Shown here one piece after another: positions 1 through 64,000 of a DNA stretch of 64,000 nt. The position numbers and the translations under genes are program-made. Within the stretch, counting starts at the first letter, position 1. Each line of letters begins with the position of its first letter. The stretch comes from Cryobacterium sp. PAMC25264 (lineage in GTDB: Bacteria > Actinomycetota > Actinomycetes > Actinomycetales > Microbacteriaceae): the NCBI RefSeq assembly GCF_019443325.1, contig NZ_CP080383.1:2108001-2172000 (forward strand), written 5' to 3'. The notes below the pieces were generated by a model, which searched no databases, was not told the origin of the DNA, and worked only from the letters and a program-made list of their open reading frames with translations.

Positions 1-823
1 GCAGGGTGATACCGTGCACCTCGGCGAAGCCGTGCCGCACCACGCCGGCCATCCGGTTGCTCAGCCCCACGAAGTCGGCGATGAACGGTGTCGCTGGCCG
101 GGTGTAGAGCTCCTCCGGCGTGCCGACCTGTTCCAGCCGGCCGTCACGCATCACCGCGACCCTGTCGGCCACGGCGAGGGCCTCATCCTGGTCGTGGGTC
201 ACGAAGAGCGTCGTGATGCCCAGTTCCGTCTGGATGCGCCGGATCTGCTCGCGCAGCCCCACCCGCACCTTGGCGTCCAGGGCCGACAGGGGTTCGTCCA
301 GCAGCAGCACCCTGGGCTGTGTGACGAGCGCCCTGGCCAGGGCCACCCGCTGCTGCTGACCGCCGGAGAGCTGGTGGGCGAACCTGTCGTAGTGGGCGTC
401 CAGGCCCACCATGGCCAGCGCCGCGGCGGCGCGCTCGCGGCGCTCGACGGCCGGCACCCGGCGCATCCGCAGGCCGAACTCGACGTTCTCGCCCGCGCTC
501 AGGTGCGGGAACAGGGAGTAGGACTGGAACACCATGCCCATGTCGCGCCGGCTGGTGGCCAGGCCCGAGACGTCGTCGCCGTTGATCAGGATGCGTCCGG
601 CGTCGGTCGATTCCAGCCCGGCCAGCACCCGCAGGGCCGTGGTCTTGCCGCTGCCGCTGGGGCCCAGCAGCGCGACGAGTTCGCCGGCAGCGAGGGTGAG
701 ATCAAAATCGGTCAGGGCGAGGTGGGTGCCGTAGCGTTTGGTCACCCCGGTGAACTCGACGACCGAACCGGTGCGGGTCTGCCCGGTCTTGGTCGGAACC
801 GTGGTCAGGCTCGATGTGGTCAT
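1..823 (-). CDS. ABC transporter ATP-binding protein (polyamine/iron type), incomplete at window edge
   Basis: This is the cytoplasmic ATPase of an importer of the PotA/FbpC type that powers uptake through the two permeases encoded upstream. About 274 residues are visible and the C-terminal part runs off the window. Walker A reads GPSGSGKTT, followed by the Q-loop region MGMVFQSYSLFPH, the signature LSGGQQQRVALARAL, Walker B VLLLDEPLSALD and the switch histidine in FVTHDQDEA. The start ATG (complement of 821-823) overlaps the stop of the upstream permease as ATGA, so the two are translationally coupled. Substrate cannot be read from the sequence; spermidine/putrescine, iron(III), thiamine and 2-aminoethylphosphonate importers share this design. 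Confidence 0.93.
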   Translation of the reverse strand, partial: MTTSSLTTVPTKTGQTRTGSVVEFTGVTKRYGTHLALTDFDLTLAAGELVALLGPSGSGKTTALRVLAGLESTDAGRILINGDDVSGLATSRRDMGMVFQSYSLFPHLSAGENVEFGLRMRRVPAVERRERAAAALAMVGLDAHYDRFAHQLSGGQQQRVALARALVTQPRVLLLDEPLSALDAKVRVGLREQIRRIQTELGITTLFVTHDQDEALAVADRVAVMRDGRLEQVGTPEELYTRPATPFIADFVGLSNRMAGVVRHGFAEVHGITL

Positions 824-1668
824 GGGGTGTCTCCGCTTCGGGTGAGTGGTGTCGGGGCGGCCGCCGCTGTGCTCCGGCGCCGCTCGCTGCCCAGCCGGCC
901 GATGGCCAGCAGCAGCACGAAGGCCGCCAGCAGTGCCAGGAGCGAGAGGATCACGGCACTGTACGGGTCGTTTTTACCGACCACCACGAGGGCGGTCTGC
1001 AGGTTCACCCGGCTGAGCAACGATGCGATAGTGAATTCGCCCAGCACCACGGCCACGGCGATGAACGACCCGGCCAGGATGCCGCGTCGGAGGTTGGGCA
1101 CCAGAACCCGCAGCAGCACGCTGGCCCAGCCGGCGCCGAGAGTGCGCGCCGCTTCGCTGAGGGTGCGCACGTCGACGCCGTCGAGGTTGGCCTGGATGGC
1201 CCGGTACGCGAACGGCAGCACCGTGATGCCGTAGGCGAACGCCAGCGTCCAGACGCCGCTGCCGGCGAACCGGGCCACGACCGAGAAGACCGGGGCGAGG
1301 CCAACGACGAGCACGATGGCCGGGATGGAGATCGGCAGGATGCAGATGATCTCCAGCACTCGGCGCAGCTGCGGGAACCGGATGTGCACGAGCAGCATGG
1401 TCGGCACCAGTAGCACGAGCACGATCGCCACGGTGCCCAGCGCCAGGCCGAGGGAGTTGCCGAGCGCGGCGAGAACGGGGCGGTAGGCGCCGGTGAGGCC
1501 GCCCTGGAACAGGTCCGTCCAGCGGTGCAGGTCGTAGCCGCCTTCGAGGCCGCGGCGGAGGGTGAACTCGACCATGGCGAGGATGGGGATCGCGAAGACC
1601 AGACCGACGGAGACGAGGATCACGGTGCGCGTGAGCCGGGTGGGCGCGTGCGCCACCTGGCCGCTCAT
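820..1668 (-). CDS. ABC transporter permease, second of pair (PotC-like)
   Basis: An integral membrane permease of the binding-protein-dependent type, 282 residues, with about six hydrophobic helices and the cytoplasmic loop EAARTLGAGWASVLLRVLVP that matches the EAA motif contacting the ATPase. I chose the ATG at 1668 because it overlaps the TGA of the preceding permease gene (ATGA); a GTG nine bases further upstream is the alternative. The gene is in the middle of a four-gene minus-strand operon: binding protein, permease, permease, ATPase. Its family partners transport polyamines, iron(III) or related small solutes; the true substrate is unknown. Confidence 0.9.
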   Translation of the reverse strand: MSGQVAHAPTRLTRTVILVSVGLVFAIPILAMVEFTLRRGLEGGYDLHRWTDLFQGGLTGAYRPVLAALGNSLGLALGTVAIVLVLLVPTMLLVHIRFPQLRRVLEIICILPISIPAIVLVVGLAPVFSVVARFAGSGVWTLAFAYGITVLPFAYRAIQANLDGVDVRTLSEAARTLGAGWASVLLRVLVPNLRRGILAGSFIAVAVVLGEFTIASLLSRVNLQTALVVVGKNDPYSAVILSLLALLAAFVLLLAIGRLGSERRRSTAAAAPTPLTRSGDTP

Positions 1669-2525
1669 CGCTGCCACCGGGCCGCGCGAGACGCCAGCCG
1701 TGCGTAACCGGTCATGACGACGCTCATGACGATGATCATTCCGAGCGCAAGGGCCCCGGCCAGGTTCTCCCGGCCGAGCATCGTTTCGCTCGTCAACGCC
1801 GAGCGGATCTGCAGCGGCACGATCTGAGCGCCCTGGCTGATCAGGGTGGCTGCCGTCGCGTACGAGGAGAACGCGTTGGCGAACAGGAGCAGCAGGCTAC
1901 CCAGGAACGACGGTGCGAGCACCGGCAACGCGATCCGCAGCCAGTAGCTGCGTGCCGTGCCGCCGAGTGTGGCGTTGGCTTCCGCCCAGGTCACCTTGAG
2001 CGACGCGAGCGCGGGCATGAACGTGATCACCATGAGGGGAACCTGGAAGTAGATGTAGGGCAGCACCAGGCCGGGCAGTTCGTACAACCACACGCCATCC
2101 GCGAAGATGTCGATGCCGAACGTGTCGCGCAGCAGCACGGTGACCATGCCCTGGATGCCGATGGTCGCGGTGAACGCGAAGGCCAGCATCGCGCCACCGA
2201 ACTGGGCGATCACGCTGCTGAGCGAATCGACCGTGGAGCGCAGCGCGCCGTCCGGGCGGGCGCCGAGCAGCGCGTAACAGACGAGCGCGCCCAGCACCGC
2301 CCCGATCACGGCGGTGAGGGCGGACAACCAGACCGAGCTGCCGAAAGCGTTGAGCACGATCGGGTTTCCCAGTGCGGCGAGGGTCTCGAGGGTGAAGCCG
2401 CCGTCGGCACCGATGAACCCGGTGCCGACCGCGATCAGGGTCGGCAGCGCGAGGAAGAGCAGCACATACACCGCGAACGGCAGCAGCCCGAGGGCTGCTG
2501 CCGGTGCACGGAACCTACTGGACAG
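1665..2525 (-). CDS. ABC transporter permease, first of pair (PotB-like)
   Basis: The first membrane permease of the importer. Hydrophobic helices start at LGLLPFAVYVLLFLALP and the EAA-type loop reads WAEANATLGGTARSYWLRIALP. The start is unsettled. The reading frame enters the end of the binding-protein gene, and no ATG, GTG or TTG lies near the junction. The choices are a CTG at 2525 (used here, about 286 residues, similar to its partner permease), a GTG at 2471 inside the first helix, or an ATG at 2618 that would overlap the upstream gene by about 100 bases. The stop overlaps the next permease start (ATGA). The reading frame and stop are secure; the 5' end is not. Confidence 0.85.
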   Translation of the reverse strand: MSSRFRAPAAALGLLPFAVYVLLFLALPTLIAVGTGFIGADGGFTLETLAALGNPIVLNAFGSSVWLSALTAVIGAVLGALVCYALLGARPDGALRSTVDSLSSVIAQFGGAMLAFAFTATIGIQGMVTVLLRDTFGIDIFADGVWLYELPGLVLPYIYFQVPLMVITFMPALASLKVTWAEANATLGGTARSYWLRIALPVLAPSFLGSLLLLFANAFSSYATAATLISQGAQIVPLQIRSALTSETMLGRENLAGALALGMIIVMSVVMTGYARLASRAARWQR

Positions 2526-3654
2526 CCGCTGCCCACTTCTCGCCGAGAAGCGTCGCCGCGGCCTCGCTCTGAGCGGCCGTGGGCACCACGGTGGTGTCCG
2601 GAACGGTCGGGAGCGCATCGAAGAGCTTCGTGTCGATGGTCCCAGCGTCGGCCATGGCATCGGCGCGGGCCGGGCGGGCACCGCCGGCGAGCCAGAGGTT
2701 CTGGGCGTCGTCGCTGTAGAGGAATTCCTGCCAGAGACGCGCAGCCGCCGGGTGCGGCGCATCCTTGTTGATCGCCTGGTTGTAGTAGCCGGCGTATCCG
2801 GTGCCGGGGAAGACCACGACCTCCCAGTTACGCTCACCGGCCAGCTGGGTGCCGTAGCCCACGTTGAGGTAGTCCCAGTCGAAGACGACGGGAGTTTCGC
2901 CCGACGCGATGGTGGCGGGGGTCGGGTCGATCTTCACGAGGTTGCCGGCCGCGTTGAGGTCGCCGAAGAAGTCGATGCCGGCCTGGAAGTCGTCCACCGA
3001 CCCTTTGTTCTGCACGGCGGCCATGCCGACGGCGGCGAAGGCCGCACCGGCCTGGGTGGGGTCGCCGTTGATGGCGACCTTGCCCTTGTAGTCCGCTCCG
3101 AGCAGGTCGCTGAGCTTGGTCGGCGCCGGAACGGCGTCGGGGTCGTAGCCGACGGCCATGTATCCGCCGTAGTCGCCCACGTACAGGCCGCTTTCCTCCT
3201 TGAGGGCGTCGGGGATGTCCGACCAGGTCGCCACCTGGTAGGGCGCGAACTGGTCGGTGTTCGCCAGCGCGACGGCCAGGCCGAGGTCGAACACGTCGGG
3301 GGCTGTGTCCTGGCCGGCCAGGTTCTGGGCCGCCTGGATCTCCTCGGCGCTGGAGCCGTCGGGGGCGGACTCGGTGATGGTGATGTCGGGGTACTTCTCG
3401 GCGAAGAGGTCGAGGACCGCGCCGTAGTTGGCCCAGTCCCGCGGCAGGGCGATGACGTTCAGGGCGCCCTCGGTGTTGGCAGCGGCCTCGAGAGCGGCCA
3501 GGTCGCCGAAGGCGGAGACGCTCGTCGCGGTGGCGGCGTCGACGGCGCCGTCGGTGCCGGTCGCCTCCGCCGTGCCGCTCGCGCAGCCGGTGAGGGTGAG
3601 GGCGACGATGGCGGTCGCCGCAATGGTGGCGGCCAGGGTTCGGGTGGTAAGCAC
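2515..3654 (-). CDS. ABC transporter substrate-binding lipoprotein
   Basis: A 379-residue extracellular solute-binding protein anchored to the membrane by lipid. The N-terminus has a short basic region, a hydrophobic stretch and the lipobox LTGC, so cleavage before Cys is expected. The body resembles family 1/PotD-FbpA binding proteins (segments DVFDLGLAVALAN, GYMAVGYDPDAVP, PVVFDWDYLNVGY). The GTG start at 3654 was chosen because GGAGGA lies six bases upstream and the signal peptide begins there. It is the first gene of the importer operon, so the operon promoter should lie between 3655 and 3777, which it shares with the divergent gene at 3778. Ligand unknown. Confidence 0.92.
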   Translation of the reverse strand: MLTTRTLAATIAATAIVALTLTGCASGTAEATGTDGAVDAATATSVSAFGDLAALEAAANTEGALNVIALPRDWANYGAVLDLFAEKYPDITITESAPDGSSAEEIQAAQNLAGQDTAPDVFDLGLAVALANTDQFAPYQVATWSDIPDALKEESGLYVGDYGGYMAVGYDPDAVPAPTKLSDLLGADYKGKVAINGDPTQAGAAFAAVGMAAVQNKGSVDDFQAGIDFFGDLNAAGNLVKIDPTPATIASGETPVVFDWDYLNVGYGTQLAGERNWEVVVFPGTGYAGYYNQAINKDAPHPAAARLWQEFLYSDDAQNLWLAGGARPARADAMADAGTIDTKLFDALPTVPDTTVVPTAAQSEAAATLLGEKWAAAVQ

Positions 3655-3777
3655 GGTTCCTCCGTTGTGAGCTGGGTGGTCGCTGAGCAGACTAGGAGCG
3701 GTGGATGGACCCGATGCGCCCTGGTGCTGAACACAGCGTGAACGTCGGATGTCGTCGCCCGCCGGTAGTGTCGAGGC

Positions 3778-4989
3778 GTGCTCCAGACGATCTCCCCCGC
3801 TCTCGCCCGCCGTGTGGCGCTCGCCGCCCAGGGCTTCGGCCGTCCGGCTCCGGCCGCCGTCGGCATCCGTCAGCTCGGCGCCCTCGTTCAGCGCCTGGGC
3901 CTGCTGCAGATCGACTCGGTCAACGTCTTCGAGCGCAGCCATTACGTGCCCGCATTCAGCCGTCTGGGCCCGTACGACACGGCCCAGCTCGACCGGCTCA
4001 GCAGCGGTGCGAGCCCCCGGCTGACCGAATACTGGGTGCACGAGGCGTCGCTGATTCCCGTGGAGGACTGGCCGCTGTTCCGGTGGCGCATGCAGGCCTA
4101 CCGGGACAAGGCTGCCGCAGACGACGCGCACTGGTCGCAGGCGAACGCACCCATGTTGGCGTGGCTGCTGGGCGAGCTGGCGGCGAACGGCCCCATGCGT
4201 GCCAGCGCCATCGAGCACGACGCCAACCGGCGCAGCGGCCCGTGGTGGGGCTGGTCAGACGTGAAGATCGGCCTGGAGACGCTGTTCCGCTGGGGCGATG
4301 TGGTCAGCGGCGGCCGCCAGCGGTTCGAGCGGGTCTATGCGCTGCCCGAGCAGGTGTTTCCGACGGCGCTGCTCGACAGGCAGGTGCCGGCGGCCGACGC
4401 GCACCGCGCGCTCATCTCTCAGGCGGCGCGGGCGCACGGCATCGGCACGGTGAAAGACCTGGCCGACTACTTCCGGCTGCGCACCGAACCCGCCAGGGCC
4501 GCGATTGCCGAGCTCGAAGACGCCGGGGAGCTGCTGCGGGTGCAGGTACCCGGCTGGGGCCGCGGTGGCGCGCCGGGCGACGCCTGGCTGCACCGAGACG
4601 CCCGGCTCCCCCGGCGCATCGATGCCGCAGCGGTGCTCAGCCCGTTCGACCCGGTGGTCTGGGAGCGGGCGCGGGCGCTCCGCCTCTTCGGCTTTCACTA
4701 CCGCATCGAGATCTACACGCCCCAGGACAAGCGCCAGTTCGGCTACTACGTGCTGCCGGTGCTGCTGGGAGACACCATCGTCGGCCGGGTCGACCTCAAG
4801 AACGACCGGCAGGCCGGGGTGTTGCGCGTGCAGGCCAGTTGGGCCGAGCCGGGAGCCCCGGCGGACACCGCGGCCCGCCTGGCCGACGTGTTGCGGAGCA
4901 CCGCGGCATGGCAGGGCCTGTCCGGCATCGAGGTGGTGCCGCGCGGCACCCTCGCCGCCGCCCTGTCGGCCGAGCTGTCCCGCGGCTGA
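3778..4989 (+). CDS. winged-helix DNA glycosylase, YcaQ/AlkX family
   Basis: A 403-residue protein of the winged-helix (HTH_42) family related to Escherichia coli YcaQ (AlkX) and Streptomyces AlkZ, which open DNA interstrand crosslinks by removing alkylated bases. The family's QxD catalytic motif is present as QID at residues 44-46 in LGLLQIDSVNVFERSHY. Three winged-helix-like segments and a C-terminal beta-rich part (FGFHYRIEIYTPQDKRQFGY) follow. The start is GTG at 3778. It is divergent from the ABC importer operon and is followed by a palindrome and an IS3 element. Assignment to the family is firm; the lesion it repairs is inferred from relatives. Confidence 0.87.
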   Translation: MLQTISPALARRVALAAQGFGRPAPAAVGIRQLGALVQRLGLLQIDSVNVFERSHYVPAFSRLGPYDTAQLDRLSSGASPRLTEYWVHEASLIPVEDWPLFRWRMQAYRDKAAADDAHWSQANAPMLAWLLGELAANGPMRASAIEHDANRRSGPWWGWSDVKIGLETLFRWGDVVSGGRQRFERVYALPEQVFPTALLDRQVPAADAHRALISQAARAHGIGTVKDLADYFRLRTEPARAAIAELEDAGELLRVQVPGWGRGGAPGDAWLHRDARLPRRIDAAAVLSPFDPVVWERARALRLFGFHYRIEIYTPQDKRQFGYYVLPVLLGDTIVGRVDLKNDRQAGVLRVQASWAEPGAPADTAARLADVLRSTAAWQGLSGIEVVPRGTLAAALSAELSRG

Positions 4990-5012
4990 GCTGACCCTCA
5001 TCTGTTCCCCGT

Positions 5013-5052
5013 GCGGACAAGTGCATCCGGCGTACCGGGTGCACTTGTCCGC
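5013..5052. repeat. palindromic repeat, family A, copy 1
   Basis: A 40-base near-perfect inverted repeat: arm GCGGACAAGTGCA-TCCGG, loop CGTA, returning arm CCGGG-TGCACTTGTCCGC. It lies between the stop of the YcaQ-like gene and the left end of the IS3 element. Related palindromes lie at 36010-36075 and 37185-37250, sharing the centre CCGG-YRTR-CCGG and TTGTCCGC or GTGTCCGC on the right arm. It could act as a transcription terminator for the glycosylase gene, or be a REP-like element. Confidence 0.8.
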
Positions 5053-5062
5053 TTCCCCTCTG

Positions 5063-6556
5063 CGTCAATCTGGTTGTGAGTCAGTTCACGATCAGTAGGA
5101 GGCAAAGGAAATGTCTATATCTCCAGGGTTTACCGCGGTGGAGATCCGCGCGTTTGTTCATGAGTACGACGGGTTGGCGTATGGGCGGAAACGTCCGTGG
5201 CTGGAGGAGCAGGGCTTGTCACGAAATGTGTTGGCTCGGTGGCGGGACACGGTGTACGCGGGCGATCTCGATCGTGGGTTGATTCCGCGAGAGGGTAGTT
5301 CCATGACTATTCCACCGGGTAAGCGCAGTGCGCTGGAGAAGACGCGTGCGGCTGAGCAGGCCAGGCACGAGGCTGAAGTTGCTGAGTTGATCGCGCGGGT
5401 GCGTGAGTTGGAGGGCAGCAACAACGCGTTGGGAAAAGCTATCGGGCTCTTGCACTCGCTGAGCGAGGAAGAGCCCGCAGATACCCCGACGACGCCCGAT
5501 CGGCCCAATTCCTGACCCAGGAGAACGAGCTCGTGGCCGAGCTGACACGCACGACGGGCTCGCAACGCCGCGCGTTGGCGATGGCTGGCGTCGGCCGTTC
5601 GACGTGGCAGTACCGGCTCAGGCCTCGCGCCCGGGTGCCTGAGCCGGTGCTGCAGCAGGACCGCGCCTATCTGTCTCGCATCCCCTCAACCGATCGGGCG
5701 ACGATCGCCGCGAAGATCACCACGGGCTGGAAGGCCGGGCATTCGGTTGATCACACGTTCGCGTCGACTTGGGACGACGGCGTGATGCTCGCCGGGCGCC
5801 GGTCGTGGTGGCGCATCGCTGCCGATATCGAGGACCAGAGCGCCCGCCCACTCGTTCCCACCAGGCGCGGATCGCGAACGCCCCGGGACACGCCCGTGCT
5901 GATCGCGACCGGGCCGAACCAGGTGTGGTCGTGGGACATCACCGACCTGCGCTGCCCGTGGCGGGGCAAAGCGTTCAAGGCGTACTCGATCATCGACATC
6001 TACTCCCGCAAAATCATGGGCTCCCGCGTCGAAGACCGCGAGAACGACGACTTCGCGGTGGACATGTTCAAGACCGCGTTCCAGCACCATGGCAGCCCCG
6101 AGTTCGTCCACGCCGACAACGGCTCCGCGATGCGCTCGAACAAACTCGCCAATCTCCTCGTAACGCACAAAGTCGCCAAGACACACAACCGGCCCTACGT
6201 CTCGAACGACAACCCGTTCTCCGAGTCCGAGTTCCGCACCATGAAATACCGGCCCAACTACCCCGGCACCTTCGAAACCCTCCAAGCCGCACGTGACCAC
6301 CTTGCGGACTACGTGCCCTGGTACAACACGAACCACAGACACTCCGGCATCGCGTTGTTCTCACCCCAGCAGGTCCACGACGGCACCTGGCGACACGTTC
6401 ACCGCATCCGTGACCGCGCCCTGCAGCGCTACCACCGGCAGCACCCAGAACGATTCCGCGCCCGGCCGACAACACCCGCACCCGCCGGCACCGTCGGAAT
6501 CAACATCCCAAAGAAACCGTCAATATCTAACCCAAGTGACTCCACACAGCTTGACA
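5063..6556 (+). mobile_element. IS3-family insertion sequence (orfA + orfB)
   Basis: An element of about 1.49 kb with two overlapping-frame transposase genes. Imperfect terminal inverted repeats can be aligned: left GTCAATCTGGTTGTGAGTCA from 5064 and right (read on the minus strand from 6555) GTCAAGCTGTGTGGAGTCA. The right end TTGACA at 6551-6556 has the CA terminus usual for IS3 members; the left terminal base does not match. No clear 3-4 bp target duplication is visible. It sits between the YcaQ-like gene and htpX, next to palindrome A1. Exact ends are uncertain by a few bases. Confidence 0.85.
5111..5515 (+). CDS. IS3-family transposase OrfA
   Basis: OrfA of the IS3-type element, 134 residues. 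It has an N-terminal helix-turn-helix region (about residues 10-50, with EEQGLSRNVLARWRD) that binds the element's ends, and a helical, probably leucine-zipper-like C-terminal part (KTRAAEQARHEAEVAELIARVRELE in pieces). ATG at 5111 has AGGAGG/AAAGGAA upstream. The -1 frame is open from about 5407 and a GGGAAAAG run lies at 5431-5438, so a -1 ribosomal frameshift to give an OrfAB fusion transposase is possible, as known for the IS3 family. That is inference, not shown. Confidence 0.88.
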   Translation: MSISPGFTAVEIRAFVHEYDGLAYGRKRPWLEEQGLSRNVLARWRDTVYAGDLDRGLIPREGSSMTIPPGKRSALEKTRAAEQARHEAEVAELIARVRELEGSNNALGKAIGLLHSLSEEEPADTPTTPDRPNS

Positions 6557-6597
6557 TCGCGCGTTCGGCAACAGTTGGGTCAGGCAGCGCTGGTTAG
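5533..6597 (+). CDS. IS3-family transposase OrfB (DDE integrase)
   Basis: The catalytic subunit with an rve integrase core. The DDE triad is visible: Asp in WSWDITDL, Asp in VHADNGSAM, and Glu in FSESEFRTMKY, followed by the family motif WYNTNHRHSGI. The annotated GTG at 5533 may not be used if the protein is made by frameshifting from OrfA, since the frame is open upstream to about 5407. The last 14 or so residues are encoded beyond the right inverted repeat: the element's own stop is missing and translation runs into flanking DNA, ending at 6597 and overlapping the last codons of htpX on the other strand. Confidence 0.9.
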   Translation: MAELTRTTGSQRRALAMAGVGRSTWQYRLRPRARVPEPVLQQDRAYLSRIPSTDRATIAAKITTGWKAGHSVDHTFASTWDDGVMLAGRRSWWRIAADIEDQSARPLVPTRRGSRTPRDTPVLIATGPNQVWSWDITDLRCPWRGKAFKAYSIIDIYSRKIMGSRVEDRENDDFAVDMFKTAFQHHGSPEFVHADNGSAMRSNKLANLLVTHKVAKTHNRPYVSNDNPFSESEFRTMKYRPNYPGTFETLQAARDHLADYVPWYNTNHRHSGIALFSPQQVHDGTWRHVHRIRDRALQRYHRQHPERFRARPTTPAPAGTVGINIPKKPSISNPSDSTQLDIARSATVGSGSAG

Positions 6598-7478
6598 AAC
6601 TTGCTGCCCATCGCGTGCAGGCGCTCGATGCGCTCGTTCAGCGGCGGGTGGGTCGCGAAGAGCTTGTCCATCACGCCGGGCTTGAGCGGGTCGGCGATCC
6701 ACAGGTGCGCCATCGAGGTGTTCTGCTTCCTCATCGGGCGACCGTATTCCCCCAGCTTGGCCAGGGCGCTTGCCAGGGCATCCGGCTGCCGGGTGGTCAG
6801 CGCGCCCGTCGCATCCGCCAGGTACTCGCGCTGACGCGACACGGCGAGTTGCACGACCGACGCGATCAGCGGGGCCACGACCATGGCGACCAGGCCGAAG
6901 ACCAGCACGATCGGGTTGCCGTTGTTGTTGTTGCCGCGACCGAAGAAGGCCATCCGCAGGAAGATGTCGGAGATGAACCCGACGGCCACGACCAGCCCGA
7001 ACACGATCATCGACACGCGAATGTCGTAGTTCCGCACGTGTCCGATCTCGTGGGCCATGACACCCTCGAGCTCGGCGTCATCCATGATGTCGAGCAGCCC
7101 GGTCGTCGCCGCCACGATGGCGTGCTTCGGGTCACGGCCGGTGGCGAAGGCGTTGGGCGCCGGGTCGTTGATGATGTACACCTCGGGCATGGGCGTTCCC
7201 GTGGTGATCGACAGGTTCTCCACGATGCGCCACAGCCTCGGGTGATCGGTGACGCTGTTCACTCGGATGCCGCCGCTCATGGCGATGGATTGGCGTCCGG
7301 CGGCGAAGTACTGGATGAGCGCGTACCCGCCGGCGATGACCAGGGTGAGGATGAGAACGCCGGGCCCCTGCACACCGTAGGCCGCTCCGGCCAACCAGCC
7401 CAGCCCGGAGATGATCACCAGGAACAGCACGATGATGACGACGGTGTTGCGTTTGTTTCGCGCGATTGCGCTATACAT
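6594..7478 (-). CDS. htpX: zinc metalloprotease HtpX homologue (M48)
   Basis: A 294-residue membrane metallopeptidase of family M48B that degrades damaged membrane proteins. It has two N-terminal membrane helices (residues 13-33 and 37-58), the zinc motif HEIGH at residues 143-147, further hydrophobic helices around residues 155-215, and a third zinc ligand region RQREYLADATGA. The active site faces the cytosol in the family. The ATG at 7478 lies 47 bases after the lemA stop, giving the common lemA-htpX pair. The stop codon overlaps the end of IS3 orfB in convergent orientation, so the IS landed immediately beyond this gene. Confidence 0.93.
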   Translation of the reverse strand: MYSAIARNKRNTVVIIVLFLVIISGLGWLAGAAYGVQGPGVLILTLVIAGGYALIQYFAAGRQSIAMSGGIRVNSVTDHPRLWRIVENLSITTGTPMPEVYIINDPAPNAFATGRDPKHAIVAATTGLLDIMDDAELEGVMAHEIGHVRNYDIRVSMIVFGLVVAVGFISDIFLRMAFFGRGNNNNGNPIVLVFGLVAMVVAPLIASVVQLAVSRQREYLADATGALTTRQPDALASALAKLGEYGRPMRKQNTSMAHLWIADPLKPGVMDKLFATHPPLNERIERLHAMGSKF

Positions 7479-7524
7479 GGATCCTCTTCGAACTAGTGAT
7501 CAGAACAGCACGTGGTGAGAATTC

Positions 7525-8091
7525 TCAGAACTGCACACGCGGCGGCTCTGCGATGGCAGCGGCATCGCTGACCTCGAAGAACTCGCGCTGGGTGAAGCCG
7601 AGGTTCTTGGCGAACAGGTGGTTCGGGAAGACCTGGATCTTGGTGTTCAGCTCGCGCACGCCACCGTTGTAGAACCGGCGGGAGGCCTGGATCTTGTCCT
7701 CGGTGTCGACCAGTTCGCCCTGCAACTGCAGGTAGTTCTGGCTGGCCTGCAGCTGCGGGTATGCCTCGGCGACCGCGAAGATGCTCTTGAGTGCGGTCTG
7801 CATGTGGTTCTCGGCTGCGGCGGCGTCGACCGGGCCCTGCGCGGACAGCGTCTCGGCGCGGGCCTTGGTCACGTTCTCGAAGACGGACTTCTCGTGCGCA
7901 GCGTAGCCCTTGACCGTTTCGATCAGGTTGGGAATCAGGTCGGCACGACGCTTGAGCTGCACGGTGATGTCGCTCCACGCTTCGTCCACCCGCACCTTGA
8001 GCGTGATGAGCGAGTTGTAGGTGGCCCACAGATAGATACCCGCGACGACCACGAGTACAACAACGATGAGGACCGGAATAAGCCATTCCAT
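7525..8091 (-). CDS. lemA: LemA family protein
   Basis: A 188-residue LemA protein: one N-terminal membrane helix (residues 4-24, IPVLIVVVLVVVAGIYLW) followed by a helical bundle domain with the family segments YNSLITLKVRVDEAWSDI and RRADLIPNLIETVKGYAAHE. The molecular role of LemA is not settled. The start ATG at 8091 has AAGGAG eight bases upstream; the longer open frame upstream is not used. It is the first gene of a two-gene operon with htpX, an association seen in many bacteria and suggesting a role in membrane protein quality control. Confidence 0.93.
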   Translation of the reverse strand: MEWLIPVLIVVVLVVVAGIYLWATYNSLITLKVRVDEAWSDITVQLKRRADLIPNLIETVKGYAAHEKSVFENVTKARAETLSAQGPVDAAAAENHMQTALKSIFAVAEAYPQLQASQNYLQLQGELVDTEDKIQASRRFYNGGVRELNTKIQVFPNHLFAKNLGFTQREFFEVSDAAAIAEPPRVQF

Positions 8092-8276
8092 GGCAGCGTC
8101 TCCTTGCGATTGAACGTGCGTTTCAGCCGTGCGCCGGGGCGGACCGCTGCAGCATGTGTGCGATTCAGCACAATCATAACGAAGCTCGCTGGGGCTCCCA
8201 TGTGCTTCCCATGACACTCCAAGGAATCCCACCGCCGACGCGTGACTTAATGCCCTGACCGGCGAATAATCCAGGT

Positions 8277-9005
8277 ATGGAGCAGTCGGAACGCCCAGCG
8301 GCGATCGAGGTGCGCAGCCTGCGCACCCGACGGGGCTCGCAGCAGGTCCTGCGGGGCCTGGACGTCACCGTCCCGGCCGGCCTCGTGGTGGGTTTGATAG
8401 GTCCGAGCGGGTCGGGCAAGACCACTCTGATGCGGGCCATCGTGGGGGTGCAGATCGTGGAATCCGGCACCGTGACCGTACTCGGCCGACCGGCCGGCAC
8501 CGCGACCCTGCGCCGCCTGGTGGGCTACGTGACCCAGGACGCGAGCGTCTACGACGACCTCACGGTGCGGCAGAACCTGGACTACTTCCGGGCCGTGCTG
8601 GGCGCGAGCCGCGGTGACGTGGCGCGGGTCATCGAAGCGACGGACCTGGGCGCGAATTCCGGCCGGTTGGCCGGGTCGCTCTCCGGCGGACAGCGCAGCC
8701 GGGTGTCCCTCGCGGTGGCGCTGCTCGGCTCGCCCGAACTCCTGGTGCTCGACGAGCCCACGGTGGGCCTGGACCCGGTGCTCCGCCGCGACCTGTGGGA
8801 GCTCTTCCACGGGCTCGCCGCCGCGGGGACGAGCCTGTTGGTCTCCAGCCATGTGATGGACGAGGCCGCCCGATGCGACCGGCTGCTGCTGATGCGGGAT
8901 GGCGCACTCCTGGCCGACGACACCCCGGCCGGGCTGCTCACCGCCACGGCGACCACCGACATCGAGGCGGCCTTCCTGACCCTGATCATGCGCGGGGAAC
9001 GGTGA
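8277..9005 (+). CDS. ABC-2 type exporter ATP-binding protein
   Basis: A 242-residue ATPase of the drug/lipid exporter type. It has Walker A GPSGSGKTT, Q-loop VGYVTQDASVYDDLTV, signature LSGGQRSRVSLAVAL, Walker B LLVLDEPTVGLDP and switch histidine VSSHVMDEA. It ends in TGA that overlaps the ATG of the permease gene (TGATG at 9003-9007), so the two form an exporter. The gene begins with ATG at 8277 and is divergent from lemA, with about 185 bases between. Substrate cannot be inferred; close relatives are annotated for daunorubicin-like drugs without proof. Confidence 0.92.
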   Translation: MEQSERPAAIEVRSLRTRRGSQQVLRGLDVTVPAGLVVGLIGPSGSGKTTLMRAIVGVQIVESGTVTVLGRPAGTATLRRLVGYVTQDASVYDDLTVRQNLDYFRAVLGASRGDVARVIEATDLGANSGRLAGSLSGGQRSRVSLAVALLGSPELLVLDEPTVGLDPVLRRDLWELFHGLAAAGTSLLVSSHVMDEAARCDRLLLMRDGALLADDTPAGLLTATATTDIEAAFLTLIMRGER

Positions 9006-9739
9006 TGACGCCGTCCCGCACCCTCGCGACCGCCGGTCGGGTGCTCACCCAGATCCGGCACGATCCGCGCACGATCGTGCTCCTACTGGTGGTGCCGAGC
9101 CTGTTGATCGGCCTGGTGGCCTGGATCTTTTCGGACACCCCGGTGTTCGAGTCCGTCGGGCCGGCCATGATCGCGCTGTTCCCGTTCATCGTGATGTTCC
9201 TGGTCACCAGCATCACCACCCTGAGGGAGCGGCGCACCGGCACGCTGGAGCGGCTGCTGTCGATGCCGCTCGGCCGCGGCGACTTCATCGTGGGGTACGC
9301 GCTGGCCTTCGGACTACTCGCGGTGCTGCAGTCGAGCATCGCGGGCCTCTACGCCGTGCTGGTCTGCGGGCTGACCATCTCCGGGCCGATCTGGTTGCTG
9401 CTGCTCGTCGCCGTGGCGGATGCCGTGCTGGGCACCACCCTGGGCCTGCTGGCCAGCGCGTTCGCGCGCACCGAGTTCCAGGTGGTGCAGTTCATGCCGG
9501 TGCTGGTATTCCCGCAGATCCTGCTCGGCGGGATCTTCCTGCCACGCGACCAGCTGCCGGATGTGCTGCAGTCGATCGGCGACGCCCTGCCGCTCTCGCA
9601 CGCCATCGACGCGCTCGAGGCCGTGGCCTCCGGCAGCCAGGACACCGGCTATGTGCTCGGCGAACTGCTCGTGATCCTGGGCTGGATCGTCGGCGCGGTG
9701 GTGCTGGGCTCGGTCACCCTGCGCCGCCGCACCCCCTAG
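9005..9739 (+). CDS. ABC-2 type exporter permease
   Basis: A 244-residue membrane subunit of the ABC-2 family with six hydrophobic segments. The family region FPFIVMFLVTSITTLRERRTGTLERLLSMPL is visible in pieces, and FPQILLGGIFLPRDQLPDVLQ lies before the last helices. The start ATG at 9005 overlaps the ATPase stop, so it is translationally coupled to its partner. A longer open frame upstream lies inside the ATPase gene and is rejected. It is followed at 9747 by a 61-base palindrome that may end transcription. Confidence 0.92.
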   Translation: MTPSRTLATAGRVLTQIRHDPRTIVLLLVVPSLLIGLVAWIFSDTPVFESVGPAMIALFPFIVMFLVTSITTLRERRTGTLERLLSMPLGRGDFIVGYALAFGLLAVLQSSIAGLYAVLVCGLTISGPIWLLLLVAVADAVLGTTLGLLASAFARTEFQVVQFMPVLVFPQILLGGIFLPRDQLPDVLQSIGDALPLSHAIDALEAVASGSQDTGYVLGELLVILGWIVGAVVLGSVTLRRRTP

Positions 9740-9746
9740 TCCAGTC

Positions 9747-9807
9747 CGCGAACTGTGAGTTAAGCACGCCCCCGGGCACTTTTTGGGGGCTTAAGTCACA
9801 GCTCGCG
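9747..9807. repeat. 61-base palindromic repeat, family B, copy 1 (possible bidirectional terminator)
   Basis: Outer arms CGCGAACTGTGAGTTAAGC and CTTAAGTCACAGCTCGCG enclose an inner hairpin CCCCCGGGCACTTTTTGGGGG. It fills the gap between two convergent genes, so it is placed to stop transcription from both sides. A second copy of exactly the same length, with the same outer arms but a different inner hairpin, lies at 56975-57035. Both are preceded by CAGTC. Confidence 0.8.
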
Positions 9808-9810
9808 TCA

Positions 9811-11247
9811 CTAGCGGGAGCTCAGGACGTGCTGCAGCCAGGTGTAGGACAGCTTGGGGGTGCGGGGGCGGGCTGGATCGGTGACGTCCACGTACACCAG
9901 GCCGAAGCGCTGGGTGTAGCCCGCCTCCCACTCGAAGCCGTCCAGCAGCGACCGCACCAGGTAGCCGCGCAGGTCGACGCCTTCGGCCGGCCCGCCAGGC
10001 GCCACGGCCTCAACGGCCGCGAGCAGGTGCTCGGCCAGATAGTCGATGCGGGCCAGGTCGGTGACCTCGCCGCGCACGTCGGCACGGTCGGGGAATCCGG
10101 CCCCCGCGGTGACATAGACGGGCGGCAGGGCTTCGTTGTAGCGGTCGCGCAGTTCGGTCAGGGCCACCGCGAGGTATTCCGGCGCTATGGGCACGCCGAA
10201 ACCGGTGGCCGGATGCTCGCGGAAGACCTCGGTGTGGAATGGGAGCCGGTTCAGGGCGGGGCCGGTCCCGTCCTCTCCGACCGGCCCGCGAGCTCCGGCA
10301 GCGATGCGGGTGGGCTGGGAGTAGCTCAGGCCGTAGAAGTCCAACGGCTGATGGATGGTGCGGAGGTCGTCGGGTTCGATTTCGTGCAGCATCCGCAGTT
10401 CGGTCTCGAACTCGCCGGCCGGGTCGGGGTAACGGCCGAGCAGCACGGGGTCGGCGACGAGCCGGTTCTGCAGCAGGTCGTAGAGCGTCGCGGCCGTGCG
10501 GTCGGCCTCCCGGTCGGTGGCGCTCTGCACGGGGGTGTGCGCGTTGGTGATGCCGATGCGGCCGCGCACGTCGGCGGCGCGCAGGCCCTGCACGGCGAGG
10601 CCGTGGCCGAGCAGCTGGTGGTGGGCGGCCGGCAGCGCGTCGAAGAGCAGGGTCTGCCCCGGCGCGTGCACGCCGATCGCGTACCCGTTGAACATCACGG
10701 TCGCCGGTTCGGTGAGGGTGACCCAGGCGTCGATCCGATCGCCGAACAGCTCGCCCATCTGGTAGGCGTAGTCGCCGAACCGCCAGGCGGTGTCCCGGTT
10801 CAACCACCCGCCGGCCAGGGCCAGGGGGATGTCCCAGTGCGACAGTGCGGCCATCGGGCTGATGCCGGTGCCGAGCAGCTCGTCCAGCAGGCGGTCGTAG
10901 AAGGCCACCCCGGCGCGGTGGAGCGCACCGCGTCCGTCGGGCTGCAGGCGCGGCCAGGCGAAGGAGAACCTGTAGAGGTCGGCGCCGAGTTCGCTGAGCA
11001 GCGTGACGTCGTCGCTGAGCTTGCCGATGTGGTCGGCCGACACCGACGCGTTCTGGCCGTCGAGGATGCGCCCGCCCTGCCTGGTGAAGGCGTCCCAGCT
11101 GGACTCGCCCCGGCCGCCGTCGCGGGCGCCGCCCTCGATCTGGAAGGCGGAGGACGACGCGCCGATCTGGAATCCGGTGGGCAGCCGGTCTCCCAGCTCC
11201 CCCGCCCGGTGCTGCCAGGCGCGGGACGCCGGGGTGTTACTGCTCAT
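9811..11247 (-). CDS. GH1-like protein, probably catalytically inactive
   Basis: A 478-residue protein with a full-length glycoside hydrolase family 1 barrel. Family landmarks are present: AFQIEGG (Gln36), SHWDI (His137), TLTEP with the acid/base Glu180, and GFEWEAGYTQRFGLVYVDV. The nucleophile motif, normally (V/I)TENG, reads VTAGAG, so Glu is replaced by Ala381. Other sugar-binding positions also differ: NEP is TEP, NYY is SYS (308-310), and the Trp of VWSLLDNFEW is Arg432. Hydrolysis by the normal retaining mechanism is therefore unlikely. The start ATG overlaps the stop of the upstream FAD oxidase gene (ATGA). The protein may bind a sugar, act as a scaffold, or catalyse something else. 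Confidence 0.9.
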   Translation of the reverse strand: MSSNTPASRAWQHRAGELGDRLPTGFQIGASSSAFQIEGGARDGGRGESSWDAFTRQGGRILDGQNASVSADHIGKLSDDVTLLSELGADLYRFSFAWPRLQPDGRGALHRAGVAFYDRLLDELLGTGISPMAALSHWDIPLALAGGWLNRDTAWRFGDYAYQMGELFGDRIDAWVTLTEPATVMFNGYAIGVHAPGQTLLFDALPAAHHQLLGHGLAVQGLRAADVRGRIGITNAHTPVQSATDREADRTAATLYDLLQNRLVADPVLLGRYPDPAGEFETELRMLHEIEPDDLRTIHQPLDFYGLSYSQPTRIAAGARGPVGEDGTGPALNRLPFHTEVFREHPATGFGVPIAPEYLAVALTELRDRYNEALPPVYVTAGAGFPDRADVRGEVTDLARIDYLAEHLLAAVEAVAPGGPAEGVDLRGYLVRSLLDGFEWEAGYTQRFGLVYVDVTDPARPRTPKLSYTWLQHVLSSR

Positions 11248-12554
11248 CGGCCGAGGACTCTTTCCAGGTAGCGGTTACTGAATCGACGCTCCGGATCGAG
11301 CCGGTCCCGCACAGCGAGGAAGTCGTCGAAGCGGGGGTAGACCGCGCGGAGGGCATCCGCGTCGAGGTCGTGCATCTTCCCCCAGTGTGGGCGTCCGCCG
11401 TGCGCCTGCATAATCGCCTCGACATCCGCGAAGTATTTCCCGGGGTTCTCCCGGAAGTAGCGGTGCACCGCGATGTAACCGGTGGCCCGGTCGTGAGCGG
11501 TGGAGAGCCAGATGTCGTCGGCCGCGGCGGTGCGCACCTCGAGGGGGAAGGAGATGCGCCAGCCGCGCTTCTGGATGAGGGCACGCACCTCGCGCAGCAC
11601 CTCGGACACCTGCTCCAACGGCACGGCGTATTCCATCTCGTGGAAGCGCACCGACCGGTGTGTGATGAACACCCGGTGGGAGAGATCGGTGAAGTCCCGG
11701 TGTCCCGTGAGCCGGTCCGCGAGCCGGTTGACCCTGGGCACCAGGGGTGGCACGATCACGCCGGCCGCACAGGTGGCGCGGTACACGCCGTTGGCGATCA
11801 GTTCGTCGTCGATCCAGCGGCTCACCCGGCCGAGCGGCGCCCGGCCCGCGGAGAGCGGCTGCCGGGTGTTGGTCTTGGTGAGCACCGTCTCGGTGTGCGG
11901 GAACCAGTAGAACTCGAAATGATCGGCCGCGCCGCTGCGTTCGGCGAAGGCATCCAGCACAGCCTCGAAGGGTTCGGGGGTTTCGACGGCGTGCAGCAGG
12001 AAGGCCGGCACGCACTGCACGGTGAGGTCGACGAGGATACCGAGGGCGCCCAGGCCCAACCGCACCGCCGGGAGCAACTCGGGGTTCTCGGTTTCGCTGA
12101 CGTGCACCAGTGCGCCGTCGCCGACGACGAGGGTCACCGCCACGATCTGGGCGGCCAGGCCGCGGAACCGGGAGCCGGTGCCGTGGGTGCCGGTGGAGGT
12201 GGCCCCGGCGAGGGTCTGCCGGTCGACGTCGCCCATGTTCTCCAGCGCGAGTCCGTACGGTTTCAGCAGCGCGGGTAGCTCGTGCAGGTGGGTTCCGGCG
12301 GCCAGCGTCACCCGGCCGGCGGCCTCATCGACGTGCAGCACGCCGGAGAAGGCCAGGTCGAGTTGCACTCCGGGTGCCACGGCGATGCCGGAGAAGCTGT
12401 GCCCGGCGCCCACCGCCTTGATCCGGGTGCCGGACCGGGCGGCGGCGAGCACGGCGCGTTGCACGGCACCGGTGCTGGTGGGCCGCTCCACCCGGGCCGG
12501 AACCACGGCCTGGCTGCGCGACCAGTTGCGCCACGTGGCGCCGGTGGCGGTCAC
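11244..12554 (-). CDS. FAD-dependent D-arabinono-1,4-lactone oxidase family protein
   Basis: A 436-residue flavoprotein of the vanillyl-alcohol oxidase superfamily. The N-terminal FAD-binding domain includes AVGAGHSFSGIAV, whose His52 is the residue that binds FAD covalently in sugar-lactone oxidases, and GDVDRQTLAGATSTGTHGTG. The C-terminal ALO domain carries HWGKMHDLD and ends with YPRFDDFLAVRDRLDPERRF. Relatives oxidise aldonolactones or alditols with oxygen. It overlaps the gene before it by 4 nt and the GH1-like gene after it by 4 nt, so all three proteins are probably made together. The substrate is not known. Confidence 0.9.
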   Translation of the reverse strand: MTATGATWRNWSRSQAVVPARVERPTSTGAVQRAVLAAARSGTRIKAVGAGHSFSGIAVAPGVQLDLAFSGVLHVDEAAGRVTLAAGTHLHELPALLKPYGLALENMGDVDRQTLAGATSTGTHGTGSRFRGLAAQIVAVTLVVGDGALVHVSETENPELLPAVRLGLGALGILVDLTVQCVPAFLLHAVETPEPFEAVLDAFAERSGAADHFEFYWFPHTETVLTKTNTRQPLSAGRAPLGRVSRWIDDELIANGVYRATCAAGVIVPPLVPRVNRLADRLTGHRDFTDLSHRVFITHRSVRFHEMEYAVPLEQVSEVLREVRALIQKRGWRISFPLEVRTAAADDIWLSTAHDRATGYIAVHRYFRENPGKYFADVEAIMQAHGGRPHWGKMHDLDADALRAVYPRFDDFLAVRDRLDPERRFSNRYLERVLGR

Positions 12555-13795
12555 AGGAAGGCCTTGCCTTCGCCGCGGTAGGTGGGCAACATGTCGATCA
12601 CCATACCGTTGTCGACGAGCGCGAACTCGTTGATGTGCTCGCTGAGTTCGCCGGATTTGGTGTGCCGCAGCCAGACCCGGTCGCCCACCCGCAGCCGACC
12701 GGCGGCCGAGCCGGTGACGGGCGATTGCACCTCCCCGGCCATCTCGCGCGGCACCAGGCTCAGTCCCTCCGGCCAGACCAGTCGGGGCGTGCGGTCCGCA
12801 CCGGGCGGGCCTGACGCGATCCAGCCGCCGCCGAGCAGGGTGGCGGATTCCGCGGTGGGCTTCCGCACGACGGAGAGCGCGAACGCGGCCGCCGGCGCCG
12901 GCCGGAAGCCGGAGTAGTTGTCGAACAGGTGGCCGCCGAAGAACCCGCTGCCGGCGGCGATGTCGGTCACCGAACTGTCGGCGTGGGTGCTCTCGAGCGA
13001 CCCGGTGCCGCCGCCGTTGACGAACTCCAGGTCCGCCACCTGGCGCACGGCCGCGACGGCGGCGGCGCGGCGGTCGGTGATGTCCAGGATCGACCGGTTG
13101 CGCACCCAGCCGTTCAGGCGGCCCCGCACCGGGTGACCCTCCGGCCGGTCGCCGAGCCCGGCGATCTGCGCCTCATAGGCCATCAGGCCCACCAGGTCGA
13201 AGCCGGGCCGGGACACGATAGCGACCGCCAACGCCCTGGCGTCCTCCGGGGTGTGCACGGGCGACCGCCACACGCCCAGGTGGCCGAGCACCGGTGCGTT
13301 CCAGGAGGCGTCCAGCTCGAGGCAGACGCGGATGCGTTCGCGCTCTGCCGGCGGAAGCACGGAGTCGATCACGTCGAGGTGGTCGATCGAATCGACCATC
13401 AGGGTCACCCGTCCGGCCAGGTCGGCCGACCGGCCGAGCCGCCGGATGGCGGTGAGGTCGGCGCTCGGGTAGCCGACCACGATGTCGTCGAGGGTCTCCG
13501 CCAGCCACAGGGCCTCGGCGAGGGTGTACGCCAGCACGCCGCGGTAGCCGGGCAGCGCGAGCACGGCCTCGAGCACGCCGCGCACCCGCAACGACTTGCT
13601 GGCCACCCGGATCGGCGAGCCGGCTGCGCGGCCCAGCATGTCGTGGGTGTTGTGGCGGAGCGCCCCGAGGTGCAGGGCCCCGACCGGGGTGTCGAGGCCC
13701 CGGGTGGCCTCGGTGAGGCCCGGCCAATAGCTCGCCGGGGTGAGCCACGGCGCGGCGACCGGGGCGTTCGGGTCACGGGACAGGTCCAGGCTCAT
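12551..13795 (-). CDS. amino acid deaminase/aldolase (PLP, alanine racemase-like fold)
   Basis: A 414-residue PLP enzyme with an N-terminal alanine-racemase-type barrel and a C-terminal beta domain, resembling D-threonine aldolase and D-serine dehydratase (DSD1-like). The probable PLP lysine is Lys67 in RVASKSLRV. Near the C-terminus, RVGDRVWLRHTKSGELSEHINEF matches the metal-binding H/C-type region of the family only partly. It is the second gene of the tetR-led operon, 40 bases after tetR and overlapping the oxidase gene by 4 nt. Reaction and substrate are inferred at family level only. Confidence 0.82.
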   Translation of the reverse strand: MSLDLSRDPNAPVAAPWLTPASYWPGLTEATRGLDTPVGALHLGALRHNTHDMLGRAAGSPIRVASKSLRVRGVLEAVLALPGYRGVLAYTLAEALWLAETLDDIVVGYPSADLTAIRRLGRSADLAGRVTLMVDSIDHLDVIDSVLPPAERERIRVCLELDASWNAPVLGHLGVWRSPVHTPEDARALAVAIVSRPGFDLVGLMAYEAQIAGLGDRPEGHPVRGRLNGWVRNRSILDITDRRAAAVAAVRQVADLEFVNGGGTGSLESTHADSSVTDIAAGSGFFGGHLFDNYSGFRPAPAAAFALSVVRKPTAESATLLGGGWIASGPPGADRTPRLVWPEGLSLVPREMAGEVQSPVTGSAAGRLRVGDRVWLRHTKSGELSEHINEFALVDNGMVIDMLPTYRGEGKAFL

Positions 13796-13835
13796 CGGCG
13801 TACCGCTTTCGTTCTGGTCGGGGCGCTCAGGCGGG

Positions 13836-14471
13836 TCATTGTGGGGATACTCCCGCCGGTCGGCCCAGCCCGGCGAGGGTGTCGGCGGCCAGGTCGATCA
13901 ACGCGCTCGTGGCGCGTTCATCGCGGTCGACCAGCCAGGCGATCGTGAGGCCGTCGGTGAGCGATACGAGCAGGCGGGCGAGGTCGGGAAGCGGGTGCAC
14001 CCAGTGCGTTCCGCTGCGCGCGGCGGCCGAGTCCAACGCTTCGGCGGCCAGGGCGTGGTAACGCTCATACTGCAGGCGGGCCAGGGGCTGCATCGACGGG
14101 GAGCGCAGGGCCCACTGGGTGAGCTCCAGCATCGCCTTCTCCCGGAGCGGGTCGGCCGCCAGGTGGTCGACGTAGCGCTGCAGGCCCTCGCGGAGGATCC
14201 GGCGGAGGGGTGCGGGCTCTGCCTGCCCCGCCGGGTCCGTCGGATCGGCGAGGACGGCGGCGCCCTCCTGGGCGACGACCCGGCGGATGAGTTCGGCCAT
14301 CAACTCGTCGCGACTCGCAAAGGCATAGTGGAAACTCGCCAGCGACATACCGGCCTCCGCCACGATGGCGCGTGTGGTGGCCTGGGCCACGCCGCGCTCG
14401 GCGACGACCCGCAGGGCGGCATCCACCAGGATGCTGCGCCGTTCGACAGCGGGAATCCGCGTCATCGTCAT
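13836..14471 (-). CDS. TetR/AcrR family transcriptional regulator
   Basis: A 211-residue regulator. The N-terminal helix-turn-helix is at about residues 10-55 (ILVDAALRVVAERGVAQATT, then AGMSLASFHYAFASRDELMAELIRRVV). The C-terminal ligand-binding domain is helical and not recognisable by ligand. ATG at 14471 has GAGGTGG upstream; a second ATG two codons later is possible. It is the first gene of the operon with the deaminase/aldolase, oxidase and GH1-like genes, so it probably controls its own operon in response to that pathway's substrate. The promoter and operator should lie in 14472-14650. Confidence 0.9.
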   Translation of the reverse strand: MTMTRIPAVERRSILVDAALRVVAERGVAQATTRAIVAEAGMSLASFHYAFASRDELMAELIRRVVAQEGAAVLADPTDPAGQAEPAPLRRILREGLQRYVDHLAADPLREKAMLELTQWALRSPSMQPLARLQYERYHALAAEALDSAAARSGTHWVHPLPDLARLLVSLTDGLTIAWLVDRDERATSALIDLAADTLAGLGRPAGVSPQ

Positions 14472-14654
14472 CTGACCACCTCACTGGAGCTGTCGGGAAC
14501 GTCGTCGTCCGCGGGCAGACTGCACTGGGGCAGATGACCCAGTCGACAGTATGGCGTACCGACCGCCCGGAGGGACAGATCGGCGCGAAAAACCGGCGCG
14601 GGTAACAACGCGGGTAACAAGTGGGCTGCGATCGCCCCGCGTGGGCGCGCCACA

Positions 14655-14683
14655 TTGACAATCGCGGCGCGGCCCCCTGAAAT
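14655..14683 (+). promoter_or_regulatory. candidate sigma-70 type promoter for the Ig-like membrane protein
   Basis: A perfect -35 TTGACA at 14655-14660 is followed after 17 bases by TGAAAT at 14678-14683, four of six matches to the -10 consensus. Transcription would start about 10 bases before the ATG at 14699, with GAGGGGG close to the start codon. Prediction by eye only. Confidence 0.45.
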
Positions 14684-14698
14684 AGTCTGAGGGGGTCC

Positions 14699-16948
14699 AT
14701 GATCACGTCACGCCGTTCCAGCGCGCACGGGTCGCTCGATCGATCCCGGCGGCGTGTCCGGTGCGCCCCGATGCTCTTCGTCGCGGTCCTGCTGGCTGCC
14801 CTCGTGGTGGTCCCCCTCGTCGGTGCGGTCTCGCCCGCGGCGGCTGTGACCCGGGCCGAGGTTGTCGAACCCACCGAAACGACCGAACCGACCCCGCAGG
14901 ACAGCACGACCCCCACGCCGTCCCTGGCTCCGTTGGAGTCCGACACCCCGTCTCCCAGTCCAGCGCCCGCCGCACCGACCATCGACAGCCCCGCGCCGGG
15001 TAGCTTCGTGGGCGGCAGCGTCAGCGTCGGCGGCAGCCGCGACCCGGGCCAGAAGATCCAACTGCTCTCGCCCAACGGCGGCGACCCGCTGTGCTTGATC
15101 GAGCCGGACGGCAGCTCCACCTGGCAGTGCGGCGTCCGGCTGCCGAGCGGACCCGATGTGACGTTGCGGGCCGTCGTCGAGGGCGACTCCGGTCTCGCCG
15201 CGACCATCTCGGTGCGGGTGCTGCAGCCGCCGACCGTCACGGGCGGGCCCACCGGAACGTCCTCCTCGAACGGCCTCGTGCGCGGCACCGGCTACCCGGG
15301 AGCCACCGTCACGGCCGTCCTCGCCAGCGGCCAGAGCTGCACCTTCACCGTCGACGGATCCGGCGCCTGGGCCTGCCTGATGCAGGGGCTGGTCAGCGGG
15401 CCCGAACAGATCACGGCGTCGCAGCAGACCGGCTTCAGCGCCCCCGATTCCTCCCCGGCCAGCGATCCGGTCACGCTGCAATTCGACGTCGACGCCCCGG
15501 CTCCGCCCACCGTCGTGGGCCCGGCGGGCGGCTCTACGGTGCCGTCAGGTGCGCCCTACTTCGGCCAGGGCGAGAACGGCGCTACCGTGACGGTCTTCGC
15601 GGGCGCCTACTCCCTCTGCAGCAGCGTCGTCTCCGGCGGTACCTGGTCGTGCACCGAGTCCGGGTCCGGTGTCGCCGACGGCTCCTACGATCTGCGCGCC
15701 GTGCAGCAGGATGCCGCGGGCAATGTCAGCGCCGGAATCGCCCCGATCCGGGTCAGTTACGGCACGGCCCCGGTCACTCCCACTCCCCCGGCCGAGACCG
15801 TGCCCGCCCCGACCACGGCGCCGCAGCCGACGACGGCCCCCACCCCGGCGCCCACGGACTCGCCGACGCCGACGCCGGCCCCGGCGGTGCCGCCGGGCAC
15901 TCCGTCGGCCACCCCGCTTCCGGTTCCCAGCACGCCCGACGACGAGGCGGGCGAGCTCCCACCCACCCTCACCGTGCCCGGCGGCTGGAACGACCCCACC
16001 CAGTTCAGCACCGCGGTCATCCCACCCTGGACCGTCGCGAGCTTCCCGTGGTTGCAGGCTGGGCTCCTCACCCTGGGCGCGCTGCTGCTCCTCGTGGTGC
16101 CGGCGCGCCTGCTGGCCGGCACGGTGTCACGGGCGCGGAACGGACGCCCGCTCTTCCAAACCCACCGGTTCGCCGGGCGCAACCGGGCCAGGGAGGAATT
16201 CGAGGTGGCCCCGACCGTGCGGGTGAACCGGTGGGTCGGTGTGGGTGCCGCCATCGCGGCCGCCGCGGTGTTCGTGCTGCTGTCCGGCCCGGTGGCCGCG
16301 ACCCCGTCGTACCTGCGTCTGCTGCTCGCCGTGGCCCTGGCGCTGGCCGTGGTGAATGCCGCGGCCGCGCTGGTGCCGCAGTGGTGGGGAGCGCGCGCCC
16401 TGCACGTCGATGTGGCCCTGACGATCCTGCCGCGTTACCTCGCCGTGATCGCCGTCACCGCCGTCGCGTCCCGGCTTCTCGACCTGCACCCCGCACTGCT
16501 GTTCGGTCTGCTGGGCAGCGTGGTCGTGCGCTCAGGACCGGTGTTGGCCCAGCGCGGCCAGCTCGCCGCCATGCGAGCCGGAACCCTGCTGGTGCTCGGC
16601 CTGGTGGCCCTGCTCGTGGTGGGCGTGCTGCCGGAACCCGGCGGTTTCATCGGCACCCTGGCGGCCGAGTTCGCCAACACCGTGGTGCTCGTGTCGATCG
16701 GCTCGGCCGTCCTGGTGCTCATCCCGCTGGGCAGCACGAGCGGGCGCAGCATCCTGGCCTGGTCGCCGCCGATCTGGGCGGCCCTGACGGTGCCGGCCTG
16801 GCTGGCCCTGTCCACCTTGCTCTCGCCCTGGCTCTCGCTCTGGCAGGGCGAAGGGCCGACGGTGCTGATCTGGCTCGCGCTGGCGTTCGCTGTGCTGAGC
16901 GTGACCGCGTGGGCCTGGCAGCGGTTCGTGCTGCCGGCGCTGCGCTGA
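14699..16948 (+). CDS. large membrane protein with three Ig-like modules and a polytopic C-terminus
   Basis: A 749-residue protein I do not recognise by name. A signal or anchor helix lies at residues 24-44, then a Pro/Thr-rich stretch (55-95). Three Ig-like modules follow (about 97-177, 180-265, 270-355), each with a Cys pair spaced 11-12 apart (132/144, 214/226, 307/318), which suggests disulfides outside the cell. A second Pro/Thr-rich linker (357-412) leads to a C-terminal half with about ten hydrophobic helices from residue 450 to the end and a basic cytoplasmic loop near 475-505. It could be a cell-surface adhesin or sensor embedded by its C-terminus. Domain limits are estimates. Confidence 0.85.
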   Translation: MITSRRSSAHGSLDRSRRRVRCAPMLFVAVLLAALVVVPLVGAVSPAAAVTRAEVVEPTETTEPTPQDSTTPTPSLAPLESDTPSPSPAPAAPTIDSPAPGSFVGGSVSVGGSRDPGQKIQLLSPNGGDPLCLIEPDGSSTWQCGVRLPSGPDVTLRAVVEGDSGLAATISVRVLQPPTVTGGPTGTSSSNGLVRGTGYPGATVTAVLASGQSCTFTVDGSGAWACLMQGLVSGPEQITASQQTGFSAPDSSPASDPVTLQFDVDAPAPPTVVGPAGGSTVPSGAPYFGQGENGATVTVFAGAYSLCSSVVSGGTWSCTESGSGVADGSYDLRAVQQDAAGNVSAGIAPIRVSYGTAPVTPTPPAETVPAPTTAPQPTTAPTPAPTDSPTPTPAPAVPPGTPSATPLPVPSTPDDEAGELPPTLTVPGGWNDPTQFSTAVIPPWTVASFPWLQAGLLTLGALLLLVVPARLLAGTVSRARNGRPLFQTHRFAGRNRAREEFEVAPTVRVNRWVGVGAAIAAAAVFVLLSGPVAATPSYLRLLLAVALALAVVNAAAALVPQWWGARALHVDVALTILPRYLAVIAVTAVASRLLDLHPALLFGLLGSVVVRSGPVLAQRGQLAAMRAGTLLVLGLVALLVVGVLPEPGGFIGTLAAEFANTVVLVSIGSAVLVLIPLGSTSGRSILAWSPPIWAALTVPAWLALSTLLSPWLSLWQGEGPTVLIWLALAFAVLSVTAWAWQRFVLPALR

Positions 16949-16975
16949 CCTGACGCGACGCCGATACGTCTGATG

Positions 16976-17049
16976 TGCCCCCGCTGGGATTCGAACCCAG
17001 ACTGTGACGATTTTAAGTCGCCTGCCTCTGCCGGTTGGGCTACGGGGGC
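16976..17049 (-). tRNA. tRNA-Leu (anticodon UAA), short variable loop
   Basis: A 74-base cloverleaf on the minus strand: acceptor GCCCCCG/CGGGGGC with discriminator A, D arm GCCC...GGC, anticodon stem GGCGA/TCGTC with loop CTTAAAA (anticodon TAA), a variable loop of only about five bases (ACAGT), and T arm CTGGG-TTCGAAT-CCCAG. CCA is not encoded. Bacterial tRNA-Leu normally has a long variable arm, so the class-I shape is unusual. The anticodon is clear from the loop. Confidence 0.88.
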
Positions 17050-17074
17050 ACGCCCGGACTAGCCGGGCATCACG

Positions 17075-17104
17075 AGTGGATGCCGCGCTGGCGCGGCATC
17101 CACT
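17075..17104. terminator. perfect hairpin downstream of the NADH dehydrogenase gene
   Basis: AGTGGATGCCGCGC, a 2-base loop, and the exact reverse complement. It lies seven bases beyond the stop at 17111, between that gene and the tRNA-Leu gene. No T-run follows on the minus strand, so it may be a weak terminator or an RNA 3'-end stabiliser rather than a classic intrinsic terminator. Confidence 0.5.
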
Positions 17105-17110
17105 GGTGCT

Positions 17111-18562
17111 TTACGGGGCGGCGACGGTCTCCGTGCCGGACTCGGCTGCAGCGACCTCGACGGGCTTCTTCACGGGCGCCTTGCGCGGTGCGCGCGGAGC
17201 CTTCACCGCTGCTGCCGGAGCGGCCGCGGGGGCTGCCGCCGGCGGCTTCGGGCGGGAGGCGAACTCCTCGAACACGGCGCGCGGGGTCTGAACGGCCTCG
17301 AGCGAGACGATGTCGCGGCCGAGGAACACGTTCAGGACCCAGCCGGCGACGACGCGGATCTTGCGCTCCCAGCTCGGCATCGCCAGGCCGTGGTAGCCGC
17401 GGTGCGCGATCCAGGCCGGGAACCCGGTGATAGCGAAGTTGCCGGACTGGAATGCTCCGACGCCCACACCCAGGCCCGCGACGGCGCCGAGGTTCTTGTG
17501 GTTGTAGTCCGCAGGTCCCTCGCCGCGGAGAACCGCGACGATGTTCTTGGCCATGAGCTTGCCCTGGCGCACGGCGTGCTGGGCGTTCGGCACGCAGAAG
17601 CCGCCAACGCCGCCGCCGGAGAGGTCGGGGACGGCGGTGATGTCACCGGCGGCCCAGGCGTCGACGACGATCTCGTCCTCGGTGCCCACGCGGAGGTCTG
17701 GGCGCACGCGCAGGCGCCCGCGCTCTTCGACCGGCAGGTCGGTGTTGCGCACGACGCCGGGGTTCGCCATCACGCCCGCGGTCCAGACGATCAGGTCGGT
17801 CTCGAAGGACTCGCCGGTGGAGAGCTCGATCTTGCCGTCGACGGCGGAGGTGAGCTGGGTGTTCAGGTGCACCTCTGCGCCGCGCTCGGCCAGGTTCTTG
17901 ATCACCCAGAGGGCGGTCTTCTCGCTCACCTCGGGCATGATGCGTCCCATGGCCTCGATGAGGTGGAAGTGAGTGTCCTCGAACGCGATCTGCGGGTACT
18001 TGGTCAGCAGCGAGCTGGCGAACGAACGCAGCTCGGCGAAGACCTCGATACCGGCGAAGCCGCCGCCGATGACCACGAAGGTCAGCAGGCGGTCGCGCTC
18101 GGGTCCGGCGGGCAGCTGGGCTGCCTTGTCGAAGTTGGTGAGCACCTTGTCACGGATGGCGACGGCCTCTTCGACCGTCTTCAGGCCGATGGCCTGGTCG
18201 GCGACGCCCGGGATCGGGAAGGTGCGGGAGACCGCGCCGGCGGTGACCACGACGATGTCGTAGTCGAACACCCACGGCTCGCCCACGGGCGGCGTGATGG
18301 TGGCCTTCTTCTCCGCGTGGTTCACGTTGGTGACCTTGGCGGTGAGGACGTTGGTCTTCTTGAGGTGACGACGGTGCGCGACGACGGAGTGACGCGGGTC
18401 GATGGATCCGGCGGCCACCTCCGGGAGGAACGGCTGGTACGTCATGTACGGCAGCGGATCGACCATGGTGACCTCGGCCTCGCCGGGTCGCAGCCACTTC
18501 TCGAGCTTCCAGGCGGTATAGAACCCCGCGTAGCCGCCACCGACGATGAGAATTTTGGGCAC
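17111..18562 (-). CDS. ndh: type II NADH dehydrogenase (NDH-2)
   Basis: A 483-residue single-subunit FAD enzyme that moves electrons from NADH to menaquinone without pumping protons. The FAD-binding Rossmann motif GGGYAGFYTA is at residues 8-17, and the NADH-binding motif VVIGGGFAGIEVFAEL is near residue 165. Another flavin motif, DAWAAGDITAVP, and the quinone-site region follow. The C-terminus ends in an Ala/Pro/Lys tail of about 45 residues, including AAAPAAAPAAAVKAP, which is not conserved and may be disordered. It lies between tRNA-Leu and the protease gene on the same strand; 40 bases separate it from the protease stop. Confidence 0.93.
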   Translation of the reverse strand: MPKILIVGGGYAGFYTAWKLEKWLRPGEAEVTMVDPLPYMTYQPFLPEVAAGSIDPRHSVVAHRRHLKKTNVLTAKVTNVNHAEKKATITPPVGEPWVFDYDIVVVTAGAVSRTFPIPGVADQAIGLKTVEEAVAIRDKVLTNFDKAAQLPAGPERDRLLTFVVIGGGFAGIEVFAELRSFASSLLTKYPQIAFEDTHFHLIEAMGRIMPEVSEKTALWVIKNLAERGAEVHLNTQLTSAVDGKIELSTGESFETDLIVWTAGVMANPGVVRNTDLPVEERGRLRVRPDLRVGTEDEIVVDAWAAGDITAVPDLSGGGVGGFCVPNAQHAVRQGKLMAKNIVAVLRGEGPADYNHKNLGAVAGLGVGVGAFQSGNFAITGFPAWIAHRGYHGLAMPSWERKIRVVAGWVLNVFLGRDIVSLEAVQTPRAVFEEFASRPKPPAAAPAAAPAAAVKAPRAPRKAPVKKPVEVAAAESGTETVAAP

Positions 18563-18601
18563 GATTAGAAGGCCTCCTACAGGATTTGGATACGCGAAAT
18601 T

Positions 18602-19873
18602 TTAGAGCTTGGAACGAATTCGCTTGAAATGCCGCGTGGCCCCAATGCCGAACAGCGTTACTAGGATACCAAACCCCACCAGCACGGCGAGCGGCACGCT
18701 CACGTAGGTGAGGGTGAGCGGGCTCGGCAACCAGGCTGCGGCCAGATTCCGCTCCGGCAGGGCCGGGTCGGGCTGCGGGGGGACGGGCGCGGCGGTGCTC
18801 GGCTCGGCGGGGGTGATCGGCGCGCTTTCGGCGCGGCGGTGCAGGGTGATCCACTGCGTGAGCAGCTCAGAGGGGGTGGCGGAGGTGGACTTGGGCACGG
18901 AGGCGGAGACCGCGGCGGCGGCGTCGATGAGGCCGTTGCCGTAGATGGGGCTCGGCACGGTGTGGCCGTTGGCGTTGGCGGTCGCGATGACCCGGTTGAT
19001 CACCTGCGCGGCATCCAGTTTGGGATAGGCGGAGCGCACCAGGGCAACGAGCCCCGACACAATCGGTGCGGCGGCGCTGGTGCCGTCCCACAGCATGTAG
19101 CCGCCGCCCGGTGCGACGCCGACCAGCTTCTCGCTGGGAGCGGCGACGGCGATGGTGATGCCCTGGGAAGAGGCGTCGAAGCTGGCGTCCTTGGACTGGT
19201 CGACGCCGGCGACGGTGAGAACACCCGGGATGGTGGCCGGTGCGCCCACCTCGGTGGTGCCGCTGCCCCGGTTGCCGGCGGCCGCCACGACGACGACGTC
19301 GTTGTCGAACGCGTAGAGGAAGGCGTCATCCCAGCTGGTGGGCCAGTCCAGGGTGTTGCGGGTGAGCGACATGTTGATCACGTCGGCGCCGTTGTCCACG
19401 GCCCACCGGATGCCGGCGGCGATCTGGTCGTCGTTGCTCAGGGTGGCGTCGCTGGTGCCGAATGCCACGGACACGCTGAGGATGGAGGCCTCGGGGGCCA
19501 CGCCGATGAGGCCGCCACCGGTGGCGGTGCCGCGCCCGGCCATCAGCGACGCCACGAGGGTGCCGTGGTTGCTGTCGGCGCCGACCGGCGTCTGGCCGTT
19601 GGACGAGCCGATGCCGGACACATCCGTGCCGCCGATGACGGCTCCGTTGAGTTCTGCGACGCTGCCGTCCACCCCGGTGTCGACGACGGCGACGGTCACG
19701 CCGGCGCCCTTGCTGGTGTTCCAGGCCTGGCTGAAGCCATAGTCGTTCAACCAGTATTCGAGGTCGCGCACCTGGTCGGCCCTGGCCGCCGGAGCGGCGC
19801 CGACGACGCCGACGAAGGCCACCGACGCCGCGAGGGCGACCGCCACGCCGCGCGTCAGTCGGCGGGCGCTCAC
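18602..19873 (-). CDS. S8 family (subtilisin/mycosin-like) membrane-anchored serine protease
   Basis: A 423-residue secreted protease held in the membrane by its C-terminus. A signal peptide occupies residues 1-32 (ends AARADQ). The catalytic triad is Asp65 (VVDTGVDG), His103 (SNHGTLVAS) and Ser266 (GTSAAAP), with oxyanion Asn201 (AAAGN). A Pro-rich stretch near 355-375 precedes a single C-terminal helix followed by a basic tail. I chose the GTG at 19873 because it overlaps the TGA of the upstream DUF501 gene (GTGA) and gives a clean signal peptide. The layout resembles mycosins of type VII secretion, but no ESX genes are present here. Confidence 0.9.
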   Translation of the reverse strand: MSARRLTRGVAVALAASVAFVGVVGAAPAARADQVRDLEYWLNDYGFSQAWNTSKGAGVTVAVVDTGVDGSVAELNGAVIGGTDVSGIGSSNGQTPVGADSNHGTLVASLMAGRGTATGGGLIGVAPEASILSVSVAFGTSDATLSNDDQIAAGIRWAVDNGADVINMSLTRNTLDWPTSWDDAFLYAFDNDVVVVAAAGNRGSGTTEVGAPATIPGVLTVAGVDQSKDASFDASSQGITIAVAAPSEKLVGVAPGGGYMLWDGTSAAAPIVSGLVALVRSAYPKLDAAQVINRVIATANANGHTVPSPIYGNGLIDAAAAVSASVPKSTSATPSELLTQWITLHRRAESAPITPAEPSTAAPVPPQPDPALPERNLAAAWLPSPLTLTYVSVPLAVLVGFGILVTLFGIGATRHFKRIRSKL

Positions 19874-20406
19874 GCGTCGGCCGGGGGAACCGCCGGCGGG
19901 GCGTAGTCGAGGCATTCGCACACCTCGGGCGACCAGGCCGCACGGAGCAGGGCGAGGTCGCCGATGGGGTTGACGCCAGGACCGGCGGCCAGCGCGTGGG
20001 CGCCGAGGGCGTGCAGACACTTGACACGTTCGGGCATGCCGCCGGAGGAGATCCCCGCGATCTCGGGCACGGTACCGATCATCTCCCGATCGGCGAGGAA
20101 ACTCTCGTGCGCGGACCGGTAGTGCTCGCGCAGCTCGTCGTCGTCGGCCAGCATCTGGTTGTACTCGTTCATCACCTGGGTGGCCTCGAGGAAGGACAAC
20201 GCCGCCGTCGCGGCGGGGTGCGACAGGTAGTAGAGAGTGGGAAACGGGGTGCCGTCCGCGAGTCGCGGGGCCGTCGCCACGACGGTGGGTGCGCCACAGA
20301 CGCAGCGCGCGGCGATGCCGATCACGTTGCGTGCAGGGCGGCCGAGCTGCGCGGACACCGTGCTGATGTCCGCCTCGGTGGCGGGATCGAAGGGCGGTCT
20401 GGTCAT
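19870..20406 (-). CDS. DUF501 domain-containing protein
   Basis: A 178-residue cytoplasmic protein matching the DUF501 family of unknown function, found in Actinobacteria next to eno and the ftsB/divIC-like gene. Recognisable features are QLGRPARNVIGIAARCVCGAP, GTPFPTLYYLSHP and GISSGGMPERVKCLHALGAHALA (each given in part). Four Cys residues, two in a CVCG motif, might bind metal. The start ATG overlaps the stop of the FtsB-like gene (ATGA), and its own stop overlaps the protease start, so three genes are translationally chained. Confidence 0.9.
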   Translation of the reverse strand: MTRPPFDPATEADISTVSAQLGRPARNVIGIAARCVCGAPTVVATAPRLADGTPFPTLYYLSHPAATAALSFLEATQVMNEYNQMLADDDELREHYRSAHESFLADREMIGTVPEIAGISSGGMPERVKCLHALGAHALAAGPGVNPIGDLALLRAAWSPEVCECLDYAPPAVPPADA

Positions 20407-21008
20407 TGTGCTGCCTCCTGAGGGGCGAGTCCGGCGGTCATCACCGAGCGGAAGACGGAGTCGACCCAGTCGACGTCGGTGTCCTGGATGGCGGTGCTGA
20501 CGGGGGCGTTGTCGGCGGCCCCGGCCACGCTCTGTCCGGTGTCGTTGATCACCAGGAAGCTGATGTCGCCTGGCATCACGTAGGAGAGCCTGGCCCTGGC
20601 CTGGGTGGTGACATAGGTGCGGTCGTTCCAGCGTTCGCGCTCGTCCTTGAGCTTGTCCACGGCGGCCTGCTGGTCGGCGACGCTGGCGCTGAGGGCGTCG
20701 ATCTGTTGGCGCTGTTCGGCGTAGGTTCGCACGTTGGGGGCCAGCGCCACGACGGCGAGCACCAGGATGCCCATCATCACGAAGGAGAATCCCGACAAGC
20801 GCAGGCCGCGGAGCCAGCTGCCCACGGCGGTCTCGTCGGTGGCGAGCTGCAGCGGGCGTTTCTCGGTGCGGGGCTTCTCGGTGCGGGGCTTCTCGCTACG
20901 GGACTTCTCGCTGCGGGGCTTCTCTGTGCGCGGCTTTTCAGTGCGCGGCGCGGGCCGGCGCGGGCCGGGGAGGCGGGGCGGGGTCATGCCCGAACCGTTC
21001 GTGGTCAC
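20403..21008 (-). CDS. septum formation initiator family protein (FtsB/DivIC-like)
   Basis: A 201-residue single-pass membrane protein of the divisome. A long cytoplasmic, basic N-terminus contains about six tandem copies of TEKPR/SEKPR (residues 23-51). A membrane helix lies at about 75-96 (FVMMGILVLAVVALAPN), followed by a periplasmic-side coiled coil (QRQQIDALSASVADQQAAVDK in part) and the YVMPGD segment typical of the family. The GTG start at 21008 has AGGGA upstream; an internal ATG at 20987 is possible. It follows eno on the same strand and is coupled to the DUF501 gene. Confidence 0.9.
   Translation of the reverse strand: MTTNGSGMTPPRLPGPRRPAPRTEKPRTEKPRSEKSRSEKPRTEKPRTEKRPLQLATDETAVGSWLRGLRLSGFSFVMMGILVLAVVALAPNVRTYAEQRQQIDALSASVADQQAAVDKLKDERERWNDRTYVTTQARARLSYVMPGDISFLVINDTGQSVAGAADNAPVSTAIQDTDVDWVDSVFRSVMTAGLAPQEAAQ
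20856..20942 (-). repeat. 15-base tandem repeat inside the FtsB/DivIC-like gene
   Basis: Nearly six direct repeats of a 15-base unit encode TEKPR, SEKSR and similar pentapeptides. Units differ at one to three bases. The repeat adds a strongly basic, probably disordered segment ahead of the membrane helix. Confidence 0.85.
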
Positions 21009-21185
21009 GACGAGTCCCTCCGAGTGTGATGCGCTCCGTTTGTGACGCGCTCCGAGTGCGGCGCGCAGACCGGGGCGCAGAACATGCCCCTCTTCTAGAG
21101 TGCCAGATGTTTGGCGCCCCATCGGTCGACACGGGCCGGGCGCACCGATCCTGAGGAAACCCGCAGGCTCGCCCGCACGCAACCG

Positions 21186-21216
21186 AAAAGGACCCCGGCC
21201 GGTGGCCGGGGTCCTT
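21186..21216 (-). terminator. intrinsic terminator of eno
   Basis: Read on the minus strand: stem AAGGACCCCGGCC, three-base loop, returning GGCCGGGGTCCTT, then TTTTC. It lies about 28 bases beyond the enolase stop. Strong stem and T-run support an intrinsic terminator, which would separate eno from the FtsB-like gene. Confidence 0.8.
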
Positions 21217-21243
21217 CAGGTCAAGCGTGGCGCTGGAGGGATA

Positions 21244-22551
<1,308 letters not shown>

Positions 22552-22682
22552 CTATTTTTGGATGTAAGTCCGAGTGGATTTCGAGGAAGACGCCGCTGTG
22601 TTCCAGTCCGAGGACAGTCTAGCGATCGGGGCGCAGCCGCGAGGAGGACTGAAGTCCCGTCGCCCGAGCGTTCATGGACCGT

Positions 22683-23936
22683 TCAGTCGCCCAGCGGCTT
22701 GAAGACCAGCTCGTCGGCGGTCACGGTCTCGTCGGCCACGACGGCGAACCGGCCGTAGCCGGCGGCGCCCGCGCGCTCGAGCAGGGCCTTGAGGTTCTTG
22801 GTGCGCTTCTCCAGCCGCACCCGCAGTCCCCCGGCGACGAGCGCCGCCTTCAGGCGCACCAGGGCGGCCGGGTCTGCATCCTTCTCGTGCACGAGGACCA
22901 CGGCATTCTCGGCCGTTCCGTCGTCGCCGGCCAGGAGGTCGACGATGCGCTCGAACCCGATCGAGAAGCCGCAGGCGGGCACGTCGGAGCCGAGGAATCG
23001 GCCGATCATGCCGTCGTAACGGCCGCCGCCGCCCAGCGAATAGCCCAGGTCGGGGTGGGCGATCTCGAAGATCGTGCCGGTGTAGTAGCCCATACCGCGC
23101 ACGAGGGTGGGGTCGAAGACCAGCCTCACTCCGGGCAGCGCGGCGCGCAGCGCGGTGAGGTCGGCGTACGCTGCCTGGTCGAGCCAGGCCGGCCCATCCG
23201 CCGCGTCGGGCCAGCCGGCGTCGGCGAAGCCGGCGAGAGTGTCGGCGAGGCCCGGTGTGTTCACGCCGAGGCCGGCCAGCTCGGTCACGACGCCGTCGAC
23301 GCCGATCTTGTCGAGCTTGTCGAGCGTGATCAGGGCGCGCTCGGTCAGGGCCCCATCGACCCCCCAGGTGGCGAGCATGGTGCTCAGGATGCGCCGGTCG
23401 TTGATGCGGATCGAGCAGCCGGTCAGCCCCAGGTTGTCGAGCGCGGCGACGGTGGCGGTGATCAGCTCGATCTCGGCCAGCGGGCCGGCCTCGCCGATGA
23501 TGTCGATGTCGCACTGCATGAACTGGCGGTAGCGCCCCTTCTGCGGGCGCTCGGCTCGCCAGACCGGGGCGATCTGGATGGAGCGGAACACCGTGGGCAG
23601 GTCGGCGCGGTGGCTGGCGTAGAACCGGGCCAGCGGCACGGTGAGGTCGAAGCGCAGGCCCAGGTCGGCCAGGGCGAGCAGGTCGTCGGACTCGGCCGCG
23701 GCCGTGAGATCGGCCGGCGCGAGGCCGCGCTTGAGCACCGCGAAGCCGAGTTTCTCGTTGTCGCCGCCGAGCCCGGAGTGCAGCCGGGCGGTGTCCTCCA
23801 TGACCGGCGTTTCGATCTCGTCGAACCCGTGCGCGGCGAAACTGGAGCGGATGATGCCCAGCGCCCTCTCGCGGGTGGCCTTGTCGGCCGGGAGGAAATC
23901 ACGCATGCCGCGAGGAGGAGTCACTGCTGTTGCCAT
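22683..23936 (-). CDS. hisS: histidyl-tRNA synthetase
   Basis: A 417-residue class II aminoacyl-tRNA synthetase that charges tRNA-His. Motif 1 is in the region FDEIETPVMED; motif 2 includes PVWRAERPQKGRYRQFMQCD; the histidine-binding motif RGMGYYTGTIFEI is present, and motif 3 is represented by GGGGRYDGM and CGFSIGFERI. The C-terminal anticodon-binding domain spans about residues 325-417. The ATG start at 23936 gives a normal N-terminus (TPPRGMRDFLP). Confidence 0.96.
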   Translation of the reverse strand: MATAVTPPRGMRDFLPADKATRERALGIIRSSFAAHGFDEIETPVMEDTARLHSGLGGDNEKLGFAVLKRGLAPADLTAAAESDDLLALADLGLRFDLTVPLARFYASHRADLPTVFRSIQIAPVWRAERPQKGRYRQFMQCDIDIIGEAGPLAEIELITATVAALDNLGLTGCSIRINDRRILSTMLATWGVDGALTERALITLDKLDKIGVDGVVTELAGLGVNTPGLADTLAGFADAGWPDAADGPAWLDQAAYADLTALRAALPGVRLVFDPTLVRGMGYYTGTIFEIAHPDLGYSLGGGGRYDGMIGRFLGSDVPACGFSIGFERIVDLLAGDDGTAENAVVLVHEKDADPAALVRLKAALVAGGLRVRLEKRTKNLKALLERAGAAGYGRFAVVADETVTADELVFKPLGD

Positions 23937-23990
23937 GCCCCAATTCTGTCAGGTCCCCCGGCCGGCCCCGGCCGCGACTGGTTCGTGCGG

Positions 23991-24524
23991 TTACAGGGCT
24001 CCGCCGGCGGCTCCGGGAGCGTCGGTGTCGCCGCCGGCGTCGCCGACCTGCTCGCGGGCGATGAAGTTCTCGATGTCGAAGAGGTTGTCCTTGGCGCGCC
24101 GGGCGATGGTCAGCAGCGTGGACATGGACGCAACCTCCTCGACCTGCTCCTTGAGGAACCAGAGCATGGCCTGCTCGCCGAGGGCGTCGCCGTCGGCGCG
24201 GGCGGCTCGGAAGAGTGCCTCGATCTGGCCGGTGACCTGCTGTTCCTGGGCGAGAGCGAGAGCGATCGGCTCGACGATGTTCGCGAACCCGTTGATCACG
24301 GCGGGGATACCGGGGATCACGACCTCGAGGCCGCGGTCGAGCCGGTACTGCACGAGCATCATGGCGTGGTTGCGCTCCTCCACCGACTGGCGGTAGAAGT
24401 GGGCGGCCAGCTGCGGCAGGTCCTGGCTGTCGAACCAGGTGGCGATGGCGATGTATTGCTGGGACGCCGCGAACTCGTTGCCGATTTGCTGGGTCAGGAG
24501 GGCGTTGAAGGAGGTTTCGGTCAT
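23991..24524 (-). CDS. ferritin (iron storage)
   Basis: A 177-residue non-haem ferritin that oxidises and stores iron in a 24-subunit shell. Ferroxidase ligands are recognisable: Glu in NEFAASQQYIAIA, Glu and His in SVEERNHAM, and Glu in LKEQVEEVASM. The four-helix bundle is full length, with an acidic/Ala tail of about 20 residues added at the C-terminus. Its own promoter would lie in the 87 bases before the divergent ABC transporter gene. No Fur or IdeR box could be identified with certainty. Confidence 0.93.
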   Translation of the reverse strand: MTETSFNALLTQQIGNEFAASQQYIAIATWFDSQDLPQLAAHFYRQSVEERNHAMMLVQYRLDRGLEVVIPGIPAVINGFANIVEPIALALAQEQQVTGQIEALFRAARADGDALGEQAMLWFLKEQVEEVASMSTLLTIARRAKDNLFDIENFIAREQVGDAGGDTDAPGAAGGAL

Positions 24525-24611
24525 GAGCCGACGTTAGCGTCCCGCCGCCCGGTGGGCCACCGTCGAAGGCCTGCCCCTAGACTCGGTGTCATTCCGCCGG
24601 AGGGGGCAACG

Positions 24612-25564
24612 ATGGACGAACCGATCACCGACCACGCAGACCACGAGGGCATCACCGTCAGCGGCGTGCGCCGCACCTTCGGCAGTGTGCACGCCGTGGC
24701 GGACGCGAGCCTGAGCGTGCCGCCCGGGTCGGTCACCGCGCTCATCGGGCCCAACGGCTCCGGCAAGACCACCCTGATGCTCATGCTCGCGACCCTGCTC
24801 GCCCCGGACGCCGGCCAGATCCGCATCGCGGGCCATGACCCGGTCACCGACCCGGCCGCAGTGCGCGCTCGAATGGGCTGGATGCCGGACGTCCTCGGCT
24901 CCTGGCCCACCCTGAGCCCCGGGCCGCCCTGACCGTCACCGGGCAGATGTACCGGATAAGCCCCGCCGCCGCCAGGGCCCGGGCCGAGGAACTCCTGCTG
25001 CTCACCGACCTCGGCTCTCTGGCCGACCGGCCGTCCCGGGTGCTCTCCCGCGGCCAGAAGCAACGGCTCAGCCTGGCCAGGGCGCTCGTCCACTCCCCGC
25101 GGGTACTGTTGCTCGACGAGCCGGCCTCCGGTCTGGACCCGGCAGCGCGGCGTGACCTGAGGGATTTGATTCGCCGTCTGGCCGGGGACGGTGTGGCGGT
25201 GCTCATCTCCAGCCACGTCCTGGCCGAGCTCGACGAGATGGCCGATGCCGCCGTGTACCTCGCCGCAGGCCGCACGGCCAGCGCCGCGGCAGTCGCCACC
25301 TCCGCCGCCAGGCACCGGTCCTGGCGCATCCGGGCGCTCGATCCCGACGTCTTGGCGCGCGCTCTCGCGGCATCCGCCGAGCCGGCCGCAGCCGTCACCG
25401 TCGACAACCTCGGCACGCTCGTGCAGGTGGCGACCCCCGAGGACGCCGCGACGCTGCTGGCGCGTCTGGTGGGCGCCGGCGTCGCCGTCACCGAGTTCGG
25501 CCCTGCCGTCGGCACCCTCGAGCACACCTTCCTCGAACTGAACCGGCCGGAGGCCACCATATGA
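24612..25564 (+). pseudogene. ABC exporter ATP-binding protein, interrupted by a frameshift
   Basis: Two frames together make one complete ATPase of about 316 residues. Frame 1 runs from ATG 24612 (GGAGGGGG upstream), carries Walker A GPNGSGKTT and the Q-loop region MGWMPDVLGSWPTL, and stops at 24932. The continuation begins in a second frame at RAALTVTGQMYRISP, with signature LSRGQKQRLSLARAL, Walker B VLLLDEPASGLDP and ISSHVLAELDE. Comparing the frames indicates that one base is missing near 24917-24922, in the run GAGCCCCGGG. The stop overlaps the start of the permease gene. It may be a true pseudogene or a sequencing error. Confidence 0.85.
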
Positions 25565-26637
25565 GCGCCGAGTACCTCTCCGGGGTCTGGCTGATCGTCA
25601 CCCTCGAGCTGCGCCAGCGTGTGCGCGGCGTGGCCTGGTACGTGCTCCTGGGCGTGTTCGTGGTGCTGGTGGGCCTGGTGACCCTGCTGGTCTGGCTGGC
25701 GGCCGGCACCTGGCAGGCCGGCGGCAGCCTGGTCTTCTCCGCCGTGGTGTTCTTCGTCCTCCTGCTGGCCACGCTGGTCTCCCCCGCCCTCAGCGGCAAT
25801 GCCATCAACGGCGACCGGGAGGCCGGCACACTGGCGACCACCCAGGTCACCCTGATCGGCACGGGCCAGCTGATCCTCGGCAAGTTCCTCGCGGCATGGA
25901 TCACGGCGCTGGCCTTCCTGGCCGCCGCGGTGCCGTTCCTGGTCACTGCCGTGCTGCTGGGCGAGGTCGCCCCGGGCACCATCGTGGTGTCCCTGCTTGT
26001 GCTCGCCGCGGAACTCGGCGTGATCGCCGCCGTGGGCGTGGGTCTGTCAGGCATCCTGACCCGGCCGCTGTTCTCGATCGTGACGACCTATCTGCTCGTG
26101 GCACTGCTCAGCCTGGGCACGCTGATCTCCTTCGGCCTGCTCGGCACGGCCACCCAGTCGACGCGCACGTCGGTCGACCGCACCGTGGTCTCCTCGACCT
26201 ACGACGACGAGACCGGCACCCAGACCGATGTGGTCTGCTCCGAACCGACCACGAGTACCTACCAGACGCCCCGGTTCGACTACTACTGGTGGATCCTGGC
26301 GGCGAACCCGTACGTGGTGCTGGCGGATGCCGCGCCCGGCGAATTCGATGCCAGAGGCAATACGGTCGACATGTTCGGCGGTATCGCCGTAGCCGTCCGG
26401 TCCGCGCAGCTGCCGCCGGAACTGTACTCGGAGAACAACTACTGCAACCCCGGCGCGTTCACGGTCGACGACTCGTCCGGCTACCGCAGCTCGCAGGAGA
26501 CCTACGACTCGACCGTGCCGTCCTGGTTCGTCGGGCTCGGCATCCACCTGCTGCTCGGCGCCGGCGCCCTGCTGTGGGCCTGGCGGCGCACGAACACGCC
26601 CGCCCGCCGGTTGCCGACCGGAAGCCGGATCGCCTAG
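25561..26637 (+). CDS. ABC-2 type transporter permease
   Basis: A 358-residue membrane protein with six to seven hydrophobic segments and the ABC-2 region GNAINGDREAGTLATTQVTLIG. Between the fifth and last helices is a large exposed loop (about residues 205-325) with several Cys and Tyr residues. The ATG at 25561 overlaps the ATPase stop, so the pair forms one transporter. If the frameshift in the ATPase gene is real, this permease would have no encoded partner here and its translation would lose coupling. Confidence 0.88.
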   Translation: MSAEYLSGVWLIVTLELRQRVRGVAWYVLLGVFVVLVGLVTLLVWLAAGTWQAGGSLVFSAVVFFVLLLATLVSPALSGNAINGDREAGTLATTQVTLIGTGQLILGKFLAAWITALAFLAAAVPFLVTAVLLGEVAPGTIVVSLLVLAAELGVIAAVGVGLSGILTRPLFSIVTTYLLVALLSLGTLISFGLLGTATQSTRTSVDRTVVSSTYDDETGTQTDVVCSEPTTSTYQTPRFDYYWWILAANPYVVLADAAPGEFDARGNTVDMFGGIAVAVRSAQLPPELYSENNYCNPGAFTVDDSSGYRSSQETYDSTVPSWFVGLGIHLLLGAGALLWAWRRTNTPARRLPTGSRIA

Positions 26638-26648
26638 CGGCTGCTGGG

Positions 26649-27380
26649 CTAGCTGCTGCTGGGCAGGCCGATGATCCCGGCGTCCTCAGGGTCACCCTCC
26701 TGCTCGGCGGCGCGGATCTCGTCTTGCAGGTCGCGGAGCGCTGTGCGGAGCGCCCGCTCGGAGTCGAGTCCCTGCGCCTTGGCCGCCGACACTATGGCGA
26801 GCAGGATCGGGCCGAGCTCGGCCTCACTGTCGATGGGCAGCAGGCCGGGCGCATCCGTTTCGAGCAGCCCGATCTTCTGGGCCCGGCCGAGCACCTTGTC
26901 GGCCAGGGCGAGCGCGGGCATGCCCTGCGGGATGCCGTCGAGCACGCTGGTGCGGTGCGGCTTCTCGGCCGCCTTCACGTCGTCCCAGCCGGCCACGACC
27001 GCCTCGAGGCTCTGCTCGGCGCCGTCGCCGAACACGTGCGGATGCCGGCCGACCATCTTGCGGGTCATCCGCGCGGCGACATCCTGGATGTCGAACTCCT
27101 CACCGGGGGTCTCCGCGGCGATCGACGCGTGGAAGACGACCTGGTACAGCACGTCACCGAGCTCCTCGAGCAGGTCCTCGCGGTCGCCGCTCTCGATGGC
27201 CTCGATCAGCTCGTGGGTCTCCTCGGTGAGGTACTGCACGAGCGACTCGTGAGTCTGCTCGGCGTCCCACGGGCAGCCGCCGGGCGCGCGCAGCCGGGCG
27301 ACGGTGGCCACGAGTTCGTCGAGGCCGGACTGGCCGGGGGTCGGGCTACCGGATGGGCGGGGCTGGCTGGATTCGGTCAC
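26649..27380 (-). CDS. mazG: MazG family nucleoside triphosphate pyrophosphohydrolase
   Basis: A 243-residue house-cleaning enzyme that hydrolyses NTPs and dNTPs to monophosphates and pyrophosphate. One MazG domain is clear: GGCPWDAEQTHESLVQYL, the Mg-binding EETHELIEAI and EELGDVLYQVVFHASIA, then RHPHVFGDG. The C-terminal part resembles a second, degenerate MazG half. It begins with GTG at 27380 and lies between the convergent ABC permease (11 bases from its stop) and the divergent nhaA leader region. Confidence 0.92.
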   Translation of the reverse strand: MTESSQPRPSGSPTPGQSGLDELVATVARLRAPGGCPWDAEQTHESLVQYLTEETHELIEAIESGDREDLLEELGDVLYQVVFHASIAAETPGEEFDIQDVAARMTRKMVGRHPHVFGDGAEQSLEAVVAGWDDVKAAEKPHRTSVLDGIPQGMPALALADKVLGRAQKIGLLETDAPGLLPIDSEAELGPILLAIVSAAKAQGLDSERALRTALRDLQDEIRAAEQEGDPEDAGIIGLPSSS

Positions 27381-27402
27381 ACTCCATCGTAGGCGGCCCC
27401 GC

Positions 27403-27502
27403 TAAACTGAGAGCAGGTGTGCCGGGAAGTCTGGTCGGCGGGCGAAGCGTTTCGCTCCGACTCACGACAGACCCGTTTTTCTTCGGGCGAACAGGACTCC
27501 CC
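27403..27502 (+). ncRNA. structured 5' leader of nhaA, candidate nhaA-I (Li+/Na+ riboswitch)
   Basis: Begins at a possible -10 (TAAACT, 27403-27408). The transcript would start near AGGTGTGCCGGGAAG. Nested pairings are visible: CGGG 27423-27426 with CCCG 27472-27475; TCTG 27430-27433 with CAGA 27468-27471; TCGG 27435-27438 with CCGA 27457-27460; GCGAA 27442-27446 with TTCGC 27450-27454. The same CCCG can instead pair with CGGG at 27484-27487, close to the ribosome site, which suggests a switch. The core resembles the nhaA-I motif, described as a lithium riboswitch, as I remember it. No covariance search was possible. Confidence 0.6.
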
Positions 27503-28711
27503 ATGACCTTCATCCGTTCCGAGCGCTACGCCGCCGGGTTCCTTCTGATCGCCGGGATCCTCGGCCTGCTGATGGCCAATCTGTCGTTCGGCCCGGCGCT
27601 GATCGACGCCCTCAACGAGCACCTGCACACCGGCCTGTTCGGGCTGGACCTGTCGGCCAAGCACTGGATCAGCGACGGGCTGCTGGCGGTGTTCTTCTTC
27701 CTCATCGCCATCGAGCTCAAGCGCGAGCTCGTGATCGGCGACCTCAACAGCGTGGGCAAGGCGGCCCTGCCGGCCCTCGCGGCGTTCGGCGGCGTGCTGG
27801 TGCCCGCCGGCATCTACCTGCTGCTCACCCAGGGCTCCGGGCTCGCTGCAGGCTGGCCGGTGCCCACGGCGACCGACATCGCTTTCGCGCTGGGCGTGCT
27901 CGCGGTCTTCGGCCGCGGCATCCCGACCCGGGTGCGCGTGTTCCTCCTCGCCCTGGCGGTGCTCGACGACCTGGTCGCCATCCTGATCATCGCGTTCTTC
28001 TTCACCCAGGACCCGCAGCTGCAATACATCGGCTTCGCCGCCATCACCGCGACCCTCTTCGGTGTCACCAGCCGGATGCTCAAGCCCCGTTCGGCCTGGG
28101 TGCTGGGCCGGAAGCCCGTCTGGCCGATCGTGGCCGCCCTGACTGTGCTGGGCGTGGCGACCTGGTACTTCACGTACCTCTCCGGCGTGCACGCCACCAT
28201 CGCCGGCGTGATCCTCGGCCTCGTGATGGCGCGGGTGCCAGGGGGGCGCGCACATCACGTGCTCGAGCCCTACTCGAACGCGGTGATCCTGCCGTTGTTC
28301 GCCTTCTCCGCCGCCCTCGTGGCGATCCCCCAGGTGAGCCTGGCCGAGCTCAGCCCGGCGTTCTGGGGCATCCTGGTGGCCCTGCCGGTCGGCAAGCTGC
28401 TGGGCATCACCCTGGCGGGCACGCTGGGCAGCATGATCTCCCGACGCCCGAACGGGTCCAGATCCGGGCTCAAGTTCGCCGACATCGTCATGGTCGCGTG
28501 CCTGGGCGGCATCGGCTTCACGGTGTCGCTGTTGATGGGCGCGCTCGCCTTCGTCGGCAACACCGAGGTGGTCGACGAGGCCACCCTCGCCGTTCTGCTC
28601 GGGTCGGGCTTCGCGATCCTGGTCTCGGCGGTCGTGGTCAGTGTGCGGGCACGGCAGTATCGACGGGCCGCGGAAAAACTGCATCCAGCAGTGAGCCCGT
28701 CCACGCGATAA
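27503..28711 (+). CDS. nhaA: Na+/H+ antiporter NhaA
   Basis: A 402-residue secondary transporter that exports Na+ or Li+ in exchange for protons and supports salt and pH tolerance. It has about 12 membrane helices. The paired aspartates of the ion site are present in ALAVLDDLVAIL, and VFFFLIAIELKRELVIGDL and PTATDIAFALGVLAVFG are typical family segments. The ATG at 27503 follows AGGACT; longer in-frame extensions run through the structured leader and are rejected. Its last 74 bases overlap the mfd gene on the opposite strand. Confidence 0.94.
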   Translation: MTFIRSERYAAGFLLIAGILGLLMANLSFGPALIDALNEHLHTGLFGLDLSAKHWISDGLLAVFFFLIAIELKRELVIGDLNSVGKAALPALAAFGGVLVPAGIYLLLTQGSGLAAGWPVPTATDIAFALGVLAVFGRGIPTRVRVFLLALAVLDDLVAILIIAFFFTQDPQLQYIGFAAITATLFGVTSRMLKPRSAWVLGRKPVWPIVAALTVLGVATWYFTYLSGVHATIAGVILGLVMARVPGGRAHHVLEPYSNAVILPLFAFSAALVAIPQVSLAELSPAFWGILVALPVGKLLGITLAGTLGSMISRRPNGSRSGLKFADIVMVACLGGIGFTVSLLMGALAFVGNTEVVDEATLAVLLGSGFAILVSAVVVSVRARQYRRAAEKLHPAVSPSTR

Positions 28712-31700
28712 GCGCGGCGTCGGCCGGCGGCTCGCCGTTCACGCGCGGCAACGGCACGATCATGGTGCCGGCCGCGGCCGAGTACTTCGCGCCCGGGTAC
28801 ATCCGCTGCAGGCGCACCTGCATCGAATCGGCCAAGTCGACGGGCGCGACCCGCAGGTTGGAGCCCATCGCGACGACCTCGCCGAGGCCGGCCTGCTGCG
28901 CGTGGCGGCGGAGCCGGGAGACGGCGATGAGGTTGGTGACGGCCTCGGGCGGTTCGCCGTAGCGGTCGGTGAGCTCCTCGAGCACCAAGCCGATCTGGTC
29001 GTCGGCGGCCGCGAACCCACTCGCGCCGGAGAGCTTCTGGTAGGCCTCCAGCCGCAACCGCTCGCTGTCGACGTACTCCTCGGGGATGTGCGCGTCGACG
29101 GGAAGCTCGAGCCGCAGTTCGGTCTGCCCCTCGGCGACGTCGCCGCGGAAGGTGGACACGGCCTCGCCGATCATGCGCAGATACAGGTCGAAACCCACCC
29201 CGGCGATGTGGCCGGCCTGCTCGCCGCCGAGCAGGTTGCCCGCTCCGCGGATCTCCAGGTCTTTCAGCGCCACCTGCATGCCGGCGCCGAGCTCGTTGTT
29301 GGCCGCGATGGTGGCGAGGCGGTCGTGCGCGATCTCGCTCAGCGGCTTGTTCTCGTCGTAGAGGAAGTACGCGTAGGCGCGTTCCCGGCCGCGGCCGACA
29401 CGGCCGCGCAGCTGGTGCAGCTGGCTGAGGCCGTACTTGTCGGCCCGGTCGATGATGATGGTGTTCGCGTTGGCGATGTCCAGGCCGGTCTCGATAATGG
29501 TCGTGGAGACCAGGATGTCGAACTTGTTCTCCCAGAAGTCCACCACCACCTGCTCGAGCTGGGCCTCGGGCAGCTGCCCGTGCGCCACGGCGACGCGGGC
29601 CTCCGGCACCAGCTCGGCCAGCTGCGCGGCCACCCGGTTGATGCTGGACACCCGGTTGTGCACGAAGAAGATCTGCCCCTCGCGCAGCAGCTCCCGACGG
29701 ATGGCGGCGGCCACCTGGCGGTCGGAGTACGGGCCGACGAAGGTGAGGATCGGGTGCCGGTCCTCCGGAGGGGTCGCCAGGGTGGACATCTCCCGGATGC
29801 CCGTGACGGCCATCTCCAGGGTGCGCGGGATGGGCGTGGCACTCATCGCGAGGATGTCGACGTTGGTCTTGAGTTTCTTGAGCGCGTCCTTGTGCTCCAC
29901 GCCGAAGCGCTGTTCCTCGTCGATGATGACCAGACCGAGGTCCTTGAAGACCGTGCTCTCGGAGAGCAGACGGTGGGTGCCGATGACCATGTCGACGGTG
30001 CCGTCCAGCATGCCGGCCACGGTCTCGCGGGATTCCTTGTCGGTCTGGAAGCGGCTGAGCGCGCGCAGGTGGATCGGGAACCCGGCGAAACGCTCCTGGA
30101 AGGTCTCCATGTGCTGGCGCACGAGCAGGGTGGTGGGTACGAGCATGGCCACCTGCTTGCCGTCCTGGATGGCCTTGAACGCGGCGCGCACGGCCACCTC
30201 GGTCTTGCCGAAGCCCACGTCGCCGGAGAGCAGCCGGTCCATCGGGATGGGCCGCTCCATGTCGGCCTTGACCTCTTCGATGGTGGTGAGCTGGTCGGGC
30301 GTCTCGGCGAACGGGAACGCCTCCTCGAGCTCGCGCTGCCAGGGGGTGTCAGGGCCGAAGGCGTGACCCTTGCTGGCCATCCGTGCGGAGTAGAGCTTGA
30401 CGAGTTCGACGGCGATGTCGCGCACCGCGCGGCGGGCCTTGGTCTTGGCGGCCGACCAGTCACTGCCGCCCATCTTCGACAGCGCGGGGGCCTCGCCGCC
30501 GACATAGCGGGAGACCAGGTCGAGCTGGTCGGTGGGCACGTAGAGCTTGTCGCCGCCGTGGCCGCGCTTGGAGGGCGCGTATTCCAGCACCAGGTATTCG
30601 CGGGTGGTCTTCACCGGGTTGCGGCCGCCGCTGGAGACCTCGCGCTGGGTCAGTTCCAGGAACCGGCCGATGCCGTGGGTCTGGTGCACGACGTGGTCGC
30701 CGGTCTTGAGCTGCAAGGGGTCGACGACGTTCTTCCGCCTACTGGCGAGCTTCTTGATCTGCCGGGCGTCGTAGCCGACCGTGCGGCCGTAGAACTCGCT
30801 CTCGCTGACCAGGGTGAGCTTGGTCTCGGGGATCTCGAAGCCGTGTGCGATGGAGGCCTTGAGCAGGTAGGCGATGCCCGGTTCGGGGTTCTCCGGAAAC
30901 TCCTCGACGATGCGGGCGGGCAGTTCTGCGCCGGCGAGCACGTCAGCGGCGCGCTCGACGAGGCCGGCGCCCTGCGCGACGACGGCGACGGTCCAGCCGT
31001 CCTTCATCCGGGCGCCGAGGTGCCCGACGGCGCCCTCGACGCTGCCGGCGAAGCTCGGCACGGCGTCACCCTCGATGCGGATGGTGAGGAGTTCGTCGAT
31101 CTCACGGTGCTCCGGCAGCACCTCGATGTCGGTCGGTGCGGCCTGGAACGAACTCATCGTCCACCAGACGCGTTCGGTGGCCGGCGCCCCCGGAGCGGAG
31201 TACCGCACGGCGTCCCGCAGGGTGCCGAGGGTCAGGAAGTCGCCCGAGGCCAGGTCGATGGGCGCCTCGGCACCGGCGGTGGCGGCGTTCCACGCGGCGG
31301 AGAGGAACTCCCGGTTGGTCTCGGCCAGGCTGATGGCACGGGAGGCGACCCGTTCGGGCGAGATCACGGCGACCGCGGCCTGCCGGGGCAGGTAGTGCGT
31401 GACGGGCACCAACCGGTCGACGAGGGCGGGTGCCAGGCTCTCCATGCCCTCGACGGGGATCCCCTCGGCGACCTTCGCGAGGAGGCCCGCCAGGCTGGGG
31501 AACTCGTGCTGCATCTCCCGGGCGCGCTGGCGGACGGCCGGGCTGAGCAGCAGTTCGCGGCTGGGCGGCAGGGTGACCGAGTCGATCGGCTCGGGCATGG
31601 AGCGCTGGTCGGAGACCGCGAACGCGCGGATCTGTTCGACCTCGTCGCCGAAGAACTCGATCCGGTAGGGGTGAGCGGCCATGGGCGGGAACACGTCGAG

Positions 31701-32273
31701 GATGCCGCCACGCACGGCGAACTCGCCGCGGCGGGTGACCATGTCCACCCGGGCGTAGGCCACATTCACGAGGTCCACCGAGATGGCGGCCAGGTCATGG
31801 CCACGGCCGCCGGCGGTCAGCTCGAGCGGGTCGTAGTCGGTGAGGTTGTCGGCCACGGGCTGCAGGGCGGCGCGCACCGAGGCGACGACGATGAGGGGTC
31901 GCCGGGTGGCGGTATCCGCGTTCTCCCAGTCCCGCATTCGTCGCAGCGCGTAGAGCCGGCGACCCACGATCTCGGCGCTGGGGCTGAGCCGCTCGTGCGG
32001 CAGGGTCTCCCAGGCGGGGAACTCGACGATCTCGGCGTCGTCGGAGAAGCAGCCGAGGTTCTCCCGGAGCGCCTCGGATTCGCGCCCGGTGGCCGTGATG
32101 ACCAGCAGGGCCCTGCCCTTGTCGAGGCGGGAGCGTTGCTCCATCAGAGCGGCGAGGAGCGGCGCGCGCAGTCCCTCGGTGAGCGAGAAGTCGGCGTCAC
32201 GGGCCGCGAAGGCGAGGGCGTTATCGAACGTGGAGGCACCAGAAAGCGCCGGAATCAAGCCCTGAAGAATCAC
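28638..32273 (-). CDS. mfd: transcription-repair coupling factor Mfd
   Basis: A 1211-residue ATP-dependent translocase that removes RNA polymerase stalled at DNA lesions and recruits UvrA. Domains in order: UvrB-like N-terminal region (about 1-350), the RNA polymerase-interaction (RID/CarD-like) domain with GDHVVHQTHGIGRF near 520, the helicase with Walker A GDVGFGKTEVA near 681 and DEEQRFGV near 786, translocation motif with RGRVGR, and the C-terminal UvrA-regulating TRCF domain. The start is GTG at 32273. It is third in rplY-pth-mfd, 29 bases after pth. Confidence 0.96.
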   Translation of the reverse strand: MILQGLIPALSGASTFDNALAFAARDADFSLTEGLRAPLLAALMEQRSRLDKGRALLVITATGRESEALRENLGCFSDDAEIVEFPAWETLPHERLSPSAEIVGRRLYALRRMRDWENADTATRRPLIVVASVRAALQPVADNLTDYDPLELTAGGRGHDLAAISVDLVNVAYARVDMVTRRGEFAVRGGILDVFPPMAAHPYRIEFFGDEVEQIRAFAVSDQRSMPEPIDSVTLPPSRELLLSPAVRQRAREMQHEFPSLAGLLAKVAEGIPVEGMESLAPALVDRLVPVTHYLPRQAAVAVISPERVASRAISLAETNREFLSAAWNAATAGAEAPIDLASGDFLTLGTLRDAVRYSAPGAPATERVWWTMSSFQAAPTDIEVLPEHREIDELLTIRIEGDAVPSFAGSVEGAVGHLGARMKDGWTVAVVAQGAGLVERAADVLAGAELPARIVEEFPENPEPGIAYLLKASIAHGFEIPETKLTLVSESEFYGRTVGYDARQIKKLASRRKNVVDPLQLKTGDHVVHQTHGIGRFLELTQREVSSGGRNPVKTTREYLVLEYAPSKRGHGGDKLYVPTDQLDLVSRYVGGEAPALSKMGGSDWSAAKTKARRAVRDIAVELVKLYSARMASKGHAFGPDTPWQRELEEAFPFAETPDQLTTIEEVKADMERPIPMDRLLSGDVGFGKTEVAVRAAFKAIQDGKQVAMLVPTTLLVRQHMETFQERFAGFPIHLRALSRFQTDKESRETVAGMLDGTVDMVIGTHRLLSESTVFKDLGLVIIDEEQRFGVEHKDALKKLKTNVDILAMSATPIPRTLEMAVTGIREMSTLATPPEDRHPILTFVGPYSDRQVAAAIRRELLREGQIFFVHNRVSSINRVAAQLAELVPEARVAVAHGQLPEAQLEQVVVDFWENKFDILVSTTIIETGLDIANANTIIIDRADKYGLSQLHQLRGRVGRGRERAYAYFLYDENKPLSEIAHDRLATIAANNELGAGMQVALKDLEIRGAGNLLGGEQAGHIAGVGFDLYLRMIGEAVSTFRGDVAEGQTELRLELPVDAHIPEEYVDSERLRLEAYQKLSGASGFAAADDQIGLVLEELTDRYGEPPEAVTNLIAVSRLRRHAQQAGLGEVVAMGSNLRVAPVDLADSMQVRLQRMYPGAKYSAAAGTMIVPLPRVNGEPPADAALIAWTGSLLDAVFPRPVDTAVPAH

Positions 32274-32302
32274 CGCACAAGTCTACGGGTTCTGCTGACT
32301 GG

Positions 32303-32890
32303 CTATGCGGGCGGGGCGTGGAACTTCTGCTGGGCGGCGGCAGGGCCCTCAGCGGCGATGAGTTCGATGGCGTCCGCGGCATCCTCGAGCATGATCGGCA
32401 GGGTGGTGCGCTCGGTGCTGGTGTAGTCGTGCAGCACGAAGTCGGCGGCATTCTGCCGGCCGGGCGGGCGGCCGATGCCCATCCGGATGCGGATGAAGTC
32501 GTTGCTCCCGGTGGCGGCGATGATGTCGCGCACCCCGTTGTGGCCGCCGTGGCCGCCGCCCACCTTGATCTTCAGGGTGTCGAACGGCAGGTCGAGTTCG
32601 TCGTGCACGACGATCAGCCGGGACACGTCGAGCGAGTAGAAGCGCAGCAGGCCCGCGACGGGGCCGCCGGAGAGGTTCATGAAGCTGTTCGGCTTGGCCA
32701 GGATCAGCTTGGGGCCGCCGGGAAAACTGCGTCCCTCGGCGACGGAGGCGTTGGCCTTGTGGTTCTTGAAGTTCGCCCGCATCCGGTCGGCGAGCACCAT
32801 GGTCACCATGTGACCGACGTTGTGGCGATTACCGGCGTAGCCGGGCCCGGGGTTACCGAGCCCGACTACGAGCCAGAGATTCTCGTCCAG
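32303..32890 (-). CDS. pth: peptidyl-tRNA hydrolase, CTG start codon
   Basis: A 195-residue enzyme that frees tRNA from peptidyl-tRNA dropped by ribosomes. The conserved N-terminus LWLVVGLGNPGPGYAGNRHN carries the catalytic His and Asn of the family, and LAKPNSFMNLSGG, VVHDELDLPFD and GGHGGHNGVRDI follow. These first residues lie upstream of the first ATG (32809). The only start that keeps them is CTG at 32890, five bases after AAAGGA and followed by GACGAGAAT; an in-frame TAA lies 12 bases further upstream. Start at 32809 would delete the active site. It lies 45 bases after rplY and before mfd. Confidence 0.88.
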   Translation of the reverse strand: MDENLWLVVGLGNPGPGYAGNRHNVGHMVTMVLADRMRANFKNHKANASVAEGRSFPGGPKLILAKPNSFMNLSGGPVAGLLRFYSLDVSRLIVVHDELDLPFDTLKIKVGGGHGGHNGVRDIIAATGSNDFIRIRMGIGRPPGRQNAADFVLHDYTSTERTTLPIMLEDAADAIELIAAEGPAAAQQKFHAPPA

Positions 32891-32935
32891 GGGGTTCCTT
32901 TACAAAAAGTGTCTGTCCGGTGCTGGAGGGGAAGG

Positions 32936-33550
32936 CTACTCGGCGGCAGCTTCCTCGGCGGGAGCTTCTTCGCCCTCGGCGGTCTCCTCTTCCTCTTCCT
33001 CGGCCGGCAGGTGCACGCCGATGACGACCATCTCGGGGTCGGAGATGAGCGACGCGCCGGCGGGCAGCGTGATCTCGCTGGCGTGGATGAGAGCGCCGTC
33101 TTCGAGGCCCTCGACATCGACGCTGACGCTCTGTGGGATGTTCGTGGCTTCGACCTCGAGGAGCAGGGTCTTGGCGTCGAGGTCCGCGGTGGTTCCGGGG
33201 GCGGGCTCACCGGTGACGTGCACGGCGACCTCGACCTGGACCTTCTCACCCTTGCGGATGACGATGAGGTCGAGGTGCTCGATGATCTGTCGAACCGGGT
33301 CCTTCTGCACGTCCTTGACCAGGGTCAGGTGGGTGGTGCCCTCGACGTCGAGCTCGAGCACGGCGTTCGCGCGGCGCAGCAGCAGGCCGATCTCGTGGGC
33401 CGGCAGGGCGACGTGCACGGGGTCGGTGCCGTGGCCGTAGATGACGGCGGGGATCTTGCCCAGCACGCGCAGCTTGCGGGCAGCGCCCTTGCCGAAGCTG
33501 ACGCGGGCGTCAGCGGAAATCTTGTTGTTGTTGTTCGTGGCCTCGGCCAT
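32936..33550 (-). CDS. rplY: 50S ribosomal protein L25/general stress protein Ctc
   Basis: A 204-residue long-form L25 (CTC/TL5 type) that binds 5S rRNA in the large subunit. The N-terminal L25 domain (residues 8-100) includes SFGKGAARKLRVLGKIPAVIYG and the C-terminal TL5 beta domain follows, ending in an acidic Glu/Ala tail (about residues 180-204). ATG at 33550 has AAGGAG seven bases upstream; the longer frame upstream runs through a hairpin and is rejected. First gene of rplY-pth-mfd. Confidence 0.94.
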   Translation of the reverse strand: MAEATNNNNKISADARVSFGKGAARKLRVLGKIPAVIYGHGTDPVHVALPAHEIGLLLRRANAVLELDVEGTTHLTLVKDVQKDPVRQIIEHLDLIVIRKGEKVQVEVAVHVTGEPAPGTTADLDAKTLLLEVEATNIPQSVSVDVEGLEDGALIHASEITLPAGASLISDPEMVVIGVHLPAEEEEEETAEGEEAPAEEAAAE

Positions 33551-33561
33551 GGTGTCTCCTT

Positions 33562-33606
33562 GCGGGCCTCGTGTGCCCGTATTGATGTCGCGGGCACGGG
33601 GCCCGC
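33562..33606 (-). promoter_or_regulatory. nested hairpin in the rplY leader
   Basis: Read on the minus strand: GCGGGCC, then GTGCCCG, an 11-base loop, CGGGCAC, and GGCCCGC, ending just before the ribosome-binding site AAGGAG. The two nested stems would form a long hairpin in the mRNA leader. Ribosomal-protein leaders often bind their own protein to repress translation; here this is only a possibility. Confidence 0.55.
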
Positions 33607-33735
33607 GGTACGGATGCTGGTTCAACTCGAACGCATGTCAGCGTGAGGAAAGGCCTGGGGGGACTTTTCGCCGCGTCGATTACGGATGCGCCGGTGCCGG
33701 TTTCCCGGACGCCGGGCGAATCCCTCGCCGAAGTT

Positions 33736-33761
33736 CAACTCATGAGTCTAGACGATAAAGT
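33736..33761 (+). promoter_or_regulatory. candidate promoter and operator of the GntR regulator
   Basis: TAAAGT at 33756-33761 fits the actinobacterial -10 pattern TAnnnT, placing the transcript start at or next to the ATG at 33769. A -35-like element (TTCAAC) begins near 33735, and the perfect 8-base palindrome GTCTAGAC (33746-33753) lies in the spacer, a position where a repressor would block the polymerase. Prediction by eye. Confidence 0.4.
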
Positions 33762-33768
33762 GACGACC

Positions 33769-34494
33769 ATGTCGCCCAGCCTGCACACCCGAGTGACCGA
33801 AGACGTCGGACGGTCCATCGTCGACGGTGCTGTCCCGGCCGGCAGCGTCCTGCTCGCGGAAGAGATCGAACGCCGCCAGGGCGTGAGCCGGTCGGTGATC
33901 CGGGAGGCCGTGCGCGTGCTCGGGTCGATGGGCCTGGTGGAGTCGGTCAAGCGGGTCGGCATCCGGGTGCTGCCGGCCGCGCGGTGGAATGCCTACGATC
34001 CCACCATCATCCGCTGGCGGCTGCTCGGCCCGGGCAAGGGCGACCAGCTGCGGTCGCTGACCGAGCTGCGCTCGGCAGTGGAGCCCCTGGCCGCCGAGTT
34101 GGCCGCCCGGCATGCCGCTGCGGAGGTGGCGGCCGAGCTGATGCACGTGGCCGGGCTCATGCGCAGTGCGGGCCAATCCGGCGACCTGTCCCAGTTCCTC
34201 GAGCTGGACATCCGGTTTCACCAGTTGGTGCTGCACGGTTCGGGCAATGAGATGTTCGCCAAGCTCGACGAGCCCGTCGCTGCCGTGCTGTCCGGCCGCA
34301 CCGACCTGGGCCTGATGCCGGATCACCCGCATCAGAACACCCTGCAGTTGCACGCCGATGTCGCCGAGGCGATTCGGGCCGGCCGGCCCGGGGACGCCCG
34401 GGCGGCGATGGAGCTCATCATGCGGCGCACCTATGCGGAGGTGCAGCCCACCTGGACGAATAAATATGATTACATTGACGAGGCGAGCCACTAA
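33769..34494 (+). CDS. FadR/GntR family regulator, probably of gluconate metabolism
   Basis: A 241-residue transcription factor. The N-terminal winged helix (about residues 5-70) includes LLAEEIERRQGVSRSVIREAVRVLGSMGLVE, given in part, and the C-terminal FCD domain shows LDIRFHQLVLHGSGN, whose Asp and His residues usually bind metal and ligand. I chose the ATG at 33769, which may be leaderless; an ATG at 33742 is the alternative. It is divergent from rplY and lies 40 bases before gnd, so control of gluconate or pentose-phosphate genes is likely, by inference from context. Confidence 0.88.
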   Translation: MSPSLHTRVTEDVGRSIVDGAVPAGSVLLAEEIERRQGVSRSVIREAVRVLGSMGLVESVKRVGIRVLPAARWNAYDPTIIRWRLLGPGKGDQLRSLTELRSAVEPLAAELAARHAAAEVAAELMHVAGLMRSAGQSGDLSQFLELDIRFHQLVLHGSGNEMFAKLDEPVAAVLSGRTDLGLMPDHPHQNTLQLHADVAEAIRAGRPGDARAAMELIMRRTYAEVQPTWTNKYDYIDEASH

Positions 34495-34534
34495 TCTTGG
34501 ATTGGTCGAAGCTCACAGACCCGAAGGAGAACAC

Positions 34535-35986
34535 GTGTCAGTAACCGGTTCAGCAAACATTGGTGTCGTCGGACTGGCGGTGATGGGCTCCAACCTGGCC
34601 CGCAACCTCGCCAGCCGCGAGGGCAACACCGTCGCGGTGTACAACCGCTCCCCCGAACGCACCCGCCTGCTCCTGGACGAGCACCCCGAGGCCGGATTCG
34701 TCGCCTCCGAGGCGATCGAAGACTTCGTCGCATCGCTTGCGACCCCGCGCACCGCGATCATCATGGTGCAGGCCGGCGCGGGCACAGACGCCGTGATCAG
34801 CCAGCTGACCGAGCTGTTCGAGCCCGGGGACATCATCGTCGACGGCGGCAACGCCCTCTTCACCGACACCATCCGCCGCGAGAAGGCCGTACGCGAGACC
34901 GGCATCAACTTCGTCGGCGCCGGCATCTCCGGCGGAGAAGAAGGCGCCCTCAAGGGCCCGAGCATCATGCCGGGCGGCTCCGCAGAGGCGTACGTCACCC
35001 TCGGCCCGATCCTCGAGTCCATCGCCGCGGTCGTCGACGGCGAGCCCTGCGTCACCCACGTCGGCACCGACGGCGCCGGCCACTTCGTCAAGATGATCCA
35101 CAACGGCATCGAATACGCCGACATGCAGCTCATCGGCGAGGCGTACGACCTCATCCGTCGCGGAACCGGCAAGACCCCGGCCGAGATCTCCGAGATCTTC
35201 ACCGAGTGGAACACGGGCGACCTCGAGAGCTACCTCATCGAGATCACCGCGGAGGTCCTCAAGCAGGTCGACGCCAACACCGGCCAGCCGCTCGTCGATG
35301 TCATCCTCGACCAGGCCGGGAGCAAGGGCACCGGCGTCTGGACCGTGCAGACCGCCCTGGACCTCGGCATCCCCGTCTCCGGCATCGCCGAGGCCGTGTT
35401 CGCCCGCTCCGTCTCCTCCAAGCCCGCGCAGCGCGCAGCCGCCGCCGCTCTCCCCGGCCCCACCGCCAACCCGGTCGAGGACGTGGACGGCTTCATCGAG
35501 GGTGTTCGCCAGGCGCTCTACGCGTCCAAGGTGATCGCATACTCGCAGGGCTTCGACGCCATCGTCGCCGGCGCCGAGCAGTACAACTGGGACATCAAGA
35601 AGGGCGAGATCGCGAAGATCTGGCGCGGCGGCTGCATCATCCGCGCCCGCTTCCTGAACCGCATCACCGAGGCGTACACCGAGAACCCGGGTCTCGTTTC
35701 CCTGGTCACCGCGCCGTTCTTCACGGATGTGGTCGCCAAGGCGCAGGACTCCTGGCGGAACGTCGTCGCCGACGCCGCCCACGCCGGTATCCCCGCGCCG
35801 GTGTTCGCGTCGTCGCTGGCGTACTACGACAGCCTGCGTGCCGACCGCCTGCCCGCGGCCCTCACCCAGGGCCAGCGTGACTTCTTCGGTGCGCACACCT
35901 ACAAGCGCGTCGACATGGACGGCACCTTCCACACGCTGTGGTCCGGCGACCGCAGCGAGATCGAGACCGAGGGCTCCTCGCACTAG
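34535..35986 (+). CDS. gnd: 6-phosphogluconate dehydrogenase, decarboxylating
   Basis: A 483-residue NADP-dependent enzyme of the pentose phosphate pathway that converts 6-phosphogluconate to ribulose 5-phosphate. The Rossmann motif GLAVMGSNLARNLA is at the N-terminus, followed by DGGNALFTDTIRR, the substrate signature FVGAGISGGEEGALKGPSIMPGG, and the catalytic Lys in HFVKMIHNGIEYADMQ. The GTG at 34535 has AAGGAGA seven bases upstream. It lies just after the GntR regulator gene on the same strand. Confidence 0.96.
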   Translation: MSVTGSANIGVVGLAVMGSNLARNLASREGNTVAVYNRSPERTRLLLDEHPEAGFVASEAIEDFVASLATPRTAIIMVQAGAGTDAVISQLTELFEPGDIIVDGGNALFTDTIRREKAVRETGINFVGAGISGGEEGALKGPSIMPGGSAEAYVTLGPILESIAAVVDGEPCVTHVGTDGAGHFVKMIHNGIEYADMQLIGEAYDLIRRGTGKTPAEISEIFTEWNTGDLESYLIEITAEVLKQVDANTGQPLVDVILDQAGSKGTGVWTVQTALDLGIPVSGIAEAVFARSVSSKPAQRAAAAALPGPTANPVEDVDGFIEGVRQALYASKVIAYSQGFDAIVAGAEQYNWDIKKGEIAKIWRGGCIIRARFLNRITEAYTENPGLVSLVTAPFFTDVVAKAQDSWRNVVADAAHAGIPAPVFASSLAYYDSLRADRLPAALTQGQRDFFGAHTYKRVDMDGTFHTLWSGDRSEIETEGSSH

Positions 35987-36009
35987 AGCTCCCGCACGAC
36001 CTGCACGGC

Positions 36010-36075
36010 AACCGTTGCCCGTGCGTACATCTGCACCCGGTATGCCGGGTCCACGTGTCCGCACGGGCAACAGTT
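36010..36075. repeat. palindromic repeat, family A, copy 2
   Basis: A 66-base imperfect palindrome: outer arms around GTTGCCCGTGCG and CGCACGGGCAAC, inner arms TGCACCCGG and CCGGGTCCA, loop TATG. It lies between the gnd stop and the stop of the convergent nuclease-like gene, so it may also terminate transcription. The centre and the stretch GTGTCCGCACGGG are shared with copies at 5013 and 37185; the outer arms differ. Confidence 0.75.
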
Positions 36076-36124
36076 GTCTGTGGGCACGCAGCCGCGGGCA
36101 CCCCGACGGGCCGGTGGGCAGCGG

Positions 36125-37081
36125 TCACCGGATGACCGGCAGGCCGGCCGCGGTGAGGAGACGGCTCAGAGCAGCCCGGTCGGCAAGCTCGGCCCATCCC
36201 CAGCGCACCACCGTGAATCCCTCTGCGCGCAGGTGGTCCTCCCGCACCTTCTCGTCATAGACGACGTCGCCAGGCGGTCTGCCGCGCAGGAACTCCTCCT
36301 TGAGATACTTCCCTTTCCCGTCGAACTCGCCGATCGTTGCGAGCCGTGGCCACTCGACGTCAGTGAAGTACCACCCGCCGCGGGGATTCGGGTGGCGCAC
36401 CTGCAGCTCGGGGTCGGGGAAGCCGAGCTCGAAGATCGCGACCCGGCTGCGCGATTCGCCGGGGTTGTCGGCGTTGGGCCGGGCGAAGTCGATGGCCCGC
36501 TGCGCCTGCACGCTGCCGCGCAGCGACCCGCACCGCGCCAGCCGCTCAGACAGTTCCTCCGGATACACCAAGACCTCCGGCGTGGCACGTCGCGGATTGA
36601 TGGCGTGGTCGAGGGCCACAACGGCATCCTCGAAGCTCACCGTTCTGGCCAGGTCCAGCAGGGTGCGTGCGGGGCTGGTGACGAGCACACCGTCGAGCTC
36701 CACGATCTCGTCCCAGTCGAACGGGGTGCGGTGGACGAACACACCGTTCTTGCTGCGCGCCCGGGATGCCGGCACGGCGAGCACGTGCACGGTCGGCGGC
36801 CACGCGCTACTCAACGGGATGCCCCAGAGCGCCGCAGCGGACTGATGGCTGACGACAGGATCGTGCCGCCGGGTCGCCACCACCGCCCGGATTCGGTCGA
36901 GGTATCGTTCACGGGCGCCCAGCCGCGCCCACCGGTCCGCCGTTGTGAACACCCCGCGGCGCAGGCGGGCACCCTGCCCGAGGTCGACCGAGCGGCGGAA
37001 CTGCCGCGCATCCGCATCCGTCACCCCGATGCTCTTCACGAGAAACAGGCCCGTTCGTGGGTCCAACCGGTCGTCAGTCAT
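36125..37081 (-). CDS. AbiEi-like protein with a predicted nuclease fold
   Basis: A 318-residue protein of a type common in Actinobacteria and often named an AbiEi-family antitoxin. Residues 12-100 form a winged-helix-like region containing RRGVFTTADRW and SHQSAAALWGIP. The C-terminal part looks like a PD-(D/E)XK or Vsr/DUF559-type domain: Glu209 (ESRSR), Asp241 (FTDVEW), and EFDGKGKY at 252-259. No AbiEii-type nucleotidyltransferase toxin gene is next to it. ATG at 37081 is chosen; the open frame continues far upstream without support. It is bracketed by two family A palindromes. Function unknown. Confidence 0.78.
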   Translation of the reverse strand: MTDDRLDPRTGLFLVKSIGVTDADARQFRRSVDLGQGARLRRGVFTTADRWARLGARERYLDRIRAVVATRRHDPVVSHQSAAALWGIPLSSAWPPTVHVLAVPASRARSKNGVFVHRTPFDWDEIVELDGVLVTSPARTLLDLARTVSFEDAVVALDHAINPRRATPEVLVYPEELSERLARCGSLRGSVQAQRAIDFARPNADNPGESRSRVAIFELGFPDPELQVRHPNPRGGWYFTDVEWPRLATIGEFDGKGKYLKEEFLRGRPPGDVVYDEKVREDHLRAEGFTVVRWGWAELADRAALSRLLTAAGLPVIR

Positions 37082-37184
37082 GGGGCGACAGTCGCATCCA
37101 CCGGCCTCGTGGAGTCCTGCTCGTGGAGATCGGAGCACACTTTGTCGGCGGGCCGACTGTGGAGGAGGGGCCCTCCGGCCCGCT

Positions 37185-37250
37185 ACTGGCCCCATTCCGG
37201 ACGAGTGCACCCGGTGTGCCGGGGCCAGTTGTCCGCACGGGGACCAGTTG
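37185..37250. repeat. palindromic repeat, family A, copy 3
   Basis: Outer arms ACTGGCCCC and GGGGACCAGT, middle arms TCCGGAC and GTTGTCCG, centre CCCGG-TGTG-CCGGG. It lies between the nuclease-like gene start and the stop of the APC permease gene, both on the minus strand. The centre and right arm match copies 1 and 2, but the outer arms have a different sequence that still pairs. Confidence 0.75.
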
Positions 37251-37275
37251 GCGGGGTCGCGGCGCGGTCGAGGGG

Positions 37276-38553
37276 TCAGAGACGGCGCGCGGCGGCGGCG
37301 AGGCGCACGGCGCGGCCGAGCAGGCCGAGAGCCAGCCAGGCGGCCGCGGCAAGCACGCCGGGCCAGGGCAGGGTGCCGGCCAGGAGCAGGCATCCGGCGA
37401 CCCCGAGGTACTGCACCCCACGAGGCAGCCAGCGCTGCGACCGCGGCTGGCGCAGCGCGGCCAGGTGCGCGATCGCGTAGTAGACCAGCACCGCGCAGGC
37501 GGAGAAGCCGACCAGCCGGGCGGGGTCGAGCAAGAGCACCCCGGCGATCGCCAGGAGCCCGATCGTCACCTCCGCCGCCACCGGGGTGTGGCGGGTCGGC
37601 GAGATGCGGCTGAGCCGGCCGGGCAGGTCGCCCTCCCTGGCCATCGCCAGCCCGGTTCGGCTCAGGCCCGCCAGGATTCCCGCCAGCGAGCCCAGGCAGG
37701 CGATGGCGGCCAGCAGCCGGGCGACGCCGGTCCACGGTTCGGCGCCGCCGACCAGCTCGGCCAGCGGCGACGCCGAGCCGGCCAGGACGGCGGGGCCGAG
37801 CACCAGCACGCAGAGCAGACCGACGACCCCGTAGATCACCAGCGTCAACCCCAGGGCCGTCACGATGGCCCGCGGCAGGGTGCGGCGGGGGTCGTGCACC
37901 TCCTCCCCCAGCGTGGCCATGCGGGCGTAGCCGGCGAACGCGAAGAACAGCAGCCCGGCCGACTGCAGGATGCCCAGCCAGCCGGAGTCCAGCACCGTGC
38001 CGGGGTCGATCGACACGCCCCTGCTGCCGTTGGCGATGCCGACCCCCACCACGAGCACCAGCGCGAGCAGCCCGCCCAGCACCAGGAAGACCACCACGGC
38101 GCTGAGCCGGGCGGTGCTGCGGATGCCGACCAGGTTCACGGCGCCCAGCACGAGAACGGCCAGCACAGCCACGAGTCTCGCCTGCTCCGGCCAGAGATAC
38201 CCGCCCAGGATCAGCGCGATGGCGCCGGCCGACGCCGTCTTGCCGGCCAGGAACAGCCAGCCCGCACTGAATCCCCACCACGGCCCGAGGGTGGCCCGGC
38301 CGAACGCGTAGGCGCCGCCGGAGACCGGATTGCTCATGGCCAGTTGGGCCGAGCTCAGGGCATTCAGCGAGGCGATGACCCCGGCGATGACAAGACCGAT
38401 GAGCAGGCCGGAGCCGGCGGCAGCGGCGGCTGGCGCCCATACGTAGAAGACACCGGCTCCGATCATGGCGGCCAGGCCCACCACGATCGCCCCGCCGACA
38501 CCGAGCTGGCGCCGCAGCGCCCCCTGGCCGTCCGGCCCCGCAGTTCCGTTCAT
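37276..38553 (-). CDS. APC family amino acid permease
   Basis: A 425-residue secondary transporter with about 12 membrane helices, of the amino acid-polyamine-organocation family. Helix 1 carries the family motif VVGLAAMIGAGVFYVW, whose unwound GAG segment binds substrate, and helix 6 shows GLLFFAFAGYARMATLGEEV. Substrate unknown. The ATG at 38553 is only 10 bases from a CTAG target duplication made by an IS1182-type insertion, so the native upstream region is now on the far side of that element (from 40378). Confidence 0.9.
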   Translation of the reverse strand: MNGTAGPDGQGALRRQLGVGGAIVVGLAAMIGAGVFYVWAPAAAAAGSGLLIGLVIAGVIASLNALSSAQLAMSNPVSGGAYAFGRATLGPWWGFSAGWLFLAGKTASAGAIALILGGYLWPEQARLVAVLAVLVLGAVNLVGIRSTARLSAVVVFLVLGGLLALVLVVGVGIANGSRGVSIDPGTVLDSGWLGILQSAGLLFFAFAGYARMATLGEEVHDPRRTLPRAIVTALGLTLVIYGVVGLLCVLVLGPAVLAGSASPLAELVGGAEPWTGVARLLAAIACLGSLAGILAGLSRTGLAMAREGDLPGRLSRISPTRHTPVAAEVTIGLLAIAGVLLLDPARLVGFSACAVLVYYAIAHLAALRQPRSQRWLPRGVQYLGVAGCLLLAGTLPWPGVLAAAAWLALGLLGRAVRLAAAARRL

Positions 38554-38566
38554 CCGGCCAGCCTAG

Positions 38567-40373
38567 GAGACTGCTGATTTATCGGGGCGTTTAAGGCGCG
38601 CCTTTGTTGGTTTCGGCGGAGGTGTTTAAGACTTGATTCATGCAGGGTCGTGATGATGGTCAGCGTCAGTTGTTGGATGTCGGTGTGTTCGCTGGGCACA
38701 TGTTGCCGGCGGGGTCGGTGTTCGCTTTTCTCGCTGAGCACCGGCACGAGTTGTTCCCGGATGACGCGTTCGCGGACCTGTTTCCGTCGGGTCGTGGCCG
38801 GCCCTCGACGCCCGCGGACGTGATCGCATCGGTGATGGTGCTGCAGACCCTGCACTCGTTATCGGACCGGGAAACCGCGGAAGCCGTCACGTTTGATCTG
38901 CGGTGGAAAGCGGCCTGCGGGTTCGGGTTGACGGAAACATCGTTCCACCCGACGGTGTTGACGTATTGGCGACGCCGCCTCGCGGCAAGCACCCGCCCGC
39001 ACCGAATTTTCGACGCCGTCGCCGAGGTTATTGCCGGTTCTGGGGCGTTGTCGGGTCGGAAGCGGCGGGCGTTGGACTCCACGATTTTGGATGACGCGGT
39101 CGCCCGCCAGGACACGGTGACGCAGTTGGTCGCGCAGATCCGCCGGGTCGGTCGGGAGATCCCCGGCGCCGACATGATCGTGGCCGGCCTGCCCGGCCAT
39201 GACTACGAGAAGCCCGGCAAGCCCGACATCGCCTGGGACGACAAGGCGGCCAGGGACGAACTCGTTTCCCGCCTCGTGACCGACGCCCTGGCGTTGCTTG
39301 CGGCAATCGACACGACGTCATTGACCGACTCGCAGCAGGAGACGGTCGCGTTGCTCGCCCTCGTCGCGGGCCAGGACGTCGAGCCGGCTGAGGGGTCCGA
39401 TGGCTCGGATGGGCGGTGGCGGATCGCGCGGAAGGTCGCGCCGGACCGGGTGATCTCGACCGTTGACCCGGACGCCCGCCACGCGCACAAGAGCCGGGAG
39501 AAGAAGCAAGACGGTTTCAAAGCCCACATCGCGATCGAGCCCGATACGGGTCTGGTGACCGCGGCCGTGTTGACGAAAGCGTCCGGGCCCAAGAACAGTG
39601 ACGCGGCCCGCGGCGCGGCCCTGGTGGCCGCTGACACGAGCATCGGCTCGGACACGGTCGAGGTCCTCGGTGATTCTGCCTACGGCAGCGGGGACCTCCT
39701 CGCCGAGGTCACCGCGGCCGGGCATGTTCCGATCATCAAACCGATGCCGTTGAGTCGGGCGGTTCCGGGCGGATTCACAATCGATGACTTCAGCATCGAC
39801 GAAGCTAAGCGCACGGTGACGTGTCCTGCGGGGAACACCCGACCGATCACCGTGAAACGTAATGTCACATTTGGCGCCGTTTGCGCGAGCTGCCCGCTCC
39901 GAGCCCAGTGCACGAGCGCCGTCGACGGTCGCAAAATGGTTTTGCATCCGCAGCAGCAGATCCAACGCGAGCACCGCGCACGCGCGCTGGACCCTGACTT
40001 TCAAGCCGTCTACCGGCAGCACCGGCCGATGGTTGAACGCTCGATCGCATGGATGACTCGCGGCGCGAGACGAGTCCCTTACCGCGGCGTCGTGAAGAAC
40101 CACGCCTGGTGGAACAACCGCGCCGCCGCGATCAACCTGAAACGACTCCTGAGCCTTGGCCTCACCAGCCAGAACGGGGTTTGGGCACTTGGCTGAAGAC
40201 CCCAGGCAGGGCAGACACCCCAGCCCTCACACCGACCCCGACGACCACCTTCTACTGGCCAGACTCGCGACACCGAATCGATCCCGCAAGCAGCCCAAAC
40301 ACGACCACACCCGACTCAAAAAACGGGCCCCCGACTCGCCGGGCCCACCGCAGCCATCTAAATCAGCAGTCTC
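38567..40373 (+). mobile_element. IS1182-family insertion sequence with CTAG target duplication
   Basis: A complete 1807-base element. Perfect 15-base terminal repeats: GAGACTGCTGATTTA at 38567-38581 and its complement at 40359-40373. The 4-base sequence CTAG flanks it on both sides (38563-38566 and 40374-40377), the palindromic duplication typical of this group. It encodes one transposase. Intact ends, intact gene and a perfect duplication suggest a recent insertion. It separates the APC permease gene from its former upstream DNA. Confidence 0.95.
38640..40196 (+). CDS. IS1182-family transposase
   Basis: A 518-residue DDE transposase. The N-terminal DUF772-type domain is at about residues 20-110 (FLAEHRHELFPDDAFADLF, ASVMVLQTLHSLSDRETAEA). 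The catalytic core shows Asp in ALDSTILDDAV, Asp in VLGDSAYGSGDL, and Glu in MVERSIAWMTRG. A Cys cluster CASCPLRAQC lies between the second Asp and the Glu. Length and layout are normal for the family and no disruption is visible, so the element may be active. Confidence 0.94.
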   Translation: MQGRDDGQRQLLDVGVFAGHMLPAGSVFAFLAEHRHELFPDDAFADLFPSGRGRPSTPADVIASVMVLQTLHSLSDRETAEAVTFDLRWKAACGFGLTETSFHPTVLTYWRRRLAASTRPHRIFDAVAEVIAGSGALSGRKRRALDSTILDDAVARQDTVTQLVAQIRRVGREIPGADMIVAGLPGHDYEKPGKPDIAWDDKAARDELVSRLVTDALALLAAIDTTSLTDSQQETVALLALVAGQDVEPAEGSDGSDGRWRIARKVAPDRVISTVDPDARHAHKSREKKQDGFKAHIAIEPDTGLVTAAVLTKASGPKNSDAARGAALVAADTSIGSDTVEVLGDSAYGSGDLLAEVTAAGHVPIIKPMPLSRAVPGGFTIDDFSIDEAKRTVTCPAGNTRPITVKRNVTFGAVCASCPLRAQCTSAVDGRKMVLHPQQQIQREHRARALDPDFQAVYRQHRPMVERSIAWMTRGARRVPYRGVVKNHAWWNNRAAAINLKRLLSLGLTSQNGVWALG

Positions 40374-40437
40374 CTAGGCAGGCCAGGTGAACGGTAGGCA
40401 TCCGCAATCGGCGCCGGGGATGGTTTACTGGATGCCC

Positions 40438-40800
40438 ATGAGCAGCGAACACCCCGAACTCTCCGGTTACGAGCCGGCGGACTCCTCCCGGCCCCTGCGC
40501 GGCCGGCGGATGGTCCTGCTCATGCGGGTCACGGTGGTACTCGGCCTGGTGGCGCTCATCGTGCCCGGCGTGCTCACCACCCTCAGCATCGCGTCCGCCA
40601 CGGCTGCCCGCTCCTGCGCGGCCGCCGTGGCGCGGTACTACCCGCAGGCCGTCGGCCTGGATGCCCGGTTCGAGTTCTCGGGCGCCGGCGGCTTCGGCTG
40701 GCAGTGTTACGCGATCGACCTCAATGAGCGCCAGACCTTCGTGGTTCCGTTGGGAATCATCCCCGGCCCGTTCCGCGTTCCGGCTGGCACGGCGGCCTAG
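40438..40800 (+). CDS. hypothetical membrane protein
   Basis: A 120-residue protein I do not recognise. A short acidic N-terminus is followed by Arg-rich RPLRGRRM, one membrane helix at about residues 24-46 (VTVVLGLVALIVPGVLTTL), and an extracytoplasmic part with two Cys residues (ARSCAAAV and WQCYAID), possibly a disulfide. It could be a small exported or membrane-anchored protein found in related Actinobacteria. The start is uncertain: ATG 40438 is used, ATG 40432 is possible. It lies just beyond the IS1182 element and converges with prs. Confidence 0.7.
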   Translation: MSSEHPELSGYEPADSSRPLRGRRMVLLMRVTVVLGLVALIVPGVLTTLSIASATAARSCAAAVARYYPQAVGLDARFEFSGAGGFGWQCYAIDLNERQTFVVPLGIIPGPFRVPAGTAA

Positions 40801-40814
40801 CCCCACGCACACAA

Positions 40815-40843
40815 CAGGCCGGCCCCGAGACGGGACCGGCCTG
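40815..40843 (-). terminator. hairpin terminator downstream of prs
   Basis: Stem CAGGCCGGCCCCG, loop AGA, returning CGGGACCGGCCTG with one mismatch. On the minus strand it is followed by TTGTGTG, so the T-run is weak. It lies between the convergent stops of prs (40862) and the small membrane protein gene (40800) and may serve both. Confidence 0.65.
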
Positions 40844-40861
40844 GATGGGTGAGACGGATGC

Positions 40862-41839
40862 CTACGCGGCGCCCTCGAACATCGACGTGACGGATCCCTC
40901 GTCGAAGACCTCGTGGATGGCGCGCGCCAGCAGGGGAGCGATGGGCAGCACGGTCAGCGTGGGGAAGCGCTTGTCCTCGGGGATCGGGAGGGTGTCGGTG
41001 ACGACGACCTCCTGGATGGCCGGGTTCTGCAGCAGGTCCAGCGCGGGCGGGCTGAACACGGCGTGCGTGGCGGCCACGACGACACCGGTGGCGCCGGCGG
41101 CCATGAGGGCCTCCGCGGCCTGCACGATGGTGCGGCCGGTGTCGATCAGGTCGTCGACGATCAGGCAGACGCGGCCCTTGACCTCACCGACGATCTCGTG
41201 GACGGTGATCTGGTTGGGTACCAGCGGGTCGCGGCGCTTGTGGATGATGGCCAGCGGTGCGCCGAGCTTGTCGCTCCAGATGTCGGCGACGCGCACGCGG
41301 CCCATGTCCGGCGACACGATCGTGAGCGTCGACGGGTCGAGCTTGGCCCGGAAGTGCTCGAGCAGCACCGGCATGGCGAAGAGGTGGTCGACGGGGCCGT
41401 CGAAGAAACCCTGGATCTGGGCGGCGTGCAGGTCGACCGACATGATGCGGTCAGCACCGGCGACCTTGAACAGGTCGGCGACGAGGCGGGCGGAAATCGG
41501 CTCGCGGCCGCGGCCCTTCTTGTCCTGGCGGGCGTACGGGTAGAACGGGGCCACGACGGTGATGCGCTTGGCGGAGGCACGCTTGAGGGCGTCGACCATG
41601 ATGAGCTGTTCCATCAGCCACTCGTTGATCGGGTTGGTGTGCGACTGGATGACGAACGCATCCGCGCCGCGCACGCTCTCGTCGAACCGGGCGTAGATCT
41701 CACCATTGGCGAAGGTGCGCGCGTCGGTGGGGATCAACTCCGAACCAAGTTCTGCGGCGATGTCGATCGCGAGCTGAGGGTGCGCTCGCCCCGAGATGAG
41801 CACCAATTTCTTCTCGCCGCTGCTCTTGATTCCAGGCAC
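40862..41839 (-). CDS. prs: ribose-phosphate pyrophosphokinase
   Basis: A 325-residue cytoplasmic enzyme that makes PRPP from ribose 5-phosphate and ATP, feeding nucleotide, histidine and tryptophan synthesis. Canonical motifs are present: NGEIYARFDESVRGAD, the ATP-binding and catalytic region PFYPYARQDKKGRGREPISA, SVDLHAAQIQGFFDGPVDHL, and the PRPP loop CLIVDDLIDTGRTI. The GTG at 41839 directly abuts the glmU stop (TAG-GTG), so prs is translated from the glmU message, a common actinobacterial order. Confidence 0.96.
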   Translation of the reverse strand: MPGIKSSGEKKLVLISGRAHPQLAIDIAAELGSELIPTDARTFANGEIYARFDESVRGADAFVIQSHTNPINEWLMEQLIMVDALKRASAKRITVVAPFYPYARQDKKGRGREPISARLVADLFKVAGADRIMSVDLHAAQIQGFFDGPVDHLFAMPVLLEHFRAKLDPSTLTIVSPDMGRVRVADIWSDKLGAPLAIIHKRRDPLVPNQITVHEIVGEVKGRVCLIVDDLIDTGRTIVQAAEALMAAGATGVVVAATHAVFSPPALDLLQNPAIQEVVVTDTLPIPEDKRFPTLTVLPIAPLLARAIHEVFDEGSVTSMFEGAA

Positions 41840-43264
41840 CTAGTCTCCGCTCTGTGACGCGGCTGTCGCCGCGTCTGTTCCCGGCCGGTTGGTCTCTACC
41901 CAACCGACCATATTTCTCTGCGGAGCCACGTTGATGGACAGGGCACCAGCCGGCACGTCCTTGCGGACCACCGTTCCTGCGCCCGTGTAGGCTCCGTCAC
42001 CGATTCTAATCGGCGCCACGAACACGTTGTGCGATCCGGTGCGCACATGCGACCCGATCACGGACGGGTTCTTGTTCACGCCGTCGTAGTTGGCGAAGAT
42101 CGTGCCGGCTCCGATGTTGGAGTGCACGCCGATCGTCGCGTCGCCGACGTAGCTCAGGTGCGGCACCTTGCTGCCCTCGCCGATGACCGCGTTCTTGGTC
42201 TCGACGAAGGTGCCGATCTTGCCGTCGGCGCCGAGCCAGGTGCCGGGTCGCAGGTAGGAGAACGGGCCGACGGTGGCACCGGCTCCGATCACCGCGAGCG
42301 TCGCGTCGCTCCGCTTGACGGTGGCGCCCTCGCCGATCTCGCAGTCCAGCAGCGTGCTGTCCGGGCCGATGATCGCGCCGGTGGCCACCGTTGTGGAGCC
42401 CAGGATCTGGGTGCCGGGGAGTACCGTGACGTCGCTGGCCAGGGTCGCCTTGAGGTCGATCCAGGTGGTGGCCGGGTCCTGCACGGTCACGCCGGCCAGC
42501 TGCCAGCCACGCACGATGACGGCGTTGAGCTTGGCGGCGGTGTCGCTGAGCTGGGCCCGGTCGTTGATGCCGGCGACCAGCCAGGCATCCGCGACGGGAA
42601 CCGCGCGCACCTCTGAGCCGGCCGAGCGGAGCAGCCCGATCACATCGGTGAGGTACTTCTCGCCCTGCACGTTGTCGGTGGTGAGGCGGGCCAACTGGTC
42701 GCGCAGCTCGCCGAGCCCGAAGAGGTAGACGCCCGCGTTGATCTCGTCGACGGCGCGCTCGTCGTCGGTCGCGTCCTTGTGCTCAACGATCCGGTCGAAG
42801 GTGCCGTCTTCCGAGCGGATGATGCGGCCGTATCCGTTGACGTCGCCGGGGAAGGCGGAGAGGACGGTCGCCGCGGCGGCACGTTCCCGGTGCGCCTCGA
42901 TGAAGTTGGCCAGAGTGGCCGCGTTCAGCAGCGGCACGTCCCCGCTGATCACGAGCACATCGCCGTCGAAGTCCGCCGGCAGCGCCGCGACGGCCTGCTC
43001 GACGGCGCGACCGGTTCCGGGAACCTCGTCCTGGTCGACGAGCAGGCTCTCGGGCAGGTCGAGCGCCACCAACTCGGCCAGGCGCTCCCGCTCGTGACGC
43101 AGCACCGTGACGACGTGTGCGGCATCCAATGCCCGTGCGGTCGCCAGCACATGGCTGATGATCGGCAGGCCGGCAAGCGGATGCATCAGCTTGGGCAAGC
43201 TGGACTTCATACGGGTGCCCTGCCCTGCGGCCAGGACGATGATGGCGAGGCGGGAATCGGTCAC
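41840..43264 (-). CDS. glmU: bifunctional GlmU (UDP-GlcNAc pyrophosphorylase/glucosamine-1-P acetyltransferase)
   Basis: A 474-residue enzyme making UDP-GlcNAc for peptidoglycan. The N-terminal uridyltransferase begins with VLAAGQGTRMKSSLPKLMHPL, and the C-terminal left-handed beta-helix acetyltransferase contains the hexapeptide repeats and FANYDGVNKN, SYVGDATIGVHSNIGAG. I chose the GTG at 43264, which has GAGAGGA six bases upstream; an ATG at 43294 would add ten residues and lie four bases from the tRNA-Gln end. The gene probably shares transcription with that tRNA gene. Confidence 0.95.
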   Translation of the reverse strand: MTDSRLAIIVLAAGQGTRMKSSLPKLMHPLAGLPIISHVLATARALDAAHVVTVLRHERERLAELVALDLPESLLVDQDEVPGTGRAVEQAVAALPADFDGDVLVISGDVPLLNAATLANFIEAHRERAAAATVLSAFPGDVNGYGRIIRSEDGTFDRIVEHKDATDDERAVDEINAGVYLFGLGELRDQLARLTTDNVQGEKYLTDVIGLLRSAGSEVRAVPVADAWLVAGINDRAQLSDTAAKLNAVIVRGWQLAGVTVQDPATTWIDLKATLASDVTVLPGTQILGSTTVATGAIIGPDSTLLDCEIGEGATVKRSDATLAVIGAGATVGPFSYLRPGTWLGADGKIGTFVETKNAVIGEGSKVPHLSYVGDATIGVHSNIGAGTIFANYDGVNKNPSVIGSHVRTGSHNVFVAPIRIGDGAYTGAGTVVRKDVPAGALSINVAPQRNMVGWVETNRPGTDAATAASQSGD

Positions 43265-43297
43265 GTGGATCCTCTCAACTGTGTTCTCACACATGAG

Positions 43298-43369
43298 CTC
43301 CGCCGCCAGGACTCGAACCTAGACCTAACAGCTCCAAAGGCTGTCGTGCTGCCATTACACCACGGCGGA
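43298..43369 (-). tRNA. tRNA-Gln (anticodon UUG)
   Basis: A 72-base cloverleaf on the minus strand: acceptor TCCGCCG/CGGCGGA with discriminator G, D arm around TGGTGTAATGGCAGCA, anticodon stem ACAGC/GCTGT with loop CTTTGGA (anticodon TTG), and T arm CTAGG-TTCGAGT-CCTGG with a G-U/A mismatch at its base. CCA is not encoded. It lies 33 bases upstream of the chosen glmU start on the same strand. Confidence 0.95.
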
Positions 43370-43472
43370 TTGCGCCGGTGGGTGCCGGGCAACGGAGTCA
43401 AGTCTGCCAGATCCGCAGGCGCCTCGGCGTCATCCGCCGTATCCGGTGCCCGGAAAGCCGGATAATGGAGGG

Positions 43473-43963
43473 ATGCCTGCGAATGACGAAGTCGACCGGA
43501 TCGTTGATGCCTGGCTTCGCGAGCGCCCCGACCTGGATTTTGCGCCCCTGCAGGTCTTTTCCCGGGTAGCCAGGCTCAGCAAGCATCTGGACCGCGCGCG
43601 CCGCACTGCGTTCTCCCGGTCGGAGTTGGACTCCTGGGAATTCGACGTGCTCTCGGCCCTCCGACGGGCCGGCGCCCCGTACGAGCTGAGCCCCAAACTT
43701 CTGCTCCAGCAGACCCTGGTCTCCAGCGGCACGATGACCAACCGCATCGACCGGCTGGTCGAACGAGGTCTGGTCACCCGGCGCACCGACCCCAACGACG
43801 GCCGCGGCATCTTCGTGGGTATGACACCGGCCGGCCTCACCCGGTGGATGCCGCCATCACCCGGCTGGTCGACGCGGAGGCCGCCCTGTTGGCGAGCCTG
43901 CCCATCGCCGACCAGGAACGCCTCGCGGCGCTGCTGCGCCGGCTCAGCCTCGACTTCGACTAA
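43473..43963 (+). pseudogene. MarR family regulator, 3' part frameshifted
   Basis: The first 125 or so residues are a normal MarR winged helix: FAPLQVFSRVARLSKHLDRARR, SWEFDVLSALRRAGAP, LLLQQTLVSSGTMTNRIDRLVERGLVTRRTDPNDGRG (parts). Around 43841-43846 (CCCGGTGG) one G appears to be missing. The other frame then gives VDAAITRLVDAEAALLASLP and ends RRLSLDFD with TAA at 43961-43963, the expected dimerisation helix and length. Unshifted, the frame reads through to 44030 with unlike composition, overlapping metI. ATG 43473 has GGAGGG upstream. Real mutation or base-call error. Confidence 0.82.
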
Positions 43964-43975
43964 CGCCCCTGCGGG

Positions 43976-44635
43976 TCAGCGGCGCAGGGCCTTCCGGGCC
44001 AGCCAGTTGCCGAGGAACTGCACGAGCTGAACGAGCACGATGATCAGCAGCACGGCCGCCCACGTGACGATCGGGTTGTACTGCCGGTAGCCGTACAGCA
44101 GGGCGAAGGCGCCCAGTCCGCCACCGCCGACGTAGCCGGCCACCGCTGACATGTCCACGAGCGCCACGAAGATGAACGTGTAGCCGAGGATCAGGGGGCC
44201 GAGCGCCTCGGGAAGCAGCACCGTGAAGATGATGCGCACGGGACCGGCGCCCACGCTGCGGGCCGCTTCGATCACGCCGGGTGACACCGTGAGCAGGTTC
44301 TGTTCCACTATTCGACCCATGGCGAACGACGCGGCCAACGCGATGGTGAAGATGATCGCGTTGTTGCCGATTCCGGTGCCCACGACCGCTCGGGCCAGAG
44401 GCTGCGCCGCGGCGAGGAAGATGATGAAGGGAATGGGCCGCACCGTGTTGACCAGCACATTGAGCACAGCGAAGACCGGCCGGTTCGCCAGGATGCTGCC
44501 GGCTCGGCTGAGGTAGAGGCCGAGACCGATGAGCAGGCCGCCGAGACCGCCGAACAGCAGCGTGAACCCCACGATGTAGAGGGTCTCCCCCGCGGCTTTC
44601 CAGAACTCGGGCTGCAGGTCGATGAGGGAATCCAT
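43976..44635 (-). CDS. metI: methionine ABC transporter permease MetI
   Basis: A 219-residue permease with five to six membrane helices, the channel of the methionine importer. The EAA-type loop reads IEAARSVGAGPVRIIFTVLLPEALGP. Family-specific segments include NTVRPIPFIIFLAAAQPLAR and VAGYVGGGGLGAFALLYGY. It starts two bases after the metN stop and is the last gene of metQ-metN-metI. Its stop faces the end of the convergent, frameshifted MarR gene. Confidence 0.94.
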   Translation of the reverse strand: MDSLIDLQPEFWKAAGETLYIVGFTLLFGGLGGLLIGLGLYLSRAGSILANRPVFAVLNVLVNTVRPIPFIIFLAAAQPLARAVVGTGIGNNAIIFTIALAASFAMGRIVEQNLLTVSPGVIEAARSVGAGPVRIIFTVLLPEALGPLILGYTFIFVALVDMSAVAGYVGGGGLGAFALLYGYRQYNPIVTWAAVLLIIVLVQLVQFLGNWLARKALRR

Positions 44636-44637
44636 GG

Positions 44638-45678
44638 TCAGCGCACCTCGGTGACGGTCGTAAGCGCGCGGACACGGTCGAGCGCTGAGTCGATGGTCGC
44701 GTCATCGCCGGTCAGCGCGAGAGTGAGGTGCCCGAACGGGCGCCCCTGGATTTCGTTGATACCGCCGTAGACCACCTGGAACCCGACGCCGTCGCGGGAC
44801 AGCTCGCCGAAGACCCGGGTCTGGTCCACCGCATCCGTGCGGAACGCGAGCGTCACGATCCGGCCGGTGTGCCGGGCGCGCAGCACGGCCAGCTCGGCCG
44901 CCGACGGCACTCCCTTCACGACGGTGGAGACGAACCGGGCCGATGCGGCCTGCTGCGGGTTGGAGAACACGTCGAACACGTCGCCGCGTTCGATGATCCG
45001 GCCCTGGTCCATCACGGCGACCTTGGTCGCCAGCGTCTGGATGACGTCCATCTCATGGGTGATGACGATGATGGTGACGCCGAACTCCTGGTTCACCCGT
45101 TTCAGCAGTTCGAGCACCTCGTGGGTGGTCTCCGGGTCGAGGGCGCTGGTGGCTTCGTCGGCCAACAGCAGGGCCGGCGATGTCGCCAGAGCGCGGGCGA
45201 TTCCCACCCGCTGCTTCTGCCCACCGGATAGCTGGTCGGGGTAGGCCCCCGCCTTGTCGCCCAAACCCACGAAGTCGAGCATCTCGGCCACCCGCGCGGT
45301 GCGGGCGGCCTTGTCCCGGCCGGCGACCTCGAGCGGGTACTCCACGTTGCGCGCCACCGATCGGGAGTTCAGCAGGTTGAACTGCTGGAAGATCATGCCG
45401 ATGCCGAGCCGAACCGGGCGGAGTTCCCGCTCGGGCAGGCCGGCGACATCCCGACCGTCGATGAGGATCTGCCCGGCGGTGGAGCGTTCGAGCACGTTCA
45501 CCAGGCGCACCAGGGTGCTCTTGCCTGCGCCGGAGTAGCCGATGATGCCGTAGACGTCGCCCGCGTCGATGCGGAGGCTGACGTCGTCGATCGCCGTGAC
45601 AAGCGGTGCGCCCTTGACGGTGGCCGGATACACCTTGCTCACGTTCTTCAATTCGACCAGGGGGGTTGGTACGGACAT
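44638..45678 (-). CDS. metN: methionine ABC transporter ATP-binding protein MetN
   Basis: A 346-residue ATPase. Walker A GYSGAGKSTL, Q-loop IGMIFQQFNLLNSR, signature LSGGQKQRVGIARAL, Walker B LLLADEATSALDP and VITHEMDVI are all present. A C-terminal NIL domain (about residues 265-340, with AFRTDAVDQTRVFGELSRDG) is the site where bound methionine shuts down transport in the E. coli homologue. A strong hairpin with a T-run lies between metQ and this gene, so it is probably made at a lower level than MetQ. Confidence 0.95.
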   Translation of the reverse strand: MSVPTPLVELKNVSKVYPATVKGAPLVTAIDDVSLRIDAGDVYGIIGYSGAGKSTLVRLVNVLERSTAGQILIDGRDVAGLPERELRPVRLGIGMIFQQFNLLNSRSVARNVEYPLEVAGRDKAARTARVAEMLDFVGLGDKAGAYPDQLSGGQKQRVGIARALATSPALLLADEATSALDPETTHEVLELLKRVNQEFGVTIIVITHEMDVIQTLATKVAVMDQGRIIERGDVFDVFSNPQQAASARFVSTVVKGVPSAAELAVLRARHTGRIVTLAFRTDAVDQTRVFGELSRDGVGFQVVYGGINEIQGRPFGHLTLALTGDDATIDSALDRVRALTTVTEVR

Positions 45679-45702
45679 GCACGATCCTTCGGTTGGAACG
45701 GG

Positions 45703-45740
45703 AAAAGCCGGCCGGCCCGCTCTCAGCGGGGCCGGCCGGC
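45703..45740 (-). terminator. intrinsic terminator/attenuator between metQ and metN
   Basis: Minus-strand stem GCCGGCCGGCCCCGC, loop TGAGA, returning GCGGGCCGGCCGGC with one bulge, followed by TTTTCCC. It begins 10 bases beyond the metQ stop and ends 24 bases before the metN start. It would release most transcripts after metQ. Confidence 0.75.
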
Positions 45741-45750
45741 CGGGTGGCGC

Positions 45751-46644
45751 CTACTTCTGAGCCGCGGTGTCCTTCTCGACCGTGGCCAGGGTGGACTGCA
45801 GGTCCGCAGCCGGTGTGGTCGCCAGCACGGCAGAACCTCCTGACACCTCGAGCACGCCGTCGGTGACGGCCTTGGTGTTCTGGTAGATCTCGACGAGCTT
45901 GGTGTAGGTCTCGTTATCCTTGTCCTCTGCGCGCGCGGCGAAGACGTTCACGTAGGGCAGCGCGGTGTCATCGGACGGGTCGTCCTTGACGAGCGCGTCA
46001 TCGAAGGAGAGCCCGGCCTTCTCCACGAAGTCGTTGTTGACCACGGCCGCGGCCACGTCGGGCAGCGACGTGGCGGTGAGGGAGGGCTCGAGCGCCGTGA
46101 CGGTGACCTTGGAGGCGTCGGTGTCGACGTCGTCGAGGGTGGAGAAGATCGTGCCGCCGTCCTTCAGCGTGATGAGGTCGGCGCTCTGCAGCAGCAGCAG
46201 CGCGCGGCCCAGGTTGCTGGAGTCGTTGGGCACGGCGACGGTGTCGCCCTTCTTGATGTCGGTCACGTCGGTGACCTTGCTCGAGTACAGGCCGAGCGGG
46301 TAGATGGCGGTGGCGCCGATGGGAGTGAGGTCTTCGCCGGCGGAGACGTTGTAGTCGGCCAGGAACGCCAGGTGCTGGAACTGGTTCAGGTCGATGTCAC
46401 CGTTGGTCAGCGCCGGGTTGGGCTGGTTGTACTCGGCGAAGTCGACGATCTCCACGGTGATACCCTCGGCGGCGGCGGCCTCGGTGTAGTCGGCCCAGTA
46501 CGGGTCGCTGGCCCCGACGACGCCGATCTTCACGGTCTCGTCGTCTCCGCCTCCGGCAGCACCGGCGCAACCGGCCAGCAGGGTCAGGCTGGCCCCGATG
46601 GCCAGGACGCTCAGGATGCCTCTTGTCGCACTGTTCTTTTTCAC
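45751..46644 (-). CDS. metQ: methionine-binding lipoprotein MetQ
   Basis: A 297-residue NlpA/MetQ family lipoprotein that captures methionine outside the membrane. The signal peptide ends in the lipobox LLAGC. The mature part shows VKIGVVGASDPYWADYTEAA, the family region DIDLNQFQHLAFLADYN, and VAVPNDSSNLGRALLLLQSADLI (parts). GTG at 46644 is used because it starts the signal peptide (KKNSATRGILSVLAIG) and follows GGAGATCACC; the longer frame upstream is in the leader. First gene of the operon. Confidence 0.93.
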   Translation of the reverse strand: MKKNSATRGILSVLAIGASLTLLAGCAGAAGGGDDETVKIGVVGASDPYWADYTEAAAAEGITVEIVDFAEYNQPNPALTNGDIDLNQFQHLAFLADYNVSAGEDLTPIGATAIYPLGLYSSKVTDVTDIKKGDTVAVPNDSSNLGRALLLLQSADLITLKDGGTIFSTLDDVDTDASKVTVTALEPSLTATSLPDVAAAVVNNDFVEKAGLSFDDALVKDDPSDDTALPYVNVFAARAEDKDNETYTKLVEIYQNTKAVTDGVLEVSGGSAVLATTPAADLQSTLATVEKDTAAQK

Positions 46645-46835
46645 TCTGGTGATCTCCACGTCTCGGTCGCTGTGTCTGTGTGCGCCACGCACGACGAAGC
46701 GAAAGCTGGCACAGGGCATCCACGGGGTACTCGCGTGGGGAATCTGTGCCGCAACGTCGCGTGGCACTCTTCTACGGTAACCGCAGGACACTCGACGGCT
46801 GAACCGCGCGGACACACTTCGTCACAGATACTGCG
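46645..46835 (-). promoter_or_regulatory. structured leader of metQNI with alternative hairpins
   Basis: On the minus strand GGCACAG (46750-46744) can pair downstream with CTGTGCC (46714-46708), enclosing CCACG...CGTGG, or upstream with GTGCC (46767-46763). The two pairings exclude each other, as in attenuators and riboswitches. It does not match the SAM riboswitch cores I know. Function is a guess. Confidence 0.35.
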
Positions 46836-46837
46836 AC

Positions 46838-46876
46838 AAACGCCGCCCAGTCACAGGATCTGCGAGCTGGGCGGCG
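46838..46876 (-). terminator. terminator of the ABC-F gene
   Basis: Minus-strand stem CGCCGCCCAG, 16-base loop, CTGGGCGGCG, then TTTGTC. It lies about 40 bases beyond the ABC-F stop and before the metQ leader, separating the two transcription units. Confidence 0.7.
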
Positions 46877-46916
46877 GTTCAGCGAACCGGGTCGCCGTGC
46901 GGGTGAAACAGGTGGA

Positions 46917-48722
<1,806 letters not shown>

Positions 48723-48771
48723 AGGGTTCGAGCCTAGCCGTCAGAGCTGAGTGCCCGGACCGCGGGCGCGG

Positions 48772-49707
48772 CTAGCTGGTCAGGATGCGGGCTCCGTGAA
48801 CGGGACCCGTGGCGCGCACCACGTGCAGCCGGGCGGCGCTCAACGCCACCTGCAGCTCGAGGCCGGCGTCGGAGTCGGGCACGAGGAACGCGACGGTGGG
48901 ACCGGATCCGGAGAGGATGCCCGCCAGGGCACCGTTGGCCTCGCCCAGCTCGAGCACCCGGCCCAGGCCCGGCGCGAGCTGGAGCGCGGGGGCTTGCAGG
49001 TCGTTGTGCATCGATTCGGCGAGCATGGCCGGGTCGCCGGCGCGCAGGGCCTGCAGCACGTCGGCGTCGACCGTGGGCTGCACCTGGGCGGGAAAGATGT
49101 CCTGCGCGTGCCGGGTGCGGTGCCGGTCGAGCTCGCTGTACACGGAGGGGGTGGACATGCCGAATTCGGCCAGGGCGAGCACCCAGTGGAATTGGCCCTT
49201 GGCCAGTGCCGGGCTGAGCTGGTCGCCGCGGCCGGTGCCGATGGCGGTGCCGCCCGTGAAGGCGAACGGCACGTCGGCGCCCAGGGTCGCCGCGATCTTC
49301 TGCAGTTCGTCCTTGCCGAGGTCGGTTCCCCAGAGCGCGTCGCAGGCCAGCAACGTGGCCGCCGCATCCGCTGAGCCGCCGCCCATGCCGCCGGCGATGG
49401 GCACGTTCTTGTCGATCTGCAGGTGCACGCCGCCGCGGAATCCGGTGGCCGCGGCCAGCGCACGCGCCGCCTTGATCGCGAGGTTGCTGTCGTCCACGGC
49501 CAGGCCGGAGGTGTCGACGGAACCGGTGAACTCGACGCTGAAATCGTCGGCCGCCCTGGCGCGCACGTCTTCGTAGAGCGAGACGGCCTGGAACGCCGTC
49601 GCGAGGTCATGGTAGCCGTCGTCCATCACGGCCCCCACCTTGAGGAAGACGTTGATTTTGCCCGGTGCCCTCGCATGCACAACCGGTGAGGTCGCCGTGT
49701 TGGTCAT
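48772..49707 (-). CDS. ispE: 4-diphosphocytidyl-2-C-methyl-D-erythritol kinase
   Basis: A 311-residue GHMP kinase of the MEP pathway for isoprenoid precursors. N-terminal [14 protein letters not shown], the ATP-binding loop [17 protein letters not shown] near residue 110, and C-terminal [12 protein letters not shown] are all family motifs. ATG at 49707. It lies between rsmA (59 bases) and the ABC-F gene (49 bases) on the same strand, a conserved actinobacterial order. Confidence 0.96.
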
Positions 49708-49766
49708 GGATCTAACCTAGCCCAGCGGCGCGAGGCGCTCGGCGCACACGCCAGCGCGGCACCCGC

Positions 49767-50648
49767 TCAGGAGGAGGTCCAGGCCCGGGCGATGGTGAGG
49801 AAGTCGTCCACCGTGAGCTGCTCGCCACGTTCGGTGGGGTCGATCCCCGCCTTGGTGAGCACGGCGGTCGCCTGGGTCGAGTCGCCCAGCACCGTCGACA
49901 GCGACTGACGCAGCATCTTCCGGCGCTGCTGGAACGCGCCGTCGACGAGCGCGAACGTGGCCAGGCGCAGCTCCTCGGATTCGAGCTCCTCGGTGCGGCG
50001 CTCGAAGGCGATGAGGATGGAGTCGACGTTGGGGACAGGCCAGAACACCTGCCGGCTTACCTTGCCGGCCGTGCGGAACCGGCCGTACCAGGCTGCCTTC
50101 ACGCTGGGGCTGCCGTAGATCTTGGATCCGGGGGCGGCGGCGAGCCGTTCACCCACCTCGGCCTGCACCATCACCACACCGGCGCGGATGGACGGGAAGT
50201 GCTCGAGCAGGTGCAGCAGCACCGGGACCGACACGTTGTAGGGCAGGTTGGCGACCAGGCGGGTGGGCTCCCCCGGCAACTCGGCGATCTTCAGCGCGTC
50301 GGCGCGGATGACGGTGAGCTGGGCGGCGGGCTGCATGAGCCGCACGGTGAGCGGCAGCTGCTCGGCGAGGCGGTCGTCGATCTCCACGGCCACGACCGCC
50401 GCGCCGGCTTCGAGGATGCCCAGGGTGAGCGAGCCGAGCCCCGGGCCGACCTCAACGACGGTCTCGCCGGGCTGCACGGCGGCGACCTTGACGATGCGCC
50501 GCACGGTGTTGCCGTCGATCACGAAGTTCTGGCCGAGCTTCTTGGTGGGGTTCACGCCGAGCATCTCGGCGAGGTCGCGGATCTCGGCGGGCCCGAGCAG
50601 CGTGGGCGCTGCGGGTCCGGTGTCAGACGTGTGGGCAGAGTCGGTCAT
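49767..50648 (-). CDS. rsmA: 16S rRNA (adenine1518/1519-N6) dimethyltransferase
   Basis: A 293-residue KsgA methyltransferase that dimethylates two adenines near the 3' end of 16S rRNA during small-subunit maturation. LGQNFVIDGNTVRRIVKVA, the SAM motif VVEVGPGLGSLTLGILE, and the catalytic NLPYNVSVPVL are present. The ATG at 50648 overlaps the tatD stop (ATGA), so it is coupled to it. C-terminal small domain is complete. Confidence 0.96.
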   Translation of the reverse strand: MTDSAHTSDTGPAAPTLLGPAEIRDLAEMLGVNPTKKLGQNFVIDGNTVRRIVKVAAVQPGETVVEVGPGLGSLTLGILEAGAAVVAVEIDDRLAEQLPLTVRLMQPAAQLTVIRADALKIAELPGEPTRLVANLPYNVSVPVLLHLLEHFPSIRAGVVMVQAEVGERLAAAPGSKIYGSPSVKAAWYGRFRTAGKVSRQVFWPVPNVDSILIAFERRTEELESEELRLATFALVDGAFQQRRKMLRQSLSTVLGDSTQATAVLTKAGIDPTERGEQLTVDDFLTIARAWTSS

Positions 50649-51601
50649 GCGAGGCCTCCGGCCGGGCTGGTGCTGGGGTCGAGGCTGCCGTCGATCAACA
50701 CCACGGGTTCCGCATCCCAGCGGCCGTAGACGAGTTCGGTGTTCGACGTGATCTGCGCGGCGAGCACCGAGACATCCGTCTGCAGATGCGCTGCCATGGC
50801 GCGCACGGTGTGTGGCAACAGGTACGGGGCATTGGGCCGGCCGCGGTGCGGGGTGGGGGTGAGGTACGGGGCGTCGGTCTCGACCAGGAGCAGTGCGCGG
50901 GGGGCCACGTCGAGGGCCTCGCGGAGCGTGGCGGCGTTCTTGAAGCTCACCGGGCCGGCGAATGACATGTACCAGCCCTGGTCCGCGCAGAGCCGGGCCA
51001 GCTCCGCGCCGCCGGAGAAGCAGTGGAAAACGGTGCGTTCGGGCGCGCCGACCCGCAGCAGGGTCTCGACGACCTCGTCGTGCGCGTCCCGGTCGTGGAT
51101 CTGCAGGGCCAGGCCGTGCCGCTTGGCGATCTCGATGTGCGCCTCGAACGAGCGGAACTGCGCGGCCCGGCCGTCGGGGGCCGTGCGGAAGAAGTCCAGT
51201 CCGGTCTCGCCGATCGCGACCACGCGGGGCCGGGCGGCGAGCTCGTCGATCACGGCGAGGGCGTCGTCCAGGGTGCCGGCGGCCGCAAGCTCCGGGGCGT
51301 CGTTGGGGTGGATGGCCACGGCGGCGAGCATCCGCGGCTCACGGGAGGCCGCCTCGGCGGACCAGCGGGAGGTGGCCACATCCGTGCCCACCTGGATCAC
51401 GCCGCGGACCCCGACGCTCGAGGCGCGATCCAGCTGCTCGGCGACCGAGAGCGGCGTGATGCCGTCGGAGATCTCCAGGTGCGTGTGGTTGTCGTAGACG
51501 CCCACAACCAACGGCTCGGGAGCGGGCGGGTAGACCAGGTCGCGCCCGGTGCCCGCCTCTCGGGCTCGGATGTGGGTGGTTTCGGCGGGCTTGTCAGCCA
51601 A
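50645..51601 (-). CDS. tatD: TatD family metal-dependent DNase
   Basis: A 318-residue metal hydrolase with 3'-5' exonuclease activity in studied relatives. The metal ligands are recognisable: YDNHTHLEISDG, AIGETGLDFF, ALQIHDRDAH, VFHCFSGG and VETDAPYLTP. The likely start is TTG at 51601 with GAGG upstream, overlapping the metG stop by 8 bases. The N-terminal 35 residues before YDNHTH are longer than usual. Between metG and rsmA, a widely conserved order. Confidence 0.93.
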   Translation of the reverse strand: MADKPAETTHIRAREAGTGRDLVYPPAPEPLVVGVYDNHTHLEISDGITPLSVAEQLDRASSVGVRGVIQVGTDVATSRWSAEAASREPRMLAAVAIHPNDAPELAAAGTLDDALAVIDELAARPRVVAIGETGLDFFRTAPDGRAAQFRSFEAHIEIAKRHGLALQIHDRDAHDEVVETLLRVGAPERTVFHCFSGGAELARLCADQGWYMSFAGPVSFKNAATLREALDVAPRALLLVETDAPYLTPTPHRGRPNAPYLLPHTVRAMAAHLQTDVSVLAAQITSNTELVYGRWDAEPVVLIDGSLDPSTSPAGGLA

Positions 51602-53156
51602 CTGTCGCCTCGATGCGCGGGAACAGGGCCGCCAGCGGTGACACGTGGGTGCCGCCGGTCCATTCCCAGGCCCGGTCGATGCGCGCGTCCTGCACGTCTC
51701 CGGTGCCGCCGAGGGCGCTCCACAGCGTGGCGGTGGCCTGCGGCGTCACCGGGGAGAGCAGCACGGCCAGCGTGCCGAGCCCACGCACCACGGTGTGCAG
51801 CACGGTTTCGAGGCGTTCCCGGTCGTCGGGGTTCTTGGCCAGGGCCCAGGGCTCCTGCAGGGTGATGTAGCCGTTCAGCTCGTCGACGAGCTCCCACACC
51901 GCGGCGAGGGCGTCGTGCAGGGCGAGCCGATCGATGGCCTCGTTGGCGGTCTGGGTGACCCGGATGGCCGTGGCGTGAATGGCCGCATCCTCGTCGGTCG
52001 GCTCGCCGCCGGTCGGAATCTCACCGTCGCAATAGCGCACCACCATGGCGATGACGCGGGAGGCCAGGTTGCCGAAGCCGTTGGCCAGCTCGGACTGGTA
52101 GCGGGCGGACAGATCCTCCCAGGAGAACGAGCCGTCCTGGCCGAAGCTGATCGCGCGCATGAAGTAGTACCGGAACGTGTCGGAACCGAAGACGTCGGTG
52201 ATCTGGTTCGGGGCGATGCCGGTGAGCTTGGACTTGCTCATCTTCTCGCCGCCCACCAGGAGCCAGCCGTGGCCGAACACCTGGGCGGGCACCGGGAGCC
52301 CGGCGGCCATCAGCATGGCGGGCCAGATGACGGCGTGGAAGCGCAGGATGTCCTTGCCGACGATGTGCGTGGCCGGCCAGAGGCGGCTGAACTTTTCGTC
52401 GTCCTGGCCGTAGCCGGCGGCCGTGATGTAGTTGAGCAGCGCGTCGAACCACACGTAGACCACGTGGCTGTCATCCCACGGCACCTTGATGCCCCAGTCG
52501 AAGCTCGAGCGGGAGATCGACAGGTCGCTCAGACCCTGCTTGACGAAGGAGATGACCTCGTTGCGGGCGGACTCGGGCTGGATGAAGGTGGGGTTGGCCT
52601 CGTAGAGGGCCAGTAACTGGTCGGTGAAGGTGCTCATCCGGAAGAAGTAGTTCTTCTCGTGCAGCAGCTCCACGGGGATGGAGTGGATGGCGCAGACCTG
52701 CACTCCGGTGTACTCGCCGGTGCCGTCGACCAGGTCGCCGGGCTGCTTGTACTCCTCACAGCCCACACAGTAGAAGCCCTCGTACTCGCCCGTGTAGATG
52801 TGGCCGGCGTCGAAGAGGTGCTGCAGGAACTTCTGCGCATTCACCTCGTGGCGCTCGTCGGTGGTCCGGATGAAGTCGTCGTTACGGATGTCGACCGTCT
52901 TCAGCAGCGGCTTCCACGCGGTCTCCACCAGCCGGTCGGCCCACTGCTTGGGGGTGACGCCGTTGGCGGTGGCAGTGCGCAGGATCTTCTGGCCGTGCTC
53001 ATCGGTGCCGGTGAGCAGCCAGGTGTCCTCCCCGCGCTGGCGGTGCCAGCGCGCGAGAACGTCCGCGGCCACCTCCGTGTAGGCGTGCCCGATGTGCGGG
53101 ACATCATTCACATAGAAAATAGGCGTGGTGATGTAGAAAGAATTGCCGTCGGACAT
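51594..53156 (-). CDS. metG: methionyl-tRNA synthetase
   Basis: A 520-residue class I synthetase that charges tRNA-Met. HIGH motif in NDVPHIGHAYTEVAADV; KMSKS in LVGGEKMSKSKL; a Cys pair in YCVGCEEY marks the zinc-binding connective domain. It lacks the C-terminal dimerisation domain of longer MetG forms. ATG at 53156 is chosen (SDGNSFYITTPIFYVND); a GTG two codons earlier is possible. TAAGAT lies about 10 bases upstream, so a leaderless transcript is conceivable. First gene of its run. Confidence 0.95.
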   Translation of the reverse strand: MSDGNSFYITTPIFYVNDVPHIGHAYTEVAADVLARWHRQRGEDTWLLTGTDEHGQKILRTATANGVTPKQWADRLVETAWKPLLKTVDIRNDDFIRTTDERHEVNAQKFLQHLFDAGHIYTGEYEGFYCVGCEEYKQPGDLVDGTGEYTGVQVCAIHSIPVELLHEKNYFFRMSTFTDQLLALYEANPTFIQPESARNEVISFVKQGLSDLSISRSSFDWGIKVPWDDSHVVYVWFDALLNYITAAGYGQDDEKFSRLWPATHIVGKDILRFHAVIWPAMLMAAGLPVPAQVFGHGWLLVGGEKMSKSKLTGIAPNQITDVFGSDTFRYYFMRAISFGQDGSFSWEDLSARYQSELANGFGNLASRVIAMVVRYCDGEIPTGGEPTDEDAAIHATAIRVTQTANEAIDRLALHDALAAVWELVDELNGYITLQEPWALAKNPDDRERLETVLHTVVRGLGTLAVLLSPVTPQATATLWSALGGTGDVQDARIDRAWEWTGGTHVSPLAALFPRIEATVG

Positions 53157-53225
53157 GCTCACATCTTATGGGGAGCCACGGAGATGTCCGACCCCGTTAC
53201 GCCGTGCGGCAGGCTCGGTACCCGC

Positions 53226-54101
53226 TCAGGAGAGCGGGAAATCGGGCTGCGGTTCGGCCTTTCGGCGGGTCGACCCGGCCTCAGCGGAGCGGCCGGTGAG
53301 GGCGGCCTCGTAGAGGTCGCGCTTGCCGAGGCCCGAAGCGGCGGACACGTCGGCCGCGGCGTCCTTGAGCCGGGCTCCGGCGGTGACGAGGGCCAGGACC
53401 TCCTCGACGCCCGTGGCCAGGTCGAGCACCCGGGCTTCGGCGCCCGCGACGACCACGCAGATCTCCCCGCGCACGCCCGCCTGGGCCCAGTCGGCCAGTT
53501 CGGCGGCGGTGCCGCGTTTGACCTCTTCATAGAACTTGGTCAGCTCCCGGCAGACCACCACACGCCGGCCGGCGCCGAGCACCGCGGCGAGATCGGTCAG
53601 CGACGCGGCCAGCCGGTTGGGCGATTCGAAGAAGACCATGGTGCGACGCTCAGTGGCCACCTCGCGCAGGGCCTGCATCCGCTCACCGTGCTTGCGGGGC
53701 AGGAAGCCCTCGAAAGTGAAGCGGTCGGTGGGCAGCCCAGACACGGCCAGTGCGGTGAGCACGGCCGACGGTCCGGGCAGCGCCGTGACGGTGACGCCGG
53801 CAGCGATGGCGGCATCCACCAGGTGGAAGCCGGGGTCGGAGACCGTGGGCATGCCCGCGTCGCTGAGCACGAGCAGGTCGGTGTCGCGGGCCAGCTCCAC
53901 GAGCTCCGCGGCCTTGCCGCGCTCGTTGTGGTCGTGCAGCGCGATCAGCCGGGGGCGGTTCTCCACCCCGAGGGCCTTGAGTAGGTGCACGGTCACCCGG
54001 GTGTCTTCGGCGGCGATCACGGTGCTCGTGCGCAGCGCCTCGATGAGGCGGGTCGAGGCGTCCCCGAGGTTTCCGATGGGGGTGGCAGCCAGAATGATCA
54101 T
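53226..54101 (-). CDS. rsmI: 16S rRNA (cytidine1402-2'-O)-methyltransferase
   Basis: A 291-residue SAM-dependent methyltransferase of the tetrapyrrole methylase fold that modifies C1402 of 16S rRNA. ILAATPIGNLGDAS, AAEDTRVTVHLLKALG, LSDAGMPTVSDPG, LPGPSAVLTALAVSGL and VFFESPNR are family motifs. The C-terminal HTH-like part is complete. ATG at 54101 is used; GTG at 54107 is possible. Only 39 bases separate it from the divergent mannosyltransferase gene, so promoters must overlap. Confidence 0.95.
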   Translation of the reverse strand: MIILAATPIGNLGDASTRLIEALRTSTVIAAEDTRVTVHLLKALGVENRPRLIALHDHNERGKAAELVELARDTDLLVLSDAGMPTVSDPGFHLVDAAIAAGVTVTALPGPSAVLTALAVSGLPTDRFTFEGFLPRKHGERMQALREVATERRTMVFFESPNRLAASLTDLAAVLGAGRRVVVCRELTKFYEEVKRGTAAELADWAQAGVRGEICVVVAGAEARVLDLATGVEEVLALVTAGARLKDAAADVSAASGLGKRDLYEAALTGRSAEAGSTRRKAEPQPDFPLS

Positions 54102-54140
54102 GGTCACAGTCTCGCATCAGGGGCTCACTACGATGGTCAG

Positions 54141-55670
54141 GTGCTGCTCACCCTGCGATCGACCGACCGTTGGCCCGCCCTGTTGACCCACCGGTGGGTG
54201 CGTCTGGCCGGCCCCGGGCTGGTGCTGCTGCTCGCCGCCGTCCTGCGCCTCTGGAACCTCGGTCACCCCGGCGCCCTCGTGTTCGACGAGACCTTCTATG
54301 TGAAGGACGCCTGGAGCCTGTTCAACAACGGCTACGAGTCGACCTGGCCGGATGGTGCGGATGCCCTGTTCGCCGCCGGGCAGAGCAATATATTCGGCAC
54401 CGCACCGTCGTTCGTGGTGCATCCGCCGCTCGGCAAGTGGCTCATCGCACTGGGCATGGCGGCCTTCGGCGCCGACAACCCGTGGGCCTGGCGCATTGTC
54501 ACCGCGCTCATCGGGGTGCTGGCCGTTGCGCTCCTGATGCTCATCGCGAAGAAACTGTTCGGGTCGGTTCTGCTGGCCACTATCGCCGGTTTCCTCTTCG
54601 CCATCGACGGCAACGCCATCGTGATGAGCCGGGTGGCGCTGCTCGACAACTACGTGATGTTCTTCGCCCTGCTCGGCTTCGGCGCGGTACTGATGGACCG
54701 CGACCACCATCGCGCGCGCCTGGGCGCCTGGCTGAACGAACGGCGCGACAACGAGGTCGAGCCCACCTGGGGCCCCGCGCTCTGGTGGCGGCCCTGGGTG
54801 TTCGCCGCCGGGCTCGCCTTCGGGCTGGCCTGCTCGGTGAAATGGTCGGGGGTCTACTTCCTGGCCGCGTTCGGCATCTACCTCGTCGTCGTCGACGCCC
54901 TCGCCCGGCGCCGGGCCGGGCTGCCGTTCTGGATCAGCGGGTCGATCCTCAAGCAGGGGCCCGTGACGTTCCTGCTGATGGTGCCGGTGGCCGTCGTCAC
55001 GTTCCTGATCTCCTGGACGGGCTGGTTCGTCACCCGGGGTGGGTACTACCGCGATTGGGCCGACCAGGCCGGGCAGGCCTGGACCGGGGCGCTGGCCTGG
55101 GTGCCGCACTCGGTGCAGAGTTTCTGGCACTACCAGAGCGCCGCATACGCGTATCACGTCGGTCTGGTCACGCCGCATCCGTACCAGGCCAACCCGCTCA
55201 CCTGGCTGGCGATGACCCGCCCCACGAGCATGTACTACCAGGGCAGCAGCCTGGGCGAGAGCGGATGCGGATACACGACCTGCTCCGAGGCCATCACCGG
55301 CATCGCCAATCCGCTGATCTGGTGGGCGGCCAGCGCCGCGATCCTGTACCTCGTCTACCGGCTCGCGCGCTACAGGGAGTGGCGCGTGGGACTGATCCTG
55401 ATGGGCATGGTCGCCGGCTACCTGCCCTGGCTGATGTACCTGAACCGCACGGTCTTCCAGTTCTACACGATCGCGTTCGAGCCGTACCTTCTGCTCGGTC
55501 TCATCTTCGTGATCGGGCTCCTGATGAAGTCCGGCGCCGGGCGCACGATCGTGGTCGTGTTCCTGGTCCTTGCGACCCTCGTGAGCGCATTCTTCTTCCC
55601 GCTTTGGACCGGCGCGCAGGTGCCGTTCGGCTTCTGGCAACTGCATATCTGGCTGCCGAGCTGGCGCTGA
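54141..55670 (+). CDS. phospholipid-linked protein O-mannosyltransferase (PMT family)
   Basis: A 509-residue polytopic membrane enzyme that moves mannose from polyprenyl-phosphomannose to secreted proteins. The DE motif of the PMT family is in VFDETFYVKDAW near residue 45. About ten helices follow, with the conserved HPPLGKWLIALG, NPWAWRIV and CSVKWSGVYFL segments, and PTSMYYQGSS before the last helices. The GTG at 54141 is chosen because in-frame codons before it lie in the rsmI promoter region. Substrates could include secreted Pro/Thr-rich proteins such as those at 14699 and 61542 (inference). Confidence 0.9.
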   Translation: MLLTLRSTDRWPALLTHRWVRLAGPGLVLLLAAVLRLWNLGHPGALVFDETFYVKDAWSLFNNGYESTWPDGADALFAAGQSNIFGTAPSFVVHPPLGKWLIALGMAAFGADNPWAWRIVTALIGVLAVALLMLIAKKLFGSVLLATIAGFLFAIDGNAIVMSRVALLDNYVMFFALLGFGAVLMDRDHHRARLGAWLNERRDNEVEPTWGPALWWRPWVFAAGLAFGLACSVKWSGVYFLAAFGIYLVVVDALARRRAGLPFWISGSILKQGPVTFLLMVPVAVVTFLISWTGWFVTRGGYYRDWADQAGQAWTGALAWVPHSVQSFWHYQSAAYAYHVGLVTPHPYQANPLTWLAMTRPTSMYYQGSSLGESGCGYTTCSEAITGIANPLIWWAASAAILYLVYRLARYREWRVGLILMGMVAGYLPWLMYLNRTVFQFYTIAFEPYLLLGLIFVIGLLMKSGAGRTIVVVFLVLATLVSAFFFPLWTGAQVPFGFWQLHIWLPSWR

Positions 55671-55860
55671 CCGGCACAAACGGATTTTTTGCAGTCTGTG
55701 CAGGCAAGCAGACGTATGCCAAAATTGGAATACATCCCCTGTTAAAGGCGTGTGAATTCGGGGCGTTTCGGGGCATTCGACCCGTAGGATGGCCGGTATC
55801 TGATTGACGAGTGTTTGCTCTACAACCGACTGAGAAGTCCAGATACAAACCAAAGGCCTT

Positions 55861-56961
55861 ATGTCGGAAGCATCTGCCGCACCCACGGTGCGTATTGTCC
55901 GCACTCGCAAGGGTGGCGACTCCAAGAATCCCACCACCGAGTACTCCGCTTTGCTGCACACCGTGCGCAATCTCGGTCTCCTGCAGCGCCGCACGGGCTT
56001 TTACTGGGGTATGTTCGCCGCCCTGGTGCTGATCACTGCCGGCCTGGGCGTGGGCTTCGTCCTGCTCGGTGACTCCTGGTACCAGCTGATCATCGCCGGC
56101 GTGCTCGGTCTGATCCTCACCCAGTTCGCCTTCCTGGCGCACGAGGCCTCGCACCGCCAGGTGTTCGAGTCCGGCCCCGCCAACGACCGGGCCGGCCGCA
56201 TCCTCGCCAATCTCTTCGTCGGAATCAGCTACGCCTGGTGGATGACCAAGCACAGCCGTCACCACGCCAACCCGAACGTGGTCGGCAAGGACCCTGACAT
56301 CGACCCCGACTTCATCGTCTTCCGCGAGGAAGACGCGGCGAAGGTCAACTGGATCACCTCCTTCATGACTCGCAAGCAGGGATACCTGTTCTTCCCCCTG
56401 CTCACCCTCGAGGGCATCAACCTGCACATCCAGGGTTTCAAGACCGTCTTCGGAAAGGGCAAGGTCGACAAGCGCTGGCTCGAAATCACCATGCTCACCA
56501 GCCGCATCGTGCTGTACTTCGCCGTCATCTTCTACTTCTTGCCGCTCGGCATGGCGTTCGCGTTCATCGGCGTGCAGATGGCCGTCTTCGGTGTGTACAT
56601 GGGCGCGTCCTTCGCGCCCAACCACAAGGGCATGCCGCAGCTGCCGCACGAGAGCAAGGTCGACTTCCTCCGCCGTCAGGTCCTCACCTCGCGCAACATC
56701 CGCGGCGGCACCCTCATGGACACCTTCATGGGCGGCTTGAACTACCAGGTCGAGCACCACCTGTTCCCGAACATGGCCCGCCCGCACCTGCGGAAGGCCC
56801 AGGAGATCACCAAGGAATACTGCGAGTCGAACAAGATCCTCTACACCGAGACGGGCCTGTTCGAGTCGTACGGCATCGTGATCGCCTACCTCAACAAGGT
56901 AGGCCTGGCCGCGCGCGACCCGTTCGACTGCCCGATGGTGCAGCGCTTCCACCACCGCTAA
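55861..56961 (+). CDS. membrane fatty acid desaturase
   Basis: A 366-residue di-iron membrane enzyme that adds a double bond to acyl chains and lowers membrane melting temperature. The three histidine boxes are HEASH (94-98), HSRHH (131-135) and QVEHH (296-300); the Gln-type third box is typical of linoleoyl/front-end-like desaturases. Four membrane helices are visible (about 50-70, 76-93, 213-230, 232-250). The 190-base upstream gap is richer in A and T than the rest of the window. A cold-adaptation role is plausible but inferred. Confidence 0.92.
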   Translation: MSEASAAPTVRIVRTRKGGDSKNPTTEYSALLHTVRNLGLLQRRTGFYWGMFAALVLITAGLGVGFVLLGDSWYQLIIAGVLGLILTQFAFLAHEASHRQVFESGPANDRAGRILANLFVGISYAWWMTKHSRHHANPNVVGKDPDIDPDFIVFREEDAAKVNWITSFMTRKQGYLFFPLLTLEGINLHIQGFKTVFGKGKVDKRWLEITMLTSRIVLYFAVIFYFLPLGMAFAFIGVQMAVFGVYMGASFAPNHKGMPQLPHESKVDFLRRQVLTSRNIRGGTLMDTFMGGLNYQVEHHLFPNMARPHLRKAQEITKEYCESNKILYTETGLFESYGIVIAYLNKVGLAARDPFDCPMVQRFHHR

Positions 56962-56974
56962 CGCCAGCGCAGTC

Positions 56975-57035
56975 CGCGAACTGTGAGCTAAGCCCCAAGA
57001 ATCCCGGATTCTTGGGGCTTTTCTCACAGTTCGCG
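56975..57035. repeat. 61-base palindromic repeat, family B, copy 2 (possible terminator)
   Basis: Outer arms CGCGAACTGTGAGCTAAGC and CTCACAGTTCGCG, inner hairpin CCCCAAGAATCC and GGATTCTTGGGG with TTTT beyond it. It lies 14 bases after the desaturase stop and before the co-directional YeiH gene. Outer arms and length equal copy 1 at 9747-9807, but the inner hairpin differs. Confidence 0.8.
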
Positions 57036-57051
57036 AGGTGGGAGCGAGCGG

Positions 57052-58101
57052 ATGGGTAGGGTTGAGCGGGTGTGGATCTGGGGAATTGCGGCGGCCGCCG
57101 GGGCCACGCTCGTGGCGTGGGCCGTGCACAGCATCGTGCCCGCCGTGCCGCTGCTCACCGTCGCCGTGGTCCTCGGGATCATCGTGGGGCAACTGCCCGT
57201 GCTGCGCCCTGCCGTCACCGGCGTGCTGAAGCCCGGCCTCTCCGTGGCGGCCAAGCGCCTGATGCGGCTCGGCGTGGTGTTGCTCGGGCTCAAGCTCAGC
57301 CTCGTCGACATCGCGGGCCTGGGCTGGCTCACCATCACGACCACCGTGCTCATCGTCATCCTCACCTTCTTCGGCACGCTCTGGCTCGGCCGCACGATGG
57401 GCCTGCCCGGGCACCAGCCGCTACTGATCGCCACGGGCTTCGCCATCTGCGGCGCCTCGGCCATCGGCGCCATGAGCGGCGTGGTCAAGGCCAAGGACGA
57501 GGAGACCGCGACCCCGGTGGCGCTCGTCACCCTGTGCGGAACGCTCGCGATCGGCGTGCTGCCGCTGCTCTGGCATCCGCTGGGCCTGACCGACCTGCAG
57601 TTCGGCCATTGGGTGGGCGCCGGCGTGCACGATGTGGGCCAGGTCGTGGCCACCGCGCAGATCGCCGGCACGGCCGCCCTCGCCGTGGCCGTGGTGGTCA
57701 AGCTCACCCGGGTGCTCATGCTGGCCCCCATCGTGGCGAGCGTCGCCGTGTACGAACGTCGCCGCCAGGCCGTCGCGGTGTCCCCGGCCGGGTCCGGCCT
57801 GCCGCAGTCCGACGACACCACCGCCGCGACGACCGTTGCCGGGCGTCCCCCGGTGCTGCCGCTGTTCGTGGCCGGGTTCCTGGCCCTGGTGCTCGTGCGC
57901 ACCCTGGTTCCGCTACCGCCAGCGGTTCTGGTCGCCGCCGATCTCACCCAGACCGTGCTGCTGGCCATGGCCCTGTTCGGGCTGGGCACAGCCGTGCGCC
58001 TCGGCTCGCTGCTGCGCACGGGCGGTCGGGCCCTGGGCGTGGGCCTGGCCTCCTGGTTGCTCATCGCGGTTCTCGCGCTGGGCGCCGTTCTGATCAGCTG
58101 A
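57052..58101 (+). CDS. YeiH family putative sulfate exporter
   Basis: A 349-residue membrane protein with about ten helices, of the Cons_hypoth698/YeiH family. Family segments: AKRLMRLGVVLLGLKLSL, GFAICGASAIGAMSGVVKAKDEE and WVGAGVHDVGQVVATAQIAG (parts). A small cytoplasmic loop with low conservation lies at about 243-262. ATG at 57052 follows GGGAGCGAG. It lies between the desaturase and metY; proximity to a sulfur-assimilation gene fits a role in sulfur compound transport, but substrate is unproven in the family. Confidence 0.88.
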   Translation: MGRVERVWIWGIAAAAGATLVAWAVHSIVPAVPLLTVAVVLGIIVGQLPVLRPAVTGVLKPGLSVAAKRLMRLGVVLLGLKLSLVDIAGLGWLTITTTVLIVILTFFGTLWLGRTMGLPGHQPLLIATGFAICGASAIGAMSGVVKAKDEETATPVALVTLCGTLAIGVLPLLWHPLGLTDLQFGHWVGAGVHDVGQVVATAQIAGTAALAVAVVVKLTRVLMLAPIVASVAVYERRRQAVAVSPAGSGLPQSDDTTAATTVAGRPPVLPLFVAGFLALVLVRTLVPLPPAVLVAADLTQTVLLAMALFGLGTAVRLGSLLRTGGRALGVGLASWLLIAVLALGAVLIS

Positions 58102-58169
58102 GCCGGGCGGGTTTCACTCTGTTACGCCGCGACCCGCATCCGCCCGGCGGCGCACGGTAGCGTACCTGA

Positions 58170-59471
58170 ATGGCAGATCGCGAGTACGGCTTCACGACCA
58201 GGGCAATCCACGCCGGGAACATCCCCGACGCCGTCACCGGGGCGCGGGCGCTGCCGATCTACCAAACCAGCGCGTTCGTCTTCGACGACACCGCGGATGC
58301 CGCCGCCCGCTTCGCCCTGCAGAAGTACGGCAACGTCTACTCCCGGTTGTCCAACCCCACGGTGGCCGCGTTCGAGGAGCGCATCGCCAGCCTCGAGGGC
58401 GGCCTGGGCGCCGTCGCCACCGCCTCGGGCCTGGCCGCTCAGTACATCACCTTCGCCAGCCTCGCCGGAGCGGGCGACCACATCGTCTCCAGCGCCAACC
58501 TCTACGGCGGCTCGATCACTCAGCTCGACGTGACCCTGCGCCGGTTCGGCGTGGAGACCACCTTCGTGCAATCCGCCGATCCGGCGGACTACGCCGCGGC
58601 GATCACCCCGAAGACCAAGCTGATCTTCGCCGAGACCGTGGCCAACCCGTCCGGCGAGGTCGCCGACATCGAGGGGCTCGCCGCCGTCGCCCACGCCGCC
58701 GGCATCCCGCTCATCATCGACTCCACCATCGCCACGCCGTACCTCTGCCGCCCGATCGAGTGGGGCGCCGACATCGTCATCCATTCCGCCACCAAGTTCC
58801 TCGGCGGCCACGGCACCACCCTGGGCGGCGTCGTCGTGGAGAGCGGCCGGTTCAACTGGGACAGCGAGAAGTTCCCGCTGTTCACCGAACCGGTTCCCAG
58901 CTACGGCGGTCTGGAGTGGTCGGGCAACTTCGGCGAGTACGCCTTCCTCACCCGCCTCCGCGCCGAGCAGTTGCGCGACATCGGCCCGGTTCTGGCCCCG
59001 CACTCCGCGTTCCTGCTCGCCCAGGGCGTCGAGACTCTGCCCTACCGGCTGCAGGCGCACGTGAACAACGCGCGCATCGTGGCCGAATGGCTGGATGCCG
59101 ATCCCCGCGTCGACTTCGTCAACTGGGCCGGCCTGCCCAGCCACCCGCACTACGAGCGCGGTCTCAAGTACCTGCCCAAGGGCCCTGGCTCGGTCTTCAG
59201 CTTCGGTGTCAAGGGCGGCCGTGACGCCGGCCGTACCTTCATCGAATCGGTCGACCTGGCCAGCCACCTGGCCAACATCGGTGACGCCAAGACCCTGGTG
59301 ATCCACCCGGCCTCCACCACGCACGCCCAGCTCAGCGAGCAGCAGCTCGTGGACGCCGGGGTGCTCGCCGGCCTAGTGCGCATCAGTGTGGGCATCGAGG
59401 ATGTCGACGACATCATTTACGACCTCGACCAGGCGCTGACCCGCGCGGCCGCCGCAGGAGGAACCGAATGA
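58170..59471 (+). CDS. metY: O-acetylhomoserine sulfhydrylase
   Basis: A 433-residue PLP enzyme of the Cys/Met metabolism family. It makes homocysteine from O-acetylhomoserine and sulfide in methionine synthesis. The PLP lysine is Lys209 in HSATKFLGGHG; the N-terminus TRAIHAGNIPD, YGNVYSRLSNPT and GLEWSGNF insertion typical of O-acetylhomoserine sulfhydrylases are present. ATG at 58170. Its stop overlaps the start of the CoA-binding protein gene (ATGA), so the pair is co-expressed. Confidence 0.93.
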   Translation: MADREYGFTTRAIHAGNIPDAVTGARALPIYQTSAFVFDDTADAAARFALQKYGNVYSRLSNPTVAAFEERIASLEGGLGAVATASGLAAQYITFASLAGAGDHIVSSANLYGGSITQLDVTLRRFGVETTFVQSADPADYAAAITPKTKLIFAETVANPSGEVADIEGLAAVAHAAGIPLIIDSTIATPYLCRPIEWGADIVIHSATKFLGGHGTTLGGVVVESGRFNWDSEKFPLFTEPVPSYGGLEWSGNFGEYAFLTRLRAEQLRDIGPVLAPHSAFLLAQGVETLPYRLQAHVNNARIVAEWLDADPRVDFVNWAGLPSHPHYERGLKYLPKGPGSVFSFGVKGGRDAGRTFIESVDLASHLANIGDAKTLVIHPASTTHAQLSEQQLVDAGVLAGLVRISVGIEDVDDIIYDLDQALTRAAAAGGTE

Positions 59472-60048
59472 GCACCGAGACCGTGCCGGATTCCGAGACC
59501 GTGCAGCTCACCAACGGACTCAGCTGCAGCGTGCCCTCCGACTCCCCCTCGCCAAACTGCTGCGCACCCAGCGCACCTGGGAGGGACCGGACGCCAAGGC
59601 GCGGCTGGGCATCCTGCGCTCGGCCACATCGGTCGCCATCGTGGGCGCCTCCCCCAACCCGGCCCGCTCGAGCTACTTCGTCGGCACCTACCTCCAGCAG
59701 TCGAGCGACTACCGGGTCTACTTCGTCAACCCGCGCGCCGACACCATCCTCGGTCAGAAGGCCTACCCCGACCTGGCCTCACTGCCGGAGGTGCCCGACA
59801 TCGTCGACGTGTTCCGCAAGGCCTCCGACATCCCGCAGGTGCTGGACGACGCCCTCGCGGTCGGCGCGAAGACCGTGTGGGTGCAGCTGGGCATCTGGAA
59901 CCAGGAGGCCGCCGAGTACGGCGAGTCGAAGGGCCTCACCATCGTGATGGACCGCTGCATCAAGATCGAGCACGCCCGCTTCCACGGCGGCCTGCACCTG
60001 CTCGGCTTCGACACCGGGCAGATCACGGCCCGCAAGACCATCCGGTAG
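59468..60048 (+). pseudogene. CoA-binding domain protein, frameshifted near its 5' end
   Basis: ATG at 59468 overlaps the metY stop. The first 27 residues (to VPSDSP) are followed, in a different frame, by LAKLLRTQRTWEGPDAKARLG, SVAIVGASPNPARSSYFVG and a complete YccU/CoA-binding Rossmann domain ending QITARKTIR at 60048. One C appears to be missing in the run of five at 59544-59548; with six, the frames join as SPLAKLL. Together it would be about 193 residues. The family binds CoA or similar nucleotides; function is unknown, but it often follows metY. It may be a base-call error. Confidence 0.85.
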
Positions 60049-60083
60049 CCGCCCGCCGAACCCGCCCGCGTACGATGGAGCGG

Positions 60084-61463
60084 GTGACTGCGTACGTATC
60101 GGCTCTCGACCTCTTCTCCATCGGAATCGGTCCATCCAGTTCCCACACCGTCGGCCCGATGCGAGCCGCCCGTGCTTTCGCCGAGACCCTGGCCGCGAGC
60201 GGCCGCCTGGGCGACGTGACGCGCATCCGCTGTTCGCTGTTCGGCTCGCTCGGGTCCACCGGCTTGGGCCACGGCACCCCGGATGCCGTGCTGGCCGGTC
60301 TCTCCGGCCTCCGCCCCGAGCTCTGCGACCCTGACGAGGTACGGAATCTCTGGGCGCAGCTGGCCGACGGGGCTACGCTGCCACTGAACGGCAGCCATCC
60401 GGTGGCCGTGCGGAAGAGCGATGTGGTGTTCGAGCCGCGCACCCGGCTCCCCGGGCACCCGAACGCGATGACGCTCACGGCCTATGGCTCCGACGAGTCG
60501 GCGCCGGCCGTTCTCGAGGAGACCTACTACTCGATCGGCGGCGGCTTCATCCGCCGCGACGGCGACCCGGTGCGCCCGCCGGCCACCGTGGAGCAGCCGA
60601 TGCCGTACGCGTCGAGCGCGGCTCTGCTCGAGCTCTGTGACAGCCACGGAATCGGCATCTGCGACGTGGCCAGGGCAAACGAGGAGGCCGTGCACGGCGC
60701 GGACCGCCTCGACGCCGGACTGGACGCCATTTGGGCGGCCATGCACGCCTGCGTCGAGGCCGGCCTGCACGTCGACGGCACCCTTCCCGGCGGACTCGGG
60801 GTCAAGCGGCGCGCGTCTGCCATACGTATGCAACTGGAAGAATATGACGGGCTGCCGTTGCGCGAACGGGACACCTCGACCGAGTGGCTGCACGCCTTCG
60901 CCCTCGCGGTGAACGAGGAGAACGCCTCGGGCGGCCGGGTGGTCACCGCGCCGACCAACGGCGCCGCGGGCATTATCCCCGCCGTCGCCCACTACTACCT
61001 GCGCTTCGTGCCCGGGGCCGGGGCCGCCGGGATCCGCCGGTTCCTGCTCACGGCCGTGGCCATCGGGTCGCTCGTCAAGGCGAACGCGTCCATCTCCGGC
61101 GCGGAGGGCGGCTGCCAGGCCGAGGTGGGCTCGGCCTGTGCGATGGCCGCCGGGGCGCTGTGCGCCGTGTTGGGCGGCACCCCGCGCCAGGTGGAGAACG
61201 CGGCGGAGATCGCTATGGAACACCATCTCGGGCTCACCTGCGATCCGGTCGGCGGGCTTGTGCAGGTGCCCTGCATCGAACGCAACGCCATCGCCGCCTC
61301 CACCGCTGTCTCGGCGGCCCGGCTCGCCCTGCACGGCGACGGCACCCACCTGGTGTCGCTGGACACGGTGATCGAGACCATGCGTCAGACCGGCCTGGAC
61401 ATGATGACCAAGTACAAGGAAACGAGCGAGGGCGGCCTGGCGGTCAACGTCATCGAGTGCTGA
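60084..61463 (+). CDS. sdaA: L-serine ammonia-lyase (iron-sulfur type)
   Basis: A 459-residue single-chain enzyme that deaminates L-serine to pyruvate using an oxygen-sensitive 4Fe-4S cluster. N-terminal beta domain: LFSIGIGPSSSHTVGPMRA. C-terminal alpha domain carries the cluster region GGCQAEVGSACAMAAGAL and LGLTCDPVGGLVQVPC; AFALAVNEENASGGRVVTAPTNGAAG is the family signature (part). GTG at 60084 has GGAG close upstream; an ATG at 60075 is possible. It follows the CoA-binding gene by 35 bases. Confidence 0.95.
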   Translation: MTAYVSALDLFSIGIGPSSSHTVGPMRAARAFAETLAASGRLGDVTRIRCSLFGSLGSTGLGHGTPDAVLAGLSGLRPELCDPDEVRNLWAQLADGATLPLNGSHPVAVRKSDVVFEPRTRLPGHPNAMTLTAYGSDESAPAVLEETYYSIGGGFIRRDGDPVRPPATVEQPMPYASSAALLELCDSHGIGICDVARANEEAVHGADRLDAGLDAIWAAMHACVEAGLHVDGTLPGGLGVKRRASAIRMQLEEYDGLPLRERDTSTEWLHAFALAVNEENASGGRVVTAPTNGAAGIIPAVAHYYLRFVPGAGAAGIRRFLLTAVAIGSLVKANASISGAEGGCQAEVGSACAMAAGALCAVLGGTPRQVENAAEIAMEHHLGLTCDPVGGLVQVPCIERNAIAASTAVSAARLALHGDGTHLVSLDTVIETMRQTGLDMMTKYKETSEGGLAVNVIEC

Positions 61464-61541
61464 GACCGCACCCGAAGTGGGCACCTCCCACGGTCCCACG
61501 AACGTAATCCCTGACCTAAGCTGTGTTCTCGGGGGTACACC

Positions 61542-62027
61542 ATGACCGGATCGATGTTCACCGCACGACGTGCGTTCGCCGTTGCCGCGCTCACGGTTGC
61601 CGCTGTGGCACTGAGCGGCTGCGCTCCGGCGCCGGCGCCGGTGGTGACCCAGACCATCGTCATCACGCCGACGCCCACCCCCACGCCGACGCCCACCGCC
61701 ACACCGACACCCGTCGTGACCACGCCGCCGGTTGCGGCTCCTGTGCCGGAGATCACGGAGAACCCCGACGTTCCCGAGGTGCCGCTGCCGGAGGGCCCCG
61801 CCTACGACAACGGCGCCATCCCCGGCGCCCAGGCCGCCCCGGTGCGGGACGACGCGGGCAACCTCACGAGCTACACCGTCATCGACGGTGACACGTTCTT
61901 CGACATCGCGCAGCGATTCGACCTGCCGATGCAGCAGCTGCTCCGCATGAACCCGTCGGTCTCGGGGCTCGGCGAGAACATCCGGCTGCGCCAGGTGATC
62001 AATCTGGACTGGACGACGACGGGCTGA
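61542..62027 (+). CDS. LysM-domain lipoprotein
   Basis: A 161-residue protein. The signal peptide ends in LSGC, a lipobox. Next comes a low-complexity stretch of Thr-Pro repeats (about residues 43-60), then Pro-rich sequence, and a C-terminal LysM domain (about 107-155: SYTVIDGDTFFDIAQRFDL, MNPSVSGLG) that binds peptidoglycan sugars. ATG at 61542 follows GGGGGT. The Thr/Pro stretch is a possible O-mannosylation target. Role: cell-wall-associated, otherwise unknown. Confidence 0.88.
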   Translation: MTGSMFTARRAFAVAALTVAAVALSGCAPAPAPVVTQTIVITPTPTPTPTPTATPTPVVTTPPVAAPVPEITENPDVPEVPLPEGPAYDNGAIPGAQAAPVRDDAGNLTSYTVIDGDTFFDIAQRFDLPMQQLLRMNPSVSGLGENIRLRQVINLDWTTTG

Positions 62028-62063
62028 TCCGCCGCCGCCGGCCAGCGGGTCAGCCGGCCTGGG

Positions 62064-63233
62064 TCAGCGAGCCGCGTTGTGGATGCGTTCGATGACCTCG
62101 ATGGTGCGCACGGCATCACCCGGCTCGACCGGGAGCGGCCCGCCCCGGAGCAGGGCGTCGGCCAGCGTGCTGTAGAAAGCGGCATACTGGCCCGGCAGCG
62201 CGGGAACGGCCTGCGTCGCGCCGTCCGCTCCGAGCCGGCCCCAGGTGCTCTCGGGTTCGATCCCGAAGCCGGGGTCGCCGGGGAGGTTGCCGGCCTGGAT
62301 GGCCGCCTCCTGGCCGTCGAGGCCCCACTTCACGTAGGCCGCGGCGGATCCGAGCACCCGGTAGCGCGGTCCCGCCTGGGCCGTGAACGAGCTCATCCAC
62401 AGGTGTGATCGCACCCCGGAGCCGTGGTGCAGCGACACGAAGGTATCGTCGTCGGCGACGCCGTCGGTGCGGCGGATGTTGAGCTCGGCGGTGACGTCGT
62501 CGACCGGTCCGAACAGCTGCACGGCCTGGTCGATCAGGTGAGCGCCGAGGTCGAACAGCACTCCCCCGCCGGCGGCCGGGGTGGCCGCGGCCTTCCAACT
62601 GCGGGGCGGGCCGGGCTTGAAGAACTCGAAGCGCGACTCGAACGTGTAGACGTCGCCGAGCGCCCCGGTGCCCAGCAGAGCCCGCAGGGTGAGGAAATCG
62701 CCGTCCCAGCGCCGGTTCTGGAAAACGGTGAGCGGCAGGCCCAGGCTGTCGGCCCGGTTCACCAGGGCCCAGCCCTGTTCGGAGTCCACCGAGAACGGCT
62801 TGTCGATGACAACGGCGAGGCCGGCGTCGAGGGCGGCGTTCGCCAGAGCCACGTGGGTCTCCGGCGGGGTGCCGATGACCACGAGGTCGAGGTCGGGGGC
62901 CTGGGCGAACAGAGCCTCGCTGCTGGGCACGATACGCACGCCCGGGTAGCTCTCGGTGGCCCGCGCGGCTCGCTCATCATCACCGGTCACGATGGCGGTG
63001 AGGGTGAAGTCGGGGTTGGCCGCGAGGAACGGCGCGTGGAAGACCCGGCCGGACAGGCCGTAGCCGATGACCGCCGCGCGGATCGGTCCGGTCAGGGGCG
63101 CCCGGGTACCTGTCGCGGGCGGGGCGCTGGGCGTCGTGCCGTGCTGGGGCCCAGGTCCGGGGCGCGGCCCAGGCCTGGGGGCGGGCTTCGGCGGGTTGAT
63201 CGGGGATTCCGGCTGGATATCTGAAGAGGCCAT
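62064..63233 (-). CDS. Gfo/Idh/MocA family oxidoreductase
   Basis: A 389-residue NAD(P)-dependent dehydrogenase. The Rossmann motif AAVIGYGLSGRVFHAPFL begins only at residue 53; before it is a Pro/Gly-rich extension (KPAPRPGPRPGPGP) not usual in the family. The catalytic Lys is in VIDKPFSV, followed by FQNRRWDGDF and the C-terminal beta-sheet domain with FDLGAHLIDQAVQLFG. It resembles YdgJ/YhhX-like members; substrate unknown. If the true start is later, for example around residue 50, the extension would vanish, but no strong ribosome site is visible there. Confidence 0.9.
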   Translation of the reverse strand: MASSDIQPESPINPPKPAPRPGPRPGPGPQHGTTPSAPPATGTRAPLTGPIRAAVIGYGLSGRVFHAPFLAANPDFTLTAIVTGDDERAARATESYPGVRIVPSSEALFAQAPDLDLVVIGTPPETHVALANAALDAGLAVVIDKPFSVDSEQGWALVNRADSLGLPLTVFQNRRWDGDFLTLRALLGTGALGDVYTFESRFEFFKPGPPRSWKAAATPAAGGGVLFDLGAHLIDQAVQLFGPVDDVTAELNIRRTDGVADDDTFVSLHHGSGVRSHLWMSSFTAQAGPRYRVLGSAAAYVKWGLDGQEAAIQAGNLPGDPGFGIEPESTWGRLGADGATQAVPALPGQYAAFYSTLADALLRGGPLPVEPGDAVRTIEVIERIHNAAR

Positions 63234-63256
63234 GGCCCGAGGTTACGCCCTTCCGG

Positions 63257-63736
63257 CTAGAGCGGCGGCGACACGTGGTCGAAGATGATGCTCGTGCGGG
63301 TGGCCGCCACCACCGGGTCGGCCGAGAGATTGTCGACGACAAAACGTCGCAGCCCGTCGGTGTCACGCACGGCCACGTGCACGAGGAAGTCCTCGTTGCC
63401 GCCGACGAAGAAGAACTGCACGACCTCGGGCAGTTCCCGGATGCGCGTGGCGAACGGGGTGATCTGAGACCGAGCCCCCGAGTGGATGTTGATGCTGATC
63501 AGCGCCTGCACGCCCAGGCCGAGCGCGGCCGGGTTGACATCCACCGTGAACCGGCGGATGACCCCGCGGCTCACCAGCGAGCGTACCCGTTCGAGGCAGG
63601 TGGACGCCGCGATGCCCACCGAGGCGGCCAGGGCGGAGTTCGACAGCCGGGCGTTGGTGCGGAGCAGCCCGAGCAGGCTCAGGTCGACGGCGTCGAGGGT
63701 GTCGGTGGACACGGCCACGCGGTTGGATGCGACCAT
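63257..63736 (-). CDS. Lrp/AsnC family transcriptional regulator
   Basis: A 159-residue regulator. N-terminal helix-turn-helix (about 15-60: LLGLLRTNARLSNSALAASVGIAASTCLERVRSL in part) and C-terminal RAM ligand-binding domain (about 75-150, with VQFFFVGGNEDFLVHVAVRD). The ATG at 63736 follows AGGAA by four bases; the longer frame to 63787 is rejected. It precedes the Gfo/Idh gene by 23 bases on the same strand, so it may regulate that gene. Effector, probably an amino acid, is unknown. Confidence 0.92.
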   Translation of the reverse strand: MVASNRVAVSTDTLDAVDLSLLGLLRTNARLSNSALAASVGIAASTCLERVRSLVSRGVIRRFTVDVNPAALGLGVQALISINIHSGARSQITPFATRIRELPEVVQFFFVGGNEDFLVHVAVRDTDGLRRFVVDNLSADPVVAATRTSIIFDHVSPPL

Positions 63737-63825
63737 GGGGTTCCTCGCTGCCGAAGGGTGCTCGGCAAGACCGCCGAACGGTTCCAATATTCGACCGAAC
63801 AGCGGTGGGACCGACGATCCGGGGG

Positions 63826-64000
63826 CTAGAGCCGGTTGATGCCCGTCACTTTCAGTGCCGGCACGCCCAGCTCGTCGGACTCGGCCAGGTCGATCTCAGC
63901 GCTGATGCCCCAGTCATGGTCGCCGCCCGGGTCGTCGAAGATCTGCCGGGCCGTCCACACCGAGGCGCCCTCGTCGAGGATGAGGAGCCCGGCGCCGCGG
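63826..64000 (-). CDS. C-terminal end of a probable DEAD/DEAH-box helicase with DUF3516
   Basis: Only the last 57 residues are visible, the rest lies beyond the window. They read in part VWTARQIFDDPGGDHDWGIS, AEIDLAESDELGVPALKVTG and end INRL. This resembles the C-terminus of actinobacterial helicases with a DUF3516 domain, as I remember them. The frame is open to the window edge. Family call is moderate; the existence of the gene is likely because the frame is clean and the stop is followed by an intergenic gap. Confidence 0.6.
   Translation of the reverse strand, partial: RGAGLLILDEGASVWTARQIFDDPGGDHDWGISAEIDLAESDELGVPALKVTGINRL

Follow-up and report, generated by a model that had tools for sequence, protein, structure and literature searches.

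A GH1-fold protein of Cryobacterium without its catalytic nucleophile, retained under purifying selection

Pseudoenzymes are usually explained by gene duplication, in which one copy works and the other is free to change. The pseudoenzymes of pectin degradation in beetles belong to family GH28. According to the accessible part of the source, they are catalytically dead plant cell wall-degrading enzymes that have been retained, and their rise is tied to gene duplication (PMC6549527); they differ from the case described here in enzyme family and in that origin, whereas in Cryobacterium the orthologue itself has been converted. In the GH1-like domains of beta-klotho, one of the two catalytic Glu residues is replaced in each domain, and the accessible text judges them catalytically inactive (PMC10229096). 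What beta-klotho shares with our protein is limited to the missing Glu and the fold: beta-klotho is an animal tandem-domain cell-surface receptor for FGF hormones, whereas the bacterial protein has a single domain and is encoded by the positional orthologue of an active-enzyme gene. For the related enzyme HoBGLA, whose structure is solved, the portion of the paper at hand reports that Gln20, His121, Asn165, Glu354 and Trp409 hydrogen-bond the sugar, that Glu408 holds O4, that Trp401 stacks, and that the E354Q variant has no detectable activity on cellobiose or lactose (PMC4322223). A Cryobacterium species paper mentions beta-glucosidase-positive strains, and its available part is uninformative on the gene studied here (PMC10067761). 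Searches of one open-access library, within the terms used, found no report of a bacterial GH1 pseudoenzyme. GH1-fold domains judged inactive are already known in animals (PMC10229096, available part); the new element is the recurrent conversion of a positional orthologue.

The gene lies in a 64,000-nucleotide stretch of DNA from Cryobacterium sp. PAMC25264 (hereafter the window). Its frame is open over 478 codons with no stop, unlike the disrupted frame of a pseudogene, and its product matches the Pfam GH1 model (PF00232) with 377 bits against a cut-off of 22.6, over model positions 3 to 449 of 453, which places it in the family. The preliminary description, made from the sequence alone, had called the gene full-length and uninterrupted, which is borne out, and had suggested a structure prediction; this yields an intact, complete GH1 barrel (mean pLDDT 93.6). 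The best match in both sequence and structure is the GH1 beta-glucosidase Cba3 of Cellulomonas biazotea (PDB 8znv, 8znw), at 48% identity and with TM scores of 0.85 (query) and 0.95 (target). The two proteins align with the same Gln/His/Glu/Trp glycone residues, whereas Cba3 has TENG, NEP, NYY and LLDNFEW where the window protein has TAGAG, TEP, SYS and LLDGFEW. Against TIGR03356, the NCBIfam equivalog model for GH1 family beta-glucosidases, the window protein scores 406.3 bits, below the curated cut-off of 478.5, which is no clean divider because, of four Glu-bearing relatives scanned, two lie below it as well (P0003, 469; P0104, 478.0) and two above (P0110, 481.5; P0044, 507). A signal sequence was absent by eye, and the protein is probably cytosolic.

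The window frame reads ...PVYVTAGAGFPD..., with Ala381 encoded by GCG at 10105-10107, and its nucleophile loop holds neither Glu nor Asp where active GH1 enzymes have (I/V)TE(N/G). The preliminary description had read this as Ala in place of the nucleophile; the loss is confirmed, but a plain Glu-to-Ala swap does not describe it, because the loop lacks one codon relative to Glu-bearing orthologues. The closest of these, L024, has T-E-G-G-A-S-F-P (ACC GAG GGC GGC GCC AGC TTC CCC) where the window has T-A-G-A-G-F-P (ACC GCG GGG GCC GGA TTC CCC), and relatives such as P0005 have T-G-G-A-G. Two paths account for this equally well: deletion of the Glu codon followed by a Gly-to-Ala change, or a Glu-to-Ala change with loss of one Gly. 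A sequencing error is very unlikely, because the nearest orthologues, L022 and L023, which are 96-97% identical and come from other genomes, share the loop. The remaining active-site residues described earlier hold in the translation: Glu180 is kept in T179-E180-P181 (for NEP), S308-Y309-S310 stands for NYY and R432 for Trp, and Q36, H137 and W440 are retained, as are E439 and Tyr309. The Asn-to-Gly change at 437 is an addition to that list. The HoBGLA roles reported in the accessible part of PMC4322223 (including that of Glu166) were transferred by alignment to Q36, H137, T179, the A381 loop, W440, E439 and R432 (Table 1).

Table 1. Positions of the genes and active-site residues discussed, numbered in the window.
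Feature	Position	Strand	Basis or remark
GH1-fold protein without catalytic nucleophile, 478 aa	9811..11247	(-)	Pfam match, predicted barrel, Cba3 match
Nucleophile loop VTAGAG, residues 379-384	10096..10113	(-)	one residue shorter than Glu-bearing orthologues
Gln36, kept, putatively sugar-holding	11140..11142	(-)	role from PMC4322223 (accessible part), transferred by alignment
His137, kept, putatively sugar-holding	10837..10839	(-)	role from PMC4322223 (accessible part), transferred by alignment
Thr179-Glu180: acid/base Glu kept, Asn before it lost	10708..10713	(-)	alignment with relatives
Ser308-Tyr309-Ser310 instead of Asn-Tyr-Tyr	10318..10326	(-)	alignment with relatives
Arg432 instead of sugar-stacking Trp	9952..9954	(-)	alignment; role from PMC4322223 (accessible part)
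Gly437 instead of Asn (LLDNFEW to LLDGFEW)	9937..9939	(-)	all five Glu-less groups have G, S or A here
Glu439-Trp440, kept pair, putatively sugar-holding	9928..9933	(-)	role from PMC4322223 (accessible part), transferred by alignment
ALO-family FAD oxidase (TIGR01679)	11244..12554	(-)	4-base overlap (ATGA) with GH1 start
Aldolase/racemase-like protein (PF01168)	12551..13795	(-)	weak D-threonine aldolase likeness, E 0.00018
TetR-family regulator, head of gene row	13836..14471	(-)	profile matches
ABC-2 type permease gene past the GH1 3' end	8795..9739	(+)	start codon of the listed ORF uncertain

The row TetR - aldolase-like - FAD oxidase - GH1 is common across Microbacteriaceae: oxidase and aldolase are both present in 22 of the 25 loci from other genera, whose GH1 proteins are 47-62% identical to the window protein. 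The Glu-bearing orthologues of the family (most of L077-L093, and L024) mostly have the same row with the same 4-base oxidase overlap and are 56-84% identical, but differ in that the catalytic set is present. On the other side, 41 of 55 Cryobacterium loci contain a homologue of the ABC-2 permease gene, a flanking gene that supports an orthologous position of GH1 within the genus. The solved relatives of the row's oxidase and aldolase-like enzymes are distant, and a scan of 9600-14800 for promoters and terminators found none. Upstream, 14699-16948 (+) encodes a protein of 749 aa, part of which is Ig-like (on weak Pfam matches) and in which membrane stretches were recognised by eye; its gene is a conserved divergent neighbour in Cryobacterium and adjoins GH1 itself where the row has been lost. 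In L026 the oxidase match falls into two overlapping pieces, as if frameshifted in that one genome, and the GH1 gene is full length.

Other GH1 genes with ENG-type motifs were surveyed in the window's genome and comprise L106 (TENG), L104 (VENG) and L105 (TENG). The last of these (C1:3998006-3999384), with NEP and TENG, is split over two frames by a frameshift or an assembly error. Because the Glu-less gene is itself the positional orthologue, release of a spare copy by an active one does not describe the usual situation here.

Of 57 Cryobacterium genomes, 55 have an orthologue at E <= 1e-100, and the frame is full length in 52 of these 55 loci; the exceptions, two cut by contig ends (L072, L073) and one frameshifted (L075, from a genome 83% complete in which the aldolase gene is broken too), were excluded from trees and site counts. 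The loop is readable in 52 loci, of which 47 lack the Glu and five keep it (L024, L033, L040, L041, L050). The preliminary description had asked whether orthologues in the same context share the Ala: within Cryobacterium they largely share the absence of Glu, and Ala itself is found in 21 of the 47, next to Leu in 17, Val in three, Ser in three, Thr in two and Gly in one, letters that depend on gap placement wherever the loop is shorter. For other genera, in a sample of 159 Microbacteriaceae genomes, drawn evenly and including three from Cryobacterium, 36 have a match at E <= 1e-120, spread over 21 of 78 genera; this threshold admits some paralogues, e.g. L102 and L103. The loci compared came from 27 of the 33 matching genomes outside the genus (L077-L103), which gave 25 loci after L102 and L103 were assigned to the outgroup as paralogues; left out were the contig-cut G168 and the low-scoring G119, G114, G097, G206 and G160. 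Glu is absent in four of the 25 (L094, L095, L100, L101), and 20 have both the Glu and the two neighbour genes. Among the window protein and the best 120 of 5837 database matches, Glu is absent in 77 of 121 (P0031, with TEV, being counted among the 44 with Glu), a figure that is no family-wide rate because the 120 are the top of the matches. In this group, the database name beta-glucosidase may be wrong for many entries.

We mapped the Glu/no-Glu state on a maximum-likelihood tree of 80 rows in which the loop and 14 active-site columns were masked. The state changes six times (5-6 over bootstraps, at least four being forced by well-supported branches), of the five Glu-less groups two belong to other genera, and Glu-less clades reach 23 genomes. 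The count itself is directionless; the direction is probably loss, since the Glu-less groups sit among Glu-bearing rows and the outgroup carries Glu, which gives several independent losses. Constraining the Glu-less Cryobacterium rows, 47 in all, to one clade lowers the log-likelihood by 93.7 units (p-AU 5.6e-15), which rejects a single ancestral loss within the genus, with the caveat that the constrained group was named with hindsight. Three orthologues with both catalytic Glu residues (L033, L040, L050) already carry Y310 to S or R, W432 to R and N437 to G, and from their sequences are plausible intermediates toward loss. Intact-Glu orthologues in the same context, which in the preliminary description would have pointed to one decaying copy, do exist (five in Cryobacterium and the 20 of 25 elsewhere); they show no such thing, because the Glu-less state is that of the genus majority and of several separate clades. 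Retention in 55 of 57 genomes, the dN/dS values below and the multiple state changes reject a single decaying copy.

The Glu-less GH1 copies are under purifying selection. Pairwise Nei-Gojobori dN/dS, which is rough in this high-GC, partly saturated DNA and whose pairs are not independent, was taken only from pairs with dS of 0.05-0.7, and gave medians of 0.138 in the window clade (A; 3 pairs), 0.263 in the second Glu-less clade (B; 28 pairs) and 0.159 in the remaining Glu-less Cryobacterium (C; 235 pairs), with 0.136 in the group-C subset from genomes without the oxidase gene (124 pairs). The Glu-bearing set gave 0.498 (81 pairs), probably inflated by saturation. A safer figure is the ratio of GH1 to oxidase dN/dS over the same genome pairs, which was 1.46 in A (3 pairs), 0.99 in B (28 pairs), 0.82 in C (87 pairs) and 0.99 in the Glu-bearing set (78 pairs); the value for A, from its three pairs, hints at slight relaxation in the window clade. 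The window gene differs from L023 by 24 nonsynonymous changes where 202 would be expected under neutrality (dN/dS 0.121), and from L022 by 17.5 where 127 would be expected (0.139), unlike the neutral evolution of a pseudogene. Loss of a catalytic residue is here combined with purifying selection, as in a functional pseudoenzyme.

The GH1 gene is also retained without its neighbours. A whole-genome search at E <= 1e-60 found the aldolase in 32 and the oxidase in 39 of 57 Cryobacterium genomes, one of the 39 being a 55%-identical copy (G043) in a genome without a GH1 orthologue. Of the 47 Glu-less Cryobacterium loci, 24 have both genes, six the oxidase only and 17 neither, while all five Glu-keeping loci and the three without a readable loop have both. 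A homologue of the divergent gene at 14699-16948 accompanies all 17 row-less loci and lies just upstream of GH1 in all 12 layouts examined, and the predicted fold is intact in one row-less Glu-less member as well (pLDDT 87.3). The survival of the Glu-less GH1 gene after the pathway genes are gone, seen in 17 genomes, speaks for an independent function. The same 17 genomes, with no oxidase or aldolase match at E <= 1e-60, reject, as a general account, that GH1 is kept merely by being locked in an operon with the oxidase.

We then compared which residues were released and which were kept. In the 23 canonical rows, 191 sites are at least 90% conserved, and 119 of them deviate in none of the five Glu-less groups, a group being scored as deviating when at least half its rows had changed (two of the five have two rows each). 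Seven sites deviate in all five groups: N179, V236, F256, N308, Y310, E381 and N437. Changes counted on the tree were 23 for Y310, 19 for N179, 18 for N308, 14 for E381, 10 for E180 and 7 for R93, against a median of 2 over conserved sites; Q36, Y309 and W440 have none and H137 and E439 one each (to Gln in L074 and to Asp in L100, respectively). For sites picked from prior GH1 knowledge, a rank test against the other conserved sites gave p = 8e-5 for the six released sites and p = 0.04 for the four glycone residues (Q36, H137, E439 and W440). W138 is intermediate (5 changes), and V236 (21), W352 (20), F350 (19) and H260 (18) are also strongly released. We take F350 and W352 to lie on the aglycone side, and presume functional roles for R93, N308, Y310 and F448 from general GH1 knowledge; V236, H260 and P325 are strongly released conserved sites with no known catalytic role. 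With the HoBGLA roles mapped onto the alignment, the released set lies mainly around the anomeric carbon and the kept set around the rest of the sugar. The Gln/His/Glu/Trp set is intact in 67 of the 77 Glu-less database sequences, and some metagenomic relatives lose Gln36 and/or His137, so sugar binding need not be universal.

These results favour a reading to which we give a probability of about three in four or somewhat more, namely that the Cryobacterium protein is a GH1 that no longer hydrolyses and that selection maintains for a different role. It would be the orthologue of a Microbacteriaceae beta-glucosidase that usually ends the TetR - aldolase-like - FAD-oxidase - GH1 row. By analogy with the E354Q variant of HoBGLA (PMC4322223, accessible part), glycoside hydrolysis would be lost in the window protein. 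The earlier characterisation as a selected pseudoenzyme rather than a decaying gene is supported by the retention, the full-length frames, the oxidase-like dN/dS, the several losses and the residue split. The likeliest non-hydrolytic role would be holding a single sugar unit, with the pocket wall away from the anomeric carbon kept and the catalytic machinery and the residues placed on the aglycone side released. That sugar binding is the selected function is a guess that we hold at somewhat under even odds; such a binder might work in sensing, in allosteric control of a partner or in scaffolding, and any partner would be conjectural. Bolder, and in our view doubtful, is the proposal that cytosolic monosaccharide receptors were made several times in parallel from one orthologous beta-glucosidase by shedding anomeric and aglycone-side residues and keeping the sugar-gripping wall, a bacterial single-copy counterpart of Klotho in which binding without cutting was favoured. 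What sets the case apart from duplication is that the positional orthologue itself was converted, repeatedly and in close species; Glu-bearing sisters and apparent intermediates are extant, and therefore the order of losses and the new function can be tested with natural variants.

Possible, but on balance unlikely, is that the dead hydrolase is kept as a structural or regulatory scaffold, with a partner binding its surface and the pocket residues serving folding only. The 47 Glu-less Cryobacterium rows share 153 invariant sites, and an N-terminal helix motif, RxWxHRxxELG (residues 9-20), is near-invariant in them and variable in most other genera; the GH1-like domains of beta-klotho are a precedent for protein binding by this fold (PMC10229096, available part), and E439, W440 and Q36 could be kept for folding instead of for sugar. 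However, the motif predates the loss of Glu, because it is largely present in Glu-keeping Cryobacterium too, the obvious partners, oxidase and aldolase, are absent from the 17 genomes, and retention of the glycone residues stands out against other conserved sites, though only at p = 0.04. In L050 the motif is partly repeated.

We consider it quite improbable that catalysis was altered, with phosphate or another outside nucleophile attacking in the space vacated by Glu and Glu180 acting as the acid. Engineered nucleophile mutants of retaining glycosidases do turn over when a nucleophile or donor is supplied from outside, many of the database homologues have small Gly/Ala-rich replacement loops, and the window protein keeps both Glu180 and R93. 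Against this, the acid/base position itself varies: of the 47 Glu-less Cryobacterium rows, 25 have E, 20 have D, one has S and one has Q. No new shared residue appears at the catalytic-centre positions, where a new chemistry should fix some. A search across the five Glu-less groups also found no newly shared carboxylate, i.e., none confined to and common to all of them, in place of the lost Glu. On these three grounds altered chemistry is unlikely.

Decay in progress, by which a redundant beta-glucosidase is under relaxed selection, is highly improbable. Several active-site residues were lost together, the genome holds the other GH1 genes with ENG-type motifs, and the window clade has the raised ratio to the oxidase (three pairs), but the frames are full length in 52 of 55 loci, dN/dS is well under 1, and the losses are old, in clades of up to 23 genomes. 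An ordinary active beta-glucosidase with a different carboxylate as nucleophile is scarcely credible: the Pfam and NCBIfam models match, and several carboxylates are near-fixed in Glu-less Cryobacterium and variable in other genera (e.g., D390, nine residues past the lost Glu), but most of them, among them D390, occur just as much in the five Cryobacterium copies that keep Glu, one Glu-less database sequence (P0034) has Asp at the nucleophile position itself, and the NCBIfam score is below its cut-off, though so are those of two of the four Glu-bearing relatives.

The GH1 protein of L074 (549 aa), like the genes of L072, L073 and L075, carries a Gly/Pro/Arg-rich, collagen-like insertion of about 65 residues near residue 320, a site that we read as near the pocket mouth. 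The contigs of L072 and L073 end within the insertion, and L075 has an insertion of about 220 bases at the same site and a broken frame.
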